Assembly: GCF_900103715.1 (NCBI RefSeq)
Contig: NZ_FNHL01000003.1
Span: 248,001 to 312,000, forward strand
Origin: Halogranum gelatinilyticum
GTDB lineage: Archaea > Halobacteriota > Halobacteria > Halobacteriales > Haloferacaceae
Direction: 5' to 3'
DNA: 64,000 bases
Notes under the pieces: model-generated
Databases searched by the model: none
Told to the model about the DNA's origin: nothing
The model's input: the letters and a program-made list of their open reading frames with translations, nothing else
In this document: positions 1 to 64,000 of the stretch, piece after piece
Position numbering within the stretch: position 1 is the first letter of the stretch
Layout: each line of letters begins with the position of its first letter
Translations under genes and position numbers: made by a program

Positions 1-1038
1 TTCCTCGACGGTGAAGACAGCCTCATCCTCGCGGTCGGCGGCGGGATTACCGTCGCGCTCGCGACGGCCGTCCTCGGTATCGGCAGTGGCCTCGTCGGCG
101 GCTTCCTGGCACAGGCCGTCGGCAGCATGGCACTCGGCCTCTTGGCTGGCGCGCTCGTCGGTCTCGCCGCGGGTGCGGTCTTCGGCGTCGTCGGTCTCGA
201 CGTCGAGGAGGACTACGAGGAACTCGACATGAGCCAGCTCACGGACAAGGACGTCGTCACCGTGATGATGGAGGAGTTCCGCGAGTTCAGCCCCGGCGGC
301 GCGGAGGCACTCATCGACGAGCGCGACGCCTACATCGCCCACCAGCTCGTCGCGCTCCGCGCCCAAGGCAAGCGGGTCGTCGCCGTCGTCGGCGCGGGCC
401 ACCGCGAGGGCATCGAACGCTATCTCGCGAACCCCGAGACGCTGCCGCCGATGGAGTCGCTCGTCGGCGAGGCGAAGTCGGGCGGCATCCCGTGGTTCAA
501 GATTCTCGGCGTCGCCATGTCCGTCGGCTTCGTCGCCTTCTTCGTCCTGCTCGCGATGGCTGGCGTCCGCAACGAGTTCCTGCTGCGGCTCTTCGCGGCG
601 TGGTTCGTTGTCAACGGCGTCTTCGCGGCTGGTCTCGCCAAACTGGCGGGCGCGCGGTGGTCGTCGGCGGCCGTCGGCGGCGGCGTCGCGTGGATGACCT
701 CCGTCAATCCACTCTTGGCACCCGGCTGGTTCACGGGCTACATGGAGCTGCGACACGTCTCGGTCAACGTCTCGGACATCGGCACGCTGAACAAACTGCT
801 CGCCGACGAGGAGCGGCCCATCCGCGACATCGTCGCCGACATGTTCGACGTCCCGCTGTTCAAGCTCATCATGGTCGTCGCGATGACCAACATCGGGAGT
901 CTCATCGCCAGCCTCCTCTTCGCAGCTTACATCCTGCCGCTGTTCGGGGCAGAACTCGGCGGCGTCGACGCCGTGACCCGGCTGATGCTGGAGGGTGCCG
1001 GTCGCAGTATCGACCTCATCGTGGGGGCGTTCCGATGA
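1..1038 (+). CDS. TraB-family membrane protein, 5' end outside the window
   Basis: The reading frame is already open at base 1, so the N-terminus is missing; 345 residues are visible. It begins with a Gly/Ala-rich hydrophobic stretch, followed by a soluble part with ERDAYIAHQL and VVAVVGAGHREGI, the C-terminal signature of the TraB (pheromone-shutdown) family. At least three membrane segments follow, around FVAFFVLLAMAGV, FAAWFVVNGVFAAG and IASLLFAAYILPLFG. TraB-family proteins are predicted membrane-associated hydrolase-like proteins of unclear substrate in archaea. The stop codon overlaps the start of the M50 protease gene (ATGA), so the two are very likely cotranscribed. The family assignment is good; the biochemical function is unknown. 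Confidence 0.85.
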   Translation, partial: FLDGEDSLILAVGGGITVALATAVLGIGSGLVGGFLAQAVGSMALGLLAGALVGLAAGAVFGVVGLDVEEDYEELDMSQLTDKDVVTVMMEEFREFSPGGAEALIDERDAYIAHQLVALRAQGKRVVAVVGAGHREGIERYLANPETLPPMESLVGEAKSGGIPWFKILGVAMSVGFVAFFVLLAMAGVRNEFLLRLFAAWFVVNGVFAAGLAKLAGARWSSAAVGGGVAWMTSVNPLLAPGWFTGYMELRHVSVNVSDIGTLNKLLADEERPIRDIVADMFDVPLFKLIMVVAMTNIGSLIASLLFAAYILPLFGAELGGVDAVTRLMLEGAGRSIDLIVGAFR

Positions 1039-1652
1039 ACATCGACTTCAGCCAGACGGAGCTTCGTGACCTCGGCGTCGCCTGGCTCGCCCTCGGGCTC
1101 GCGTTCGCCATCTTCTTCGAGCGCGGCGCGACGGGCTTTCTCCAGGCGGGCATCGTCGTCCCGCTCGTCGTGAGCCTGTTGACCGCCGGTGTCGGCTTCA
1201 TCCTCCATGAACTCGCCCACAAGGTCGTCGCCGTCCGCTACGACCAGATCGCCGAGTTCCGCGCCGACTACAACATGCTGTTCGTCGCCATCATGAGCGC
1301 GATCGTCGGCTTCCTCTTCGCCGCCCCCGGCGCGGTCCACCACCGCGGCTATCTGACCGACCGTCAACACGGTCTCATCGCGTTCGCCGGTCCCGTGATG
1401 AACCTCGTGCTCGTGGTCGTCTTCGCGCCGCTACTGGTCGCTGGCATCGTCCTCGGCTCGCCGCTCTTGGAACTCATCGGCGGCCGCGGACTCGCCATCA
1501 ACTTCTTCCTCGCGGCGTTCAACCTCGTCCCCATCGGCTCGCTCGACGGTAAGACCGTCATGGGCTGGAACAAGCTCGTCTGGGCCGGGACGTTCGTGCC
1601 GAGCGCGGTGTTGGCGTTTGTAATCGTGTTCGTGTACAACATCGGGTTCTAA
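1035..1652 (+). CDS. M50 site-2-type zinc metalloprotease, integral membrane
   Basis: This 205-residue, mostly hydrophobic protein carries the zinc-protease motif HELAH at residues 58-62 inside a membrane segment. A later NLVPIGSLDG (163-172) matches the NPxxxxDG-like third metal-ligand motif of site-2 proteases. There is no PDZ or CBS domain, so it is the minimal archaeal form. Family members cleave membrane-embedded substrates such as anti-sigma-like or membrane-tethered regulators; the substrate here is unknown. The start overlaps the TraB-family gene by four bases (ATGA), which fixes the start and implies translational coupling. It could equally be a membrane protein quality-control protease. 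Confidence 0.88.
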   Translation: MNIDFSQTELRDLGVAWLALGLAFAIFFERGATGFLQAGIVVPLVVSLLTAGVGFILHELAHKVVAVRYDQIAEFRADYNMLFVAIMSAIVGFLFAAPGAVHHRGYLTDRQHGLIAFAGPVMNLVLVVVFAPLLVAGIVLGSPLLELIGGRGLAINFFLAAFNLVPIGSLDGKTVMGWNKLVWAGTFVPSAVLAFVIVFVYNIGF

Positions 1653-1686
1653 GCGAGAGAATATCCTCACGCTCGTGCGGCAAGCG

Positions 1687-1699
1687 GTGAACTTTTCAC
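1687..1699. promoter_or_regulatory. dyad in the purM promoter
   Basis: GTGAA-CTT-TTCAC is a perfect 5-bp-arm inverted repeat. Its ACTTTTCA part also sits about 27-30 bases before the purM ATG, where the TATA box is expected. A protein bound here would block TBP, so it is a candidate purine-pathway operator. The arms are short, so chance is possible. Confidence 0.35.
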
Positions 1700-1721
1700 G
1701 CCGCCTCGCGCGGGTTCGCAC

Positions 1722-2702
1722 ATGAGCGAGGACGACACGGACGCGGAGGAACTCACGTACGCGGAGTCTGGAGTCGACATCGACGCGAGCGAGGCGGCCA
1801 CGGCCGCGCTCGTCGGTGCCGTCGGCGAAAGCGAGGGCGACTACGCCGGGCTGCTCGACATCGGCGACCGGTATCTCGCGCTCGCGACCGACGGCGTCGG
1901 GACGAAACTGCTCGTCGCGGAGGCACTCTCCGACTACTCGACGGTCGGTATCGACTGCATCGCGATGAACGTCAACGACCTCGTCGCGGCGGGCGTCCGA
2001 CCCGTCGCGTTCGTCGACTATCTCGCGGTCGACGAGCCGGACGAGAACTTCGCCGAACAGGTCGGCAAGGGGCTCGCCGCGGGCGCGGCGGAGTCGAAGA
2101 TGGAACTCGTCGGCGGCGAGACGGCGGTCATGCCCGAGGTCGTGAAGGGACTTGACCTCGCGGGCACGGTCGCCGGATTAGCGGCCAAAGACGCCATCTT
2201 CCCCGCCGAGACCGAACCCGGTGACGCGCTCGTCGGCTTCCGCTCGTCGGGCATCCACTCGAACGGCCTGACGCTCGCCCGGAAAGCCGCGACGCGAAAC
2301 CACGAGTACACCGACGCCTACCCCTACGACGACTACGACACCGTTGGCGAGGCACTTCTGGAGCCGACGAAGATCTACACCCACCTGCTCGACCCGATGC
2401 GCGAACACGGCGTCCACGCCGCGGCCCACGTCACCGGTGGCGGCTGGACCAACCTGACGCGGCTGGGCGACTACCACTACGAGATCGAGGACGCCTTCGA
2501 GCCGCAGTCGGTCTTCCAGTTCGTCCAGGAGGAGGGCAACGTCTCCGACGAGGAGATGCACCGCACGTTCAACATGGGTACCGGCTTCGTCGCCGCGCTC
2601 GCTCCCGAGGACGCCGAGGCACTCGCCGAGGCGACGGACGGCCGCGTCATCGGCTACGTGGAAGAAGGAGACGGCGTTTCGATTCGCGGACTGGAACTCT
2701 AA
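1722..2702 (+). CDS. purM: phosphoribosylformylglycinamidine cyclo-ligase (AIR synthetase)
   Basis: This 326-residue protein has the normal PurM length. It catalyses the ATP-dependent ring closure of FGAM to 5-aminoimidazole ribonucleotide in de novo purine synthesis. Diagnostic segments are the N-terminal ESGVDIDA, the ATP-binding GVGTKLL, MNVNDLVAAGVRP, GGETAVMP, SSGIHSNGLTLAR and the later HVTGGG. The ATG lies about 30 bases after an ACTTTTCA promoter element, consistent with a leaderless or short-leader transcript. It is not part of a visible pur operon: the downstream gene is convergent and ends directly against it, with no spacer. Confidence 0.96.
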   Translation: MSEDDTDAEELTYAESGVDIDASEAATAALVGAVGESEGDYAGLLDIGDRYLALATDGVGTKLLVAEALSDYSTVGIDCIAMNVNDLVAAGVRPVAFVDYLAVDEPDENFAEQVGKGLAAGAAESKMELVGGETAVMPEVVKGLDLAGTVAGLAAKDAIFPAETEPGDALVGFRSSGIHSNGLTLARKAATRNHEYTDAYPYDDYDTVGEALLEPTKIYTHLLDPMREHGVHAAAHVTGGGWTNLTRLGDYHYEIEDAFEPQSVFQFVQEEGNVSDEEMHRTFNMGTGFVAALAPEDAEALAEATDGRVIGYVEEGDGVSIRGLEL

Positions 2703-3122
2703 TCAGACGGAGCGAACGTCGTCGGTGTCGAGACGCTGGCGACCGAACCGAGACCAGACACGTTCGACGCCGCCCGCGACGAGAACGAGCGCGCCGGTGA
2801 GCGTGAGATACCAGCCGACTGCGGGAACGTATCCGTTTCCGATAGTGTTCTGCCAGTAGACTACGACAGCCACGAGCGACAGCACTCCGACGGCGAGTGT
2901 GGCGGTGTCGGTCACGAACCGCGACGAGAAGCCGTGGAGAACGCCGAGGAAGAGCGCGGCGGGCAACAAGACGAGCCCCCAGGTGCCGAGCCCCGACTCC
3001 AGTCCGGGGAGTGCCACGAGCCAGCCATTCGAGGAGAGCCAGGGGAACACCGCCCCGGCAGCGACGAGTGTCGACCCCAGAAGCACCACTGTACGTTGTG
3101 TGGAGGGAGAGAGACTGCGCAT
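2703..3122 (-). CDS. small four-segment membrane protein, function unknown
   Basis: The protein has about 139 residues and four hydrophobic segments, near VLLGSTLVAAGAVFPWL, LGLVLLPAALFLGVLHGF, TATLAVGVLSLVAVVVYW and WYLTLTGALVLVAGG, ending in a basic tail. An upstream in-frame ATG at 3176 exists. I prefer the ATG at 3122 because a CATAGTC/AAAAGCG element lies about 25-30 bases before it, the usual haloarchaeal leaderless arrangement, and because the extra 18 residues look unlike coding sequence. The gene is convergent with purM and abuts it exactly. No family was recognised; a transport or envelope role cannot be inferred. Confidence 0.7.
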   Translation of the reverse strand: MRSLSPSTQRTVVLLGSTLVAAGAVFPWLSSNGWLVALPGLESGLGTWGLVLLPAALFLGVLHGFSSRFVTDTATLAVGVLSLVAVVVYWQNTIGNGYVPAVGWYLTLTGALVLVAGGVERVWSRFGRQRLDTDDVRSV

Positions 3123-3208
3123 TGCCAGCCATTGATAGTCGGAGACTATGCGCTTTTGGGTCGGTGCAACGGCCAAAGACTGGAGGACGGTTGGAGACGT
3201 GAGCGCGA

Positions 3209-3748
3209 TTACGACAGCTGGCGGGCGATGTCGGCCTCGGTGATGATGCCGACCGCCTCGCCGCCGTCGGTGACCATCACGGCCTTGTAGTGGTCGAGCA
3301 GGTTCCGGACTTCGTCGACCGTCGCGTCCCGCGAGACGGAGGGGAACGACTCGCTCATGACCTCGCTGACGGGCAGGTCGCCGACGTCGTCGCCGGCGCG
3401 GATGATGTCGCTGTGGCTGATGGAGCCGACCGGGATACCACCCTGGATGACCGGGAGCTGGGAGTAGGCGGCGTCGTCCATCTGCTCTTCGGCCTCGCGG
3501 ACGGAGTCGTCGGGCGCGACGCTGATGATGGTCTCGTGCATGATGTCGGCCGCGCGGACGACGCTGCCCTCGGCTTCGTCGAGCGCGTTGACGATGCGGC
3601 GGAGCGTCGAGAGCCGGGGGTCGACGTCACCGCCCTCGATACGGGCGATGAGCGGCTGGGACACGCCGGCCATGTCGGCGAGCTGGCTCTGCGTCAGGTC
3701 GAGCGACGTCCGTCGCTCTCTGAGGTCCTGGGGCGTCGGGAGTTCCAT
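3209..3748 (-). CDS. XRE-type HTH plus CBS-pair regulator
   Basis: This 179-residue protein joins an N-terminal Cro/XRE helix-turn-helix (about residues 8-60, with LTQSQLADMAGVSQPLIARIE as the DNA-reading part) to a pair of CBS domains (about 66-120 and 128-179; DAAYSQLPVI and HYKAVMVTDGGEAVGIIT). CBS pairs bind adenine nucleotides or similar ligands, so the protein probably couples cell energy or metabolite state to DNA binding. It belongs to a conserved archaeal HTH-CBS family whose targets are mostly unknown. A 15-bp dyad lies between its TATA element and its start codon, suggesting autoregulation. The UPF0212 gene lies 51 bases upstream on the same strand. Confidence 0.9.
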   Translation of the reverse strand: MELPTPQDLRERRTSLDLTQSQLADMAGVSQPLIARIEGGDVDPRLSTLRRIVNALDEAEGSVVRAADIMHETIISVAPDDSVREAEEQMDDAAYSQLPVIQGGIPVGSISHSDIIRAGDDVGDLPVSEVMSESFPSVSRDATVDEVRNLLDHYKAVMVTDGGEAVGIITEADIARQLS

Positions 3749-3756
3749 ATCCTCGC

Positions 3757-3771
3757 ATAACCGAGGGTTAT
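3757..3771. promoter_or_regulatory. candidate autoregulatory operator of the HTH-CBS gene
   Basis: ATAACC-GAG-GGTTAT is a perfect dyad with 6-bp arms. It lies 9 bases upstream of the HTH-CBS ATG and overlaps the AATAACC end of its TATA-like element. A homodimeric XRE protein bound here would block its own transcription. Confidence 0.5.
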
Positions 3772-3799
3772 TAGAAAAGCTTTCGGGCGACCTGGCTAC

Positions 3800-4162
3800 T
3801 TAGTTCTCGTCGTCGTCGGCCTCGGTCTCGACGATCTCGATGACCGAGAGCGGGACGTCGCGGAGCGCGCCGCCGACTTCGCTCTTGGCGATACGGGCGG
3901 CGTGCTCTTCGGTGTCGGCGTTGAAGATGTCGATCTCGAGCAGCAGGCCGACGAGGGCCGTGTTGGCGGCGATAAAGGCCGAGTCGAACGGCTCGCCGCA
4001 GGCGGGACAGCCCGTGACGCCGACCTCGACGTCGACGTACTCCTTGTTCTTCTGATTCAGTCGTTTACCAGCCTCACTGACGGCGACCCCGATGGCGTCG
4101 TCGATGTCGTCGACGTCGCGGACGAGCCATGCGGCCTCCATCGCGACCAGATAGTCACTCAT
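3800..4162 (-). CDS. UPF0212/DUF555 family protein
   Basis: This 120-residue acidic protein begins MSDYLVAMEAAWLVRDV and contains GCPACGEPFDSAFIAANTALVGL in its middle, matching the archaeal UPF0212 (DUF555) family in length and pattern. A single CPAC pair could bind metal only with a partner chain. No reaction is established for the family. The longer open frame reaches 4462, but the family's N-terminus is at the ATG at 4162. The gene precedes the HTH-CBS gene on the same strand by 51 bases, though the latter has its own promoter. Confidence 0.85.
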   Translation of the reverse strand: MSDYLVAMEAAWLVRDVDDIDDAIGVAVSEAGKRLNQKNKEYVDVEVGVTGCPACGEPFDSAFIAANTALVGLLLEIDIFNADTEEHAARIAKSEVGGALRDVPLSVIEIVETEADDDEN

Positions 4163-4536
4163 AGGGAGTCGAAAGGGACGGAGGGTTTCGTGCTTTGTGG
4201 TTCGGCCGTGTCCACGAGAGAGAGACACATGACCGACGTCAGCGTGCAGCGCGGAGAGCCGAGACCGATGACAGGGTTCGACACCGAAATCATGGCTGAC
4301 GACAGCGTGTGACGCGCCAACAGAGCCCGGAGATGTGCGCAAGGACCGGCGATAATTCTCATAAGTTATGCGTGACGCCTGAGTTAGTGACGGAGTAAAT
4401 CTGCGAATCTCCGTTCGAACGCCAGTGTATTTGCACTGACAACAACTAGAGTTGAATCGCACGACAGCGGAGGGGTAGACGCGCGGCCGACGCAGAAACG
4501 TTTATATACACCCACAGCGGCGGGAGGAGTAGGCAG
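4163..4536. other. 374-bp intergenic region without a convincing gene
   Basis: The region separates the UPF0212 gene (reverse) from a small membrane-protein gene (forward). It contains an AT-rich patch near 4349-4375 with the dyad CATAAGTTATG, and the strong TATATA promoter at its right end. An ATG ORF of 27 codons at 4229-4312 is noted but not called. No tRNA or stable RNA fold was recognised. Confidence 0.6.
4501..4508 (+). promoter_or_regulatory. TATA box of the 57-residue membrane protein gene
   Basis: TTTATATA is centred about 32 bases before the ATG at 4537. A GGAGGAG Shine-Dalgarno-like run at 4523-4528 lies between them. This is one of the strongest TATA elements in the window. Confidence 0.7.
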
Positions 4537-4710
4537 ATGTTCGAAACGGCCTACCGGGTCAGCCTGTTCGCACTGTACCAGTTCACCGTCGTGGTTGGAA
4601 TCGTCCTCCTTCCCGTCGCGCTCATGGCGCGGCAACTCGGTGTCGAGCTTCCGCTCTCCCGTGTCCTCGAACGGCTCGGTCGGGCCTACGAGAACGCCGG
4701 AGCGCGCTAA
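4537..4710 (+). CDS. 57-residue single-segment membrane protein
   Basis: The short frame MFETAYRVSLFALYQ... has a central hydrophobic helix (about residues 8-32, LYQFTVVVGIVLLPVALMA) followed by an amphipathic charged tail ending ENAGAR. A strong TTTATATA promoter and a GGAGGAG run precede the ATG, and the codon choice resembles that of real genes here, so it is likely expressed. The transcript would run toward psmB, which starts 156 bases downstream with its own promoter. No function can be assigned. Confidence 0.72.
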   Translation: MFETAYRVSLFALYQFTVVVGIVLLPVALMARQLGVELPLSRVLERLGRAYENAGAR

Positions 4711-4834
4711 GTCGGGTCGACCCCGTCTCGCGACTTTTCCACCCGATTCCCCCAACGATAACGCCGAGCGACGCGACTGTTCGGGGCGGTCGACAGTCGC
4801 CTCCGGCAGAGGCAATCCGAGGGGGAAGGGTGGC

Positions 4835-4842
4835 ATTTATCA
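4835..4842 (+). promoter_or_regulatory. TATA element of psmB
   Basis: ATTTATCA lies about 28 bases before the psmB ATG, giving a leaderless or nearly leaderless mRNA. Confidence 0.6.
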
Positions 4843-4866
4843 GCGCGCCGGGCCAAGGACGGGGTA

Positions 4867-5592
4867 ATGCGTACGCCAGGCGACTTCTCCAGTGATCTCG
4901 ACGCGCTGAACGGCGACCACTCCAACGTGTTCGGGCCGGAACTCGGCGAGTTCCCGCAGTCCGAGCAGCGCGCCGAGCCTAACCAGGACGAACAGATGAA
5001 GACCGGGACAACGACGGTCGGTCTCAAGACGCAAGAGGGCGTCGTCCTCGCGACCGACATGCGCGCCTCCATGGGCTACATGGTGTCCTCGAAGGACGTC
5101 CAGAAGGTCGAGCAGATCCACCCGACGGCCGCGCTCACCATCGCCGGCTCGGTCTCGGCCGCTCAGTCGCTCATCCGCTCGCTCAAGGCGGAGACGAGCC
5201 TCTACGAGACCCGTCGCGGCCAGGACATGAGTATGCAGGCACTCTCGACGCTCGTCTCGAACTTCCTCCGTTCGGGTGCCTTCTACATCGTCTCGCCCAT
5301 CGTGGGCGGCGTCGACGACGAAGGGCCGCACGTCTACAGCATGGACGCTCTCGGTGGCATGAGCGAAGAGGACTACACGGTCACCGGCTCGGGCAGCCAG
5401 TACGCCCTCGGTGTGCTCGAACAGGAGTACAGCGACGACCTCACCATCGAGGAAGCCAAAAACGTCGCCGCTCGCGCCATCCAGAGTGCCGTCGAGCGTG
5501 ACCTGGCCTCGGGTAACGGCATCAACGTCGCCGTCGTCACCGACGAGGGCGTCGACATCAGCCGCCACAAGGACTTCGCGGAAGTCCTCTAA
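4867..5592 (+). CDS. psmB: 20S proteasome beta subunit
   Basis: This 241-residue protein has the haloarchaeal beta-subunit organisation: a propeptide of about 47 residues, then the autocatalytic junction KTG-TTTVGLKT with Thr48 as the N-terminal nucleophile of the mature enzyme. The following VVLATDMRASMG and later YSMDALGG and GSGSQYALGVLE are conserved in Ntn-hydrolase beta subunits. It forms the catalytic inner rings of the archaeal 20S core, degrading proteins delivered by PAN or Cdc48-type ATPases. No alpha-subunit gene is in the window. A PAC2-family protein (possible assembly factor) lies much farther right at 42.5-43.2 kb. Confidence 0.97.
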   Translation: MRTPGDFSSDLDALNGDHSNVFGPELGEFPQSEQRAEPNQDEQMKTGTTTVGLKTQEGVVLATDMRASMGYMVSSKDVQKVEQIHPTAALTIAGSVSAAQSLIRSLKAETSLYETRRGQDMSMQALSTLVSNFLRSGAFYIVSPIVGGVDDEGPHVYSMDALGGMSEEDYTVTGSGSQYALGVLEQEYSDDLTIEEAKNVAARAIQSAVERDLASGNGINVAVVTDEGVDISRHKDFAEVL

Positions 5593-5734
5593 GTCGGTCG
5601 AAGAAGCGTCGACGTATTCTGCGGGACCGACCCCCGCATTCGTATTCGTTTTCTCGGCAGTAGCAACGTCTTCGGTAGCAACAGTTCGAGCGGGCCAGGA
5701 GTTCAAGCGGCTCAGAAGTTCGCGCGTTCGAGAC

Positions 5735-7273
5735 CTACACCCAGTCGGCGAACGTCCCCTCCAGCAACGTCTCCGACTGCTGGCGGATGTAGGCCTGTTG
5801 CATCCCCGTAATCGCCGCGTGGAGATCGTCACCCTCGGCGAGTCGCGACCGGACCTCCTCGCGCTTCCAGTCCGCCGGGGTCCGGGCGGCGTCGACGCGG
5901 GCACGGAGCGGCGCGAGATAGTGGTCCGACTCCGCCTCGGAACAGCCAGCCGATTCGAGTCCGTCGGCGGCGTGCGCGAGTAGGTCGTCGTAGACTTCGA
6001 CGGGGTTCGTCGTCTCCTGGCCGTCGTTGGTCACCCAGCGTTGGCCGCTGTCGAGTCCGTCGCGCATCGCCGCGTAGAAGTTCTCTCTCGCCACTTCCCA
6101 GTCCATGTCGACGACCGGATGACGTCGCTGCGGGAGGCTCTCCATCAGCCCGGCGAAGGCCGCCTGGAACGCCAGGGAGTCCCGAACCGTCGGCTGGGCG
6201 GGAATCGGTCGGAACTCGACGCGGGCGTTGGCCGACGACCGGCTCGCGCCGCCGAAGACCGGACGAACCCACCGCCAGTAGGTGCCGTGTTTCATCCGGA
6301 GCGTCGCGAAGGTGTCGTCGAAGCGGTCGCCGTCGCGGGTGACGGGCATCGGGACGAACAGCTCGTCTTCGACGACGCGGTCGACGGCGTCCTCGACCGT
6401 CTCGAGGTCCTTCGGGAACGCCACCTTGTCCTCCTCGGTCGCCGTGTTGAGCACGGATTCGAAGACGCTGATGCGGTGTTCGTCCCACGCCTCCGCGACG
6501 ATGGTCTCCGCGTCGACCCCCTCGTCGTAGAGGTCCGGGGGGAAGAACGGCGCGTTGACCCCGAGTGCGAGAAGCGGCCCGGCGACGCGCAGTGCGTAGT
6601 TGAAGTACGTCGGCAAGTCGGCCGCGTGACTCATCTGGTAATGTGGCTGGATGGAGGTGATGAGGCTCTCGGGCATCACCGTCGACGCCTCGAAGGAGAC
6701 GTTCGGTGCCTCGACGGGGAACGTGTCGGGCATATCGTCGCCGTTGGCCATCGCGTGGTAGCGGACGGCGTCGCTCATGTTGGTCGCGATGTCGACGCCG
6801 TCGTCGTCGACGCTACTGGCCAGATACTCGCTCGCGGTCTCGCCCGCGGGCGGGATGGTCCACAGGGCGTCGCTGACGAGACGCATCCCCTCGGCACTCG
6901 TACAGTCGAGTGCCGCACTGAGACGCGCGAGGACCTCGGACTCCTGTGCCCGGAGCCCGTGGGGGTTGAACGGCTGGGGACTAGTGGACATCTCGGCGTT
7001 GTGGAGACCGAGTTCCTTCTCGAAGCCGATGAGTTCGAGCATCCGGCGCGGGACGCGCATCAGCGAGCACGCCAGGTCCTTGTCGCCCGACCACCGGCCG
7101 TCGTCGACGGCGTAGAACTCGTACTCGAAGCCGACGATAGACTGGTGGTTGTCGAAGGTGCCGTCTCGAAGCTCCGTCTTGACGACTTCGGCGTCGGCCT
7201 CGGCCTCCGCCTGAAACGCCTCCGCGTCGACCGCGAGCACGTTTCTGACGTCCGCCGCGAAGTCCTTGCTCAT
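5735..7273 (-). CDS. glutamate-cysteine ligase-like (GCS2-type) protein
   Basis: This 512-residue protein contains FEYEFYAVD near the N-terminus, LGLHNAEMSTSPQPFN, and a later block HGTYWRWVRPVFGG followed by ARVEFRPIPAQPT. These resemble the acidic metal-binding and arginine elements of carboxylate-amine ligases of the glutamate-cysteine ligase superfamily. Haloarchaea make gamma-glutamylcysteine as their main thiol, but the established enzyme is shorter (about 360 residues), so this protein may use another amino acid or amine. The gene is convergent with psmB and divergent from the DICT gene. Confidence is good for the superfamily and low for the substrate. Confidence 0.65.
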   Translation of the reverse strand: MSKDFAADVRNVLAVDAEAFQAEAEADAEVVKTELRDGTFDNHQSIVGFEYEFYAVDDGRWSGDKDLACSLMRVPRRMLELIGFEKELGLHNAEMSTSPQPFNPHGLRAQESEVLARLSAALDCTSAEGMRLVSDALWTIPPAGETASEYLASSVDDDGVDIATNMSDAVRYHAMANGDDMPDTFPVEAPNVSFEASTVMPESLITSIQPHYQMSHAADLPTYFNYALRVAGPLLALGVNAPFFPPDLYDEGVDAETIVAEAWDEHRISVFESVLNTATEEDKVAFPKDLETVEDAVDRVVEDELFVPMPVTRDGDRFDDTFATLRMKHGTYWRWVRPVFGGASRSSANARVEFRPIPAQPTVRDSLAFQAAFAGLMESLPQRRHPVVDMDWEVARENFYAAMRDGLDSGQRWVTNDGQETTNPVEVYDDLLAHAADGLESAGCSEAESDHYLAPLRARVDAARTPADWKREEVRSRLAEGDDLHAAITGMQQAYIRQQSETLLEGTFADWV

Positions 7274-7496
7274 ACGCTCAGTCCGGCGGCGGTCTTCTTC
7301 AAAGCGTTGGGTCGTGTCGGTCGAAAGCCGCCTGTCGGAACCGCACGGAGAGTTGGCCGGGCGTGCGTCGGAGTGTTCTGCGAGTGATATTCCGTCGTCC
7401 CCGAATCGACGGGGAGCGCGTGTTGGCCATTGTGACGGCTACCGCCCGTCAGAATCCCTCGGAAAAACTATCTTACCCGGCGACATCTACGCGGTC

Positions 7497-8270
7497 ATGG
7501 CCGGGGATGTACCGCCGTCGCTCCGAGCATTCTTCGCGGAGGCCGACGCACCGAACAGGTCGCTCGCACTCGTCAACCGGAAGGAACCCGAGGCCGTCCA
7601 ACGGCTGCTCGAATCCGCATTCGCCGGTCAGTCAGTCAGCGTCGCCGAACGGCAGTTCCCCGAGGAGGGTGACGACGTCGTCCTCGTTATCGAAGACACC
7701 GATGTGGTGGCGACCTCCCCGCTCGACGAGGTGATGAACGCGTTTCTCCTCGTCAACTCCGATCTCTACAAAACGGGGACGAGCGGGCTGGAAGACGGCG
7801 GCGCGCCGAGCGTGCTCACCGCGCTCGCCGACGTCGTCTTCGACCTCCGTGGCTATCCGGCGTCGAACAAGGAGAAGCTGCTCTTGATACTCATGTCGCG
7901 GTATATCGAGCGGCTTGCACTTTCGAGCGGCGGCGGTCGGCTCCGGTCGACGTTTCAGCGACTCTCCCGTATCGAGGACGAACGGGGAACGCGAGAGGTC
8001 TACCGAAAGCTCGCCGAGTCGGGGGTCGACGTCCACGTCTACGGACAGCCGGGATGGCGCCCCGACGAGTCACTCGACCTCACCGTCCACACCGGGACCA
8101 GCGACGACTACCGCCACTCGTGGTGTGTCGCGTACACGCCACAGGGCGGAGACGGGACCTACGCGGCACTCGTCGCCGTCGAAACCGCGCCGAACGAGTG
8201 GCGCGGGATGTGGACGTACGACCGCGACCGCGTCACGCGGGTCGACCGCTATCTCGACGAACGGCTCTGA
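7497..8270 (+). CDS. stand-alone DICT sensory domain protein
   Basis: The product is 257 residues. The start MAGDVPPSLRAFF is supported by an AACTATCTTA element about 26 bases upstream; the longer upstream frame looks non-coding. The segments LALVNRKEPEAVQRLLESAF, VVATSPLDEVMNAFLLVNSDLYKTGTSGLED, VVFDLRGYPASNKEKLLLI and STFQRLSRIEDERGTREVY follow the haloarchaeal DICT domain, which in other lineages is fused to diguanylate cyclases and two-component proteins. Here there is no output domain, so it probably acts through a partner. It is divergent from the ligase-like gene and followed by DNA ligase in the same direction after 47 bases. Confidence 0.8.
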   Translation: MAGDVPPSLRAFFAEADAPNRSLALVNRKEPEAVQRLLESAFAGQSVSVAERQFPEEGDDVVLVIEDTDVVATSPLDEVMNAFLLVNSDLYKTGTSGLEDGGAPSVLTALADVVFDLRGYPASNKEKLLLILMSRYIERLALSSGGGRLRSTFQRLSRIEDERGTREVYRKLAESGVDVHVYGQPGWRPDESLDLTVHTGTSDDYRHSWCVAYTPQGGDGTYAALVAVETAPNEWRGMWTYDRDRVTRVDRYLDERL

Positions 8271-8317
8271 GGACGGCTTCGGCGTGTTTTTGACCGGGAA
8301 GGAGAGAGGACAGCGTG

Positions 8318-10096
8318 ATGCAGTTCGCCGACTTCGCCGCCCGAGCCAACGACATCGAAGCCGAGCCTGCGGACCTCGCAAAGACGGCACTCCTCCGTGA
8401 CCTCTTCGCCACCGCGGGTGAGGACCTCCCCGTCGTCGCGCGGTTCGTCCAGGGTCGCGTCTTCCCGGCGTGGCAGTCGAGTACCCTGGACATCGGCCCG
8501 AACCTCTGCTACGAGGCCATCGCCCGCGCGGCGGGGCAGAACGTCACCGCCGCCGACGTCGAGGAGCGTCTCGCCGAGTTGGGCGAGATCGGTGCCGTCG
8601 CCGCCAGCTTCGACTTCGGCGGCCAACGGGGTCTCGCCGCCTTCGGCGCGGGCGGACAGTCAGACCTGACGGTCGCTGGGGTCGACGACGAGCTCAGACA
8701 ACTCGCGGCAGCCGAAGGCTCCGGCAGCCAGGACCGCAAGCTCGACACGCTGTTCGGTCTGTTCAATCGCTGTTCGGCCGCTGAAGCGCGCTATCTCGCC
8801 CGGCTCGTCCTCTCGGAGATGCGTATCGGCGTCGGCGAGGGAACCGTCCGCGACGCCGTCGCCGAGGCGTTCCTCGTCGACGCGGAGGACGCAGCGGCCA
8901 TCCGCGACGACGAGGCCGAGACCGAAGTCGAGGAGGCTGCCCGCGACCGTCGGGACGCCGCCATCGCCACCGTCGAACGCGCGCTCCAGGTGTCGAACGA
9001 CTACGGCCGCGTCGCCGTCGTCGCCCGCGACGAGGGCCGTGACGGTCTCGACGCCGTTGAGTTGGACGTCGGCCGCCCGGTGCAGGCGATGCTCGCACAG
9101 GCTGGCACCGTCACCGACGCGCTCGACGAATGGGGCGAAGCGGCCGTCGAGACCAAGTTCGACGGCGCGCGGGTGCAGGTCCACTACGGGAGCGGTGAGG
9201 CCGGGAATGCTGTCGAGGAGGAGGAAGTGAGCCTCTTCTCCCGAAACATGGAGGACGTGACCGACGCCCTGCCCGAAGTCGTCGAGTTCGTCGAAGCCGA
9301 AATCGACCAGCCGGTCATTCTCGACGGCGAGGTCGTCGCCGTCGACGACGCGGGCGCGCCGCTGCCGTTCCAAGAGATCCTCCGTCGCTTCCGCCGGAAA
9401 CACGACGTCGAACAGATGCGCGAGGAGATCACGGTCGAACTGCGTGCGTTCGACTGCCTGCACGCCGCTGGCGACGACCTCCTCACCCAACCCGTCACCG
9501 AACGGCACGCCCGGCTCGCGGAGCTGCTCGGCCACACCGAGGCCGTCTCGGAGCTGCTGCTCTCGGACGACGCCGAAGAGATCGAGCACTACGAGGCCGA
9601 CGCCCTCGAAGCGGGCCACGAGGGCATCATGCTCAAGAATCCGGTATCCCCGTACTCGCCGGGCAACCGCGGGAAGAACTGGCTGAAACGCAAGCCCGAC
9701 GTGGAGACGCTGGACCTCGTCGTCACCGGCGCGGAGTGGGGCGAGGGCCGCCGCGCGAAGTTCCTCGGGACGTTCCTGCTGTCGGCTCGCGTCGAGGACG
9801 CCGACGGCGACGACGAGTTCCGGACCATCGGCAAGGTCGCCACGGGCATCACCGACGAGAAACTGGCCGAGTTGACCGAGCTGCTCGAACCCGACATCGT
9901 CTCGCAGTCGGGGACCGAGGTCGACCTCCGGCCAACGACGGTCTTCGAGGTGGGCTACGAGGAGATTCAGGTCTCGCCGACCTACTCGTCGGGCTACGCG
10001 CTGCGATTCCCGCGGTTCGTCGAGGTGCGCGAGGACAAGACGCCCGAGACGGCCGACAGTCTGACGCGCGTCGAGCGGCTGGCTGAGGAGCAGTAA
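8318..10096 (+). CDS. ligA: ATP-dependent DNA ligase
   Basis: This 592-residue protein has the length of archaeal replicative ligases. Order: an N-terminal DNA-binding domain (about 1-250), the nucleotidyltransferase core with the catalytic lysine in ETKFDGARVQ (Lys280 by count), then DGEVVAVDD, EGIMLKN and NWLKRKPD (motifs III-V), and an OB-fold domain with the end motif PTYSSGYALRFPRFVEVREDK. It seals nicks, including Okazaki fragments, by way of an AMP-lysine intermediate. A GTG directly precedes the chosen ATG, so the protein could be one residue longer. It lies in a region rich in DNA-topology genes (topoisomerase VI, gyrase). Confidence 0.96.
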   Translation: MQFADFAARANDIEAEPADLAKTALLRDLFATAGEDLPVVARFVQGRVFPAWQSSTLDIGPNLCYEAIARAAGQNVTAADVEERLAELGEIGAVAASFDFGGQRGLAAFGAGGQSDLTVAGVDDELRQLAAAEGSGSQDRKLDTLFGLFNRCSAAEARYLARLVLSEMRIGVGEGTVRDAVAEAFLVDAEDAAAIRDDEAETEVEEAARDRRDAAIATVERALQVSNDYGRVAVVARDEGRDGLDAVELDVGRPVQAMLAQAGTVTDALDEWGEAAVETKFDGARVQVHYGSGEAGNAVEEEEVSLFSRNMEDVTDALPEVVEFVEAEIDQPVILDGEVVAVDDAGAPLPFQEILRRFRRKHDVEQMREEITVELRAFDCLHAAGDDLLTQPVTERHARLAELLGHTEAVSELLLSDDAEEIEHYEADALEAGHEGIMLKNPVSPYSPGNRGKNWLKRKPDVETLDLVVTGAEWGEGRRAKFLGTFLLSARVEDADGDDEFRTIGKVATGITDEKLAELTELLEPDIVSQSGTEVDLRPTTVFEVGYEEIQVSPTYSSGYALRFPRFVEVREDKTPETADSLTRVERLAEEQ

Positions 10097-10156
10097 CTCC
10101 TCGCGACGCTCGCCACGACCGGAGGTTTCTCACCCGTGGCGTGACCATCTGTAGTC

Positions 10157-10879
10157 ATGACAATCAAACACGATGGGCTCTCGGTCACGTGGCTCGGCTA
10201 CGCGACCGTCCGCATCGAGACCGCCGACGGTTTCGTCGCCTACCTCGACCCCGGTCGGTACGGCGTCCTTGACGACTACTACGCCCGCGACGGCGACCTC
10301 GTCTGCGTCACCCACAACCACCACTACGACTCCGACGGCATCGAGAAGGTCGCGAAGGAGGACGCGACCGTCGTCGCCTACGAGGGCGTCGACGCGGACG
10401 ACATCGACCGCGACGTGAAGCCGGTCGGCGACCTGCCGTACGAGGTCGTCCGCGTCGAAGAGGAGGACCACGTCACCGTCGGCGAGGTCGACCAGGTGGA
10501 CGTCTGGTCGCTCCCGGCCTACAACGAACCCGACGGTCCTCACGTCGACGCGAACGGCGACCCGCACCATCCGCGGGGACTGGGCTGTGCCTTCCTGCTC
10601 TCCATCGGCGGCCGGACGGTCTTCTGGCCCGGCGACTCCGACGCCCTCCCGGGCTTCGAGGAACTGGAGGTGTCGCTCTTCCTCGCCAACATCGGCGGCA
10701 GCGTCGTCATGGACCGCCACGAGGCCGCCGACCTCGCGTCGGCGTTGGACCCCGACCTCGTGCTCCCGATTCACTACAACACCTTCGACCTCCTCGCGGC
10801 CGATGGTGGGGCGTTCGCCGCCGACGTGGCCAAGCGCGGGATTCCCGTCGTCCTGGACGAGCAGTCGGCGAACCAGTAG
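10157..10879 (+). CDS. metallo-beta-lactamase-fold hydrolase (UlaG-like)
   Basis: This 240-residue protein begins ISVTWLGYATV-like (TIKHDGLSVTWLGYATVRIE), the start of UlaG-type MBL-fold proteins. Metal ligands are visible in THNHHYDSD (about residues 54-62), in FWPGDSDALPG, and in the late PIHYNTFDL. The motif is HxHxxD-like, with an Asn between the first two His, normal for the subfamily. Such proteins hydrolyse phosphodiester or lactone bonds; the substrate here is unknown. It follows the ligase gene by 60 bases on the same strand. No ascorbate-pathway neighbours are present, so the name UlaG should not be taken as function. Confidence 0.85.
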   Translation: MTIKHDGLSVTWLGYATVRIETADGFVAYLDPGRYGVLDDYYARDGDLVCVTHNHHYDSDGIEKVAKEDATVVAYEGVDADDIDRDVKPVGDLPYEVVRVEEEDHVTVGEVDQVDVWSLPAYNEPDGPHVDANGDPHHPRGLGCAFLLSIGGRTVFWPGDSDALPGFEELEVSLFLANIGGSVVMDRHEAADLASALDPDLVLPIHYNTFDLLAADGGAFAADVAKRGIPVVLDEQSANQ

Positions 10880-10944
10880 CGCGCGGCTCGCCGCTGGGTC
10901 GCACAGAACTGTTATACGCCCGACCCCGAAAGGCAGACTCACGC

Positions 10945-12360
10945 ATGGAGGAACGAGCGCAGCTACACGCGCTCCTCGACGCCAGCAGTGACTTGCTCGC
11001 GCTCGTCGACGACGACGGCGAGATACAGTACGTGAACGCCGCGAGCGAGCGTCTTCTCGCCGGTGACGCCGACGCACGGACGGACACGCTCGTCGGCCAA
11101 CAGCTCTCCGAGTACGTCCATCCGGACGACGAATCGCGTTTGCAGGCTGCAATCGACGCCGTCACGACCGGACTGTCGGAGTCGTCGCCGCGGCTCACGT
11201 ACCGCTGTCGGGCGGCCGACGGGTCGTGGGCCAGTCTCGACGCGCGACTCTCGGCCACCGAACCGGACAGCGGCAGCTACCTCCTCACCGCCCGTGTCGT
11301 CTCCGACGGCCGCGAGCCTGGGTCGGTGCGCTCCTCGAACCCTGACCGGACGTATCTCCGTGACCTCACCGAGACGTCGAACGAAGTGCTGTGGATGTTC
11401 ACCGCCGACTGGGAGGAGTTGCTCTTCGTCAACTCCGCCTACGAGTCGGTCTGGGGGCGTTCGCTGTCGGTGCTCTACGAGGACGCGAGCGACTTCCTCG
11501 AAGGAGTCCATCCGGACGACCGCGAACGCGTCGAGCAGGCGATGGGACGGCTCACGAACGGCACGGCCGTGGACATCGAATACCGGATCGAACGGCCCGC
11601 GGAGGACAGCCGCTGGGTCTGGGTACAGGGCGAGCCGGTCTTCGAAGACGGCGAGGTCGTCCGCGTCGTCGGCTTCGCCCGCGACGTGACCGAGCGTCAC
11701 GAGCGGACCCGACAGCTCCAGGTCATCGACCGCGTCCTCCGGCACAACCTCCGCAACTCGATGAACATCGTCCTCGGCTACGCCGCCGAACTCGACGGCA
11801 CGGTCGACGACGACGGCACGCGGTCGCTCACACGGCTCCGCGCCGAAGGGGAACGGCTCCTCGACATCGCCGACAAGCAGCGCGAACTCGTCGACGTTCT
11901 CACGACCGAACTCCAGTCGGACACCGTCGACATCGGCCACGTGGTCCGAGAGACGGTCGACGCCGTCGCCCCGGAGTATCCGGAGTGTCGCATCACGACA
12001 CAAATCGACGAGGGTGCCACAGCGCTGGCGTTTCCGAAGATAGATCTCGCGATTCGCGAGTTGGTCGTCAACGCGCTCGAACACTGTGACGGTGACGATC
12101 CAGCGGTGGAGGTCTCCGTCCGTGTCGACGCAGAGACGGTCGTCATAGAAGTCAGAGACCGAAATCCGCCGATACCCGTACAGAACACGATGGTCCTGAC
12201 CGGCGAGCGGGAGATCGCGGACCTGTTCCACGGCGACGGCGTCGGTCTCTGGTTGGTCTACTGGCTGTTCGAGCGGTCGAACGGCGAGGTGACGTTCTCG
12301 GAAAACGAACCGGACGGAAACTGCGTTCGGGGGCTGCTCCCGCGGACGGAACGTACGTAA
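10945..12360 (+). CDS. PAS-domain histidine kinase
   Basis: The 471-residue cytoplasmic kinase has two PAS domains (about 1-120, starting LLDASSDLLALVDDDGEIQYVN, and about 135-255, ending VVRVVGFARDVTERHE). The phosphoacceptor helix IDRVLRHNLRNSMNIVLGYA follows, then a HATPase domain (N box LAIRELVVNALEHC, G2 box GDGVGLWLVY). The G1 box is unusual: EVRDRNPPIP instead of the normal DxGxGIP, so ATP binding or kinase activity may be altered. No transmembrane segment is seen. A TTATACG element lies about 30 bases before the ATG. No response regulator is adjacent, as is common in haloarchaea. Confidence 0.88.
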   Translation: MEERAQLHALLDASSDLLALVDDDGEIQYVNAASERLLAGDADARTDTLVGQQLSEYVHPDDESRLQAAIDAVTTGLSESSPRLTYRCRAADGSWASLDARLSATEPDSGSYLLTARVVSDGREPGSVRSSNPDRTYLRDLTETSNEVLWMFTADWEELLFVNSAYESVWGRSLSVLYEDASDFLEGVHPDDRERVEQAMGRLTNGTAVDIEYRIERPAEDSRWVWVQGEPVFEDGEVVRVVGFARDVTERHERTRQLQVIDRVLRHNLRNSMNIVLGYAAELDGTVDDDGTRSLTRLRAEGERLLDIADKQRELVDVLTTELQSDTVDIGHVVRETVDAVAPEYPECRITTQIDEGATALAFPKIDLAIRELVVNALEHCDGDDPAVEVSVRVDAETVVIEVRDRNPPIPVQNTMVLTGEREIADLFHGDGVGLWLVYWLFERSNGEVTFSENEPDGNCVRGLLPRTERT

Positions 12361-12437
12361 ACGCGTCGCGGCCGCGTAGTCGCGTAGTTGGCTGCTTTCG
12401 TCGTCGCCGATTTCCACCGATTCTACAGCGGCATCGC

Positions 12438-13532
12438 CTACAGGACGCCCATGTCGGTCAGCCGCTCGGGCAGGTAGGTGTCGGTCACGAAGTCCAGCCC
12501 GCGCGAGGCGAGTGCCTGCTGTTCCGCCTTCTTGCCGATGTCGAGCTGGAGTTCGATCTGTTCGGTCCAGAAGTCAGACTGGAAGCGCGGGTCGGTCAGC
12601 TCCGACTCCAGGGCGTTGATGTCCGAGTCCGCGAGCGGGTCGGTCGGCAGGTCGTAGTCGACGATGTCCTGCGGGCGGATGCCGACGTACTGTGCCTCGG
12701 GCGTCGCGAGATACTCCGAGAGGTGCGCGGACTTGATGGAGCCGTACGCCACGGAGCCGAAGATGCGGTAGGACCACGGGTCGCCGTCTGTGAAGACCAC
12801 GACCGGCAGGTCGAGTTCGTCGTGCAGCCGCTTCGTGATGCGGCGGGTCGCCCGCGCGGGCTGGCCCTTCAGGTGGACGACGAGCACGTTGTACTCCTCG
12901 TCGAAGCCGTTTTCGACGAGCCGGTCGCGCATACCACCGGTCTCGACGCAGAGCACGAAGTCGATGTCGTGGTCGAGGAAGTCGATGGTGTCGGGGTTGT
13001 TGGGAATCTGGTAACCGCCCTCGCCGACGTCCTTCTGACAGTGAATCTCGCGTTCCCCTCTCCGGGTCTGCTCGCGGAGTTCGAGCGGTCCCATCAGGGT
13101 CGCACCGGACTCCTCCGGCCGCATATGGAAGTCCTCGCGGGTGACCTCCGAGACGATTTCGAGGTCCTCGACGAGCTGGTTCGACTCGTCCTGGTCGGAG
13201 AACTGCGCCTCCTCGTTGTCCCACGATTCCGAGAGGTAGTACAGCTCACGGAGGGTCGACGAGCGACCCTCGTCGAGCTGTTTCGCGAGGAAGTCGATGG
13301 TGTAGACCGCCTTGAGGAGCTTGCGTGCCCCGCGGACGGAGTTAGCCGATCGCGTCGAGGTGCGGTCGCCGTAGACCCACACGTTCGAGTCCTCGTCGAA
13401 CACGATGTTGCTCTTCGTCCGGGTCGGCAGTTTCATCTCGGGAATCTTCCCGCCGGCGAACTGGTCGTAGAACTCCGCGGCGAGGTCGATGAGCTGCTCG
13501 CGGGCTTTCTCGTCTTGAATCTTCGAACTCAT
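12438..13532 (-). CDS. top6A: DNA topoisomerase VI subunit A
   Basis: This 364-residue protein is the DNA-cleaving subunit of the A2B2 type IIB topoisomerase. The 5Y-CAP/winged-helix part holds the active-site region [13 protein letters not shown] (Tyr98/Tyr99). The Toprim domain includes [13 protein letters not shown] and [19 protein letters not shown], with the acidic magnesium ligands. It cleaves both strands with two-base overhangs and, with the B subunit, decatenates and relaxes DNA. It is related to Spo11. The gene lies two bases after top6B on the same strand, so they form one operon. Confidence 0.96.
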
Positions 13533-13534
13533 GG

Positions 13535-15955
13535 TTAGGCTTGCACCGTCAGTTTCTCGTTTTCGACGCCGTCGACGTTGATGTCGAAGTCGGCGTCGTC
13601 CGCTACTTCGTACGTCAGCTTCACCGTGTCACCGGAGGAGACGGAGGGCGACCACTTGACGAACCACTCGCCGTCCAAGTCGACCACCGTCGCGCCGTCG
13701 GAGACGTTGCTCGGCTCCGCGGAGACGATGTCGGTGATGTCCGGCTGCTCCGTCCGGTCGGAGTAGTTCTCCACGATGAGCGTCACTTTCCCGCCGCTCA
13801 CCTCGCGTTCGACGCTGACGTTGTTCATGATACGGGCCAGCGCGCCGTCGATGTCGGGTCGCGGCCGACCCGTGACCTCCGAGACCTTGTCGGCCATCTG
13901 CGGGAGGATCTTCCCGAGGACGTCCTGCTTCTGGCGACGCTTCTGCATCGAGCGACGCTTGTTGAGGTAGGACTTCAGCTCGCGGGCGGCCTCCCGAATC
14001 GCGAGTTCGATCTCGTCTTCGATGGCCGGGATGTTCGCCAGCGCGTCCTTCGACTCGCTCGTGAAGGGCACGTTCGTCGAGGCGACGTGGACCATGAGGA
14101 CCGCGGGACCGTTCGGCATCCCGCTGCCACCCGGCTGGTCCAGCCCGTAGTTGCGCCAGCCGATACGTTTCACGACGTCGGTGGTCGCACACGCGCCGCG
14201 CTGGTAGACCAGCGGGACGCGGTTGGCGAAGCGGAGCAGCTCGATGCTGCCCTCTGCCTTCAGGTCGCCGCCGTAGGCGATACCGGCCTCGACGATGAAC
14301 GGGTCGCCGCCGTGGACCTCGGCGTCGCGGGTCGCCGCCGCGTAGAAGTCGGCGTCGAACTCCTTGCGGAGGCCAGCCTCGACGAGTTCGGCGGTGATGG
14401 GCGACAGACAGTTCGTCGGCGGCGCGAGGATGTCCGTCTCGCGCATCGCGTCGAGCAGTTGCGAGGAGACGTCGCGCTCGGCGGCGACGTCTTTTACCTT
14501 CGGCACGTCGTCCGGGACCGTCTGCATCCGGCTCCAGAAGGCCTCGACGATGTTCTCGCGGGCGGTGTCGCCGACGGTCGCGTCGTCGTACTCGATGGTC
14601 GCCTCGGCGGCGTCGGTGACGTAGGTCCGGAGCTGTGTGAACGTCGCGCGGTGGCGACGGTCCTCCGCCGTCCCGAACTTCCGGGCGAGGCGTTCGGCGA
14701 GTGCCTGCACCGTCGCGTCATCCTTTCGCGTGCTGGTCGCCTCGTCGACGAGCGCGTAGACGTCGCCGGTGAGCCGGTCGACGTCGCCCCCCTCGTCGTA
14801 GCCCGCGAGGACGTTCCACGCGGCCGCGACGGCCTTCTCCCGAACCGTCGACCCGAACGTCTTCCCGAACTCCTCGGCGGCCGCATCGGCCGCGTTGTCG
14901 ACGATCTGCGTCAGTTCGTGGTGGGTCGTCCGCTCTCGACCCTGGAGGGTGTCGACGACCGTCTCGGCGAAGGAGTCGGTCGCGTCCGCGCCCTTGCCGG
15001 AGACAGCGTCGACGAGGGCGGTCCGGAGGTCGGCGTCCTCGTGTTTCTCGGGTGCCGACCAGCCCATCTCGCGGCCGAAGTGGCGGTCACGGAAGTTGTC
15101 GACGACCTTGTCGGCCGTCTTCTTTCCTACTCTGGTAAACTCCTCCTGCAGGAAGCCCGAGACGGAGTACGACTCGGTCGCCTGCAACATCTTGATGAGC
15201 GTCCCGAGTTCGACGCCGTGGGGGTGCGGGCGGATCTCCTCGGTCTCGGCCGGGAGCTGGTCCGTCGCCCGCTCGAACTTCATCGGTTCGTCGAGGCCCG
15301 GTTCCCGGAGTTCGAGGCGGGCGTGCGGGTTGACGACGGCGGTGTGTTTGATGTAGTCGTGGAGCTGCTGGCGAGCGCGCATGTTCGCCTCCATCTCCAG
15401 CTCGATGCGGGTGCCGTGCGGGCGGTCCCACGACGTCTCGCTGTCGGCCTTGATCTCGGGCTCGTTGGAGTCGGTGTCGATGATGAGCTCGAAGTACTGT
15501 GCGGAGGCCGAGCCCTGTGTCCGACTGGTAATCTTGGCGGCTTTCCCACTGGTGAGTTGCGAGTAGAGGACGGCAGCCGAGATACCGATACCCTGCTGCC
15601 CGCGGGACTGCTCGCGGGCGTGGAAGCGAGAGCCGTAGAGGAGCTTCCCGAACACTTTCGGGAGTTGGGCCTTGGTGATGCCCGGCCCGTTGTCCTCGAC
15701 GATGAGTTTGTAGTAGTCACCGGCCTCGGCGATTTCGACGTAGATGTCGGGGGCGAGTCCGGCTTCCTCCGTCGCGTCGAGCGCGTTGTCGACCGCCTCT
15801 TTCACGGCGGTTACAAGCCCTCGGGCCCCGGAGTCGAACCCGAGCATATGCTTGTTCTTCTCGAAGAACTCGGCGATGGAGATCTCCCGCTGGTTTTGCG
15901 CCAGCTCGTCGGCGATCCCCGAGTCCTCGCCGAGTGTCGACTGGAACGAGGTCAT
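13535..15955 (-). CDS. top6B: DNA topoisomerase VI subunit B
   Basis: This 806-residue ATPase subunit starts at [11 protein letters not shown]. The frame continues upstream, but the homologous N-terminus and a CATAAAACC element 30 bases away support this ATG. The GHKL ATPase boxes are clear: [21 protein letters not shown] and [20 protein letters not shown]. Transducer and C-terminal extension regions follow, longer than in crenarchaea, as expected for euryarchaea. ATP-driven dimerisation closes the clamp over the transported DNA segment. It is cotranscribed with top6A and divergent from gyrB across a 205-bp shared control region. Confidence 0.96.
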
Positions 15956-15980
15956 TCGTTGGAACCTTACCCGACGGACC

Positions 15981-15989
15981 CATAAAACC
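15981..15989 (-). promoter_or_regulatory. TATA element of the top6BA operon
   Basis: On the reverse strand this reads GGTTTTATG, about 30 bases before the top6B ATG. It lies in the divergent region shared with gyrB. Confidence 0.55.
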
Positions 15990-16120
15990 TCTCCGTCAGT
16001 GCGGTGAAAGTGTAACCACGAGACTGCGCCGTCATTGAGAGTCGTTGACGCGGTGAATCCGTCAGATGGAGTCCGGCTGGGAACCACTACATATCGTCCA
16101 ACGCGCGCACCCGCGTGCGA

Positions 16121-16130
16121 GGGTTTAAGG
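16121..16130 (+). promoter_or_regulatory. TATA element of gyrB
   Basis: GGGTTTAAGG places transcription start near 16151. This favours the ATG at 16161 over the upstream GTG at 16146, because the GTG would lie before the predicted transcript start. Confidence 0.55.
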
Positions 16131-16145
16131 TGGGGACTGCCATAG

Positions 16146-18095
<1,950 letters not shown>

Positions 18096-18160
18096 ATGAC
18101 GGGTCATCATCTCAGCACCGACGACGGTAGCACAGGCTGTGGACACCGGACGGAGAGACG

Positions 18161-20689
18161 ATGAGTTCAGAGATACCGAACCCAGACGACAACGACGTAC
18201 AGGCAGCACAGGTGATGTCTGCTCGCATCGAAGACGAGATGGAGCAGTCGTATATCGACTACGCGATGAGCGTCATCGCCGGACGCGCCCTTCCGGACGT
18301 CCGCGACGGTCTCAAGCCCGTCCACCGGCGCATCCTCTACGCGATGCACGAAGCGGGTGTCACGTCCCGCTCGTCGCACCGGAAGTCCTCCTCCATCGTC
18401 GGCGAGACGATGGGTGACTTCCACCCGCACGGCGACTCCGCAATCTACGACGCGCTGGCGCGGATGGCACAGGACTTCTCGATGCGCGTCCCGCTCGTGG
18501 ACGGGCAGGGGAACTTCGGCTCCGTCGACGGCGACCCGCCGGCCGCCATGCGGTATACGGAGGCCCGGATGTCGCCCATCGCCGAGGAACTCCTGGCCGA
18601 CATCGAGAAGGACACCGTCGACTTCCAGTCCAACTACGACGACCGCCTGACGGAACCCGAGGTGCTGCCCTCGGCGTTCCCGAACCTGCTCGTCAACGGC
18701 TCGTCGGGTATCGCGGTTGGGATGTCGACGAACATCCCGCCGCACAACCTCGGCGAGATCGTCGACGCGACGATCCACCTCATCGACAATCCCGAGTGCA
18801 CCATCGAGGAGTTGATGGATCACGTCAAGGGACCGGACTTCCCGACGGCCGCCAACATCGTCGGCCGCAACGCCATCCACCAGGCGTACAAGACCGGCCG
18901 TGGCCGTATCCGCGTCCGCGCCGAGATCGACGTCGAGCAGGACGCGAAGGGCAACGACGAACGCATCGTCGTCACCGAACTCCCCTACCAGGAGAACAAG
19001 GCGCGGCTCATCGAGCGTATCGCGGACGACGTCAACGACGGCAAGATCGAGGGCATCCGCGACCTCCGCGACGAGTCCGACCGCGACGGCATCCGCGTCG
19101 TCGTCGAACTCAAGCGCGGCGCGAGCGCTGAGATCGTCAAGAACCAGCTGCTCGACAACCATCTCGAATCCACCTTCGGCGTCATCAACCTCGCGCTCGT
19201 CGACGGCCAGCCGAAGGTGCTCGACCTCAAAGAGACGCTGCAGGAGTATCTGAAGCACCGCCGCGAAGTCGTCCGCCGACGCTCCGAGTACGACCTCGGC
19301 GAGGCCGAAGACCGCGCACACATCCTCGAAGGCCGGCTGACGGCACTCGAAAACGCCGACGACGTGGTCGAACTCATCCGTGACTCCGAGAGCCGCGACG
19401 ACGCGAAGGAGGCACTCATGGAGGCCTACGGCTTCTCGGAGGCGCAGGTCGACCACATCGTCTCGATGCAGCTCGGGTCGCTGACCTCGATGGAGGCCGA
19501 AGCCATCGAAGAGGAGTACGAGGACGTCCAGGCCACCATCGAGCGGCTGAACGAGATCCTCGACGACGAGTCCGAACTGCTCGGCGTCATCAAGGACGAA
19601 CTCCGCGACATCAAAGACGAGTACGCCGACGAGCGGCGGACGAGCATCATCGAGGACACCGGCTCCATCACCCGCGAGGAGCTCATCCCGCAGGAGGACG
19701 TCGTCGTCGTCGTCACCGAGGACGACTACATCAAGCGGATGCCGGCGACCACCTTCCGCGCACAGAACCGCGGCGGGAAGGGGATCATCGGCACGGACCT
19801 CAAAGAGGACGACCAGGTGTCGTCGGTGTTCTTCGCGAACACCCACGACTACCTCCTCTGCTTTACGAACCACGGGCAGGTCTACCAGCTGAAGACCTAC
19901 GAGATCCCCGAGATGTCGCGGACAGCCCGCGGCAAGTCGGCCGTCAACGTCATCGACCTCGACCAGGGCGAGGAGATCGAAGCCGTCGTCAACACCGACG
20001 AGATGGACGAAGACGAGTTCTTCACGATGGTCACCCGCGACGGCTACATCAAGCGGACCGCCGTCGACGACTTCTCGAACATCCTCTCGACGGGGATTCG
20101 GGCCATCCGCCTCGAAGACGACGACGCGCTCGTCGACGTCGAGGTTACCGACAACACCCGCGACATCATCATCGCCACCACCGAGGGCATGAGCATCCGC
20201 TTCGACGAGGACGAAGTCCGCGCCATGGGCCGGACGGCCCGAGGTGTCCGCGGCATCCAGCTCACCGGCGACGACAAGGTCGCCGGCGTCGCCGCCGTCG
20301 AAGAGGACCGACACGAGTGGCTCCTCACCGTCACCAAGAACGGCTACGGCAAGCGGACGGACATCGGCAACTACCGCACCCAGTCGCGCAACGGCAAGGG
20401 TCTCATCGACATCAAGACGACCAAGCGCAACGGGCCGACCTGCGCCATCGAGACGGTCGCCCCCGGCGACCATCTCGTCGCGATGAGCGAGACCGGCCAG
20501 ATCATGCGCACTCGCGTCGACGAGATCTCGACTGTCGGCCGCAACACGATGGGCGTCATCGTGATGGATCTCGACGACGGCGACCACGTCGCCGCCGTCG
20601 ACGTGGTTCCGGCCGCACGGGCCAGTGCAGAGAGCGAAAAAGACGTGGAGACGGACGACGCAGAAGAACCGGCCGCCGAAGCGGAGTAA
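18161..20689 (+). CDS. gyrA: DNA gyrase subunit A
   Basis: The 842-residue cleavage subunit. The catalytic tyrosine is in [11 protein letters not shown]. The quinolone-determining region [17 protein letters not shown] keeps Ser and Asp at the positions where resistance changes usually occur, as in sensitive enzymes. A coiled-coil arm follows, then a six-bladed C-terminal pinwheel with the GyrA box QNRGGKG (about residue 530), needed for wrapping and supercoiling rather than topoisomerase IV behaviour. The tail is very acidic (about the last 25 residues). It is downstream of gyrB and ends in a T-rich terminator facing the hemoglobin gene. Confidence 0.97.
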
Positions 20690-20718
20690 CTCCCCGGACC
20701 GCCCACTTCCACGACTGA

Positions 20719-20724
20719 TTTTTT
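20719..20724 (+). terminator. T-tract after gyrA
   Basis: ACTGATTTTTTCGG lies about 30 bases after the gyrA stop, between convergent genes. A short T-run is the usual archaeal intrinsic termination signal. Confidence 0.5.
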
Positions 20725-20731
20725 CGGCCGG

Positions 20732-21091
20732 TTACTGCCCGAGTACCGGTGCTTTCAACGCCGCGACCTCCGAGAGGATCGCCTCGACGTTGTCGTCGTC
20801 GACGCCGTTCGCCCGCAGTGCTGCCTCAAGATGTTCCGCGACGGCCGCGAAGTCCGACTCGGAGATGTCGAGATGCTCGTGAGCTTCGCGCATATCGTCG
20901 CCGGTGTAGTCGACCGGGCCGCCAGCGACCGCACTGATGAACTGGACCTGGTGGGCGCGGAGTTCGGCCATGTCCTGGTCGTCGAAGAAGTGGACGAGCT
21001 GGTCGTCCGAGAGAACTCGGTCGTAGAAGTCGTCGACGACAGCTTCGACTGCCGCTTGCCCGCCGATTTCGTTGTAGACTGTCTGTGACAT
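20732..21091 (-). CDS. group I truncated hemoglobin
   Basis: This 119-residue globin begins MSQTVYNEIGGQAAVEAVVDDFYDRVL, the typical start of group I truncated hemoglobins. It has FYDRVL around the B helix and MREAHEHLDIS with the proximal histidine of the F helix. It would bind oxygen or nitric oxide through heme in the cytoplasm. An alternative ATG at 21124 adds 11 residues and is closer to the expected leaderless position after the CTTAAATAA promoter, so the real start is uncertain. The NarO-like regulator gene lies just upstream on the same strand, suggesting control by oxygen or nitrogen oxides. Confidence 0.87.
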   Translation of the reverse strand: MSQTVYNEIGGQAAVEAVVDDFYDRVLSDDQLVHFFDDQDMAELRAHQVQFISAVAGGPVDYTGDDMREAHEHLDISESDFAAVAEHLEAALRANGVDDDNVEAILSEVAALKAPVLGQ

Positions 21092-21150
21092 CGGTGTGGA
21101 TGTGGGTCTGTCTGCGACTTCCATAGGAGCTATCCCTCAGTCCTGTGGGT

Positions 21151-21160
21151 TTATTTAAGC
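21151..21160 (-). promoter_or_regulatory. TATA element of the truncated hemoglobin gene
   Basis: On the reverse strand GCTTAAATAA sits about 30 bases before the ATG at 21124 and about 64 before the ATG at 21091. A second AT-rich run (ATTTTAAATA) lies farther upstream, next to the end of the regulator gene, so the short spacer is an unusually AT-rich control region. Confidence 0.5.
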
Positions 21161-21190
21161 AGCAGTATTTAAAATAATAATTTGTGAACG

Positions 21191-21826
21191 TCACGTCTCG
21201 ACGAGCTGGTCGAGCAGTTTCCGCTGGGCGACGGCGAGATGTTGGCCGAAGGTCGCAGCCGAGATGCCGAGTTCGTCGGCGACGTCGGCGGCACTGGTCT
21301 CTCGCGGCCGCTCGAAGTAGCCCCGGTCGTGGGCTGTCTGGAGTGCCTCGTACTGGCGGTCGGTGAACGCGCTGCGGTCGACGACGACCAGCGTCTCTCC
21401 GTCCTCGGCCGTCGAGCGGGTCAGCCGACGGACACGCACGGAGCCACAGCAGTCCCGAAGGTCGGCCACGACAGTCCGGAGTGCTGCAACGTCCGCGACG
21501 ATGAAGGTGAGCACGACAGTTCCGTCCTCGGCACGGACGTTACGTACCGGACAGCCGTGGTCCGGGAGTCGGCCGCAGGGGCAGTCTGTGTCGCTCGCAA
21601 AGCGGTAGACGGTGGAGTCGGTGTCCGAGAGGACCGCCTCCGCGCTGTCGCCGACGTCGGCGTCGCTGTCGGCGGTGAACTCGCCGACGACGCGCTCGCC
21701 GTCACCGGTCTGACGGCGGCTGGTGGTGACCGACGCCACGTCGGCGCGCTCGCTCACCGTGGCCGCGGGACAGCCGTCGACGTCGCTAACTTCGAGTTCC
21801 ACGTGGATGCCGTCAGCCGTGGCCAT
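21191..21826 (-). CDS. NarO-like Bat/HTH-10 transcription regulator with a cysteine motif
   Basis: This 211-residue protein ends in the haloarchaeal HTH-10 (bacterio-opsin activator) domain: LTDRQYEAL-like FTDRQYEALQTAHDRGYFE, then ADVADELGISAATFGQHL. The N-terminal half has Cys19 and then Cys82-x-Cys84-x7-Cys92 (DCPCGRLPDHGC), the C-Xn-C-X-C-X7-C pattern I know from NarO of Haloferax volcanii, a regulator of anaerobic denitrification. These cysteines likely hold an oxygen- or redox-sensitive metal centre. An extra CC pair is near residue 123. The truncated hemoglobin gene follows 99 bases downstream. The pattern is seen directly; the NarO-like role is inferred. Confidence 0.82.
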   Translation of the reverse strand: MATADGIHVELEVSDVDGCPAATVSERADVASVTTSRRQTGDGERVVGEFTADSDADVGDSAEAVLSDTDSTVYRFASDTDCPCGRLPDHGCPVRNVRAEDGTVVLTFIVADVAALRTVVADLRDCCGSVRVRRLTRSTAEDGETLVVVDRSAFTDRQYEALQTAHDRGYFERPRETSAADVADELGISAATFGQHLAVAQRKLLDQLVET

Positions 21827-21895
21827 GGTCGGAGTCAGTGGCTCGACGAGGAAAAGGTCTCGAAACGGGCGACCGATGCGACGGGGGCGAACGCC

Positions 21896-22801
21896 TCAGA
21901 GGATGCGCTTGCCGAGCGCGCTCGCGGCGAGTTCCGTCGCGAGTTCTGCGGTTTCGTTGTGCTGGTCGAGGATGGGGTTGACTTCGACGACTTCGAGTGA
22001 GCGAAGCACGCCCGCCGAGGCGACCTGTTCCAGCGCGGAGTGGGCCTCGCGGTACGAGGCTCCGCCGCGGACGGGCGTCCCGACGCCGGGTGCTTCCTTG
22101 GGGTCGAGCCAGTCGAGGTCGAGGCTGACGTGGACGCCGTCGGTGCCGTCACTGGCGACGGCGAGTGCGTCGTCGACGACTTCGGTCATGCCGCGCTCGT
22201 CGACGTCGGACATCGTGAAAGCCGTGACGTCGGAGGTGCGGATGGCCTCTTTCTCGGCGGCGTCGAGGTCGCGGAGACCGACGAGTGCGACGTTCTCTTC
22301 CTTCAGGCCGCGGGCGTTGGCCCAGCCGACGCCCTCGAAGTCGCCGATGCCGAGGGCGGCCGCGAGCGGCATCCCGTGGACGTTGCCGGAGGGCGAGGTG
22401 GTCGGGGTGTTGAAGTCGCCGTGGGCGTCGAACCAAATGACACCGATTTCGGCGTCTCTGGCCGAGCCAGCCATCGACCCGATGGCGATAGAGTGGTCGC
22501 CGCCGAGGACGACGGGCGTGGTGTCGTCGGCGAGCGTCGCGGCGACCTCGTCGGCGATGCGCGTCGAGACTTCTTCGACCTCCTCGATGAACTTCGCGTT
22601 GGCGAGACCGGACGCCGGTTCGGGGTCGCGTTCGTCCGCGAGGGGGACCGGAAGGTCGCCAGCGTCCTCGACGGTGATACCGGCACTCTCCAGTTGCTTT
22701 GCGAGGCCGGCGTAGCGAATCGCGGAGGGACCCATGTCGACGCCGCGTCGGTTCGCGCCGTAGTCGGTCGGTGCGCCGATGATGCGGGCTGGTCGCGTCA
22801 T
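21896..22801 (-). CDS. rocF: arginase (ureohydrolase family)
   Basis: This 301-residue protein has all binuclear-manganese signatures of the ureohydrolase fold: GGDHSIAIG, the DAHGDFN block (usual DAHxD), HGMPLA, and SLDLDWLDP near residue 225. The start GAPTDYGANRRGVDMGPSAIR is arginase-like, so arginine hydrolysis to ornithine and urea is the best reading; agmatinase or formiminoglutamase activity cannot be excluded by motif alone. No urease or ornithine genes are adjacent. It begins 46 bases after (on the reverse strand) the epimerase gene. Confidence 0.88.
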   Translation of the reverse strand: MTRPARIIGAPTDYGANRRGVDMGPSAIRYAGLAKQLESAGITVEDAGDLPVPLADERDPEPASGLANAKFIEEVEEVSTRIADEVAATLADDTTPVVLGGDHSIAIGSMAGSARDAEIGVIWFDAHGDFNTPTTSPSGNVHGMPLAAALGIGDFEGVGWANARGLKEENVALVGLRDLDAAEKEAIRTSDVTAFTMSDVDERGMTEVVDDALAVASDGTDGVHVSLDLDWLDPKEAPGVGTPVRGGASYREAHSALEQVASAGVLRSLEVVEVNPILDQHNETAELATELAASALGKRIL

Positions 22802-22846
22802 TGTCGTACGTCCTGCCGGGCGACACTTAGCGGGTGTGGTTGTCGC

Positions 22847-23761
22847 TCAGTCCAGATACGGCTCGCAGACCAGCTCGACACCTTCCTCGAAGCTAATCTG
22901 CGGCTCCCAGCCCGTGTCGGCCTTCATCTTCGAAACGTCGGCCATCGTGTCGTGGACGTAGATGTCGAAGGGGTTCTCGACGTAGACGGGTTCGACGTCG
23001 GTGCCGAGGACGTCGTTGATCATCGCGACCATCGTGTTGAAGTCGTAGCTCTCGCCCGTGCCGAGGTTGTAGATACCCTGGAGTTCGTGGTCGGCCGCGA
23101 GTTCGAGCCCGCGGACGATGTCGTCGACGTGGGTGAAGTCCCGCGTCTGCGAGCCATCGCCGAACAGTTCGGGCGACTCGCCCTCCGCGATCTGGTGGGC
23201 GAACTGGGCGATGGTGTTGGCGAACTCGCCTTTGTGCTCCTCGTTGCCGCCGAAGCCCTGGTAGACGGAGAAGAACCGCATCCCGGCGAGCGTCATGCCG
23301 TAGTGGTTGTGGAAGTACTCGGCGTAGCGCTCGCGGGCGAGTTTGGAGGCCTCGTAGCCCGTCCGAGCCTCGACAGCCATGTCTTCGGGGGAGGGTTCGG
23401 TTCGGTCGCCGTAGATAGAGGAGGTGGAGGCGTAGACGACGGTGTCGCAGCCGTCCTGTCGGGCCTGGTCGACCGTGTTGACGAAGCCCTCGACGTTGAC
23501 GCGGGCACCCTGCGTGGGGTCCTCCTCGTGCATCTTGTAGGAGGAGAGTGCCGCGAGATGGAACACGACGTCGACGCCGGTCGGGAGGTCGTCGTCGAGG
23601 ACGCTCGCGTCTACGAACTCCACGTCGTCGTCGAGGTTGTCGGGCGTCCCGAGATAGAGGTCGTCGAGGGCGATCACGTCGTTGTCGGCCGCGAGATGGT
23701 TCGCGAGGTTCGAACCGATGAAACCGGCACCGCCGGTGACGAGGACACGCTTCCCGTTCAT
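22847..23761 (-). CDS. NAD-dependent sugar epimerase/dehydratase (GalE-like)
   Basis: The 304-residue extended short-chain dehydrogenase starts at MNGKRVLVTGGAGFIGSNL, a perfect Rossmann GxxGxxG. The catalytic Tyr-x-x-x-Lys is YEASK (after TGYEASKLARERYAEYF) and the serine lies in ASTSSIYGD. The segment GDGSQTRDFTHVDDIV is typical of UDP-sugar epimerases. The start at 23761 is chosen over an upstream ATG at 23788 because the fold begins there. Likely substrates are nucleotide sugars for glycoprotein or exopolysaccharide synthesis, but no glycosyltransferases are nearby, so the precise reaction is open. Confidence 0.88.
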   Translation of the reverse strand: MNGKRVLVTGGAGFIGSNLANHLAADNDVIALDDLYLGTPDNLDDDVEFVDASVLDDDLPTGVDVVFHLAALSSYKMHEEDPTQGARVNVEGFVNTVDQARQDGCDTVVYASTSSIYGDRTEPSPEDMAVEARTGYEASKLARERYAEYFHNHYGMTLAGMRFFSVYQGFGGNEEHKGEFANTIAQFAHQIAEGESPELFGDGSQTRDFTHVDDIVRGLELAADHELQGIYNLGTGESYDFNTMVAMINDVLGTDVEPVYVENPFDIYVHDTMADVSKMKADTGWEPQISFEEGVELVCEPYLD

Positions 23762-23949
23762 GGATGTACGCGCAGTGGCGAGGGTCAAAGCGTTGTTGCT
23801 CTCGCGGAAGCGACGGACCGGAAGGTTCTCGGCGGCGAACTGTTCGTTTGTCGCGCTCAGAATCTTTTCTTTACTGATGCTTCTCTTCAGATTCGGTGAC
23901 GGCTCGAGTATCCATCGGGTTTAAGCACATCAATCACGAACATGGCCAT

Positions 23950-24483
23950 ATGTCATCAATCGAACTCACGCCGAGCCAGCAACAGATACTCACGGCCCTG
24001 ATTAACCTCTACCGCGAGTCCGAGTCCGCCGTCAAGGGTGAGGACATCGCAGAAGAGGTAGACCGCAACCCCGGCACCATCCGCAACCAGATGCAGAGTC
24101 TGAAAGCACTCCAGCTCGTCGAGGGCGTCCCGGGCCCGAAAGGTGGCTACAAGCCGACCGCCAACGCCTACGAGGCACTCGATATCCAGGAGATGGACGA
24201 GCCCGCCGCCGTCCCGCTGTTCCACGAGGGCGAGCGTGTCGAGAAGGTCAACGTCGAGGGCATCGACCTCTCCAGCGTCCACCACCCCGAGAAGTGCCGC
24301 GCCGAGATCCACGTGCAGGGGTCGGTCCGTGACTTCCACGAGGGCGACGCCGTCACCGTCGGCCCGACGCCGCTGTCGAAGCTCGTCATCGAGGGCAAAC
24401 TCGACGGGAAGGACGACACCAGCAACGTGCTCATCCTGGTCATCGAGAGCATGATCGCTCCCTCCGAAGAGCCCGCACACTAA
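23950..24483 (+). CDS. winged-helix transcriptional regulator
   Basis: This 177-residue protein starts MSSIELTPSQQQILTALINLY and has a winged helix over about residues 8-70 (KGEDIAEEVDRNPGTIRNQMQSLKALQLVEGVPGPKGGYKPT). A C-terminal domain follows with FHEGDAVTVGPTPLSKLVIEGKL, which could bind a ligand. It resembles haloarchaeal proteins annotated as Rrf2-like or generic winged-helix regulators, but the cysteines of iron-sulfur Rrf2 proteins are absent (one Cys, in PEKCRAEI). A GGGTTTAAGC element about 28 bases upstream supports this leaderless start. It is divergent from the epimerase and followed by a T-tract. Confidence 0.8.
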   Translation: MSSIELTPSQQQILTALINLYRESESAVKGEDIAEEVDRNPGTIRNQMQSLKALQLVEGVPGPKGGYKPTANAYEALDIQEMDEPAAVPLFHEGERVEKVNVEGIDLSSVHHPEKCRAEIHVQGSVRDFHEGDAVTVGPTPLSKLVIEGKLDGKDDTSNVLILVIESMIAPSEEPAH

Positions 24484-24501
24484 CCGCTGCTCCGGTCTCC
24501 G

Positions 24502-24506
24502 TTTTT
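24502..24506 (+). terminator. T-tract after the winged-helix regulator gene
   Basis: CTCCGTTTTTCTCTTCTG begins about 15 bases after the stop codon, a pyrimidine-rich T5 run suited to archaeal termination. Confidence 0.45.
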
Positions 24507-24689
24507 CTCTTCTGCACTCACAGCGAAGATAGCGCTGTATCGGGTGCAAAAAATAGATTTTCTGACAACAGTTAAGAGAGTCCACGAGAGAGGAGTATCA
24601 ACTGAAATGACGGAAGGAGAGAGTGGGATTGTCGCGCGTCCGTGGCGGTGCCGAGCCGCGGCTTCGGACCGATCCATCCGGGAGGGGAG

Positions 24690-26408
24690 ATGAGCGGTCG
24701 ACTCCCCCGCGTGGGTCGGTTACTGGCTATTTGCCTCGTGTTATCGTTACTCATTGGGCAGGTTTCGGCCGTTCCAGTCGTCCGCGATGTCGTCGAAATC
24801 CCAGGTGTGAGTACCGCTCACACCAACCCCGGAGCGGAAGCGTCATCGGTCGGAACCGTACAGAGCGATGCGGAACGTGGCACGAGTTCGACAGGTCCTT
24901 CGGACGACGAGGGCGCGAGAGGAAACGGCAAGCAGACGGGTGGTCAACAGAACGACAACGCCGCCAACGACAAGCAGAACGGCGGTGCCGACGAGAAGCA
25001 GGGGAACACCCCTTCCAACAGTAAGCAGAACAGCGGTGCCGACGACAAGCAAGGGAACACCCCTTCCAACAGCAAGCAGATCGACAACGCCGCCAACGAC
25101 AAGCAGATTGCTAACGCTGCCGATAGCAAGCAGAACGGTGGTGCCGACGGTAATCAGAACAGTGCTGCCAACGGGAATCAGGACGACAACGCTGCCGACA
25201 GCCGGAACGACAACACTGCCGATAGCCAGCAAAATGATGCTGGCAACGGTAATCAGGGCAACAACGCTGCCGACAGCAACCGGAACGACAACGCTGCCGA
25301 CGGCAACCAGAACGACAACGCCGCCGACAACCGGAACGAGAGTGCCCGAGGAAACGGCCGTGGTTCGGCAAACGAGTCCAAGCGTGGCGTCGCTGCGGAC
25401 AGGCGTTCCGAGACGGCCCGTGACCGTTCGACCGTCGTCGCGACGCGAGGGAAGTCGGTCGGACGGCCGACGCAGGTCGACTTCCGCGTCGACAATGCGA
25501 CTGCCGGAACGGGAGTCACGCTGGACCTGCGAGACGTGCAGCGCGGTCCGGCGGACGAGTCCCGAGCGTGGGACGACGTCGAACCCGGCGTCAGCGTCGA
25601 CCGGTTGAACGTGACGGTCACTCGCGACGGCGGATTCACGATGAACGTCACCGCGACGGACGACCGACTCGACGACGCACCCGCGTTCGACTCCGGCGAC
25701 GGTGCCGAAGCGGCGGGATACGTCCGGGTCAACCACTCGGTGCCGGACGCCGACATCGAGCGCGTCGAGTTTACCTTCAGACTGGAGCGCGCCAAGTTGG
25801 CCGCACTGGACGCTCGCCCCGAGGCCATCGCGCTCTACCGCTACCACGACGGGGAGTGGACGGAGCTGGCGACGCGTCTCGAAGACGAGACCGCGAGCGA
25901 GTACGTCTTCGTCGCCGTCTCGCCGGGGCTTTCGGACTTCACGACGGGCGTCAAGCGGCCGAAGTTCGAGATGGACCGCCCGTCGGTCAGCACGACCGAC
26001 GCGGCCGCCGGCGACACCGTCGGCGTCGACGTCCTGATTCACAACGTCGGCGGTGCCGACGGGCCGTTCCACGCGAAACTCGTGTCGAACGGTGCCGTCG
26101 TCGACGAGCGCGTCGTCACGGTCGCAGCCGACGGGAGCCGGAGCGTCCGGTTCGCCCGGACGCTCGACCGCACGGGCGAGTACGAACTCCACGTCAACGA
26201 CGTCTTGGCCGGAACCGTCTCGGTCGACGCGGCGAGCGGCCGTGCGGTGACCGGGGAGACGACGCAAGCGGCGGGAGAACGAGAGACGGGAGCGGCGGAG
26301 ACGGACGGACCGGGAATCACGGAGACCGCAGCACCGGGAGTCGGGTTCGGTCTCGGTGCGGTGGCCGTCCTCGGAACGCTATTGGCCATCAGGGTGAAGC
26401 GGCGATGA
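24690..26408 (+). CDS. exported Asn/Gln-rich surface protein with PGF-pre-PGF domain and C-terminal anchor
   Basis: The 572-residue product starts MSGRLPRVGRLLAICLVLSLLIGQVSA, a signal peptide; an upstream in-frame GTG at 24642 would put it internally, so this ATG (after GGGAGGGGAG) is preferred. Residues about 75-225 are low-complexity Asn/Asp/Gln/Gly/Ala repeats, including two near-identical 17-residue units KQNxGADxKQGNTPSNS. A PGF-pre-PGF-like domain follows (ALYRYHDGEWTEL...VAVSPGLSDFTTG), then a CARDB-like beta domain (VDVLIHNVGGADGPF). The end, PGVGFGLGAVAVLGTLLAI plus VKRR, resembles a PGF-CTERM sorting tail, though with PGV in place of PGF. It is probably exposed at the cell surface. 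The Cache histidine kinase gene follows after 60 bases. Confidence 0.8.
   Translation: MSGRLPRVGRLLAICLVLSLLIGQVSAVPVVRDVVEIPGVSTAHTNPGAEASSVGTVQSDAERGTSSTGPSDDEGARGNGKQTGGQQNDNAANDKQNGGADEKQGNTPSNSKQNSGADDKQGNTPSNSKQIDNAANDKQIANAADSKQNGGADGNQNSAANGNQDDNAADSRNDNTADSQQNDAGNGNQGNNAADSNRNDNAADGNQNDNAADNRNESARGNGRGSANESKRGVAADRRSETARDRSTVVATRGKSVGRPTQVDFRVDNATAGTGVTLDLRDVQRGPADESRAWDDVEPGVSVDRLNVTVTRDGGFTMNVTATDDRLDDAPAFDSGDGAEAAGYVRVNHSVPDADIERVEFTFRLERAKLAALDARPEAIALYRYHDGEWTELATRLEDETASEYVFVAVSPGLSDFTTGVKRPKFEMDRPSVSTTDAAAGDTVGVDVLIHNVGGADGPFHAKLVSNGAVVDERVVTVAADGSRSVRFARTLDRTGEYELHVNDVLAGTVSVDAASGRAVTGETTQAAGERETGAAETDGPGITETAAPGVGFGLGAVAVLGTLLAIRVKRR
24919..25350 (+). repeat. low-complexity Asn/Gln/Asp-rich coding repeat
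   Basis: Degenerate tandem units encode NDNAAD-, GNQN- and KQGNTPSNS-type segments. The stretch with GGGAACACCCCTTCCAACAG occurs twice, 51 bases apart, showing recent duplication. The tract uses more Asn, Gln and AT-containing codons than its neighbours. Confidence 0.85.
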
Positions 26409-26468
26409 ACAGGCAGACGGTCTCTGTGGTATCGTGACTGACTGTCACACATCTCTCTCAAGTCAACG

Positions 26469-28145
26469 ATGAAGCTCCGCGCCAGACTCCTCCTCGTGTT
26501 GGTACTCGCCGCAGCCCTGCTCGGCGGGAGCGTCTACGGAGGCGTCGAACTGTACAAAGGACAACTGGTCGAGCAGGAGCGCGCCGACGTCGAAGACGTC
26601 GCCAGCCTGACGGCACACCAGATCGACGGCGTCGTCGCCGAGAAGGCCGACACCCTCGGATACATGGCGTCGAAACCGGAGGCCCGCGAGTTCGACGAGG
26701 CGGGAAGCTTCCTGCGGGCGTTTCTCGAGACGTCGCGCTTCTTTGCGGTCCAGCTCGTCGACGCCAACGGCACGGTGCGTCAGTTCCACGGTGACGTGAC
26801 CGAGACGCAGCGTCGGGCGGTCATCGGCAGCAACGTCGCCGACGAAGCCCACATCCGTGCCGCGCTCGACGGCGAACTCTACATCGCGCAGCCGCAGCGA
26901 GCCGACGGCTCGGAGCGCGCGGTCGTCGTGATGAGCGCGCCGGTCTACAACCGGTCGACGGTCGTCGGTGCTCTCTCCGCCGGGATATACGCCGACACGT
27001 CAACGCTTTTCGGGCCGGTCGAAGCGACCGGCGACGAGTCGCAGGCTGTCGTCGTCAGCAGCGACGAGATGGTCCTCCACGAGCGGACACAGACCTTCGA
27101 CGAAGAGCTGTCCGCGTCGGCGACGGTCCCCTCGACAGGCTGGCAGGTGACCGTCGTCCGCGACGTGACGGCGACGAACCAGCTCGTCAACGACCTCCAG
27201 ACGTTTCAGGGAATCAGCATCGCACTCGTGCTGTTTCTCGTCGCCGCCTTCGGCCGCTGGGAGTACCAGACGACCCTGAACCAGACCGAAGCACTCCTCG
27301 ACGGATTCGAGCGCGTCCGAGACGGCGACTTCGAGTCGAGGGTGTCGTTGACTGCGAGCGACGAGTGGCGTGAGATAAGCGAAGGGTTCAACGAACTCGT
27401 CGAGGCCATCGCGAGCCACGAAGCGGAGTTGGAGGAGCGTCGCCAGCGACTCGAAGTCCTCAACCGGGTCCTCCGGCACAACGTCCGAAACAGCACGTCG
27501 GTCATCCTCGGCTACGCGGAGTTGAGCAGAGACTCCAGTGCGGACGGCACACAACAGCTGTCGACCATCGAAACCCACGCGAAACGGCTGTTGCGCCTGA
27601 GTGAGACCGCCCGCCGACTGCAAGGCGTCATCGACAGCGACGAATCAATGACCGAACGCATCGACGTCGCCGCGGCCGTCGAGGAACTCGTCGACGAGCT
27701 GCGGACGGCGCACCCGGACGCGACCGTCACTGCCTCGGTCGAGCGGACGGCCGACGCGCTGGCCAACCCACAGCTCGAACTCGCCATCGACGAACTCTGT
27801 CGGAACGCACTGCAACACAACCGCAACGCGGACCGCCGGGTCGACATCGACGTCCGAACGACGACGGCCGACGGCGAGGAGGTCGTCGAAGTCACCGTGT
27901 CGGACAACGGTCCGGGCATCCCGACAGACCAGCGGGCGGTGTTGGAGAGCGGCCGCGAGACGCCGTTAGAACACGGAGAGGGACTCGGGCTGTGGCTCGT
28001 CTACTGGACGGCCAAACGCTCCGGCGGCGACCTCCACTTCGCCGAGGACGACGACGACGGTGCCGTCGTCACGCTCGTCGTCCCACGAGCGGGGCCGGAC
28101 GACACTGGAGAGTCGCCGAGAGCTGAAGAGTCCGTAGCGAAGTAA
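26469..28145 (+). CDS. membrane histidine kinase with extracellular Cache-like sensor
   Basis: This 558-residue kinase has an N-terminal membrane segment (about 5-25, LLLVLVLAAALLGGSVYGG) and an extracellular Cache-like sensor (about 30-235, with AVQLVDANGTVRQF and VVMSAPVYNRSTVVGALSAGIY). A second membrane segment (ISIALVLFLVAAFG) leads to a HAMP linker (about 265-320), the phosphoacceptor helix LNRVLRHNVRNSTSVILGYAEL, and a HATPase domain with intact boxes LAIDELCRNALQHN, VSDNGPGIP and GEGLGLWLVYW. It should sense an external small molecule or surface state. It lies 60 bases after the Asn/Gln-rich surface protein gene, so the two may be cotranscribed. No response regulator is adjacent. Confidence 0.9.
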   Translation: MKLRARLLLVLVLAAALLGGSVYGGVELYKGQLVEQERADVEDVASLTAHQIDGVVAEKADTLGYMASKPEAREFDEAGSFLRAFLETSRFFAVQLVDANGTVRQFHGDVTETQRRAVIGSNVADEAHIRAALDGELYIAQPQRADGSERAVVVMSAPVYNRSTVVGALSAGIYADTSTLFGPVEATGDESQAVVVSSDEMVLHERTQTFDEELSASATVPSTGWQVTVVRDVTATNQLVNDLQTFQGISIALVLFLVAAFGRWEYQTTLNQTEALLDGFERVRDGDFESRVSLTASDEWREISEGFNELVEAIASHEAELEERRQRLEVLNRVLRHNVRNSTSVILGYAELSRDSSADGTQQLSTIETHAKRLLRLSETARRLQGVIDSDESMTERIDVAAAVEELVDELRTAHPDATVTASVERTADALANPQLELAIDELCRNALQHNRNADRRVDIDVRTTTADGEEVVEVTVSDNGPGIPTDQRAVLESGRETPLEHGEGLGLWLVYWTAKRSGGDLHFAEDDDDGAVVTLVVPRAGPDDTGESPRAEESVAK

Positions 28146-28260
28146 CACCGGGATCGGCGGTGACGGAACGACGGTGCGACCTGTTTTGAGATGGCAGAGG
28201 GCAAGGAGCGTCCGGAGTCGTAGACAACAACGAGAGAGATCGAGAAGCTGAGAGACGGAG

Positions 28261-28306
28261 AACCGCGAGAGATGAATAACCGCGAGAGACAGAGAACCGC
28301 GAGAGA
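28261..28306. repeat. three perfect 12-bp direct repeats at a 17-bp period
   Basis: AACCGCGAGAGA occurs at 28261-28272, 28278-28289 and 28295-28306 in a purine-rich spacer between the ends of two convergent genes. The spacing is exactly 17 bp each time, with variable 5-bp linkers. Confidence 0.8.
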
Positions 28307-28343
28307 AACCGAAGTCGAGAGATGGAGCGTTAGCGTCGTCGCG

Positions 28344-29525
28344 TTACATATCCTCCCACGCGTCGAAGGCGCGCTTGACGGAGGAGACGTCGGCGATCCA
28401 GCGCGTCGCGATCCCCTTCTTCAGGAGCTTCGCGGCCGGGCCGCCGAAGGTGTTGATCGGGACGCCCTGGACGTCGTGGGCGACGGCCTTGTCACCGACG
28501 GAGACGACGGTCCCCTTGTCCTTGTGGGTCCAGGTCTTCAGCGGGCCGCCGCGGACGGCGCGCGCGAGGTTCTCGCCAGCGACGTCTGCTGCCTGCCAGG
28601 CCGCCTGGGCGGTCGGCGGCGCGATGTTGTCGTCGCCCTGGTCGACGAGCGCGGAGTCGCCGATGGCGAAGACGCGGTCGTCGGAGGTCCCGAAGTCCTG
28701 GTCGGCGAAGATGCGGTTCGAACGCTCGTCCTTGTCGACCTCGGCGTCGGCGACTTCTTCCTGGCCCGTGATACCGCCGGTCCAGACGAGGACGTCGTAG
28801 TCGAGTTCTTCGGGGTCTTCGTCCTCGCCGCCGCCGAGGAAGATGGTCTCCTCGTCGACCTTCGAGATGAAGTCGCCCGTGAGGATGTCGACGTCGGCCT
28901 CCTGAAGCCGCTTGCGGAGCGCGCCCTGGACCTCGGGATCCTGGCCGGGGAAGATCTCGTCGAGCCCTTCGACGATCTTGATGTCGACCGGTGCGCGGTG
29001 GGTGTCGCGGAACTCCGCGATCTCGCCAGCGCACTGGATACCCGAGAGACCGGCACCGCCGACGACGACCTGTGCGGGTTCGCTGCGGGAGCCAGCCTCG
29101 GCGGCCTCCTTGACCTGCTGGTGGATCTCGCGAGCGTCGTCGAGACCCTTGAGGGTGAGCGAATACTCTTCGAGGCCCTCGATGCCGTAGAAGGCCGTCG
29201 CGCTGCCGAGCGCGACGAGCAGGTAGTCGTACTCGACGGAGCTGTCGTCGGAGAGTTCGACGACGCGCTCGTCGGTGTCGACGTTGGCGACGTGGCCCTT
29301 GACGAAGTCCGTCGAGGGCGACTTGATCTCGTCGACCGGAATCGAGATCTTCTCTTCGACGGCCGGGTTGCGGACGACACGGTGGACCTCGTGGAGGACG
29401 AGATGGTAGTCCTCCTCGGAGATCCACGTCAGTTCGGCCTCACCGTCGGCGATCTCTTTCTCGAACGATTTCACGGCACCGGCACCGGCGTAGCCCGCGC
29501 CGAGAACGACGACCTGCGTAGTCAT
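28344..29525 (-). CDS. ndh: NADH dehydrogenase type II-like FAD-dependent oxidoreductase
   Basis: This 393-residue flavoprotein has two Rossmann motifs: VVVLGAGYAGAG at the N-terminus for FAD and VVVGGAGLSGIQCAGEIAEF near residue 155 for NAD(H). It also has the FAD-closing VFAIGDSALVDQ and the quinone-side APPTAQAAWQAADVAGENL. This arrangement fits single-subunit NDH-2, which passes electrons from NADH to menaquinone at the inner membrane face without proton pumping; sulfide:quinone-type relatives lack the same signature. The C-terminus GIATRWIADVSSVKRAFDAWEDM could bind the membrane. A TTTATCC element about 25 bases before the ATG marks its promoter. Confidence 0.85.
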   Translation of the reverse strand: MTTQVVVLGAGYAGAGAVKSFEKEIADGEAELTWISEEDYHLVLHEVHRVVRNPAVEEKISIPVDEIKSPSTDFVKGHVANVDTDERVVELSDDSSVEYDYLLVALGSATAFYGIEGLEEYSLTLKGLDDAREIHQQVKEAAEAGSRSEPAQVVVGGAGLSGIQCAGEIAEFRDTHRAPVDIKIVEGLDEIFPGQDPEVQGALRKRLQEADVDILTGDFISKVDEETIFLGGGEDEDPEELDYDVLVWTGGITGQEEVADAEVDKDERSNRIFADQDFGTSDDRVFAIGDSALVDQGDDNIAPPTAQAAWQAADVAGENLARAVRGGPLKTWTHKDKGTVVSVGDKAVAHDVQGVPINTFGGPAAKLLKKGIATRWIADVSSVKRAFDAWEDM

Positions 29526-29728
29526 AGACGGACCTGCGAAGCCCTCGGATAAATGGGCTTTGGAACGGGCTTACACGTCCGCGGCAGATGTTGCCGTACA
29601 CGGCCGAGAACGGCGGTTCGGTGTGTGGACTGTTGCCGTGGTTTGGTGGGTTGTTGCCGTGAGATGGGTGGGCTGTTGTCGCGATTCGAATCGAGATTCC
29701 TCGGGGGCGACGTCTCCGGCGACGGCGA

Positions 29729-30559
29729 CTACTCCAGCGACAGCCCGGCGTGCCAGTGGTCGACGCCCGCCTCTTCTTTGACCGCGTCCATCTTCGCGAG
29801 GAGCTTCACGGCGAGGCTGGCCGTCTCGGCGGACTTCGTCTCGCCTTCGGTCCGGAACTCGCCGGTGACGCGGTTGGCGTAGACCGAGCAGACCGCACCG
29901 GCGCGGAGACCGTAGACGTTGGCGATGGTGAGGAGCGCGGAGGCCTCCATCTCGATGTTCTTGACGTTCGCGTCCTGCAGTTCCTTCACGAGGTCTTCGC
30001 TGCCGAGCGCGCGGAAGCCCTCGAAGCCGGGGCGGCCCTGGCCGGTGTAGAAGGAGTCGGCACTCATTGTCAGGCCGACGTGGTAGTCGTGGCCGAGGCG
30101 CTCGGCGGCGGCGACGAGTGCGGAGACGACCTCCTTGTCGGCGACGGCGGGGTACTCCTCGCGGACGTATTCCTTGCTCGTCCCCTCCTGGCGCACGCCG
30201 CCGGAGGTGATGACGAGGTCGCCGACGTCCATCTCGGGCTGGAGCGCGCCGCAGGAGCCGACGCGGATGAAGGTGTCCGCGCCGACGCGGGCGAGTTCTT
30301 CGAGCGCGATGGCGGCAGAGGGACTGCCGATACCCGTCGACGTGACGGAGATGGGCGTCCCCTCGTAGGTCCCCGTCGCCGTGCGGTACTCACGGTGGTA
30401 GGCGACCTCTTCGTGGTCGTCCCAGAAGGGGGTGATCTTGTCCAGTCGCTCGGGGTTGCCGGGGAGGAGGACGGCGTTGGCGACGTCGCCTTCTTCGAGT
30501 TCGACGTGGTACTGGAAGCCCTGGTTCGGGTCTTCGCTTGCGTCTGTGTCCTTGACCAT
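29729..30559 (-). CDS. udp: uridine phosphorylase
   Basis: This 276-residue member of the nucleoside phosphorylase family cleaves uridine with phosphate to uracil and ribose-1-phosphate. Signatures: LLPGNPERLDKI near the N-terminus, VTSTGIGSPSAAIALEEL, FIRVGSCGALQPEMDVGDLVI, and MEASALLTIANVYGLRAG, with the ribose-binding Met-Glu pair. The start MVKDTDASED is chosen over the longer frame because the fold begins soon after it. Cytidine deaminase is encoded 2 kb away, so this locus holds two steps from cytidine to ribose-1-phosphate. In haloarchaea ribose-1-phosphate feeds a pentose bisphosphate route. The gene is divergent from the flavoprotein gene. Confidence 0.92.
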   Translation of the reverse strand: MVKDTDASEDPNQGFQYHVELEEGDVANAVLLPGNPERLDKITPFWDDHEEVAYHREYRTATGTYEGTPISVTSTGIGSPSAAIALEELARVGADTFIRVGSCGALQPEMDVGDLVITSGGVRQEGTSKEYVREEYPAVADKEVVSALVAAAERLGHDYHVGLTMSADSFYTGQGRPGFEGFRALGSEDLVKELQDANVKNIEMEASALLTIANVYGLRAGAVCSVYANRVTGEFRTEGETKSAETASLAVKLLAKMDAVKEEAGVDHWHAGLSLE

Positions 30560-30677
30560 GATACAGAAGTGACGAAAGACGGTGTGAAAGCGTTTGTCCA
30601 TCGGTTTGCGTCGTGTTTCGGCGGGGACAGGTCGGCGCGGACTGGCGTGGGGAACGCCCAGTTCAGTTTTGCCGGTT

Positions 30678-30703
30678 TACGCGCACGTGCGCGCACACGC
30701 GCG
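30678..30703. promoter_or_regulatory. alternating purine-pyrimidine tract with GCGCACGTGCGC palindrome
   Basis: Twenty-six bases alternate pyrimidine and purine without a break, mostly CG and CA/TG steps. They include the perfect 12-bp palindrome GCGCAC-GTGCGC at 30681-30692. The tract sits in the divergent region between udp and the flavoprotein gene and could form Z-DNA or serve as an operator. Confidence 0.5.
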
Positions 30704-30747
30704 AAGCCCTCAAGTCCGTCCAACCCTGAGACTCGTTTGAGGTCACC

Positions 30748-32556
30748 ATGACACCCACAGACCCGTCGGTACCCGAAGAGGCGGTACAGGGCGTCGATAC
30801 CGAGAACGTCGAGTACGAGGAGGTCACCGTCCCGGTACTCGTCGTCGGTGCGGGTGCCGCCGGGGCACGGACGGCCATCTCGCTCAAACAGGCGGGCGTC
30901 GAGCCGCTCGTCATCGGCAAGCGCGACCACGGTGACGCACACACGACGTGGGCCGCAGGCGGCATCAACGCCGCACTCGGCTCTCTCGACGAGGAGGACG
31001 ACTGGACGGTCCACGCCGCCGACACCTACGACGAGGGCCACTTCATCAACGACCCGGACGCGGTCGAACTCGTCGCGAAGGGTATGCCCGACCGCATCCG
31101 CGAACTCGACGAGTGGGGGATGCCCTTCGACCGCACCGAGGACGGGAAGATCAACCAACGCTACTTCGGCGCGCAGTCGTTCCGGCGGACCTGTTTCGTC
31201 GGCGACCGTACGGGCGAGGCCATCCTCGAAACGCTCGTCGCGAAGGCCCAGGAGTTGGAGATCCCGTACCGCGACAACGTGATGGTCACCCGGCTGCTCT
31301 CCGACGGCTCGCGCGTCTATGGCGCGGCGGGCTACGACATGGAGGACGGCCACTTCGTCGTCTTCACCGCCGAACACGTCGTGCTGGCGGCTGGCGGGTT
31401 CAGTGCCATCTACAACCGCCACTCCTCGCGCGACGACGAGAACAACGGCGACGGTCCCGCTCTGGCATACGAAGCCGGTGCAAGCCTGCTGGACACCGAG
31501 TTCGTCCAGTTCCACCCGACCGGAATGGTCCAAGACCCCGACTGGGAGGAGGAGTGGGGCGGCCGACTCGTCACCGAAGCCGTCCGCGGCGAGGGTGGAC
31601 GGCTGTTCAACAGTGAGGGAGAACGGTTCATGGAACGCTACTCGCCCGACCAGATGGAACTCGACGCCCGCGACGTCGTCGCCCGTGCAATCGCCCAGGA
31701 GGTCCGCGAAGGGCGGGGGACCGAGAACGGCGGTGTCTACCTCGACATCTCCCACCGCGACCGCGACTTCATCGAGGAGCGACTGCCGCGGATGTACGAG
31801 CGGTTCCAGAGCCTTGGCGTCGATATGGCCGAAGAACCGGTTGAGGTCGCGCCGACGGCCCACTACACGATGGGCGGCGTCGACATTGACTTCAACACGG
31901 GCGAGACGGGTGTCGAGGGGCTGTACGCCGTCGGCGAGACGGTCGCCGGCGTCCACGGCGCGAACCGTCTCGGCGGCAACTCGCTGGCCGAGACGGTCGC
32001 CATCGGCAAGCTCGTCGGCGACCACGTCGCCAATCAGGTGACGGGTGAGACGCCCGAACTCCCCGGCGGGATGCGCGCGCTCGCCCAGCGGGAGTTCGCG
32101 GCACTGGAAGGGCTGGAGACCTCTGACGGCGACGTGACGCCGGAGGAACTCCACGAGGCCTTTGGCGAACTCATGTGGGAGCACGCGGGCATCCTGCGCG
32201 ACGAGGAGAGCCTGAAAGCCGGGCTGGAGCGGCTACAGGACCTCCGCGAGCGGACCGCCGACCTCCGGGTCGACGGCGACCGGACGAGTCTCGCCTTCGA
32301 GTACGCGGTGGACCTCTCGTTCACCTTCACGGTCGGCGAAGCGATCCTTCGCGGCGCGCTCGAACGCGAGGAGTCCCGCGGCGCGCACTTCCGTGAGGAC
32401 TTCACCGAGACAGACGAGACGTGGCGCAAAAACATCCTCGTCGACCGCGGAGACACGGGGATGGGACTCACGACGCGGGGCGTCGGCGAGCCGTCGCCGG
32501 AAGTCCAGGCGGCAATCGACGAGGGCCACGAACTGGACTACCACCACCTCGAATAA
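30748..32556 (+). CDS. FAD-dependent oxidoreductase of the SdhA/FrdA/NadB family
   Basis: This 602-residue protein follows the succinate dehydrogenase/fumarate reductase/L-aspartate oxidase fold: VLVVGAGAAGARTAISL, then HTTWAAGGINAALG (where SdhA has the FAD-linked His), then HPTGM, LVTEAVRGEGG, the capping-domain motif TAHYTMGGV, and the arginine-containing GANRLGGNSLAE. No SdhB, SdhC, SdhD, nadA or nadC genes are adjacent, so it is not clearly a respiratory subunit; L-aspartate oxidase or an orphan fumarate reductase-like enzyme are the best options. It is divergent from udp and convergent with cdd. Confidence 0.82.
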   Translation: MTPTDPSVPEEAVQGVDTENVEYEEVTVPVLVVGAGAAGARTAISLKQAGVEPLVIGKRDHGDAHTTWAAGGINAALGSLDEEDDWTVHAADTYDEGHFINDPDAVELVAKGMPDRIRELDEWGMPFDRTEDGKINQRYFGAQSFRRTCFVGDRTGEAILETLVAKAQELEIPYRDNVMVTRLLSDGSRVYGAAGYDMEDGHFVVFTAEHVVLAAGGFSAIYNRHSSRDDENNGDGPALAYEAGASLLDTEFVQFHPTGMVQDPDWEEEWGGRLVTEAVRGEGGRLFNSEGERFMERYSPDQMELDARDVVARAIAQEVREGRGTENGGVYLDISHRDRDFIEERLPRMYERFQSLGVDMAEEPVEVAPTAHYTMGGVDIDFNTGETGVEGLYAVGETVAGVHGANRLGGNSLAETVAIGKLVGDHVANQVTGETPELPGGMRALAQREFAALEGLETSDGDVTPEELHEAFGELMWEHAGILRDEESLKAGLERLQDLRERTADLRVDGDRTSLAFEYAVDLSFTFTVGEAILRGALEREESRGAHFREDFTETDETWRKNILVDRGDTGMGLTTRGVGEPSPEVQAAIDEGHELDYHHLE

Positions 32557-32589
32557 TCTCTCTCCCCGCGTCGCACGAGCGACGCTCAG

Positions 32590-33003
32590 TTACTCCTGCT
32601 GTTCTTTCGCGGCTTCGAGCGTCCCGAGCGAGATGGTGTTCGGTAGCAGTTCGCCGAGGACGTACTCCGTCGTCTCCTCGTCGCCCTCGTCGCAGACGAC
32701 GACGAGGTCCTCGTCGCAGAACTCCGCGAGCGTCTGGCGGCACATCCCGCAGGGGGTGACGCCGTCGCGGACGCCCGAGGAGACGGCGAGGCGGTCGAAC
32801 TCGGTGTAGCCGTTCTTGACGGCCTCGGCGATGGCGACTTCCTCGGCGTGGAGGCTGTTCGAGTAGTTCGCGTTCTCGATGTTGCAGCCGACGAAGACGG
32901 TCCCGTCGCTGGCGCGGAGCGCCGCGCCGACGCGGTACTCCGAGTAGGGGACGTGGGCGTTTGCGAGGACGTCGCGGGCCTGCTGAATCAGGTCTTCTGG
33001 CAT
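32590..33003 (-). CDS. cdd: cytidine deaminase
   Basis: This 137-residue, homotetramer-type cytidine deaminase starts MPEDLIQQARDVL. The zinc site is complete: NSLHAEEVAIAEAV supplies His and the catalytic Glu, and VTPCGMCRQTLAEF supplies two cysteines. VPYSEYRVGAAL and NIENANY are the substrate-binding strands. It converts cytidine or deoxycytidine to uridine forms. A TTTATAC element about 28 bases upstream supports this start over the longer open frame. It works upstream of uridine phosphorylase, encoded at 29.7-30.6 kb. Confidence 0.95.
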   Translation of the reverse strand: MPEDLIQQARDVLANAHVPYSEYRVGAALRASDGTVFVGCNIENANYSNSLHAEEVAIAEAVKNGYTEFDRLAVSSGVRDGVTPCGMCRQTLAEFCDEDLVVVCDEGDEETTEYVLGELLPNTISLGTLEAAKEQQE

Positions 33004-33027
33004 GGGAAATGCTACAGCGAGGGGGTG

Positions 33028-33034
33028 TTTATAC
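33028..33034 (-). promoter_or_regulatory. TATA element of cdd
   Basis: On the reverse strand GTATAAA lies about 28 bases before the cdd ATG. The purine-rich spacer to its right (33042-33112) repeats GGAGACGRC-like units before the forward gene at 33141. Confidence 0.6.
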
Positions 33035-33140
33035 GTCCCGGAGGCGGGAGACGACGGAGACGGCGGAGACGACAGAGACGGAGCGCGCGAACAGGACCGA
33101 GAGAGAAAGAGTCTATAGCACACGGTCCCGACCCGGAGAC

Positions 33141-33392
33141 GTGAACGACGAACCCACCGGGCGACGCGTGCTCCTGACTGTCGCTGGTGTCGTAGTGGTG
33201 CTCGCCGGAATCATCGGCTTCTTCGTCGGCTCGAACAGTGCCGAGTCGTCGCCGACGTTCGAGGTGTTCGGGACGCTCGCGCTGCCGACGTCTCCGGCGT
33301 CGGTCGCGCTCTACGGGATGGTACTCGCGGGCGTCGTCATGGGCGGACTGTTCGCGGCCGTGCAGTTCGCCTCGCGCTACGACGACGTGTAG
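33141..33392 (+). CDS. 83-residue two-segment membrane protein
   Basis: The protein starts at a GTG (MNDEPTGRRVLLTVAGVVVVLAG), supported by a GTCTATAGC element about 25 bases upstream. It has two hydrophobic helices, about residues 10-29 and 52-74, with a short Ser/Thr-rich outer loop, and ends FASRYDDV. It resembles conserved haloarchaeal small membrane proteins of unknown function. The next gene, also a small membrane protein, follows 45 bases later in the same direction and may share its transcript. Confidence 0.75.
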   Translation: MNDEPTGRRVLLTVAGVVVVLAGIIGFFVGSNSAESSPTFEVFGTLALPTSPASVALYGMVLAGVVMGGLFAAVQFASRYDDV

Positions 33393-33437
33393 CGGAGAGA
33401 ACGCGGTTCTTTTGCCCCTCCAGTACGGAGTGAGGAT

Positions 33438-33692
33438 ATGGCCACCTCCACGAGCGAGCGAGAGGCGTCCCCCGACCCGGCCGACCCGACCGAGGAGTCC
33501 TCGGGCCGGAACCGCAAACGCGCCGCCCTCGCCGTCGCGCCCTTCCTCGGTATCGGGCTCGCCGACGTCGCGTTGATTCTCGGCTGGGGGATGGACCCCC
33601 TCTGGGGCTTCGCGATTCTCCCGCCCATCCTCTTCTGTACGGTGCTGGCGTGGATCGTCTTCAGTACCGACTTCCTCGAAGACCGGACGTAA
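33438..33692 (+). CDS. 84-residue two-segment membrane protein
   Basis: A hydrophilic N-terminal arm (about 28 residues, rich in Glu, Ser and Pro, then basic RNRKRAAL) precedes two hydrophobic helices (VAPFLGIGLADVALILGW and FAILPPILFCTVLAWIVF). The tail FSTDFLEDRT is acidic. No family was recognised. It follows another small membrane protein gene by 45 bases and converges with the GNAT gene. The layout suggests a small accessory subunit, but no larger complex is encoded nearby. Confidence 0.75.
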   Translation: MATSTSEREASPDPADPTEESSGRNRKRAALAVAPFLGIGLADVALILGWGMDPLWGFAILPPILFCTVLAWIVFSTDFLEDRT

Positions 33693-33724
33693 GCCGCGTA
33701 AGGCGTCTCACCAACGCAGGCGTC

Positions 33725-34306
33725 TCACCGCCCGGTGTCGTACTTGTAGGTCGCTTTCTCCGGGTCGATACCGAAATCTTCCGCCGACTCCTCGGGTTCG
33801 GGTTCTTCTGCGACTGGTTGGGCGTCTTTAAACGCCTCGCGAAGCCCCTCGGGCATCTCGAAGTCGTCGACAGCGATGTGCGTCGCGACGACCGTCTCGT
33901 CGAGCGACTCGCGTTTCTCTTCGTGGCGACGGGCGAGCGGTTCGGGGAGGTCGCTCGAATCGAGCGGCTCGAAGCCGAACTGGAGGAGATAGTTCGGCTG
34001 GTCGGTGATGCAGTAGACGTCGTCGAAGCCGTCGGCGGCGGCCTTCCCGAGCAAGCGTTCGACGACGTGCGCGCCGACGCCCTGCCCCCGCCAGTCGGCG
34101 AGGACGCCGATGCCGGTCAGCTCACAGGAGTCGCCGTCGTCGGCCTTGTGGAGCCGGATGCGGCCGAAGCCGACTCGGGTGTTCGTCTCCTCGTCGACCG
34201 CGATGACGTAGTCGCGCGACCGGAACGCCGCGTCGTCGAGTCCCATCGCCTCGATGTGGTCGAGCAGCCACACCTCGTCTCGGTTCTTGGCATCGCGGAC
34301 GTACAT
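33725..34306 (-). CDS. GNAT-family N-acetyltransferase
   Basis: This 193-residue protein starts MYVRDAKNRDEVWLLDHIEAMG. The acetyl-CoA site is visible as LTGIGVLADWRGQGVGAHVVERLL (GNAT motif A, with the R/Q-x-x-G-x-G/A pattern RGQGVG). FGFEPLDSSDLPEPLARRHEEK matches the C-terminal part of ArgA/YitI-like acetyltransferases. An acidic tail of about 40 residues follows. The start at 34306 rather than 34333 is supported by a GTTTTTGCC element about 30 bases upstream. The substrate is unknown. It is divergent from the acetyl-CoA synthetase-type gene, with a dyad between them. Confidence 0.82.
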   Translation of the reverse strand: MYVRDAKNRDEVWLLDHIEAMGLDDAAFRSRDYVIAVDEETNTRVGFGRIRLHKADDGDSCELTGIGVLADWRGQGVGAHVVERLLGKAAADGFDDVYCITDQPNYLLQFGFEPLDSSDLPEPLARRHEEKRESLDETVVATHIAVDDFEMPEGLREAFKDAQPVAEEPEPEESAEDFGIDPEKATYKYDTGR

Positions 34307-34327
34307 GACTGACAGTAACAGCCACGT

Positions 34328-34346
34328 CGGCAAAAACCGTTTGCCG
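34328..34346. promoter_or_regulatory. dyad between the GNAT and acetyl-CoA synthetase genes
   Basis: CGGCAAA-AACCG-TTTGCCG is a perfect inverted repeat with 7-bp arms. It overlaps the likely TATA element of the GNAT gene and lies about 73 bases before the acs ATG, so it could control one or both genes. Confidence 0.5.
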
Positions 34347-34418
34347 TCGTGGAGTCACGGGACCAACACGGACGATAGTGCGGAAAGCTACTTGTCACCG
34401 GCGTCGGAACCCTCAGAT

Positions 34419-36428
34419 ATGACCACGGTACCCGACATCGACGAGGTCGTCCACGAGCCGAGCCAGTCGTTCGTGGAGTCGACGAACGTCTGGGAGTTTA
34501 TGCAGACGTACGGTATCGAGGACTACGACGAACTCATCGAACGGACCTGCCACGACGTCGAAGGCGTCGACGAGAGCGGCGTCGAATGGTTCTGGGACGA
34601 GCTCGTCGATTATCTCGGCATCGATTTCTACGAGGACTACGAGACCGTCCGCGACGACTCCGAGGGCCCACAGTTCTCCGAGTGGTATCCCGGCGGCCGC
34701 ATCAACATCGCCCACAACACGCTCGACCGCCACGCAGCCGTCGATAGCGAGAAACGCAACACGGTCGCCTGCATCTGGGAGGGCGAAGACGGTACCGTCC
34801 GCGAGGTGACCTACCACGAACTGCATCGCCAGGCCAACAAGGTCGCGAACTACCTCGAATCGACGGGCATCGAGACGGGCGATACAGTGGGGCTGTATAT
34901 GCCGATGGTCCCCGAAGTCATCTCTATCCTCTACGGCTGTTTCAAAGTCGGTGCCATCGCGGTGCCTATCTTCTCGGGCTTCGGTGTCGACGCCACAGCC
35001 ACGAGAATCGAAGACTCAGAGTGTTCCGTCCTCTTCACTGGCGACGGTTTCCAGCGTCGTGGCGGCGAGATTCTGCTCAAGGGAGCCGCGGACGATGCCA
35101 TCGACGAAGCGGGTCACGTCGAGCACACTGTGGTCTTCGACCGATTGGGTGCCAGCAACGACGGCAGCACCGTCGACGTGCCGTGGAACGCTGACCACGA
35201 CGAGTGGTGGGCCGACGCTATCGAGACGCAGGACGACGCCTACGATACCAAGGAACTGCCTTCGGACCAGGAGTCGATGCTGCTGTACTCCTCAGGGACC
35301 ACAGGAAAACCGAAAGGCATCGTCCACACCCACGCCGGCGTCCAGATGCAAACAGCGAAAGAAATCCACTTCGGCTTCGACCAGAAGCCCTCTGATAGGT
35401 TCTTCTGGGTTTCGGACATCGGCTGGATGATGGGACCGTGGACGCTGATTGGCAACCAAACGTTCGGCGGAACCATCTTCATGTACGAGGGCGCGCCCGA
35501 CCACCCCGAACCCGACCGCTTCTGGGAGATGATCGACCGCCACAAGCTCACCACCTTCGGCATCTCGCCGACCGCTATCCGCGCACTCCGCAAGTACGAC
35601 GACGAGTGGATCGAAAAGCACGACCTATCGTCGCTCAGACTGCTCGGCTCGACCGGCGAACCCTGGGACCCCGAATCCTGGCAGTGGTTCTACGAGAACG
35701 TCGGTGGCGGCGAAGCACCCATCATCAACATCTCCGGCGGCACCGAAATCTGCGGCTGCTTCCTCATGCCCATGCCGACTCAGCCGCTGAAACCCTGCTC
35801 GCTCGGTGGGCCGGGACTGGGGATGAACATCGACATCGTGAACTCCGAGGGCGAGTCCGTCGCCGACGACCACGAACGCGGCTTCCTCGTCGCCCGTGAT
35901 TCGTGTCCCTCGATGACGAAGTCGCTCTGGGAGGGCGACGAGCGGTATCTGAACACTTACTGGTCGACCTGGGAGGACCTCTGGGACCACGGCGACTGGG
36001 CACAGAAGGACGAAGACGGCTTCTGGTTCCTGCACGGCCGCGCCGACGACGCGCTCAACGTCGCGGGCCGGAAGGTCGGTCCCGCCGAGGTCGAAGGCGC
36101 GCTCATCGAACACGAGTCCGTCAACCAGGCCGCCGCCGTCGGCGTCCCCGACGACACGACCGGAACGGCCGTCGTCGCCTACGTCGTGCTCGAAGACGGT
36201 GTCGCGGAGAGCGACGACCTCCGCGAGGAGTTGCGGGCACTCGTCGGCGAGGAGTTAGGAAAGCCGTTCCGCCCGCGTGAGGTGCTGTTCGTCGACGAGT
36301 TCCCGAAGACCCAGTCGGGGAAGATCATCCGCCGCGCCATCTCCTCGCTCTATCAGGGCGAAGACCTCGGCGACATGAGCAGCATCGAGAACCCCGAAGC
36401 GTTAGAAAAGATCGAGAACGCGAAGTAA
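34419..36428 (+). CDS. acs: AMP-forming acetyl-CoA (acyl-CoA) synthetase
   Basis: The 669-residue ANL-family enzyme activates acetate or a related short acid to acyl-AMP and then acyl-CoA. Seen: the P-loop YSSGTTGKPKGIVHTHAG, the segment MLYSS before it, WVSDIGWMMGPW, STGEPWDPESW, the adenylate-binding NISGGTEICG, HGRADDALNVAGRKVGPAEVE, and the C-terminal catalytic lysine region PKTQSGKIIRR. The N-terminal region WFWDELVDYLGIDFYEDY and AHNTLDRH is Acs-like. The start is placed at the ATG before TTVPDIDEVV, with an AGCTACTTG element about 30 bases upstream. Propionate or another acid is possible. Confidence 0.88.
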   Translation: MTTVPDIDEVVHEPSQSFVESTNVWEFMQTYGIEDYDELIERTCHDVEGVDESGVEWFWDELVDYLGIDFYEDYETVRDDSEGPQFSEWYPGGRINIAHNTLDRHAAVDSEKRNTVACIWEGEDGTVREVTYHELHRQANKVANYLESTGIETGDTVGLYMPMVPEVISILYGCFKVGAIAVPIFSGFGVDATATRIEDSECSVLFTGDGFQRRGGEILLKGAADDAIDEAGHVEHTVVFDRLGASNDGSTVDVPWNADHDEWWADAIETQDDAYDTKELPSDQESMLLYSSGTTGKPKGIVHTHAGVQMQTAKEIHFGFDQKPSDRFFWVSDIGWMMGPWTLIGNQTFGGTIFMYEGAPDHPEPDRFWEMIDRHKLTTFGISPTAIRALRKYDDEWIEKHDLSSLRLLGSTGEPWDPESWQWFYENVGGGEAPIINISGGTEICGCFLMPMPTQPLKPCSLGGPGLGMNIDIVNSEGESVADDHERGFLVARDSCPSMTKSLWEGDERYLNTYWSTWEDLWDHGDWAQKDEDGFWFLHGRADDALNVAGRKVGPAEVEGALIEHESVNQAAAVGVPDDTTGTAVVAYVVLEDGVAESDDLREELRALVGEELGKPFRPREVLFVDEFPKTQSGKIIRRAISSLYQGEDLGDMSSIENPEALEKIENAK

Positions 36429-36956
36429 CTACCGCGCCTGCCACTCGCGGCGCAGCAGCCCGAAGTGAACGACGTCGACGTAGTCGCCGTCGACGAAGCG
36501 AGCCTCTCTGAACCGCCCTTCTTCGGTGAAGCCGAGTCCCCTCACGACATCCTGTGAGCCGTCGTTGAAGTCGAAGACCCGAGCGTGCAGGCCGCGGCAG
36601 TCGTGGGTCCGAAAGAGGTAGTCGACGAAGAGGCCGACAGCTTCGGACCCGTAGCCCTCGCCGTGGTACTCCGGGACCAGCCAGTAGACGAGTTCCGGCC
36701 GCGCCTGGTCGAGGCTCTTGACGGCGACCAGCCCGATAGACTCGTCGTCGGTCTCGACGACCAGCGAAACACCGTCGCCGCCTTCGAGCGTCTCCTCGAT
36801 GAACGTCTCGCTCTGGTGGCTGTTGCTCGGCTGTGTGGAGCCGAGCGGGACGCGAATCTCCGGGTCGGTCGTCGAGCGTTGCATGAACTCGGCGTCGTCG
36901 CGTTCGACGGGACGGAGCGAGACGCGCTCGCTCGAAACGACAGTGGTGTCGGCCAT
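36429..36956 (-). CDS. RimJ/RimL-type GNAT acetyltransferase
   Basis: This 175-residue protein begins MADTTVVSSERVSLRPVERDDAEF, the standard start of the RimJ/RimL branch. The acetyl-CoA loop is LVPEYHGEGYGSEAVGLFVDYLF (HGEGYG), followed by GLHARVFDFNDGSQDVVRGLGFTEEGRFREARFVDGDYVDVVHFGLLRREW, the usual ending. Relatives acetylate ribosomal protein N-termini, aminoglycosides or small amines; the substrate is unknown. The gene abuts the acs stop codon exactly (convergent, no spacer). A GCTATTTCA element about 26 bases upstream is a likely promoter. Confidence 0.88.
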   Translation of the reverse strand: MADTTVVSSERVSLRPVERDDAEFMQRSTTDPEIRVPLGSTQPSNSHQSETFIEETLEGGDGVSLVVETDDESIGLVAVKSLDQARPELVYWLVPEYHGEGYGSEAVGLFVDYLFRTHDCRGLHARVFDFNDGSQDVVRGLGFTEEGRFREARFVDGDYVDVVHFGLLRREWQAR

Positions 36957-37004
36957 GGCCGAGCGGACGACCGGGTTGGTGAAATAGCTCAGTGAGCTGT
37001 GCTA

Positions 37005-37745
37005 TCAACGCACGTCCGACGCGGTGAGGACGTGGTCTTCGGGCGCGTCGGCGACGTCCGTCTCGGTCTCGTCAGTGTCGCCAACGACGGCGACGGTTCC
37101 TTGCGACCCGCAGTCGTCATCGTCCGGGAAGACGACCGTCGCGCCGACCGACAGCGGCGCGAGGACGCCCGCGACGAAGACATCGACGTCGGCGATGGAA
37201 CCGCGGACGACGACGTCGTCCTCCTCGGTGAGGTCCGCGTCGTCGACGACAGTCGCGGCCACGTCGAGCAGGTAGCGGTGGCTGTAGGCCTCGCCGTCGA
37301 CGTCGAGAGCGGCCGTCTCGGGGTCGACCGGCGTCGGCGGGAACGTCGGGTTCTCGCTCCAGACGTCCGTCTCCCAGTGAGAGACGCCGGGGTCCGAGGG
37401 CGGACCGCCGTAGACGACACGTTTGGTCCCCGGCACGTCCTCGAAGTCGCCTTCTCGGTCCTGTGGAACGACGAGCGCTCGGACGTCAGGGTCGCTCGTG
37501 TCGAAGGTCGTCGTCGCGCCGTGGAGCGCGGCCCCGAAGACGGTCAGGAGCGGCTCGGGGAGGAGGTCTGGCTCGACAGCCACCCGGCCGCCACCGCGGA
37601 CGCCGAGAAAGCCGAGGAAGTTGCCCGCCTTCCACGCGGTGGTACAGAAGTCGCGGTAGCTGTAGTCGCGGTCGAGCGCTGGGACTGAAAGCGCCGTCGC
37701 CGACGACCGACGCTCGCGGGCGACGAGGTCTCCGAGAGTGTTCAC
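37005..37745 (-). CDS. truncated ANL (acyl-CoA synthetase-like) protein lacking the P-loop
   Basis: This 246-residue protein resembles only the N-terminal subdomain of AMP-forming synthetases: LDRDYSYRDFCTTAWKAGNFL, VAVEPDLLPEPLLTVFGAALHGATTTFD, then DPETAALDVDGEAYSHRYLL. That last stretch corresponds to the region around the P-loop in real enzymes, but the SSGTTGxPKG motif itself is missing, as is the C-terminal lysine domain. It therefore should not adenylate a substrate. I recall similar short proteins conserved in haloarchaea, so it is probably a real gene, not debris. The GTG start is chosen because a TCTTTTGTC element lies about 28 bases upstream. Confidence 0.72.
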   Translation of the reverse strand: MNTLGDLVARERRSSATALSVPALDRDYSYRDFCTTAWKAGNFLGFLGVRGGGRVAVEPDLLPEPLLTVFGAALHGATTTFDTSDPDVRALVVPQDREGDFEDVPGTKRVVYGGPPSDPGVSHWETDVWSENPTFPPTPVDPETAALDVDGEAYSHRYLLDVAATVVDDADLTEEDDVVVRGSIADVDVFVAGVLAPLSVGATVVFPDDDDCGSQGTVAVVGDTDETETDVADAPEDHVLTASDVR

Positions 37746-37811
37746 GACTCGCCGTTGGGCTGAGACCGACAAAAGACCGACGGACACGCCGCACGCGACG
37801 TCCGTGGCGAG

Positions 37812-37863
37812 TGCGGTGGACAACTGCGGTGGACAACTGCGGTGGACGGCTGCGGTGGACGAA
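37812..37863. repeat. four tandem copies of a 13-bp repeat
   Basis: TGCGGTGGACAAC occurs twice exactly, followed by TGCGGTGGACGGC and TGCGGTGGACGAA, with no spacers. It lies between the cupin gene's stop and the upstream control region of the ANL-like gene. Confidence 0.85.
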
Positions 37864-37870
37864 GAGAAGG

Positions 37871-38191
37871 CTACGGCGCGCCGACGATGACGAACGTGCT
37901 GTCGACGTCGCCCGCGCGGATCTGTCGGGACGCGTCGGGGGAGACCCGGACGGCGTCACCCTTCGACAGGTCGAGCGTCTCGCCGTCGACCGTGATCGAC
38001 CCCTCGCCCTCGACGAGGAGGTAGACCTCCTCGTGGTCGGATTCGACGTGGTCGTGTTCTTTGCCCTCCCACCCGGCATCGGCGTCGACGACGGTGAGAC
38101 CGAGGCTCTCGCAGTCGAGCGCGTCTCGGAGGAAGTACATTCCGCCGCCGACGGGGTCGACGTCGCTGTAGTGAGCTTTCGTGTGCGCCAT
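37871..38191 (-). CDS. small cupin-domain protein
   Basis: This 106-residue single-domain cupin starts MAHTKAHYSDVDPVGGGMYF. The two cupin motifs are visible: HDHVESDHEEVYLLVEGEG (metal ligands His, His, Glu) and GDAVRVSPDASRQIRAG, where the usual last His is replaced, so metal binding may be incomplete. Family members act as isomerases, dioxygenases or ligand-binding proteins; no substrate is evident. The start is chosen nine codons inside the open frame, at the ATG where the family begins. It is upstream of and in the same direction as the ANL-like gene, separated by the 13-bp tandem repeats. Confidence 0.8.
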   Translation of the reverse strand: MAHTKAHYSDVDPVGGGMYFLRDALDCESLGLTVVDADAGWEGKEHDHVESDHEEVYLLVEGEGSITVDGETLDLSKGDAVRVSPDASRQIRAGDVDSTFVIVGAP

Positions 38192-38284
38192 GTGACGTGG
38201 TTCACGCGCACACGGCAAGTAGATTGGTGCAGAATTGTGCCGAAAGCGGCGAAGCGGCGAAGATGGAGTCCCGTCGGGAGCGGC

Positions 38285-39448
38285 TTAGAAGGAGTTCTTG
38301 ATCTTCTCGAAGAAGCCCTCTTTGACCTCGACTTCGTCGCCGCCCGCTTCGGCGAACTTCTCTAGGGCCTTCTTCTGCTCCTTGTTGAGGTTCTCGGGGG
38401 TGACGACCTGCACCTGCACGTAGAGGTCGCCGGAGCCACGACGCTGGAGTCGCGGCATCCCCTTGCCCTTCAGTCGGAAGGTCTCGCCGCTCTGGGTTCC
38501 GCTGGGGACGTCCATCTCGACGGTGCCGTCGAGCGTCTCGAACTCGACGGTCGCGCCGAAGACCGCCTGCGGGAACGAGACGGGATGCTGGTAGTGGAGG
38601 TCGTCGCCCTCGCGACGGAACTGCTCGTTCTCCTCGACGTGGACCTCGATGAGCAGATTGCCGTTGGGACCGCCGTTCTCGCCGGGCGCGCCCTCGCGCT
38701 CCATCCGGATGGTCTGGCCGTCGCGGATACCCGCGGGGATCTCGACGTCGAGCGTCGCCTCGTTGCGGACGCGGCCGTCGCCACCACAGCTGTCACACGT
38801 CTCGCTGTAGAGGTTGCCGTCGCCGCCACAGTTCCGACAGGCCTGCGTCTGCTGCATCCGACCGAACGGCGTCTGCTGGACCGTCGTCGTCTGGCCCTGC
38901 CCGTTACACTCGGGACAGGTCTCCACATCGGCGTCCTCGGGATGGCCCTCGCCGTCGCAGTCGGGACACCGCTCGGGACGCGTGACGGTCAGGCTCTTCT
39001 CGACGCCCTCGAAGGCGTCTTCGAGGTCGATGGTGAGCCGCGTCCGCAGGTCCGCCCCCTGCTGCGGGCGGTTACCCTGCCCGCCGCGGCCGCCGCCGCC
39101 GTTGAACAGGTTGTTGAAGATGTCCTCGAAGCCGCCCATCCCCCCGCCCATGCCGCCACCGCCGCCGAACGGGTTGCCGCCGCCACGGCCACCGCCACCG
39201 CCGTCGAAGCCGCCGCGCTTCTCGGCCTGCTCGAAGCGGTCGTGGCCCATGCGGTCGTACGCCGAGCGCTTCTCCTCGTCGCTGAGGACCTCTTTGGCCT
39301 TCTTGACCTTCTTGAACTTCTCCTCAGCGTTCGGGTCGTCGCTGACGTCCGGGTGGTACTCGGTTGCCTTCTTTCGGTAGGCCTTCTTGATCTCGTCCTC
39401 GTCGGCATCCCGGGAGACCCCGAGCACGTCGTAGAAGTCCTCGCTCAT
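38285..39448 (-). CDS. dnaJ: chaperone DnaJ (Hsp40)
   Basis: This 387-residue type I J-protein has a J domain with the HPD motif in YHPDVSDDPNAE (about residues 33-35), a Gly/Phe-rich linker with many GGG and GGMGG units, four zinc-binding CxxCxGxG repeats (CPDCDGEG, CPECNGQG, CRNCGGDG, CDSCGGDG), and the C-terminal substrate-binding beta domains. It stimulates the DnaK ATPase and delivers unfolded proteins. Its gene is third in the grpE-dnaK-dnaJ series, separated from dnaK by 162 bases, and seems to have its own promoter with a dyad near the transcript start. Confidence 0.97.
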   Translation of the reverse strand: MSEDFYDVLGVSRDADEDEIKKAYRKKATEYHPDVSDDPNAEEKFKKVKKAKEVLSDEEKRSAYDRMGHDRFEQAEKRGGFDGGGGGRGGGNPFGGGGGMGGGMGGFEDIFNNLFNGGGGRGGQGNRPQQGADLRTRLTIDLEDAFEGVEKSLTVTRPERCPDCDGEGHPEDADVETCPECNGQGQTTTVQQTPFGRMQQTQACRNCGGDGNLYSETCDSCGGDGRVRNEATLDVEIPAGIRDGQTIRMEREGAPGENGGPNGNLLIEVHVEENEQFRREGDDLHYQHPVSFPQAVFGATVEFETLDGTVEMDVPSGTQSGETFRLKGKGMPRLQRRGSGDLYVQVQVVTPENLNKEQKKALEKFAEAGGDEVEVKEGFFEKIKNSF

Positions 39449-39453
39449 CAGTT

Positions 39454-39471
39454 ACCGAATCGGTTATCGGT
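39454..39471. promoter_or_regulatory. dyad at the dnaJ promoter
   Basis: ACCGA-A-TCGGT, followed by TATCGGT, lies just before the dnaJ start. On the reverse strand a CTTTTGAAG TATA-like element (39479-39487) puts the predicted transcription start inside the dyad. Confidence 0.35.
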
Positions 39472-39610
39472 GGAGCTACTTCAAAAGCGCGCTTGCGACG
39501 TTGCCGCGACGACAGATACCGTCGGCACTGATCGGTCGTGGTCAATTGCGAAAGAGAGAGCGAATAATTCGTCGGCTGTGACGGCTCTCGTGGACGGTCA
39601 GCGCGAGGAC

Positions 39611-41500
39611 TTACTTCTCTTCCTCGTCGTCGACGTCCTCGAAGTCGGCGTCGACGTACTCGTCGCCGCCGTCGGTGGCGTCGCCACCCATGCCGCCCAT
39701 GCCACCGGCGCCGCCCGGACCGGCACCGCCGGGACCGCCAGCCTGCGCCTGGGCCTGCTCTTGGTACATCTGCTTGCCGATCTCCTGCAGTTCCTTCGAG
39801 AGGCTCTCGGTCGCGTCTTCGAGTTCCTCGGTCGTGGCGTCGTCGTCTTCGAGCGTCGCCTCGACGTCCTCGATTGCGGCCTCGATGTCCGCGCGAAGGT
39901 CGTCGTCGACCTGCTCCTCGTTCTCCTCGAGGAGCTTGTTCGCGCGCTGGACTGCGCCCTCGGCGTTGTTCCGCGCCTCGATGCGCTCGCGACGTTCCTC
40001 GTCCTCTTCGGCGTGCTGCTCGGCTTCCTCCTGCATCCGCTCGATCTCGTCGTCCGAGAGACCCGCGCCCCCCTCGATGGTGATGGACTCAGCGTTGCCG
40101 GAGCCTTTGTCCTCGGCCTCGACGTTGACGATCCCGTTCTCGTCGATGTTGAAGCCGACCTCGATCTGCGGCGTGCCAGCCGGAGCCGGCGGGATACCCG
40201 AGAGCTGGAACTCGCCGAGCAGTTCGTTCTCCTCGGCGATTTCACGCTCGCCCTGGAAGACGCGGACCTGCACGGAGGTCTGGTTGTCCGCGGCCGTGGT
40301 GAAGATCTTCGACTCCTCGGTCGGGATGGTGGTGTTCTTCTCGATGAGTCGCTCGAAGAGACCGCCCTTGACCTCGATACCGAGCGAGAGCGGCGTCACG
40401 TCCAGCAGGACGATGTCGTCGACCTCGCCGCCGAGGACGCCACCCTGGATGGCCGCGCCGAGTGCGACGGCCTCGTCGGGGTTGACGTTCTTCTTCGGCT
40501 CCTTACCGAGGATCTCGGTGACCTTCTCCTGAACCTGCGGCATCCGGGTCGACCCGCCGACGAGGATGACCTCGTCGATGTCGTCCTTACCGTAGCCTGC
40601 GTCTTCGAGCGCCTGCTCCGTCGGGCCGACGGTGCGCTCGATGAGGTCCTCGGTCAGCGACTCGAACTTCGCACGGGTGAGCGACTGTTCGAGGTGGACC
40701 GGGCCGGAATCGGTCGCCGTGATGAACGGCAGGTTGATATCCGTCTCCTTGCGGGAGCTGAGTTCGATCTTCGCTTCCTCGGCAGCGTCCTTCAGCCGCT
40801 GGAGGGCCTGACGGTCCTCGCGGAGGTCGATGCCGTGGTTGTTCTTGAACTCGGTCGCGAGATGGTCGATGATGGCCTCGTCCCAGTCGTCGCCGCCGAG
40901 GCTGTTGTCCCCGTTCGTCGCGACGACTTCGTAGACGCCGCCACCGAGGTCCAGCACCGAGACGTCGAACGTCCCGCCACCGAGGTCGAACACGAGGACG
41001 GTCTGGTCGGAGTCGTCGTCGAGACCGTACGCCATCGACGCCGCCGTCGGTTCGTTGACGATGCGCTCAACCTCGAAGCCGGCGATCTCGCCGGCGTCCT
41101 TCGTGGCCTGACGCTGCTTGTCGTTGAAGTACGCCGGGACGGTGATGACGGCCTTCTCGACGTCGTCGCCGAGATAGTCCTCGGCGTCGCGCTTGATCTT
41201 CTGGAGGATCATCGCCGAGATCTGCTCGGGCGTGTAGTCCTCGCCTTCGACCTCGACGGTGTAGCCGTCTTCACCCATGTGACGCTTGATCGACCGGTAG
41301 GTCCGGTCGGGGTTCTGGATGGCCTGGTTCTTCGCCGGTTTGCCGACGAGTCGCTCGCCGTCGTCGGTGAAGGCGACAACGGACGGGGTGGTCCGGTCAC
41401 CCTCCGCGTTCACGATGATTTCGGGGTCTCCGCCCTCCATCACGGCGAACGCGCTGTTTGTGGTACCCAGGTCGATACCGAGAATTTTGTTGCTCGCCAT
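39611..41500 (-). CDS. dnaK: chaperone DnaK (Hsp70)
   Basis: This 629-residue Hsp70 starts [24 protein letters not shown], with the actin-fold phosphate loop. [15 protein letters not shown] and [13 protein letters not shown] are the other ATPase signatures. The substrate-binding domain contains [14 protein letters not shown], and a helical lid follows. The tail is Gly/Ala/Met-rich and ends in an acidic DVDDEEEK rather than EEVD. It refolds proteins with DnaJ and GrpE; archaeal hsp70 genes were acquired from bacteria, which is established for the family. The gene has a CCTTTAACC promoter element about 31 bases upstream, separate from grpE. Confidence 0.97.
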
Positions 41501-41601
41501 GTTGCTTCCAGATACCGGCTTCCCGCGGTTAAAGGTTACTAGACGGAACGAACTGCGTCGGACGAGAAGGTCGCTGCAGTCTTGCGGTTTCGCACGCTCC
41601 T

Positions 41602-41629
41602 CGAACAGACTGTTCGGGAGGTTTATATC
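41602..41629. promoter_or_regulatory. 15-bp palindrome beside a TATA element in the grpE-dnaK spacer
   Basis: CGAACAG-A-CTGTTCG (41602-41616) is a perfect 7-bp-arm palindrome. It is followed within five bases by GTTTATATCG. The TATA-like part can be read on both strands; on the reverse strand the palindrome lies between it and the predicted start site, as an operator would. Confidence 0.5.
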
Positions 41630-41757
41630 GAACCGCGAGACTGGTGTGCCGTGTTGACGAGGAACGCAGTGGTGACACGACTGGTAGCCACGTAGTGAAC
41701 TGCTGAGCGTGATGAAAGCGTCGGGCGGACGTCAGAAGAGCGTTCTGGCGGGGAGAG

Positions 41758-42411
41758 TTATTCGCCGCCGTCGCTGACGGTAATCTGCGCCGCGCGGATG
41801 ACTTTGTCGGCCATCTCGTAGCCGGGTTGGAAGACGGAGGCGACGGTGCCCTCGGGCTGGTCGCTGTCGACGCGCATCATCACTTCGTGACGCTGCGGGT
41901 CGACTTCCGCACCGAGGTCGGGGTCGATGATCTCGACGTTCTCGCTCTCGAGGATGCGGTCGAACTCGTCGAGCGTCGACTTGACACCCGGCCGGATGTC
42001 GGCACCCTCGTCCTGGTCCAGCGCGCGAACGAGGTTGTCGCGGACGGTGACGACCCGCTCGACGAAGTCCTCGGTGGCGCGCTCTTTGATCTGCGCCTGC
42101 TTCTTCTTCGCGCGCTGTTTGTAGTTCTGGAAGTCAGCCTGTTTGCGCTTGACCATCCCTTCCAGTTCGTCGATCCGCTCCTCGCGGGCGGCGAGTTCGG
42201 CTTCGAGCTTCGTGACGTGGTTCTCGAGTTCGCGGACCTCGGCGGCGAGCTCGTCGTCGTACTCGGCGACGCGGCCGGCGATGTCGACTTCGGCCGCCTC
42301 CGCGGCGTCAGGTGACTGCTCCGCGTCCGCAACGGCGTCGGCCGAGCGCTCCGCCTCGTCGTCGACAGGCGTCTCGTCTGCCTGTTCTGCGTCGAGCGTC
42401 TCGTCTGTCAT
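41758..42411 (-). CDS. grpE: nucleotide exchange factor GrpE
   Basis: This 217-residue acidic protein has an N-terminal low-complexity acidic region (about 1-50), a long coiled coil (about 50-110, LAAEVRELENHVTKLEAELAAREERIDELEG), and the C-terminal beta domain ending HEVMMRVDSDQPEGTVASVFQPGYEMADKVIRAAQITVS, the GrpE signature. It releases ADP from DnaK. A GGTATAAGGG sequence (CCCTTATACC on its strand) about 27 bases before the ATG is its promoter. It is the first gene of the chaperone series but is 257 bases away from dnaK. Confidence 0.96.
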   Translation of the reverse strand: MTDETLDAEQADETPVDDEAERSADAVADAEQSPDAAEAAEVDIAGRVAEYDDELAAEVRELENHVTKLEAELAAREERIDELEGMVKRKQADFQNYKQRAKKKQAQIKERATEDFVERVVTVRDNLVRALDQDEGADIRPGVKSTLDEFDRILESENVEIIDPDLGAEVDPQRHEVMMRVDSDQPEGTVASVFQPGYEMADKVIRAAQITVSDGGE

Positions 42412-42472
42412 GGTCGGAAGAAACGGCCGACGAGGTATAAGGGTTGCAGATGCCGGTCGTCCTCGGGGTCCG

Positions 42473-43213
42473 TTACTGATACATCCGCAACGGCTGAGCC
42501 TGCGTGCTCTCGTCGTCGGCGTCCTGCATCCGTTTCGCGAACTGCTCTTTGGCGCGGCGGATCTCCTCGGCGTCCTCGACGAGGGTGTCGACGGGGACCT
42601 CGACGTCTGCTAGCGGTTCGATGCCTTTCTTGATGACGACGCGCGCCGCCTCGGGGTCGGGGAACTGCGGGTCGGACTCGACGACGAGACCGACGCTCGT
42701 CAGGCCGTGTTCGAGGACGTAGTTCATCAGCGCGCCCGTCGGACCGGTCACCAGCCCCATCTCGGACGGATGGCCGATATCCGCCTCGTCGAGGAGCACC
42801 CGTCCCTCACCGGTAGCGACGCCGTAGAGCGTGGGGACACTGTCTCCTTTGTCCGTCCCAATCCCGCTCAGGAAGATGGGCACGACGCCGTCTTCCTCGA
42901 ACCAGCTGCGGATACAGCCCGCGAACTCTCCGGCCGCCTTCGGATGGATGGGGACGTCGCTCTGAAGCACGAGCAGGTCCCGCTCCTCGTCGGCGTAGAG
43001 CCGGACGGGCGTCCGGAGTTCCGTGTCGGACTCGGTGTAGACTGCGACGCGAGGGATGCCGTCGCAGTGGACGTTCGCGTAGTGTGTCATCTCGAACCGG
43101 TCGACCAAGTGGTCGGCCACGATCTTGCCGACGAGACCGACGCCGGGGAGGCCTTCGACCATCATCGGCTCGTCGAGGGTGACGTCGTCTGCGAGAACGT
43201 TGATGCGCGCCAT
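42473..43213 (-). CDS. PAC2-family (proteasome assembly chaperone-like) protein
   Basis: This 246-residue protein starts MARINVLADDVTLDEPMMVEGLPGVGLVGKI. The GLPGVGLVG block, the later DVPIHPKAAGEFAG, LSGIGTDKGDSVPTLYGVATG and GLVTGPTGALMNYV are the pattern of archaeal PAC2/PbaA-PbaB-like proteins (ATP-grasp-like neighbours excluded). These are related to eukaryotic proteasome assembly chaperones, but many archaeal members bind other partners. The start lies well inside the open frame; a GTTTTAGTAGCC element about 27 bases upstream supports it. The gene lies divergent from the RNA methyltransferase. Confidence 0.85.
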   Translation of the reverse strand: MARINVLADDVTLDEPMMVEGLPGVGLVGKIVADHLVDRFEMTHYANVHCDGIPRVAVYTESDTELRTPVRLYADEERDLLVLQSDVPIHPKAAGEFAGCIRSWFEEDGVVPIFLSGIGTDKGDSVPTLYGVATGEGRVLLDEADIGHPSEMGLVTGPTGALMNYVLEHGLTSVGLVVESDPQFPDPEAARVVIKKGIEPLADVEVPVDTLVEDAEEIRRAKEQFAKRMQDADDESTQAQPLRMYQ

Positions 43214-43335
43214 GGTTGACACGAGGCGTGGCAGGCTACTAAAACAGTCGGCCGTGTGCGACGGTGGAACGTCGTCCGACCCCCACCACACCGACTCCGA
43301 AACCGACAAACGACCGCGTGGGAAAGAGAGTGTCA

Positions 43336-44307
43336 ATGGACCCCATCAAGCGGTATCTACCGCTCGTCGACGACGAGGAGGCGTTTCTGGCGGCCTGTGA
43401 CCGGCCGCTGCCGTACGCCGTTCGCGTCAACACCATCAAGACGACCGTCGAGCGGGCCAAAGCAGCACTCGACGCCGAAGACATCGGCTACGAACAGACC
43501 GACTGGAACCCCGAAATCCTGCGGCTGACCGACGGCAAGGCGGGCACGACGTGGCCCTACTTCCACGGCTGGCTCCACGGGCAGGAGGAAGTCTCCGCGC
43601 TTCCGGCCATCGCACTCGACCCCCAGCCGGGCGAGAAAGTGTGGGACACCTGCGCCGCGCCGGGCAGCAAGTCCAGTCAGCTCTCGGCACTGATGGACGA
43701 CGAAGGCTTCGTCGTCGCCAACGACAACAGTCTGGGTCGGCTCTCCGCGCTCCGGCACAACGCCGAACGGCTCGGCGTCACCAACGTCGCCGTCACGAAC
43801 CGCGACGCGCGCAACTTCTCGATGAAGCCGTTCCACTTCGACCACTTCGACCGGACGCTCGTCGACGCGCCCTGCTCGTGTGAGGGGACGGTCCGCAAGA
43901 ACCCTGACGTGCGCGACCAGTGGACGATGAACCACGTCAAGAGTGTCGTCGGCGTCCAGAAGGGCATCATTCGCCGCGCGATTCAGGCCACAAAGCCCGG
44001 CGGTATCGTCGTCTACTCCACCTGTACGTTCGCGCCCGAGGAGAACGAGGCTGTCGTGACCCACGCCTTGGAGAGCGAGGACTGCGGGGTCGTCGAGTTC
44101 GACACGCCGCTCGAAACCTCGCCCGGCGTCACCGAGTGGGAGGGCGAGGAGTACCATCCGAGCGTCACGAAGACCCAGCGGGTCTACCCCCACCAGAACG
44201 ACACGGGCGGGTTCTTCTGTGCGAAGCTGAAGGTCGGCGGGACGGAGCGGCGAGAGACTGCCGCGGAGGTCGGTGGCGACGCCGACGAGACGGAGGTGGA
44301 GGCATGA
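43336..44307 (+). CDS. NSUN-family RNA cytosine-C5 methyltransferase
   Basis: This 323-residue SAM-dependent RNA methyltransferase shows VWDTCAAPGSKSSQLSAL (SAM-binding motif I), VANDNSLGRLSALRHNAERLG, the catalytic-cysteine segment LVDAPCSCEGTVRKNPD (motif IV) and the second cysteine in VVYSTCTFAPEENEAVV (motif VI). The two-cysteine arrangement identifies 5-methylcytosine enzymes of the RsmF/NSUN type, acting on tRNA or rRNA. The N-terminal part (about 1-100) is a short RNA-binding segment. The start ATG at 43336 fits the family N-terminus. The next gene overlaps by four bases and encodes what looks like its missing PUA-like domain. Confidence 0.93.
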   Translation: MDPIKRYLPLVDDEEAFLAACDRPLPYAVRVNTIKTTVERAKAALDAEDIGYEQTDWNPEILRLTDGKAGTTWPYFHGWLHGQEEVSALPAIALDPQPGEKVWDTCAAPGSKSSQLSALMDDEGFVVANDNSLGRLSALRHNAERLGVTNVAVTNRDARNFSMKPFHFDHFDRTLVDAPCSCEGTVRKNPDVRDQWTMNHVKSVVGVQKGIIRRAIQATKPGGIVVYSTCTFAPEENEAVVTHALESEDCGVVEFDTPLETSPGVTEWEGEEYHPSVTKTQRVYPHQNDTGGFFCAKLKVGGTERRETAAEVGGDADETEVEA

Positions 44308-44828
44308 GCGACGATGCCCCAACCAACGACGGCCAGCAGTTCGACCGTCTTCCTGCCACGGCCGACGAGCGCGAGGTTCCCGGCCGAGCGACGCGCGAGG
44401 AGGTCCTCGAATGGTGGAACGAACGCTTCGGCATCCCGCCGGAGACGTTCGACGACTACACCTTCTGGGAGAAGGGTGCGGGGAAGATCTGGGTGCTCCA
44501 CGGCGACACCGAGAGTCCCATCGGCATCGAGGGGCTCGGCATGACCTTCCTCCGGACGCGACAGGAACACTGGAAGCCGACGACGAACGCGGTCCAACGG
44601 TTCGGACGAGAGGCGACGAAGAACGTCGTCGAACTTGGGAGCGAAGAGGCCGCCACGTTCGCCGGTGGCGACGACCAAGAACTCGACTGGGAGGGCGACT
44701 GGGGCTATCTCATCGCGGCCCACGAGGTCGCCGGCGAGCGCGAACCCATCGGTGTTGGACTCTTCCTCTACGGTGAGTTGCGCTCGACGGTGCCGAAAGG
44801 GCGACGCGAGAATCTGGACGAAATATAG
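44304..44828 (+). CDS. PUA-like partner of the NSUN methyltransferase
   Basis: This 174-residue protein starts in the ATGA overlap with the methyltransferase stop. The core EEVLEWWNERFGIPPETFDDYTFWEKGAGKIWVLHGD, then GIEGLGMTFLRTRQEHWKPTTNAVQRFG, resembles the C-terminal RNA-binding (PUA-like) domain fused to RsmF-type methyltransferases in bacteria. Here it is a separate polypeptide, presumably binding the same RNA or the enzyme. Translational coupling suggests a fixed ratio. The similarity is from pattern recognition only. Confidence 0.7.
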   Translation: MSDDAPTNDGQQFDRLPATADEREVPGRATREEVLEWWNERFGIPPETFDDYTFWEKGAGKIWVLHGDTESPIGIEGLGMTFLRTRQEHWKPTTNAVQRFGREATKNVVELGSEEAATFAGGDDQELDWEGDWGYLIAAHEVAGEREPIGVGLFLYGELRSTVPKGRRENLDEI

Positions 44829-44837
44829 CGATCCCGA

Positions 44838-45041
44838 CTACGCGCGCTTCTTGTAGAGTTTCACTGCTGCCTGTGCGAGATAGCCGAGTTCGCTGCGCTT
44901 GTAGCCGAGTGCCGCCGCGCCGGCGAGGAGTACGGCGAGTTTCTTCTGGCCGCCACGGAACGACTTGACCGCTTCCCAGAGCGTCGTGGCTGCACTGAGC
45001 TGGCGCGCCCGTTTCGAGCCGAGAAGTCGTGTCAGCTTCAT
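44838..45041 (-). CDS. 67-residue basic protein, function unknown
   Basis: The small, strongly basic protein MKLTRLLGSKRARQLSAATTLWEAVKSFRGG... ends KLYKKRA. That composition is unusual among the acidic proteins of this genome. The central LAVLLAGAAALGY is weakly hydrophobic and may dip into the membrane. Such basic charge suggests contact with nucleic acid or with acidic membrane surfaces. It is convergent with the PUA-like gene. The start is set at the ATG nearest the end of the longer open frame. No family was recognised. Confidence 0.65.
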   Translation of the reverse strand: MKLTRLLGSKRARQLSAATTLWEAVKSFRGGQKKLAVLLAGAAALGYKRSELGYLAQAAVKLYKKRA

Positions 45042-45084
45042 GTCTCTACATTCCGGCTGGAGCCTGAAAAGCCGAGGGGCCGAC

Positions 45085-46590
45085 TCACTTCTCGCGGACG
45101 GTCCCGCCCGACAGCCCCTCCCAGGCGACGCGGTAGCCGAGTGCCGAGAGCGCGGCACTCGCGTCGCCGATGCCGTGATCGGCGAGCACGTCCTCCGCTT
45201 CGCCGAGGTCCATCCCCGGCTCGATGGCGTCGGCGAGGTCGTCGAGAACAGCGGGTCGAACGAGCGTTCGGCCGACGCGACGGTGGTCGGGGAAGGACTT
45301 GTCCTCGATGGCGTCGACGCTCACCGCGTAGTCGGCTGCGAGGTCGGCGAGCGAGATCACGTCCGCGTCGGGCGTCAGTTCGTCCGGCAGGTCGCCCGAC
45401 GCGTCGGCGACGAGGTCCGCCTCGTACTCTCGGAGCACGTCGACGACGTCCTTCACGCGCACGGTGCCGGAGTAGGGAATCGCGCGGTGGTCCCGTGCCT
45501 CGATTTCGTCGCTGGCGGCGAGCGACTCGTCGACGGCGACGAGGAGGTCGACGTCCTCGACGCCCGCGAGCTGGCCGAGTTTCTTCTCGACGTAGTCGGG
45601 CGTCCAGAAGCCCATGATTTCGAAGTAGACGCGGAAGTCCGTGTATTCGTAGTCGAACGCGAAGTCCGGAATCATCACCCGCGCGCCGCCGTCGACGGCG
45701 AGCGGTTCCGGCTCCCGCACGAGCGTCCAGTCGAGGTCCAGTGCCCGAAAGCGGGCCGCGAAGTCGGCCTCGACACCGCTGTCGAAGGCGGGTTCGGCGA
45801 CGGGTTCGACGCCCGGAACCGACACGTCGGCGTCGGTGAGCACGAGGTCGCGCTCGGTCCCGCGGTCGTCGATGGTGGCCGAGAGCCGCCAGTCGTCGGT
45901 CGCCGCGACGGTGCGGAGCAATCGAGCAAAGCCCGTCCCGTATCTGCGGGTGCGCCGAAAGAGCGCGTCGGGGCCGGTGACGACCAGTTCGCGACCCTCG
46001 GGCGTCTGCTCGACCTCGTACATCAGCCGGAGCCGTTTGACCGCGGAGACGAGTGCCTTCGGGTCGGCACTTCGAATCCGCACCTCCGTGGCGTCGAACA
46101 GCGCGGTCTGTGCGAGCGAGAGGTTGTACTGCGTCAGGAGTTCGTCGGGCGTCCAGCGCGGCTCGAAGGCCGCGAGCGTCTGGTTCACCTCGCGGTCGGC
46201 GTAGAGCGAGGTTTCGACCGCCGACGCGTCGACACCGAGTCGGTCCGCAGCCGCCGCGAGTGCCTGCTCGCGCTCGTCCTCGCTCGCGACGCCGACGGTC
46301 TCCGCCGCCTCGAAGGCGACGCGGCGGGCGCGCTCTGGGGGGAGGGCACTCCGCGTCTCGTACTCCGCTTCACGGTCGCAGAGGGCGGCGAAGCCGCGGA
46401 CGAGCTTGAACGACTCCGCTTCGGTTTCGAGGGCGGTGAGGGCGTCCTCCAGCGCGCCGCGACGGTCGCCGACGTGCGACTCGTAGGTCTCGACGACGCG
46501 GCTGGCGACCGACTCGGCCTCCCTGCCGACGAACTGCGGGTGGTAGCCGCCGCCGGTGCGGGAGACGCGCAGGAGGTCCTTCGTGAGCAC
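45085..46590 (-). CDS. DUF790 (Bax1-type) nuclease, XPB partner
   Basis: This 501-residue protein is a DUF790 member; archaeal DUF790 proteins (Bax1) bind the XPB helicase and cut DNA beside bubbles. Seen: the N-terminal LTKDLLRVSRTGGGYHPQFV, YNLSLAQTALFDA, and the nuclease core IPDFAFDYEYTDFRVYFEIMGFWTPDYVEKKLGQL. In that core the acidic residues and Lys of a PD-(D/E)XK-like site are visible. The GTG at 46590 is chosen over the ATG at 46650 because TTTATAA lies 26 bases upstream and homologs begin near this LTKDLL. The XPB-like helicase gene is about 5 kb to the right on the same strand, with exported-protein genes between. Confidence 0.87.
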   Translation of the reverse strand: MLTKDLLRVSRTGGGYHPQFVGREAESVASRVVETYESHVGDRRGALEDALTALETEAESFKLVRGFAALCDREAEYETRSALPPERARRVAFEAAETVGVASEDEREQALAAAADRLGVDASAVETSLYADREVNQTLAAFEPRWTPDELLTQYNLSLAQTALFDATEVRIRSADPKALVSAVKRLRLMYEVEQTPEGRELVVTGPDALFRRTRRYGTGFARLLRTVAATDDWRLSATIDDRGTERDLVLTDADVSVPGVEPVAEPAFDSGVEADFAARFRALDLDWTLVREPEPLAVDGGARVMIPDFAFDYEYTDFRVYFEIMGFWTPDYVEKKLGQLAGVEDVDLLVAVDESLAASDEIEARDHRAIPYSGTVRVKDVVDVLREYEADLVADASGDLPDELTPDADVISLADLAADYAVSVDAIEDKSFPDHRRVGRTLVRPAVLDDLADAIEPGMDLGEAEDVLADHGIGDASAALSALGYRVAWEGLSGGTVREK

Positions 46591-46611
46591 GTCCGTGCGT
46601 AGTTCGGCGTC

Positions 46612-46619
46612 GTTTATAA
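46612..46619 (-). promoter_or_regulatory. TATA element deciding the Bax1 start
   Basis: On the reverse strand CTTATAAA sits about 26 bases before the GTG at 46590. The ATG at 46650 lies upstream of this element, outside the predicted mRNA. Confidence 0.6.
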
Positions 46620-46681
46620 GCGGGACGGGAACGACTGCCGGAGAGGACAAGGCTCATACGCCGGGCGATTGAGCCTCGGAT

Positions 46682-47080
46682 ATGAAGCGACGGGTCCTCC
46701 TCGGCACGCTCCCCTTCGCCCTCTCGGGCTGTCTCTCCTCGCTCCCCGGCCCGACCGGGCCGCGTAACCCGCCGACGGAACCGGCGAATGACCCCCGCGA
46801 GCAGGCACAGCAGAAGCCCCTCGTCGTCAGCGACTTCGAGTTCAGCCGCGCCGACTCGGACGCACTCGCAGTCGTTCTGACAGTGACCAACCGGACGGAC
46901 GTCGAACGCGTCGGGACGGCCACGGTCACGCTCTCGCTCGACGGCGAGACGTTCGAGCGGACAGCCGAGGTGACCGTCGGTGGCGACAGCGACGCCGAGA
47001 CCGAACTCGTCTTCGAGGAGATTCAGTTCGAGGCGTTCCAGAACGCCGACTCCTTCGAGTTCGACGCGAGCGTCGAGTGA
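46682..47080 (+). CDS. small exported lipoprotein
   Basis: This 132-residue protein starts MKRRVLLGTLPFALSGC with a lipobox ending at Cys17 (twin Arg near the N-terminus, so Tat export is possible). A Pro-rich linker leads to one beta domain (VVSDFEFSRADSDALAVVLTVTNRTDVERVGTATVTLSLDGETF), an Ig-like fold similar to extracellular FxLYD-type domains. It should be lipid-anchored outside the cell. A CTCATACG element lies about 27 bases upstream. It is divergent from the Bax1 gene and is the first of the exported-protein block. Confidence 0.78.
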   Translation: MKRRVLLGTLPFALSGCLSSLPGPTGPRNPPTEPANDPREQAQQKPLVVSDFEFSRADSDALAVVLTVTNRTDVERVGTATVTLSLDGETFERTAEVTVGGDSDAETELVFEEIQFEAFQNADSFEFDASVE

Positions 47081-47351
47081 CCCGGTCGGTCGCACACAGC
47101 CCGTCGTGACGACCGGCAGTCGGGACCGAACGACTACCTTTTCCGCGCGTCAGTCCAGAGTTCAGTTCTCTCGTGTCGTGATAAAAATCTACATTCTCAT
47201 TGCGAATATATTGTCGGATATGTTCGGCTCCGTGTCGAACAGTTCCATCGGGAGCGTATTGCGACGAGATGGCCGTAAATAGCCGTTACAAGCCCTCTAT
47301 GTCGCTCTTACAAAAGTCCTTTAGGGGCTACTACAACTGTCGAATCGCCTC
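47081..47351. other. AT-rich control region before the DUF839 gene
   Basis: This 271-bp spacer contains AT-rich runs GATAAAAATC and GAATATATTG (about 47180-47215) and the imperfect dyad TTCGGCTCCGTGTCGAA near 47223-47239. The AT content is far above the surroundings, which suits a regulated promoter. A 20-codon ATG frame at 47220-47282 is not called. Confidence 0.5.
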
Positions 47352-49988
47352 ATGGACTTTACCAGGCGAAACCTCATGGCGACGTCACTCGCAGCCACGC
47401 TCGGAGCCAGCGTGGCTGGAGTGGCCAGCGCGGACGAAGTAGCGGAGACGAACACACCCGGCGCGCCGAGCGTCAGGGGGTCGATGAAGCGGTTCTCGAC
47501 GACGGCGTTCGGTGCCGAGGCCACAGGCCCGTTCGTCTTCGCGGACGGCACCCCGCTCTACAGCCTCCAGCACCCGAGCCGGGAGAACCTCGCACCCTTC
47601 AACCGAGCCGGTATCGGCTACTTCAGCGGCTTCCAGTTCGACCTCGACGGCAACAACGACGACTTCGAGGAGATCCCCGTCCCGGTGACCGAATCCGAGC
47701 AACGACAGGTCCGCGCCGGCAACGGCAGCTACGTCCTCCTCGCACAGGAGGAAGACGAGATCAACGACGGTACCGAACGGCTCGGTGTCTCCCAGACGCC
47801 GGATGGCACCGACATCACGCAGGAGAACTTCGCGGGCACGCAGTACGGTAACGCGGGCTACAACCCCGACTGCAACCAGTTCGTCGCCACCGACGACGCG
47901 GGCACCGAGGGCTATCTCTTCACCAACTGGGAGAACAGCCCCGGCAACGTCTCGCGGATCCCCCTCAGCCAAGACGACGACGGCGAGTGGAGCGCGGACC
48001 TCGACAACGCCATCAACCTCGCGAACACCGACGCGCTCCGCGAACTCGGCGGCACGCGCATCAACTGTTACGGCGACCTCAGCCCGTGGAACACGATGAT
48101 CTCCTCCGAGGAGAACTACGCCCACCCGCGCGTCTCGCTGACGGCCACCGTCAGTGACGTCGTGGAGGCTGGCTCGGGGAAGGGACTGATCGGTGCCTGC
48201 CAGTTCTGGAACCGGCCGAACCCGACGGAGATCACGTCCGCGCTCTCGGAATACTACGGCGACGAGTCGTGGTATCCGCAGGGTGCGTTCGCACTCGACG
48301 GCGTCGAGTTCCTCGCGTACTATCTCGGCGCGGACCCGGTCGACCAGAACGGCGGTAACTCGACGTACCCCATCGGTGACGTCTATCCGAACCCCTACCG
48401 CTACGGCTACCAGGTCGACTTCCGCGACGCCGCGGCCGACGAGCCGACGCCCATCAAATACTACGTCATGGGCCGCGCCTCGTGGGAGGCGCCCGACGTC
48501 CAGAGCGACATGAAGACCGTCTACGGCTGTTCGGACGGCGACAGCAAGGGTATCTACAAGTTCGTCGCCGACGAGGAGATTCCGAGCTACGAGGACCCGA
48601 TGGCCGTCGCCGGGACGCTCTACGCCCCGAAGATCACGAACGACGAGGCGAGCGAGCGCAACTCCCCCGCCGACGTCTCGCTCGACGTGGAGTGGATCGA
48701 ACTCGGCCACGCGAGCAACGCCGAGTGCGAGGAGTGGATCGCCGCGTACGACGACGTCACCCAGACGGACTATCTGGAGACACACGCCGAGACCGACTGG
48801 CGAGAGGACCGCGCGGCAGCACTCGAAGAGGCCGACCGCGCCGTCGTCGAAAACGGCAACCAGAATTACATCACGAACGAGGAGATCGTCGAGTGGGCCG
48901 AGCAGTACGCCGAGGAGGGGCCCGACGGCGTCGACGAGGAACTCCGCAAGATCCCGTTCCTCGAAACCCGCGCCGCGGCCAAGGAAGTCGGTGCCACCAT
49001 CGAGTTCAACAAGGCCGAGGGTGTCGACAGCATGGACGGTGCCGGTCCCGGCGACTTCGTCTACTTCGGTATCTCGGAGTTCAACGACGACCTCGCGAAC
49101 GACACGGGCGACATCCAGATGGACCGCGTCGACGGCGGCGTCGTCTACCGCGCGGAACTCGAACCCGATTACAACGTCTCGACGCTCGAACCGGTCATCG
49201 TCGGTCCCGACTTCACCGACCCGCCGGAGGACGCCGACGACGCGCTCCGCAACATCGACAATCTGTACGTGATGGACGACGGCCGCGTCCTCTGCTGTGA
49301 GGACGGCTTCGGCGGCCCGGCCCGCTCGTATCCCAACGACGGCGTCTACGTCTACCAGCCGAACGTGCTCGTCGACGTCGACTCCCTCGCCGTCGGCCAG
49401 GGGTCGACCGGGACGGCCGACCTCTACGCCTCGTCGCTCCCGTCGGGCTTCTCGGGCGCGCAGGTGACGGTCACCGTCTCGGACCCCGAGGTCGCGAGCA
49501 TCACCGGCGTCACCTTCCCCGACGACCTCGCGCTCACGCAGGGCACTGTCGCCGACGACGGGTCGTCGGCCACGCTGCGCTTCTCCGACGCCAGCAAGCA
49601 GGTCCAGCCCGGCGCGAGCAGAGCCCGCCTGGCGACGCTCGAAGTCGCGGCCGAGAGCATGGGGACGGCCGACCTCGACGTCGAGATCGAGCGGATGGAC
49701 GACGAGAGCGGCGACCCGCTCGACGCCGAGGCACGCTTCGGCGTCTTCGTGGGCGGCCCGCGGGGACCACCGGCGGTCGGCGACGGCGAGAAGCCGACCG
49801 ACCCCGACGACGACGGGCTCTACGAGGACGTCAACGGCAACGGTCGACTCGACTACAACGACATCGTCCTGCTGTTCCGCCACTTCGACAGCGACGCGGT
49901 GCGGCTGAACAGCGCGGCCTACGACTTCAACGAGAACGGCCAGCTCGACTTCGACGACCTCGCGACGCTCTTCGAGGAGATCAACTGA
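47352..49988 (+). CDS. Tat-exported DUF839/PhoX-type phosphatase-like protein with cohesin-like and dockerin-like C-terminus
   Basis: This 878-residue protein starts MDFTRRNLMATSLAATLGASVAGVASA, a Tat signal. Residues about 50-660 match DUF839/PhoX-type beta-propeller phosphatases (FTNWENSPGNVSRIPL, SPWNTMISSEENYAHPR, YGCSDGDSKGIYKF), which act on phosphoesters using calcium and iron. A cohesin-like beta domain follows (about 675-800, LAVGQGSTGTADLY...ASITGVTFPDD). The last 60 residues hold two EF-hand-like dockerin loops: DVNGNGRLDYND and DFNENGQLDFDD. The next gene encodes a membrane-anchored cohesin-like protein. The Tat signal and dockerin motifs are seen; a surface assembly is inferred. 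Confidence 0.85.
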   Translation: MDFTRRNLMATSLAATLGASVAGVASADEVAETNTPGAPSVRGSMKRFSTTAFGAEATGPFVFADGTPLYSLQHPSRENLAPFNRAGIGYFSGFQFDLDGNNDDFEEIPVPVTESEQRQVRAGNGSYVLLAQEEDEINDGTERLGVSQTPDGTDITQENFAGTQYGNAGYNPDCNQFVATDDAGTEGYLFTNWENSPGNVSRIPLSQDDDGEWSADLDNAINLANTDALRELGGTRINCYGDLSPWNTMISSEENYAHPRVSLTATVSDVVEAGSGKGLIGACQFWNRPNPTEITSALSEYYGDESWYPQGAFALDGVEFLAYYLGADPVDQNGGNSTYPIGDVYPNPYRYGYQVDFRDAAADEPTPIKYYVMGRASWEAPDVQSDMKTVYGCSDGDSKGIYKFVADEEIPSYEDPMAVAGTLYAPKITNDEASERNSPADVSLDVEWIELGHASNAECEEWIAAYDDVTQTDYLETHAETDWREDRAAALEEADRAVVENGNQNYITNEEIVEWAEQYAEEGPDGVDEELRKIPFLETRAAAKEVGATIEFNKAEGVDSMDGAGPGDFVYFGISEFNDDLANDTGDIQMDRVDGGVVYRAELEPDYNVSTLEPVIVGPDFTDPPEDADDALRNIDNLYVMDDGRVLCCEDGFGGPARSYPNDGVYVYQPNVLVDVDSLAVGQGSTGTADLYASSLPSGFSGAQVTVTVSDPEVASITGVTFPDDLALTQGTVADDGSSATLRFSDASKQVQPGASRARLATLEVAAESMGTADLDVEIERMDDESGDPLDAEARFGVFVGGPRGPPAVGDGEKPTDPDDDGLYEDVNGNGRLDYNDIVLLFRHFDSDAVRLNSAAYDFNENGQLDFDDLATLFEEIN

Positions 49989-50057
49989 GACGGCCGCTTG
50001 CCGCTGCACTGGCCTCACTACCCCACCACCCCAGTTTATCCAGATACCACAGACCCT

Positions 50058-50786
50058 ATGATTCGACCGATTCAGACCCTCACAACGAGAATTACTCGCG
50101 ATTCGACTCGTACTGCGGCAGCCACACTCGTCGTTGCCGCGGCGGTAACCACGTTCGCCCTCCTCGGGGCAGTGACGGCGACCGGCACCACTGCAGCGCA
50201 GACTGACGACCCGACCGTCCGCCTCGTCGGCGGCGACGTGACGGCGAGCGAGACGGCGACGTTCGACGTCGTGCTAACGTCGGCTCCCGACGGCCTCTCC
50301 GGCTACTATCTCCGGCTCTCGCTCGACGGGACCGACGTCGCCCGCATCGACGGCGCGGCCTACCCCGACGCGTTCAGCATGACGAACGAGCCGACGACGG
50401 AGGGAGACGGCGGGACGCTCCTGCTCGAAGCCGCCGACCTGGAGGACTCGGTCCAGGCTGGCGCGGCCGACGTGCCGCTCGCGACCGTCGAACTCACTGG
50501 TGTCGCTCCGGGGGAAGCGCGGGTCAGCGTCGAGCCGGTCCAGTTCGACACCGACAGCGGCGACAGGTTCCAGCCAGCGACCCAGTCCGACGTCGTGACG
50601 GTCGCCGCCGAAGATTCCGAGGACGGTGCTGCCGGAGCCACCGAGGACGCGAGCGACGGAAGCGACTCGCTCGGCGACGGTGCGACGGGCGCGGCGGGCA
50701 GTGTCGGCGGCGTGCCGACGGTCGTTCTCGTCGGTGCGGCGGCCGCCCTCCTCGCTGGCGGCGTCCTGCTCGGCCGTCGGCTCTAG
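50058..50786 (+). CDS. membrane-anchored cohesin-like surface protein
   Basis: This 242-residue protein has an N-terminal hydrophobic export segment (about 20-45, TLVVAAAVTTFALLGAVTATG) and a cohesin-like beta domain (about 50-185, PTVRLVGGDVTASETATFDVVLTSAP, GYYLRLSLDG, ATVELTGVAPGEARV). An acidic Gly/Ser/Ala-rich linker and a C-terminal membrane helix (VPTVVLVGAAAALLAGGVLLG) ending RRL follow. It is positioned 69 bases after the dockerin-bearing DUF839 protein gene, so it probably tethers it to the envelope. A CAGTTTATCC element about 22 bases upstream gives it its own possible promoter. There is no catalytic motif. Confidence 0.82.
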   Translation: MIRPIQTLTTRITRDSTRTAAATLVVAAAVTTFALLGAVTATGTTAAQTDDPTVRLVGGDVTASETATFDVVLTSAPDGLSGYYLRLSLDGTDVARIDGAAYPDAFSMTNEPTTEGDGGTLLLEAADLEDSVQAGAADVPLATVELTGVAPGEARVSVEPVQFDTDSGDRFQPATQSDVVTVAAEDSEDGAAGATEDASDGSDSLGDGATGAAGSVGGVPTVVLVGAAAALLAGGVLLGRRL

Positions 50787-50885
50787 CGGCCGCAACGCCG
50801 ACGCTACGGCGACCACCGAACCGACCGCGAATCCACGAAACAGCCAGCAGACCCCCAGCAGACACCCACAAGACACCCACCACAG

Positions 50886-51311
50886 ATGTCGAAATCAGAC
50901 ACCACACCAGCAGACCGCGACCGACGGACCGTGTACCGCGAGTATCTCCTGAACGTCCGCATCGTCGAATCGCAGTCGGAGACGGGCGACCCAGTCTACC
51001 GGTTCGACGCACCGAACCACGGAGGGAGTACCTTCGACGACCCCGAGACGGCCGAACTCTACGCCGACGTCTACTTCGACGTCAACGGCTTCGAGGAGGC
51101 CGGAACCGGCGAGCGCGGCGTCCCGCCGACGATAATTCAGGCCGGTCGCGACACGCTCGTCGCCTACCTCCTCACCCAACCGCACACGGACGTCTACTGG
51201 CTCGCCTCGTTCTACGGCGAGAAACCCGAGAAGATCCAGCGGTACGTCAACCGCGTCCGAAAGCGCGCGACGAAGATCCGCGACGGTGCGCGCGACCACG
51301 GTCTGGAGTGA
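50886..51311 (+). CDS. uncharacterised haloarchaeal protein
   Basis: This 141-residue soluble protein, MSKSDTTPADRDRRTVYREYLLNVRIVES..., has a conserved-looking core (YRFDAPNHGGSTFDDPETAELYADVYF). It ends in a basic helix-rich tail (EKPEKIQRYVNRVRKRATKIRDGARDH) that could contact DNA or RNA. No family was recognised. It is the last forward gene of the block between Bax1 and the XPB-like helicase and faces the helicase tandem repeats. The 100-bp spacer before it has no clear promoter. Confidence 0.7.
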   Translation: MSKSDTTPADRDRRTVYREYLLNVRIVESQSETGDPVYRFDAPNHGGSTFDDPETAELYADVYFDVNGFEEAGTGERGVPPTIIQAGRDTLVAYLLTQPHTDVYWLASFYGEKPEKIQRYVNRVRKRATKIRDGARDHGLE

Positions 51312-51333
51312 GGTGAGACGTCGTCAGCGACGA

Positions 51334-51459
51334 CGATTCGCGATGCACAGAACACCGCAACTCCTGTACCAGTAGACGGAGCTACCGCCGACGACTCGCG
51401 ATTACAGAACATCTCGACTCCCGTACCAGTAGACGGAGCTACCGACGACGACTCGCGAT
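51334..51459. repeat. 57-bp tandem repeat covering the helicase 3' end
   Basis: The marker ACGAYTCGCGAT recurs at 51334, 51391 and 51448, and GTACCAGTAGACGGAGCTACCG recurs at 51366 and 51423. Both show a period of exactly 57 bp (19 codons), with about two copies and a part. The last copy contains the final codons and the stop of the XPB-like helicase on the reverse strand. Confidence 0.88.
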
Positions 51460-52794
51460 GTTCTCTTCTGCGGTCTCGCTGCTCACGACCTCGTAGAGAA
51501 GCGCGCGGCCGCCGTCGGCCTTCGGCCGAAGGATCCGTCCCAGTCGCTGGGTGAACTCGCGTTCGCTGCCGCTGCCCGAGAGCACGACGGCGACGTTCGC
51601 GTCGGGCACGTCGACACCCTCGTCGAGGACGTTCGCGGTGACGACGCGGCTGTACTCGCCCGACCGGAAGCGGTCGAGAATCTCGCGGCGTTCCTTCGCG
51701 CCCGTCTCGTTCGTGATCGCCGGGATGAGAAACCGCTCGGAGAGCCGGTAGACGAGGTTCGTGTGGGCCGTGAAGACGATGACGCGGTCCTCACGGTGTC
51801 TCGCCAGGATGTCAGCGAGTTCGCGCACCTTCTCGTCGGCGTTGAGCATGATATCCCGCGCTCGTTGCTTGGCGAGCAGTGCTTCCCGCGCTCGCGGGTC
51901 ATTGCCCGAGCGCATCACGAGCTTCTGGTAGTCGCTGCCCGAGCGCAGCGAGAGCCCGGAGGTTCGGAGGTAGTCGACGAAGGTTCCCTGCGCCTCGTCG
52001 TACCGCTCGCGCTCTGCGGGCGTCAGCTCTACTTCGACGCGCTTGATGTCGTAGGGCGCGAGATGCTCGCCCGCGAGGTCGTCGACAGCGACGTCGTAGA
52101 CCTTCGGCCCGACGAGTTTCGTAATCGCCTCGTGCGCGCCGTCGGGCCGCTCGAACGTCGCCGTCAGTCCGAGACGGGCGGGGGCCGCGAGGAGGCGAGC
52201 GATGTCCTGGTAGCCCTCGCCGCCGAGATGGTGGACCTCGTCGAAGACGACGAGTCCGAAGTCGCCGCCGACCTCGTCGGCACGGAGATAGGCGGAGTCG
52301 TACGTCGAAACCGTAATCCCCTCTTGAATCTGCTCGCCGCCGCCGAACTGGCCGATGGAGACGTCGAACTCGGCTTCCAGTTCCGCGCGCCACTGTTCGA
52401 GCAGGTCGATGGTCGGGACGACGACAAGCGTCGGTACCGACAGGTCGGCGATGGCGGCGACCGCGATGACCGTCTTGCCGCTGCCGGTCGGCAGTTCGAG
52501 CACGCCGCGGTCGCCCGCGTCGTGCCACGCGTCCAGCGCGTCGCGCTGGTAGTCACGCAGGTCGTAGTCGGTCGACAGCGAGCGGTCGAGAGCTGTCGAG
52601 CGGACCGTGTCCTCGACGTCGGCCCCGCGCTCGCCGAGGACGGCGCGGAGGAAGGCGTACCGGTAGGCAGGCGCGCGGGCCGTTCCGCTGCGGGGGTCGA
52701 CCTCGACGCCGGGGAGGTCCGCGAGCGAGTCGACGGGAAGGTCGTCGGTGTCGACCCGGACCGTCCCGTTCTCGAAGGAGAGCCTGACTGTCAC
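51439..52794 (-). CDS. XPB/Rad25-like superfamily 2 DNA helicase
   Basis: This 451-residue helicase shows the motifs in order: DLRDYQRDALDAW, LPTGSGKTV (Walker A), DEVHHL, GLTATFERPDG, then in the second RecA domain VIVFTAHTNL, VVTANVLDEGVDVPDA and QRLGRILRPK. The damage-recognition-like N-terminus is VTVRLSFENGTVRVD. This is the archaeal XPB type, which pairs with Bax1 in repair. The GTG at 52794 is supported by a CATAAACC element 27 bases upstream. Its C-terminus, NIASRRR, lies in a 57-bp tandem repeat, so the last residues may have changed recently. Confidence 0.9.
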   Translation of the reverse strand: MTVRLSFENGTVRVDTDDLPVDSLADLPGVEVDPRSGTARAPAYRYAFLRAVLGERGADVEDTVRSTALDRSLSTDYDLRDYQRDALDAWHDAGDRGVLELPTGSGKTVIAVAAIADLSVPTLVVVPTIDLLEQWRAELEAEFDVSIGQFGGGEQIQEGITVSTYDSAYLRADEVGGDFGLVVFDEVHHLGGEGYQDIARLLAAPARLGLTATFERPDGAHEAITKLVGPKVYDVAVDDLAGEHLAPYDIKRVEVELTPAERERYDEAQGTFVDYLRTSGLSLRSGSDYQKLVMRSGNDPRAREALLAKQRARDIMLNADEKVRELADILARHREDRVIVFTAHTNLVYRLSERFLIPAITNETGAKERREILDRFRSGEYSRVVTANVLDEGVDVPDANVAVVLSGSGSEREFTQRLGRILRPKADGGRALLYEVVSSETAEENIASRRR

Positions 52795-52816
52795 TGGCGG
52801 GGATTCGCTATCTTCG

Positions 52817-52825
52817 GGTTTATGT
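52817..52825. promoter_or_regulatory. shared bidirectional TATA element
   Basis: GGTTTATGT reads TTTATG forward and CATAAA in reverse. Its centre is about 27 bases from the helicase GTG (52794) and about 28 from the forward ATG (52849), so one element could serve both leaderless genes. Confidence 0.5.
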
Positions 52826-52848
52826 GCTCCGCACCGAGACGAGAAGAC

Positions 52849-53001
52849 ATGAGCGACGAACTCGAAGACGCAGTGGAAACGTTCCTCAACGAGACGGAGA
52901 CAGTCTTCGGCGAGTACGACCAGGGCTACATGGACGCCGACGCGGCACTCTCGCTCATCCGCGACCACGTGGATGAGCTCGAAGACGAGTTCGAGTCGTG
53001 A
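52849..53001 (+). CDS. 50-residue acidic protein
   Basis: The very short frame MSDELEDAVETFLNETETVFGEYDQGYMDADAALSLIRDHVDELEDEFES is all-helical and strongly acidic. It overlaps the DsrE-family start by four bases (GTGA), arguing that both are translated from one mRNA. The TATA element 28 bases upstream is shared with the divergent helicase. The composition is like that of other haloarchaeal acidic accessory proteins; no partner can be named, though the coupled DsrE-family protein is the first candidate. Confidence 0.75.
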   Translation: MSDELEDAVETFLNETETVFGEYDQGYMDADAALSLIRDHVDELEDEFES

Positions 53002-53336
53002 AGGCGGTCTTCCATCTCTCCAGCGGCGATGCCGAGATGCACACCCGCGTCGTCAACAACGTCGCGAACCTGCTCGACGACGAGACGGTCGATCTCGAAT
53101 CCGTCGCGCTCGTCGCCAACAGCGGCGGACTCGGTCTCTTGCTCGACGACTCCGAACGGCGCGAGCGGGTCGAAGAACTACAGGAGCGAGGCGTCGTCTT
53201 CAAACAGTGCGCGAACACGCTCGTCGGCACGGACATCGACGAGTCGAACCTCGTCGACGGCGTGGAACTCGTCTCCTCGGGCGTGGGCGAGCTGACGCGA
53301 CTCCAAGACGCTGGCTACGCGTACATCAAGCCCTGA
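52998..53336 (+). CDS. DsrE/DsrF-family protein
   Basis: This 112-residue protein, MKAVFHLSSGDAEMHTRVVNNVANLLDD..., follows the DsrE/TusD fold. ALVANSGGLGLLLDD has the glycine-rich turn, and ERGVVFKQCANTL carries the conserved cysteine of sulfur-transfer members. DsrE-family proteins carry persulfides in sulfur relays or act in redox and thiol processes; haloarchaeal ones are mostly unassigned. It starts with a GTG overlapping the stop of the small acidic gene. The single cysteine fits a sulfur carrier, but no sulfurtransferase gene is nearby. Confidence 0.82.
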   Translation: MKAVFHLSSGDAEMHTRVVNNVANLLDDETVDLESVALVANSGGLGLLLDDSERRERVEELQERGVVFKQCANTLVGTDIDESNLVDGVELVSSGVGELTRLQDAGYAYIKP

Positions 53337-53346
53337 AAGCGAAGCC

Positions 53347-53382
53347 ACAGAGTTGCGGAGTCACGGAGTCACAGAGTTGCGG
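53347..53382. repeat. short direct repeat ACAGAGTTGCGG
   Basis: Two perfect 12-bp copies lie 24 bp apart (53347-53358 and 53371-53382), with AGTCACGGAGTCAC between, in the spacer after the DsrE-family gene. Confidence 0.6.
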
Positions 53383-53438
53383 CCCCGCGAAGCGACGCGG
53401 CACGGATTTTTTGTACGTTCCGGGAGACTGGACGGTCG

Positions 53439-53738
53439 ATGCCCTCCACAGTCAGCGATGTGCTGTTCAGCGAGCCAGCGGGTCGGCCGAACTCACTGTT
53501 CCAGTTCGCCGCCGCAGCCGCCTTCACGGGACTTTACCTGTTCGTCACAGTCGCGGGAGACACCGTGGGGAGCGGGTGGTTACTCGTCATGGCGGCCACG
53601 TCCGTCTGCTCCGGTGTCGCCGAGTCGCTTCCGAAGGACCGACACCGGACGGCCGGTGTGTTGCGTCTCACGGTGGTTCTCGTTCTGGCGGGACTCGTCG
53701 TCTCGATTATCCTCGAACCCCAGATCATCACCGGATAG
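53439..53738 (+). CDS. 99-residue membrane protein
   Basis: The protein has three hydrophobic segments: FAAAAAFTGLYLFVTVAG, GWLLVMAATSVCSGVAE and VLRLTVVLVLAGLVVSIIL. It has short charged connections (SLPKDRHRTAG) and no recognisable motif. A T6 run (GATTTTTTGTACG, 53407-53412) about 30 bases before the ATG could be both the terminator of the DsrE-family gene and a weak promoter element. It begins a patch of small, poorly conserved genes that continues to 54.7 kb. No function is proposed. Confidence 0.65.
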   Translation: MPSTVSDVLFSEPAGRPNSLFQFAAAAAFTGLYLFVTVAGDTVGSGWLLVMAATSVCSGVAESLPKDRHRTAGVLRLTVVLVLAGLVVSIILEPQIITG

Positions 53739-53852
53739 CCGGAGACTGCCCCGCCACGGGCCGCGGTGGATATCAAGCCCTGAGACAGGGGCACACACGG
53801 CTGGTTGGCATAGCTATATGTGTCGTGATGTCATGGCTCATACTGGATCGCT

Positions 53853-54122
53853 ATGAAACCGTGCCACAGTTGTCAGTCGATCATCGACGAGTACATCTTG
53901 GACAAACAACTCGAACCCCTCCGCGACCTCACAGTCGACGACTTCAACGTCTGTGCGGACTGTGTAACTGTCGTTGCTGATTCGTGTGTGGAGTGCGGCG
54001 GCGCGGTCTATGTCCCTCGAACAAAATCTGTGGCCCCGGACTACTGCCCGGCGTGCCGCTCCGAACTCTTCGTCCAGACCGGCTCCGACCCGGGGTGGCA
54101 CGCCGACGCCATCTCGCACTGA
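53853..54122 (+). CDS. 89-residue double zinc-ribbon protein
   Basis: MKPCHSCQSIIDEY... has four CxxC pairs: CHSC, CADC, CVEC and CPAC (about residues 4-7, 34-37, 46-49 and 66-69). These could form two zinc ribbons of the kind used for nucleic-acid or protein contact. The first half is helical and charged (YILDKQLEPLRDLTVDDFNV). GCTATATGTG about 40 bases upstream is a likely promoter. Codon and base composition are slightly less GC-rich than in the housekeeping genes, so this may be a recently acquired gene. No family was recognised. Confidence 0.75.
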   Translation: MKPCHSCQSIIDEYILDKQLEPLRDLTVDDFNVCADCVTVVADSCVECGGAVYVPRTKSVAPDYCPACRSELFVQTGSDPGWHADAISH

Positions 54123-54143
54123 GCGGCAGTTCTCCGGAATCCA

Positions 54144-54149
54144 TTTTTT
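54144..54149 (+). terminator. T-tract after the zinc-ribbon gene
   Basis: ATCCATTTTTTGCGG starts about 20 bases after the zinc-ribbon stop, in an otherwise GC-rich setting. Confidence 0.45.
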
Positions 54150-54408
54150 GCGGCCGTCGACGCCAAGCAGACACGGTTCCGACCGGTGGGACCGTCGAGT
54201 CGTGATGTCGAGCGCGACGGAATCGCCGAGCGAGCCAGTCCCTGACGGGAGTTCTGTCGCGGATGTTCAGCCGAGGTCGGAAATACCCCATTCGAAATTA
54301 AATCTCTCCAAATAGTTATAAATATTGGATTTGTAGGCAGTGTATGGAACTGAAAGTGAGCATTTGGAGAGCAATAAACAATCGCGTGCGCAGTTCTCGG
54401 GGAGACCT

Positions 54409-54729
54409 GTGAACCCCAAACCGCTCGTCGTGTACGGCGTGGGTGTTCCACTGGTCGTCCTGGCACTCGGCTACGGAGCCAGCAGCGTCGCGACGGTCGC
54501 CTTCCCGCTGTTCCTGTTGGCTACCTTCGGAGTCGGCGTCGTGTGTACGGCCCTCCTCTTCGGGGCCGAGTCACACGTCCAGACTGCGGCGTACAGTGCC
54601 GAGGTCGGGGGCAGTGGCGACCCGTCGGTCTACGACGATGAACCACCGAGGAGTGTGAAGCTCGGGCTGTCCGTGGCCGGACTCACCGGATTGAGCCTCG
54701 TCGCACTGGTCCTCGTGATGCAGCTCTGA
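54409..54729 (+). CDS. 106-residue membrane protein
   Basis: The frame is open from 54340. I start at the GTG before NPKPLVVYGVGVPLVVLALGYG because an SD-like GGGGAGA precedes it and the first membrane helix begins there; the GTG at 54340 would add 23 polar residues. The three hydrophobic segments are about 6-26, 28-50 (VATVAFPLFLLATFGVGVVCTALLF) and 84-104 (LGLSVAGLTGLSLVALVLVM). An AT-rich block (ATTAAATC, GTTATAAATATTGG) lies in the spacer before it. No family was recognised; the gene is the last of the small-gene patch before the ABC operon. Confidence 0.6.
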   Translation: MNPKPLVVYGVGVPLVVLALGYGASSVATVAFPLFLLATFGVGVVCTALLFGAESHVQTAAYSAEVGGSGDPSVYDDEPPRSVKLGLSVAGLTGLSLVALVLVMQL

Positions 54730-54765
54730 TCGAAGAAACCGAGGTGGGCTACTCGTCGCCGACGC

Positions 54766-55515
54766 TCACTCGCCGATGAGCGCGCGAATCCGCTCGACGT
54801 AGTCGGCGAAGTCGGCGTCCGTCCGCTCGCGCGGTCGGTCAAGGTCGACGTCGACGACCTCGCGGACGCGTCCCGGATTGGCGGCCATGACGACCACGCG
54901 GTCGGCGAGCGTGACGGCTTCCTCCACGTCGTGGGTGACGAACAGGACCGTCTTCTCCGTCGCCGACCAGATGTCGAGCAGTTCGCCGTGGAGCATATCC
55001 CGCGTCTGGGCGTCGACGGCTCCGAACGGCTCGTCCATGAGCAGCAGTTCGGGGTCGACGGCGAGCGCGCGGGCGATGCCGACGCGCTGTTTCATCCCGC
55101 CCGACAGCTCCCGAGGGTAGGCGTCGCGGAACTCCGTCAGCCCGACGAGTTCGAGCAACTCGGCGACGCGCTCCGCGCGGTCGTCGCCGTCGACACCCTG
55201 CTCTTCCAGCCCGAAGGCGACGTTTTCGGCCACCGTTCGCCACGGGAACAGCCCGTACTCCTGAAAGACCATTCCCCTATCTGTGCCGGGACCGTCGACG
55301 GCGACGCCGTCGAGACGAACTGCGCCCGACGAGGGGGTTTCGAGACCCGCGATGGTCCGGAAGAGCGTCGTCTTCCCGCAGCCCGAGGGACCGACGAGAC
55401 AGACGAACTCGCCGTCTCCGACGCTGAACGAGACGTCTTCGAGTGCTTGGACCGTCTGGCGGTCGGACTCGTAGCGCTTCCCCACGTCGTCGACGGAGAC
55501 CTTTGCCTCGCTCAT
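54766..55515 (-). CDS. ABC transporter ATP-binding protein (SsuB/TauB/NrtD type)
   Basis: This 249-residue ATPase shows Walker A GPSGCGKTT, Q-loop FQEYGLFPWRTV, signature LSGGMKQRVGIARAL, Walker B LLLMDEPFGAVD and switch FVTHDVEEAV. It belongs to the nitrate/sulfonate/taurine import branch. It is the last gene of a three-gene operon on the reverse strand (binding protein, permease, ATPase) and starts within one or two bases of the permease stop. The substrate is not clear from the ATPase itself. Confidence 0.93.
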   Translation of the reverse strand: MSEAKVSVDDVGKRYESDRQTVQALEDVSFSVGDGEFVCLVGPSGCGKTTLFRTIAGLETPSSGAVRLDGVAVDGPGTDRGMVFQEYGLFPWRTVAENVAFGLEEQGVDGDDRAERVAELLELVGLTEFRDAYPRELSGGMKQRVGIARALAVDPELLLMDEPFGAVDAQTRDMLHGELLDIWSATEKTVLFVTHDVEEAVTLADRVVVMAANPGRVREVVDVDLDRPRERTDADFADYVERIRALIGE

Positions 55516-55516
55516 C

Positions 55517-56386
55517 TCAGGCCCTCCAGTCCAGGACGCGCGCTTCGACCTGTCGGAACAGGCCGTCGCTCACGAGGAAGACGATACTGATGACGAGCAT
55601 GTAGGCAACTGAGACGTCCATCGCGAGGTTCTGCGCCGCGTTGAGGATCTGGTAGCCGACGCCGTTGCCGACGATGAGTTCGGCGGCGACGACGATCATC
55701 CAACACTGGCCGATGCTCGTCCGGATACCCGTCATGATCGACGGCGACGCCGCCGGGAGGACGACCTTCCGAATCATCGTCCAGTCGTCGTCGACGCCGA
55801 GGCTGGCGGCGACCTCTTTCAGGTCTTCCGAGACCCCTTCGACGCCCGAGTAGGCACTGTAGAAGTTGATCCAGAAGGAGCCGATGGCGACGATGAACGT
55901 CGCGCCGTTGTGGTTGACGCCGAGCCAGATGACGGCGAAACCGATCCACGCCAGCGGCGGAATCGGCCGCAGGACGCGCGTCACCGGCGTGAAGAAGCCG
56001 TCGACGCGGGCGTCCCAGCCCATCGCGACGCCGAGGGAGACGCCGAGCGTCGTCCCGATGAGCAGCCCCGGAATGTAGTGATAGAGGCTCTGGACGAGCT
56101 TCTCGACCAACCGCGTCGCGGGCACCTCGATTCCGGTGAACGGGACGCCGACGAGTGCCGGGGCGGTGAGTTCGACCCAGAACGCCGCGGCGACCTCGAC
56201 CGGCGAGGGCAGGAGATACGTCGGCTGGAACAAGGCTGCAATGTACCAAACGAGGAGGAAGCTCCCGAAGCCGGCGACGCTCAGAAACGCCCGCTCGCGG
56301 ACGGTCGCGAGCAGCCGCTCGAGCAGTGGCTCGTCGGCCGACGCGCCGACGGAGCCTGCGATACTGTAGCTGTCCTTCTCGCTCAT
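55517..56386 (-). CDS. ABC transporter permease (SsuC/NrtB type)
   Basis: This 289-residue permease has about six membrane helices and the EAA loop LKEVAASLGVDDDWTMIRKVVLPAASPSIMTGIR, where the ATPase docks. The helix pair TRVLRPIPPLAWIGFAVIWLGV is typical of the nitrate/sulfonate/bicarbonate family. The first residues overlap the last codons of the binding-protein gene (ATGA), and the ATPase gene follows directly, so the operon is translationally coupled. Confidence 0.93.
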   Translation of the reverse strand: MSEKDSYSIAGSVGASADEPLLERLLATVRERAFLSVAGFGSFLLVWYIAALFQPTYLLPSPVEVAAAFWVELTAPALVGVPFTGIEVPATRLVEKLVQSLYHYIPGLLIGTTLGVSLGVAMGWDARVDGFFTPVTRVLRPIPPLAWIGFAVIWLGVNHNGATFIVAIGSFWINFYSAYSGVEGVSEDLKEVAASLGVDDDWTMIRKVVLPAASPSIMTGIRTSIGQCWMIVVAAELIVGNGVGYQILNAAQNLAMDVSVAYMLVISIVFLVSDGLFRQVEARVLDWRA

Positions 56387-57438
56387 AGAGAGTCGTAGAT
56401 GCCGTAGTCGAACAGCTCGTCGATGGTCAGTTCAGCCTCGGTCTTGCCGAGGCGGTGGGCGTACTCGGCGAAGATTTCGGCTCCGCCCTCGATCTCGTGG
56501 GGATCCGAGATGAAGTCCGACGCCTTGGAATCGAGCGCGGCGCGGGCCGTCTCGACCGGCAGCGACGACTCGCCGATGACGGTGCTAGCGTGCTGGGCGG
56601 CCGTGTCGGGGTTGTCGGCGACGAACTGCGTCGCGCGCTGGTGCTGGCGGACGAACTCGGTGGCGACCTCGCGGTTCTCCTGGCGGACGCGGTCGTGCAT
56701 CAGCGTCACGGCGGCGGGCTGGCCGGGCATGAAGTCACCGGCCCACGCGATGGACTGGTACGGCGCGTCGTTGGCCTCGACGACCGTCGGAATCGGCTCC
56801 ATGATGCTCGTCCCGTCGACCTGCCCCGAGAGCAGTGCCTGCTGGACCGCGGAGGCCCCGCCGAGACCCTTGATGTTGACGTCGTTCTCGGGGTCGAGTC
56901 CGAGCGTGTTCTCGATCCAGTAGCGCAGCAGGATGTCCGGGACGCTGCCCGGCGGATAGGTGCCGAAGGTGAATTTCTTCCCTTTCTCGGCCTCCCAGGT
57001 CTCGAAGGCGGCCTTCCCCTCGGCCTCCCACATCGCGGCGAACTCGTCGGACGCGAGAATCTTCATCGCGTTTTTGATGTTCGCGGCGGTGATCTGCGCC
57101 GGGATGCCCTTGTCGACGACGATCATCGCCGGGACGACGCCGAACATCATCACGTCGAAGTCGCCCGTCGCGGAGGCCTGGACGATGCTCGGCCCGTCTG
57201 AGAACAGTTTGCCCGTCACGTCGACCGGCAGTTCGTCGAAGTAGCCCTCCTCCTGCATCACGAAATACTGGATGTCCGGGTAGATGGGCATATACGCGAC
57301 GTTGAGTTCGTCGAGCTCACTTCCGGAGCCGCCGCCTATCGCACCTGTGCAGCCAGCAAGCCCGGCCGCTCCGGCGACACCGGTCGCCTGCAAGAATCGT
57401 CGTCGAGAGTACGCACCGCTGATACGTCGGTCAGTCAT
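56383..57438 (-). CDS. ABC transporter substrate-binding lipoprotein (NMT1/SsuA type)
   Basis: This 351-residue protein starts MTDRRISGAYSRRRFLQATGVAGAAGLAGC: a twin-arginine signal (SRRRFLQATG) with a lipobox cysteine at about residue 30, so it is exported folded and lipid-anchored. The body matches NMT1/SsuA-type binding proteins (ELNVAYMPIYPDIQYFVMQEEGYF, GDFDVMMFGVVPAMIVVD, GQVDGTSIMEPIPTVVEAND). Substrates of relatives are sulfonates, nitrate, thiamine precursors or aromatic acids. An ATTAAGT element about 27 bases upstream marks the operon promoter. Confidence 0.92.
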   Translation of the reverse strand: MTDRRISGAYSRRRFLQATGVAGAAGLAGCTGAIGGGSGSELDELNVAYMPIYPDIQYFVMQEEGYFDELPVDVTGKLFSDGPSIVQASATGDFDVMMFGVVPAMIVVDKGIPAQITAANIKNAMKILASDEFAAMWEAEGKAAFETWEAEKGKKFTFGTYPPGSVPDILLRYWIENTLGLDPENDVNIKGLGGASAVQQALLSGQVDGTSIMEPIPTVVEANDAPYQSIAWAGDFMPGQPAAVTLMHDRVRQENREVATEFVRQHQRATQFVADNPDTAAQHASTVIGESSLPVETARAALDSKASDFISDPHEIEGGAEIFAEYAHRLGKTEAELTIDELFDYGIYDSL

Positions 57439-57716
57439 TACTGTCGCTATGCGGTCGACACTTAATCCGTAGTCGCCACCGGTAACCGTGAGTGGAAGGC
57501 TGTTGCCCCCCGGAAACGCGGATTCCGAACGTCTCTGGCACCGCAACGCGTGAAATCCACCGTTCTGTCTGCCACGTTCGTCATAGATAGCGGCAGCAAG
57601 TTCTGCAATCGGACAGTGTTGCTGACGGCCGGATGAAACGTCACGGACGAAACGTCACCCGTGTCCTCGTTTCACAGGTGGTAAGAACTATCTCGGCAGC
57701 GAACACCCAGTAGGAC

Positions 57717-58838
57717 ATGACCGAGTTCTCCAGGCGAGTCGAGCAGATCTCTATCAGCGGTATCCGCGAAGTGTTCGAGGCGGCGGGTGCGGACGCCATC
57801 AACCTCGGGCTGGGGCAGCCGGACTTCCCCGCCCCGGAGCACGCCCGACAGGCGGCCGTCGACGCCATCCAGGCGGGCGAGGCCGACGCCTACACGGGCA
57901 ACAAGGGCCGCGACGACCTGCGAGAGGCCATCTCGACGCGCTACCACGAGGACATGGACCTCGACGTCGACCCCGACGACATCATCACGACCGCAGGCGG
58001 CAGCGAGGCACTACATCTCGCGATGGAGGCACACGTCGACGAGGGACAAGAAGTCATCTTCCCCGACCCCGGCTTCGTCGCCTACGACGCGCTGACCAAG
58101 ATCGCGGGCGGGACACCCGTTCCCGTCCCCCTGCGCGAGGACCTGACCATCGACCCCGAGGCCATCGAGGAGGCCATCACCGAGGACACCGCGGCCTTCG
58201 TCGTCAACAGCCCCGGCAACCCGACGGGCGCAGTTTCCCCCCGTGAGGACGTCGAGGAGTTCGCTCGCATCGCCGACGAACACGACGTGCTCTGCATCTC
58301 CGACGAGGTCTACCAGTATTTCGTCTTCGACGGCGAGCACTACTCGCCGATGCAGTTCGCCGAGTCGGACAACGTCGTCGTCGTCAACGGCTGTTCGAAG
58401 GCCTACTCGATGACCGGCTGGCGGCTCGGCTGGGTCACGGCTTCCTCGCGTCGCATCAGCCGGATGCTCCGCGTCCACCAGTACATCCAAGCCTGCACAT
58501 CCGCACCCGCGCAGTTCGCCGCCGAGGCCGCCCTCTCCGGGCCGCAGGACGTCGTCGGCGAGATGAGCGACACCTTCGAGGAACGCCGCGACCTCGTCGT
58601 CGACGGGCTCGAAGACATGGGGCTTGAGGTACCGACCCCGAAGGGCGCGTTCTACGTGATGCCGAAGGTGCCCGACGGCTGGGTCGACGAGTGTATCTCC
58701 CGCGGCGTCGTCGTCGTCCCCGGCGAGGCCTTCGGCGAACACGGCGAGGGCTACGCGCGTCTCTCCTACGCGACGAGCACCGAGGAGTTGGAGGAGGCAC
58801 TGGACATCATGCGCGAAGCGACCGAAGCGGTCCAGTAG
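57717..58838 (+). CDS. class I/II PLP-dependent aminotransferase
   Basis: This 373-residue enzyme has the fold-type I order: SGIREVFEAAGADAINLGLGQPDFPAPEH, TAGGSEALHLAMEAH, PDPGFVAYD, NSPGNPTGAV (substrate loop), SDEVYQYFVF, and the PLP lysine in NGCSKAYSMTGWRLGW. It transfers amino groups between aspartate, aromatic or similar amino acids and 2-oxo acids; the exact specificity cannot be read. It starts at the ATG at 57717, just after a CATTTGGAC-free, GC-rich spacer with no strong TATA. It stands alone, next to the ABC operon but divergent from it. Confidence 0.9.
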   Translation: MTEFSRRVEQISISGIREVFEAAGADAINLGLGQPDFPAPEHARQAAVDAIQAGEADAYTGNKGRDDLREAISTRYHEDMDLDVDPDDIITTAGGSEALHLAMEAHVDEGQEVIFPDPGFVAYDALTKIAGGTPVPVPLREDLTIDPEAIEEAITEDTAAFVVNSPGNPTGAVSPREDVEEFARIADEHDVLCISDEVYQYFVFDGEHYSPMQFAESDNVVVVNGCSKAYSMTGWRLGWVTASSRRISRMLRVHQYIQACTSAPAQFAAEAALSGPQDVVGEMSDTFEERRDLVVDGLEDMGLEVPTPKGAFYVMPKVPDGWVDECISRGVVVVPGEAFGEHGEGYARLSYATSTEELEEALDIMREATEAVQ

Positions 58839-58904
58839 TCGGTCGCAGTCGACGGGTCAGCGGCTCTCCACAAGCGTTTTTTCCGCGGCTTCTGACGGCC
58901 AACT

Positions 58905-59204
58905 ATGGCCCTCCCCACGCTTCCGGTTCCGCTCGACTACGTCTTCCTCGTCGGCTGGCCGCTGCTCTTGGTTCTCGCGTACCGCCGCTACCGACGGGGC
59001 GAGCTCCCGCGGCAGCAGCTGTACGCCCTCGGTGCGTCGGCGGGTCTGGCGACCGGCAGCAGTCTCGTCGAACGCTCCGACTCGATGCAGCGACCGCTCG
59101 ATGTGGTGCTAGAGGGAACGGGTCTCTTCGTCGTCTTCCTCGGCCTGCTCGCCGCCGTCGGTTGGTGGCGGCGGTGGCGGGGCGACAGCGACAAAGGCCC
59201 ATAG
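58905..59204 (+). CDS. 99-residue membrane protein
   Basis: MALPTLPVPLDYVFLVGWPLLLVLAYRRYRRGELPR has one membrane helix (about 10-27), a basic loop, and two further weak hydrophobic segments (QLYALGASAGLATGSSLV and TGLFVVFLGLLAAVGW), ending in a basic-then-acidic tail RRWRGDSDKGP. A T6 run at 58877-58882 precedes it and may terminate the aminotransferase transcript. No family was recognised. Confidence 0.65.
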   Translation: MALPTLPVPLDYVFLVGWPLLLVLAYRRYRRGELPRQQLYALGASAGLATGSSLVERSDSMQRPLDVVLEGTGLFVVFLGLLAAVGWWRRWRGDSDKGP

Positions 59205-59274
59205 AAGAACCGACCGGAGCACACCACGTTTCCGCTGAAATATCCCGATTGTTCAGGTTCCGTTCAGGTCGTCC

Positions 59275-60069
59275 TCACGCAGTCGTCCGGTTACCCAGTG
59301 CCTCGTCGGCCCACTCGGGCTGGGCGACCGTCTCGACGCTCGTCGCGGTCAGTTCGTAGTGGAGGTCGACCGTCTGCGTCCCCTGTCCGCTCTCGACGAC
59401 AGCGTACTGCCGCGCCGAGTGAATCCGGCCTTCGCTGTCGACGACGACCGTCGCGTTGTACTCGGTCACGCCCTGGAGGCTCGCGTTGGCCTCCGTCGCA
59501 GTCAGCGTGATGAGCGTCTCCTCGCCGGAGCGGTCGACACCGGAGACCGAGAAGTTACTCGCGCCGACGATCTGCCGGAGATACTGGTCGTCGGGGGCGT
59601 AGAGCTGGCCCTCGCCGGGTCGCTGGTCGAAGGCGGCGTACTGCGTCTGCTCACCGGCCGAGAAGCGAGCGAGCGTCGTCGTGTCGTTCCACCAGTAGGC
59701 GACCGTCTGCGACTGGTTCCCCCCGGCTTGGGCACTCCGAACGTCGGCGGTGACGAACGCCGGACGGCCGCCCGGCTCCGCACGGCTGGTCTGCGTCAGG
59801 TTCGTCTCGTAGGCCGTCGACGTCTCGCTGTCGTTGACGTTGACCGAGCCGGCGAGACCGACGCGGTACGCGTAGCCGGACTCGTTCAGCGCGGCACTGT
59901 GGGCGTCGACGAGCGTCGACGCGTTGTCGACGCCGTCCTGGGATACGCCCGGCGGCAGCTCTTCTTCGGTCGGTTCGTCGGGGCTGCTCAACTGACTCGC
60001 GCCCGAACAGCCCGCCAACACGAGGAGGCTCGCGAGGAGGACCGGGAGGGCGACTCGTCTGAGTTCCAT
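59275..60069 (-). CDS. exported haloarchaeal lipoprotein
   Basis: The 264-residue protein starts MELRRVALPVLLASLLVLAGC with a lipobox cysteine at about residue 21. An acidic Ser/Pro/Glu linker is followed by a beta-rich region: STLVDAHSAALNESGYAYRVGLAGSV, YETNLTQTSRAEPGG, and VEYNATVVVDSEGRIHSARQYAVV-like strands. It matches the general pattern of haloarchaeal lipoproteins whose body resembles LolA/LppX-type lipid-binding proteins. Several Asn-x-Ser/Thr sites could be glycosylated. Function is unknown. Confidence 0.8.
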   Translation of the reverse strand: MELRRVALPVLLASLLVLAGCSGASQLSSPDEPTEEELPPGVSQDGVDNASTLVDAHSAALNESGYAYRVGLAGSVNVNDSETSTAYETNLTQTSRAEPGGRPAFVTADVRSAQAGGNQSQTVAYWWNDTTTLARFSAGEQTQYAAFDQRPGEGQLYAPDDQYLRQIVGASNFSVSGVDRSGEETLITLTATEANASLQGVTEYNATVVVDSEGRIHSARQYAVVESGQGTQTVDLHYELTATSVETVAQPEWADEALGNRTTA

Positions 60070-60158
60070 TCGTCTCCGCGTTTCGGACAGCGTCGTAAGT
60101 GCCTTCGGAGACGCGGCTGGCCGTGGGTAGCGATACCAAAACGGTGGCCGGTGGCGTG

Positions 60159-60338
60159 TCAGTCCGCAATCGACGGCTCGGGGTCGCGTTCGACCTCCTC
60201 GTTCATCAGCGCGATGAGGTTCGAGTAGGGGACGAACGCGAGCAGTTCGTCCTCGTCGTTGTAGAGGTCGACCCCGTACTCGGTCAGCTCGTAACGCTCA
60301 CACTCGATGTCGCCGTCGGGGAAATGCGCACGGAACAT
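60159..60338 (-). CDS. 59-residue conserved acidic protein
   Basis: A short reverse-strand frame, MFRAHFPDGDIECERYELTEYGVDLYND..., runs through EDELLAFVPYSNLIALMNEEVERDPEPSIAD. It has clear haloarchaeal codon use and no interruption. The segment ERYELTEYGVDLYNDEDELLAFVPYSNLIAL is a plausible small beta fold. It lies between the YchF GTPase gene and the lipoprotein gene, all on the same strand, and could be cotranscribed with YchF after a 56-bp gap. The product was not recognised as a named family. Confidence 0.78.
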   Translation of the reverse strand: MFRAHFPDGDIECERYELTEYGVDLYNDEDELLAFVPYSNLIALMNEEVERDPEPSIAD

Positions 60339-60394
60339 ATCCGAGTGTAGTCACCGAGACGGCATGAATGTGGTGCACGGTACCAAGGATCAGG

Positions 60395-61576
60395 CTACTT
60401 CGCCGAGCTGACGATCTTGATGACGTCGCCCTCGTCCAGTTCGTAGTCGTCGGAGATTCGGCGGCTGGATTTGGCGTTGACCGCGTGGATGTAGCCCTCG
60501 CCGATGTCCGAGTGGACGGCGAAGGCGAGGTCTTTCGGCGTCGACCCCCGCGGGAGGAGGAAGGCGTCGGGCAGCACGTTGCCCGTGCCGTCGGTCCACT
60601 TCGACTCGTTTTGGACCGGGAACGCCGTGAGATGGTCGAGCAGGTCGTAGACCGCAGTGTCGAGTGCCTCCTGGACGCCCGTGCCGCCGTATTCGGCCAT
60701 GACGTCGCGGATCTGTTCGAGACCTTTCTGTTGGGCACCGCTGAGGTCACCCGTAATCTCGAAGTCCGGGTCGCCGGGGTCGTAGTCGACGACGCCCGCC
60801 TCGACCGCCTTGCGGAGCGCGAGTTCGCCGTCGGCCGTCGCCGGGATGACCGGCTTGCCCGTCTCCCGGAGGCGTTCGATGTTCTCTGCGGGGGCGATGT
60901 CGGCCTTGTTGGCGACGAGGATGATAGGTTTCGTCCGCGCGCGGATGTCGCGGGCGAGGCGTTCGCGGTCCTCGTCGGTCCACGCCATCGGGCTGTCGGG
61001 ATACTCCAGGTCGCGGAGGCTGGCGGCGACCTCGTGCTCGGTCGCGCCGAAACCGGTCAGCAGTTCGGTCAGCGTGTCGTCGAGGTCGAAGTCCGGCGAG
61101 CGGGACTTTCGCTCGACGGACTCCCAGTTGCGGGTGATGATGCCCGCGAGCCACTGGTCCATCTCCTCCTCGATGAAGTCGACCTCCTCGACGGGGTCGT
61201 AGGTGCCGACCTCGACCGGTTCGCCCTCCTCGTTCGTGCCGCCGGAGGCGTCGACGACGTTGACGATGACGTCGGCGTTCGTCAGCGCGTCGAGGAACTG
61301 GTTGCCGAGACCGCGACCCTCGTGCGCGCCGGGGACGAGGCCGGCGACGTCGAGCAGTTCGACGGCGACGTAGCGTTTGCCGTCGTGGCAGTCGTCGTTG
61401 CCGCAGCGTTCTTCGCGTTCGAGACAGGGACAGTCGGTACGGACGTAGGTCACCCCGCGGTTGGGGTCGATGGTCGTGAACGGGTAGTTACCGACGTCGA
61501 CGTCGGCCATCGTCGCCGCTTTGTAGAACGTGGACTTGCCCGCGTTCGGCTTCCCCGCGAGCGCGATAGATAACAT
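60395..61576 (-). CDS. ychF: YchF/Obg-family GTPase (ATPase)
   Basis: This 393-residue P-loop protein has G1 [12 protein letters not shown], switch [21 protein letters not shown], and G4 [12 protein letters not shown]. The C-terminal TGS-type domain contains [30 protein letters not shown]. YchF proteins often prefer ATP and act in ribosome or redox-stress physiology. The archaeal-specific insertion [21 protein letters not shown] has four cysteines, so a metal site is possible. An ATG three codons upstream (61585) is possible; I keep the start next to the conserved [11 protein letters not shown]. Confidence 0.94.
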
Positions 61577-61627
61577 AGCTCTCATTTTACCCGACCGGGA
61601 AAACTGCCTTTCGGTCCGGGAGAGCCG

Positions 61628-61969
61628 TCAGACGTCGAGAAGTTCGCCGACCGTCGACCGCAAGTCACCGTTGCCCGCGTAGGCGACGGCCATCTCGTGG
61701 ACCGTGAAGTGGGCGTGAAACGGCGCGTCGTGGCAGGCGGCGTAGAGCGAGAGCCAGTCGTTGAGCGCGCGTTCGAGCAGTGACTGCTCGACCGGTGTCA
61801 GCCGCTCGCCGTCGGTCTTTCTGACGTCGATGTAGAGTTCGACGATGGGTTCGACGCCAGCCGACAGACACCGCTCGGGGTCGCCCGTCTCCGGGTCGAA
61901 CTCTTCGGCGTCCTGCTGTGAGCGGTCGACCAACCGTGCGACTTCGGGCCAGTGGCCTGACCGACTCAC
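61628..61969 (-). CDS. 113-residue uncharacterised haloarchaeal protein
   Basis: The helical acidic protein MSRSGHWPEVARLVDRSQQDAEEFDPETGDPERCL... has a body IVELYIDVRKTDGERLTPVEQSLLERALNDWLSLYAACHDAPFHAHFTVHEMAVAY. The segment WLSLYAACHDAPFHAHFTVHE has several His and one Cys, which could hold a metal, but no family was recognised. It starts with a GTG preceded by GGGAGGG and sits 51 bases before YchF on the same strand. Confidence 0.7.
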   Translation of the reverse strand: MSRSGHWPEVARLVDRSQQDAEEFDPETGDPERCLSAGVEPIVELYIDVRKTDGERLTPVEQSLLERALNDWLSLYAACHDAPFHAHFTVHEMAVAYAGNGDLRSTVGELLDV

Positions 61970-62049
61970 GCGCCGCCCTCCCTGCCAGCCGTTCGCATAC
62001 GCTATTCGCTACCGTTCGAGCAAGTGAATATAAAGACCGTTGGTTTCCG

Positions 62050-62907
62050 TCACTCGATTTCGCGGTTCGGGTTCTGCCGGACGAGTCGCATCTCGCCGCT
62101 GGCACGGACGGTCCCGTCGACGGTCGCACCCTCGTGAATCGTCAGGTCCGTACAGGAGACGTCTCCGAGGACCCGTGCGCCGTCCTCGACGGTGACCGCC
62201 CCGTTACGGGTCGTCACGTCGCCGTGGACGCGCGTACCCGAGCCGACGGTGATGTCGCCGCGGGCGCGGAGACTGCCGAAGATGTTGTTGTCCTCGCCGA
62301 CGTCGATCTCCGAGGCGCGGATGTTGCCGTGGAGCCGACAGCCATCGCCGACGGTCGCCGGCGTCGAGACGCGCCAGGCGTCGTCCGAGACGCTGCCGCC
62401 GCGCGGGACGACGAGCGGGGCGCGGACCTCCTCGTCGTCGTCGCCGAGTGCCGACGCGAGTTCGTCGGCCGCGTCCTTCTCGCCGAGTCGGAGGAGCTGC
62501 GAGAGGACGATGAAGTAGAAGACGAGCGTCGGTACCGGGTTGCGGATGACGATCCAGCCGTTGGCCTCGAAGCCCTCGGCGATGTCGACGTCGTCGCCGA
62601 TGTCCAAATCGCCGGAGACCATGAGGCGGCCGTCGATAGAGACGCGCTCGCCGAGGTAGGCGTCGGCACCGACGAGGACGTTGCCAGCGACCGAACACCA
62701 GACGTCGAGTCGGCAGTCACCCTCGGCCTCGATGCCGCCACCGAACTGGACGCGCTCGCCCGCGATGACGTTACGGCCGCGGACGCCGAACTCGACGGTC
62801 CCCTGGCCGCCGACGATGACGTCGCCGTCGGTCACGAGGTCGTGTTCCTCGACGGTCGTCCCGTCGGGGATGCGCAGTTCGTCGAGAGGGTCCTGACCGA
62901 GTGACAC
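62050..62907 (-). CDS. bactofilin-like polymer-forming cytoskeletal protein
   Basis: This 285-residue protein is built of short right-handed beta-helix repeats: VEFGVRGRNVIAGERVQFGGGIEAEGDCRL, SGDLDIGDDVDIAEG, then GNIRASEIDVGEDNNIFGSLRARGDITVGSGTRVHGDV, TVEDGARVLGDVSC. It has a hydrophobic segment (NGWIVIRNPVPTLVFYFIVLSQLLRLGEK) in the middle, between two helical-repeat halves. Bactofilins form non-nucleotide filaments that shape cells, and haloarchaeal relatives (halofilins) have been linked to cell-shape changes. The central hydrophobic part may anchor the filament to the membrane. No known cell-shape partners are adjacent. Confidence 0.82.
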   Translation of the reverse strand: MSLGQDPLDELRIPDGTTVEEHDLVTDGDVIVGGQGTVEFGVRGRNVIAGERVQFGGGIEAEGDCRLDVWCSVAGNVLVGADAYLGERVSIDGRLMVSGDLDIGDDVDIAEGFEANGWIVIRNPVPTLVFYFIVLSQLLRLGEKDAADELASALGDDDEEVRAPLVVPRGGSVSDDAWRVSTPATVGDGCRLHGNIRASEIDVGEDNNIFGSLRARGDITVGSGTRVHGDVTTRNGAVTVEDGARVLGDVSCTDLTIHEGATVDGTVRASGEMRLVRQNPNREIE

Positions 62908-63040
62908 AGAGCGAACCTGTGCGTCGGAGCTATTAAACGGCGCGCAAGACGTCCGTCTGACGCTACCGTCCGACGCTGGGCGACCCCCTTCGGGGACCGA
63001 CGAGCGGGGCCGGACAGCTCGCGAGTCGCTGGTGATGGCC

Positions 63041-63048
63041 TTTTATAT
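63041..63048 (+). promoter_or_regulatory. TATA box of the DUF5800 gene
   Basis: TTTTATATCA is centred about 26 bases before the ATG at 63070, a strong match to the haloarchaeal leaderless pattern. Confidence 0.7.
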
Positions 63049-63069
63049 CACGGTGTGCAAAGAGCGCGT

Positions 63070-63267
63070 ATGACTGCTCTCTCTTTCGACGACGACGGCG
63101 TCGACGTGGTCTACGAAGGCACCGAGTTCCGACTGGAGAAGGTGCTCATCGAGGAGGCAACCCAGAAATCCTACCCCGACGTCACCGACCACGACGTGCT
63201 GAAGATGGTCGAGAAGAACCCCGAACTGACCGGCGAGCCGCGACGGATTCAGGACATCCTGAAGTAA
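63070..63267 (+). CDS. DUF5800-family small protein
   Basis: The 65-residue protein MTALSFDDDGVDVVYEGTEFRLEKVLIEEATQKSYPDVTDHDVLKMVEKNPELTGEPRRIQDILK matches the haloarchaeal DUF5800 family in length and pattern, from memory. It is mostly alpha/beta with an acidic N-terminal half. A strong TATA element sits 26 bases upstream, so it should be expressed. A T5 run after the stop (63290-63294) may end the transcript before the next gene. No function is known. Confidence 0.85.
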   Translation: MTALSFDDDGVDVVYEGTEFRLEKVLIEEATQKSYPDVTDHDVLKMVEKNPELTGEPRRIQDILK

Positions 63268-63289
63268 CTGAAGAGACCCGCCCGCGGAC

Positions 63290-63294
63290 TTTTT
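63290..63294 (+). terminator. T-tract after the DUF5800 gene
   Basis: GCGGACTTTTTGTGC lies about 23 bases after the stop, 36 bases before the next start, so it may act as a weak terminator. Confidence 0.4.
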
Positions 63295-63329
63295 GTGCAG
63301 TCCGACCTGACATTCGAACAGAGAAATCA

Positions 63330-63761
63330 ATGAGCGAACACAAGCGGGCGGGGTTGAACGAACGTGAGCGCGAGCGGTTACTGGATCGACTGTCCCGCGG
63401 CAGCACGAGCGTCGGTGGGAGCGTCCCCGACACCGTCGACGTACAGGGCACGGAGGTGCCACTCCGGGAGTTCGTCTTCGAAATCAAGGACTTCGACGCC
63501 GTCCCCGAAGCTGAGCGCGAACGAGCCGACGAGATGGTCACGGCGTTGAGACGCGAACGGCTCCAACGACGGAACCGCCTCGCGAGCGACGACGACCTGA
63601 CCGCTGCGGAGGGCGAGCAACTCGTCGAGAGCATCGTCGGTCTCGACCGCGCCATCAACCCCCTGGACTCGCTGGACGCACGCGGGTTCGAGGAGCAGGC
63701 CCGCGAGCAGTGGCTCGACGAACAGAAGCGCTGGTCGGCGTTCCTCCATCGGATTCTCTAA
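63330..63761 (+). CDS. DUF5788-family protein
   Basis: This 143-residue, highly charged protein, MSEHKRAGLNERERERLLDRLSRGSTSVGGSVPDTVDVQG..., continues with VPLREFVFEIKDFDAVPEAERERADEMVTALRRERLQRRNRLASDDDLTAAEGEQLVESIVGLDRAINPLDSL. The pattern is that of the DUF5788 haloarchaeal family, from memory. Long amphipathic helices suggest an oligomer or nucleic-acid contact, but no function is established. It follows the DUF5800 gene by 62 bases in the same direction. Confidence 0.85.
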   Translation: MSEHKRAGLNERERERLLDRLSRGSTSVGGSVPDTVDVQGTEVPLREFVFEIKDFDAVPEAERERADEMVTALRRERLQRRNRLASDDDLTAAEGEQLVESIVGLDRAINPLDSLDARGFEEQAREQWLDEQKRWSAFLHRIL

Positions 63762-63982
63762 CCTCGCGGCGACGTCTTCGGCCGTTCTCGTCCATCTTAC
63801 CTCTCCGGACAGATTTCTGAAGAGCTATCTGAATATATGTCTGTAAATCTTTGCAGACATCTTTCCATAGTATCGCAATCAGGGGCTGTGCTCGGTCAAC
63901 CACACGCATCTCCGCGGCCCAAAGCGGCTTACCGACGGTGGCCGAAGCGGTCGGCCGTGTACGACCACGGAGTGACACGTCG
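63762..63982. other. AT-rich intergenic region with an inverted repeat
   Basis: After the DUF5788 stop there is a T- and A-rich stretch (63812-63880) holding ATGTCTG-10 nt-CAGACAT (63837-63843 and 63854-63860). The rest is ordinary GC-rich spacer with no clear gene on either strand. Confidence 0.5.
63837..63860. promoter_or_regulatory. 7-bp-arm inverted repeat
   Basis: Perfect arms ATGTCTG and CAGACAT with a 10-bp AT-rich loop lie in the most AT-rich part of this spacer. It could be a transcription terminator hairpin, an operator or a dimer site. Confidence 0.45.
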
Positions 63983-64000
63983 ATGACCGACGACGGCGTC
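63983..64000 (+). CDS. start of a gene running off the right edge
   Basis: An ATG frame starting MTDDGV lies at the end of the window, after a GC-rich spacer. Six codons are visible, so no product can be inferred. The N-terminal MTDD is a common start of acidic haloarchaeal proteins, which is the only reason to call it. Confidence 0.35.

Follow-up and report, generated by a model that had tools for sequence, protein, structure and literature searches.

A candidate cohesin-dockerin cassette for anchoring a PhoX-like enzyme to the haloarchaeal cell surface

Cohesin-dockerin pairs have previously been described in archaea. In Archaeoglobus fulgidus, residues 432-506 of ORF2375 form the dockerin and residues 29-162 of ORF2376 the cohesin; binding of both modules has been proven with calcium, and the pair docks cargo on cell surfaces (PMC9705933). 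For ANME archaea, dockerin and cohesin domains have been discussed as well, with cargo consisting mainly of ABC-transporter binding proteins and S-layer proteins (PMC9012536). In case of haloarchaea, glycosidases and lyases carrying type I dockerins have been described, in which the dockerin is regarded as substrate-binding and no cohesin is named (PMC10963439, PMC13260240). A search of the open-licence literature gave no report of cohesins in haloarchaea or of dockerin-tagged phosphatases, and literature on haloarchaeal PhoX/DUF839 yielded nothing relevant.

In a 64,000-nucleotide stretch of Halogranum gelatinilyticum DNA (the whole stretch analysed here, referred to as the window), a gene for a PhoX-like protein with internal cohesin and C-terminal dockerin is followed by a gene for a membrane cohesin, referred to as the anchor. 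With a probability of about 0.82, we regard both genes as a surface-anchoring cassette, in which the PhoX-like enzyme would be held non-covalently on the membrane cohesin via its dockerin. Binding in this pair, its calcium dependence, phosphatase activity and benefit are those parts of this reading that we infer. The individual features are as follows:

47352..49988, + strand: PhoX-cohesin-dockerin gene, 878 aa, with the Tat signal TRRNLM at its start
47469..49361, + strand: PhoX-like catalytic region; PF05787 matches residues 220 to 680, and conservation sets in at about residue 40
approximately 49359..49763, + strand: internal cohesin-fold domain (Coh1), AlphaFold2 mean pLDDT 91
49794..49985, + strand: type I dockerin, approximately residues 815-878, with loops DPDDDGLYED, DVNGNGRLDYND and DFNENGQLDFDD
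49989..50057, + strand: intergenic gap of 69 bp; in relatives, the two genes are likewise adjacent, separated by small gaps or overlapping by 4 bases
50058..50786, + strand: membrane cohesin (anchor) gene, 242 aa, without Pfam or NCBIfam match
50058..50198, + strand: signal sequence at the N-terminus of the anchor, lacking a Tat twin-arginine motif and of Sec type by inspection
50205..50612, + strand: cohesin domain of the anchor
50613..50708, + strand: stalk of the anchor, rich in D, S, G and T (from sequence)
50709..50783, + strand: C-terminal membrane helix of the anchor with RR end (from sequence)

A preliminary description of this locus had proposed a Tat-exported protein of the DUF839/PhoX type, which is borne out by the TRRNLM signal and a PF05787 (PhoX) match with E=4.6e-21 (76 bits versus a cut-off of 24) in a Pfam search. 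Besides this match, the protein has in common with PhoX alkaline phosphatases that its family profile finds the solved PhoX 3ZWU (E=1.1e-10) and that its NC...EEN motif, including C239, aligns with 3ZWU, the mapping being limited to that motif. Judged by its sequence, the 878-aa protein is thus PhoX-like and would presumably act as a phosphatase, whereas many other haloarchaeal PhoX proteins lack the C-terminal cohesin-dockerin extension. PhoX, dockerin and EF-hand are the only Pfam families matched in the window's two proteins.

At the C-terminus, the two EF-hand-like dockerin loops described earlier are indeed present, beginning at residues 826 and 858, while a third acidic loop (DPDDDGLYED) ahead of them opens the dockerin. 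The proposed profile search against PF00404 (Dockerin_1) gave 23.1 bits with a cut-off of 22.9, a near-cut-off score for a segment to which relatives align throughout. Of the window's 344 stop-to-stop frames with 100 codons or more, only the 878-aa frame contains two such loops spaced 20-45 residues apart, and none of 20,000 shuffles of the protein's tail does, which argues against a chance pattern. The module contains the F-hand calcium loop in duplicate, with helices after the loops, modelled at 168-176, 187-190 and 200-210 (AlphaFold2 model numbering).

The cohesin-like domain suspected inside the phosphatase-like protein was confirmed at the level of fold, as the Coh1 model reaches VIA Z-scores of 16.6 to 6KGC and 16.3 to 2XDH, both solved cohesins. 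When Coh1 and dockerin were modelled as one chain, AlphaFold2 gave a mean pLDDT of 91 and a pTM of 0.72, with helices at the dockerin positions. The anchor, in turn, was modelled as a dockerin-anchor fusion obtained by in-frame read-through of the single TGA stop, using a 55-row alignment. Its cohesin domain is predicted with a pLDDT of 95-98; the 50 PDB matches in the Foldseek listing, with a best E of 5e-9, all belong to cohesins or cohesin-like modules, and VIA-align yielded a Z-score of 16.1 to 2JH2 and of 15.0 to 2XDH, an archaeal cohesin. Hence, the second gene does encode a cohesin-like beta domain with a C-terminal membrane helix, the cohesin part being confined to 50205-50612, and the structure searches place this domain inside the cohesin fold. 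In the fused model, however, the dockerin attains a pLDDT of only about 72 beside the anchor cohesin, versus about 92 beside Coh1. Sequence profiles recognize these domains far less readily: Pfam and NCBIfam gave no cohesin match for either cohesin domain of the window's proteins, and a cohesin profile searched against the PDB by sequence reached a PDB cohesin at a weak E of about 1. The cohesin model PF00963, proposed earlier as a check, gave no match for the two window domains and matched four of 18 aligned relatives (best E 4.8e-5). A PGF-CTERM signal (TIGR04126), which implies processing by archaeosortase, terminates the anchor of several species but is absent from that of the window.

For a comparison across haloarchaea, profiles for PhoX, cohesin and dockerin were run against 80 named PhoX loci. 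PhoX-cohesin-dockerin genes occur in 39 of these loci, and a cohesin-membrane gene on the same strand follows immediately downstream in 33 of the 39 (absent in six), as compared to none of the 42 dockerin-less PhoX genes. Fisher's test on this association, run with 44 dockerin-less genes where the tree counts 42, a difference of no consequence for the result, gave approximately 2e-17. As this count ignores relatedness, a PhoX tree was built, on whose well-supported branches the paired label needs at least seven changes and the lone label two; dockerin and anchor have thus been acquired or lost as one cassette, and repeatedly so. An order-wide search gave a second set, which partly overlaps the 80 named loci and agrees with the first. 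In the pooled sets, 83 of 97 dockerin-bearing PhoX copies have an adjacent anchor, and in four of the 14 cases without one, the copy is the first of a tandem duplicate with a common anchor gene. Tandem PhoX-cohesin-dockerin genes followed by one anchor gene were observed in L123, L162, L164 and L172, the anchor of L162 being split in two frames. A further locus (L046:4536-10736, G028:C1) contains a PhoX-cohesin-dockerin gene with the anchor broken into two frames and a second PhoX-cohesin copy in a degraded neighbourhood, which looks like cassette decay or an assembly error. In three other loci (L126:5932-8364, L131:5980-8301, L138:6001-8418), dockerin-less PhoX proteins have a stalk and a hydrophobic C-terminal helix of their own, apparently an alternative anchoring of the same enzyme. 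A link to the phosphate regulon by gene neighbourhood was also considered. Among the loci examined, phoU/pst genes lie beside PhoX in three only (L052, lone; L100 and L128, dockerin-less) and in no paired locus, and no such cluster occurs within the window; hence, the neighbourhoods offer no general support for this link.

Dockerins without an adjacent anchor provide natural controls. Ten lone PhoX copies, most of them in one clade, retain the dockerin without anchor, and no family cohesin beyond the PhoX-internal one was found in any of six lone PhoX-dockerin genomes (G002, G020, G373, G199, G184, G355). Dockerin columns were compared between 71 paired and nine lone proteins, searching for positions conserved to at least 95% in the paired but mostly changed in the lone ones, which left N830, R832 and Y835, i.e., loop positions 5, 7 and 10. 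Y835 is retained in 71/71 paired versus 1/9 lone dockerins and R832 in 70/71 versus 3/9, while N830 is replaced by D in lone dockerins and the calcium-loop acids mostly remain. Loop position 10 is among the classical specificity positions of type I dockerins, as in the C. thermocellum system. As D at position 830 could still bind calcium, the fold may survive in these proteins with recognition being lost. At equal PhoX identity, dockerin similarity between lone and paired proteins is approximately 10-16 points below that among paired ones; for the internal cohesin, the same comparison is lower by 5-15 points. The idea that decay in lone proteins affects the dockerin only is therefore weakened, and the relaxed module may comprise Coh1 and dockerin together. 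Halogranum amylolyticum (L061) represents a second, recent loss of the anchor, in which both R832 and Y835 are retained. Another candidate position, Tyr at position 17 of dockerin segment 2, was discarded as diagnostic, since it fitted the first set but failed in several paired genomes.

Dockerins are not restricted to PhoX. The window's genome contains a second, unrelated pair (G000:C2, approximately 847-850 kb; L008:3356-6288), in which a Tat-exported calcineurin-like phosphoesterase with dockerin (PF00149, PF00404), carrying no internal cohesin, directly precedes a cohesin protein whose long stalk is PT-rich and whose PGF-CTERM-like tail scores just under the cut-off. Separately, a third cohesin-dockerin locus of this genome (L009:163-13537, G000:C2, approximately 582-596 kb), whose dockerin subtype differs, comprises a cluster of large, cohesin-bearing surface proteins along with one protein that combines cohesin and dockerin and a dockerin protein of 1464 aa. 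In other haloarchaea, the PhoX-type cohesin-dockerin tail also occurs on PhoD phosphatases, a 5'-nucleotidase and a GDPD; anchor genes are likewise located downstream of dockerin enzymes other than PhoX, for instance the GDPD in L042 and proteins of 1131-1512 aa in L203-L206. In L195-L202 (PhoD; 5'-nucleotidase in L199), no anchor gene is present within the approximately 2 kb examined, but the recognition residues are kept in these genes, and the PhoX-linked anchor is encoded elsewhere in six of the seven PhoD genomes found, whereas G319 yielded no anchor. These two observations point to a multi-enzyme surface complex for phosphate scavenging, in which PhoX, PhoD, 5'-nucleotidase and GDPD might share one membrane cohesin and possibly be chained via internal cohesins, an idea that we put forward tentatively, with the odds somewhat against it. 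Apart from phosphatases, a haloarchaeal protein of 1032 aa that contains five cohesins and one dockerin (L207:1605-10093, G361:C1) was observed next to two Tat-exported dockerin proteins reading like GH5 cellulases and a 230-aa cohesin protein; from its sequence, it looks like a true cellulosome-type scaffoldin.

As a different explanation for the pair in the window, the dockerin might mainly bind Coh1 of PhoX itself, in cis or head-to-tail, so that the membrane cohesin would just cap or nucleate a chain. The true cohesin fold of Coh1 and the confident single-chain model fit this explanation, as do the near-constant co-occurrence of Coh1 and dockerin in haloarchaeal PhoX loci and the faster divergence of Coh1, too, in lone lineages. 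Yet, the recognition residues decay in proteins that have Coh1 but no membrane cohesin, Coh1 is present in Haloarcula pellucida (L075) although the dockerin is absent, and the enzyme of the second pair manages without an internal cohesin; we therefore consider self-assembly as the main function unlikely. Less probable still is a dockerin serving as calcium-stabilised or substrate-binding module without any cohesin partner. The two papers on haloarchaeal glycosidases and lyases consider a part in substrate binding likely (PMC10963439, PMC13260240) and lone dockerins do persist, but this would explain neither the adjacent anchor gene nor why anchor-less lineages have lost recognition residues while mostly keeping the calcium-loop acids. 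Similarly improbable is that the second gene encodes an unrelated beta-sandwich surface protein which merely resides in the same operon. While its lack of Pfam or NCBIfam recognition and the marginal profile hit on a PDB cohesin would be compatible with this, its domain has the cohesin fold, and the gene is located immediately behind PhoX genes with a dockerin, never behind those without, and follows other dockerin enzymes, too.

The anchoring cassette, in contrast, is supported by the dockerin score above the Pfam cut-off together with the cohesin folds of both domains, by the anchor adjoining, among PhoX genes, only those with a dockerin, by the joint changes of dockerin and anchor on the PhoX tree, by the loss of R832 and Y835 in lone genomes lacking an anchor, by another, unrelated pair of phosphoesterase-dockerin and cohesin-anchor genes in the window's genome and by the proven binding of the A. 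fulgidus adjacent-gene pair (PMC9705933). The lower dockerin confidence beside the anchor and the ten lone dockerins count against it. As initially suggested, a phosphatase would thus be tethered to the envelope, a reading well supported by this comparative evidence. According to this model, the PhoX-like phosphatase would fold in the cytoplasm and be exported by Tat, while the cohesin anchor would be exported separately, probably via Sec, and retained in the membrane by its C-terminal helix, a role that a PGF-CTERM tail would take in some relatives. Outside the cell, the calcium-loaded C-terminal dockerin would dock on the anchor cohesin and thereby keep the enzyme at the envelope, where phosphate would be released near its uptake.

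Haloarchaeal dockerins would thereby gain a likely partner and role, as opposed to the substrate-binding view of recent papers; the blindness of Pfam to the anchor cohesin suggests why this partner has been overlooked. More generally, the cassette points to non-covalent fixing of Tat-exported enzymes on the archaeal surface, and with lineages of decayed docking residues and missing anchor as natural controls, the idea is directly testable.

Since adjacent-gene cohesin-dockerin binding has already been proven in A. fulgidus, the connector chemistry is known; new here are the haloarchaeal anchor family and the phosphatase cargo. Both systems are archaeal and noncellulosomal, with a C-terminal dockerin in one ORF and an N-terminal cohesin in the consecutive one, and both Halogranum cohesin folds match 2XDH with Z-scores of 15-16, the anchor cohesin at approximately 14% identity. 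The haloarchaeal system differs from the A. fulgidus pair in its cargo, a PhoX phosphatase exported by Tat, in the membrane anchoring of the cohesin, and in its wide distribution with repeated gains or losses. In ANME archaea, too, surface proteins carry dockerins on a variety of cargo, no partner being assigned there (PMC9012536), whereas the haloarchaeal cargo consists of phosphoesterases with the partner encoded in the next gene. With the bacterial cellulosome, finally, the pair shares the type I cohesin-dockerin connector and the positioning of an enzyme at the surface via an anchored cohesin, but the anchor has a single cohesin instead of a multi-cohesin scaffoldin and an archaeal membrane helix, and no cellulase, glycoside hydrolase or carbohydrate-binding module was detected in the window's pair by Pfam search. 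Of the cellulosome-style logic claimed initially, the connector modules hold, but not the whole, given the one-cohesin anchor and the phosphatase cargo. The pair resembles the anchoring end of a cellulosome without being one, and the cellulosome connector would probably be used here for phosphate scavenging rather than for cellulose digestion.
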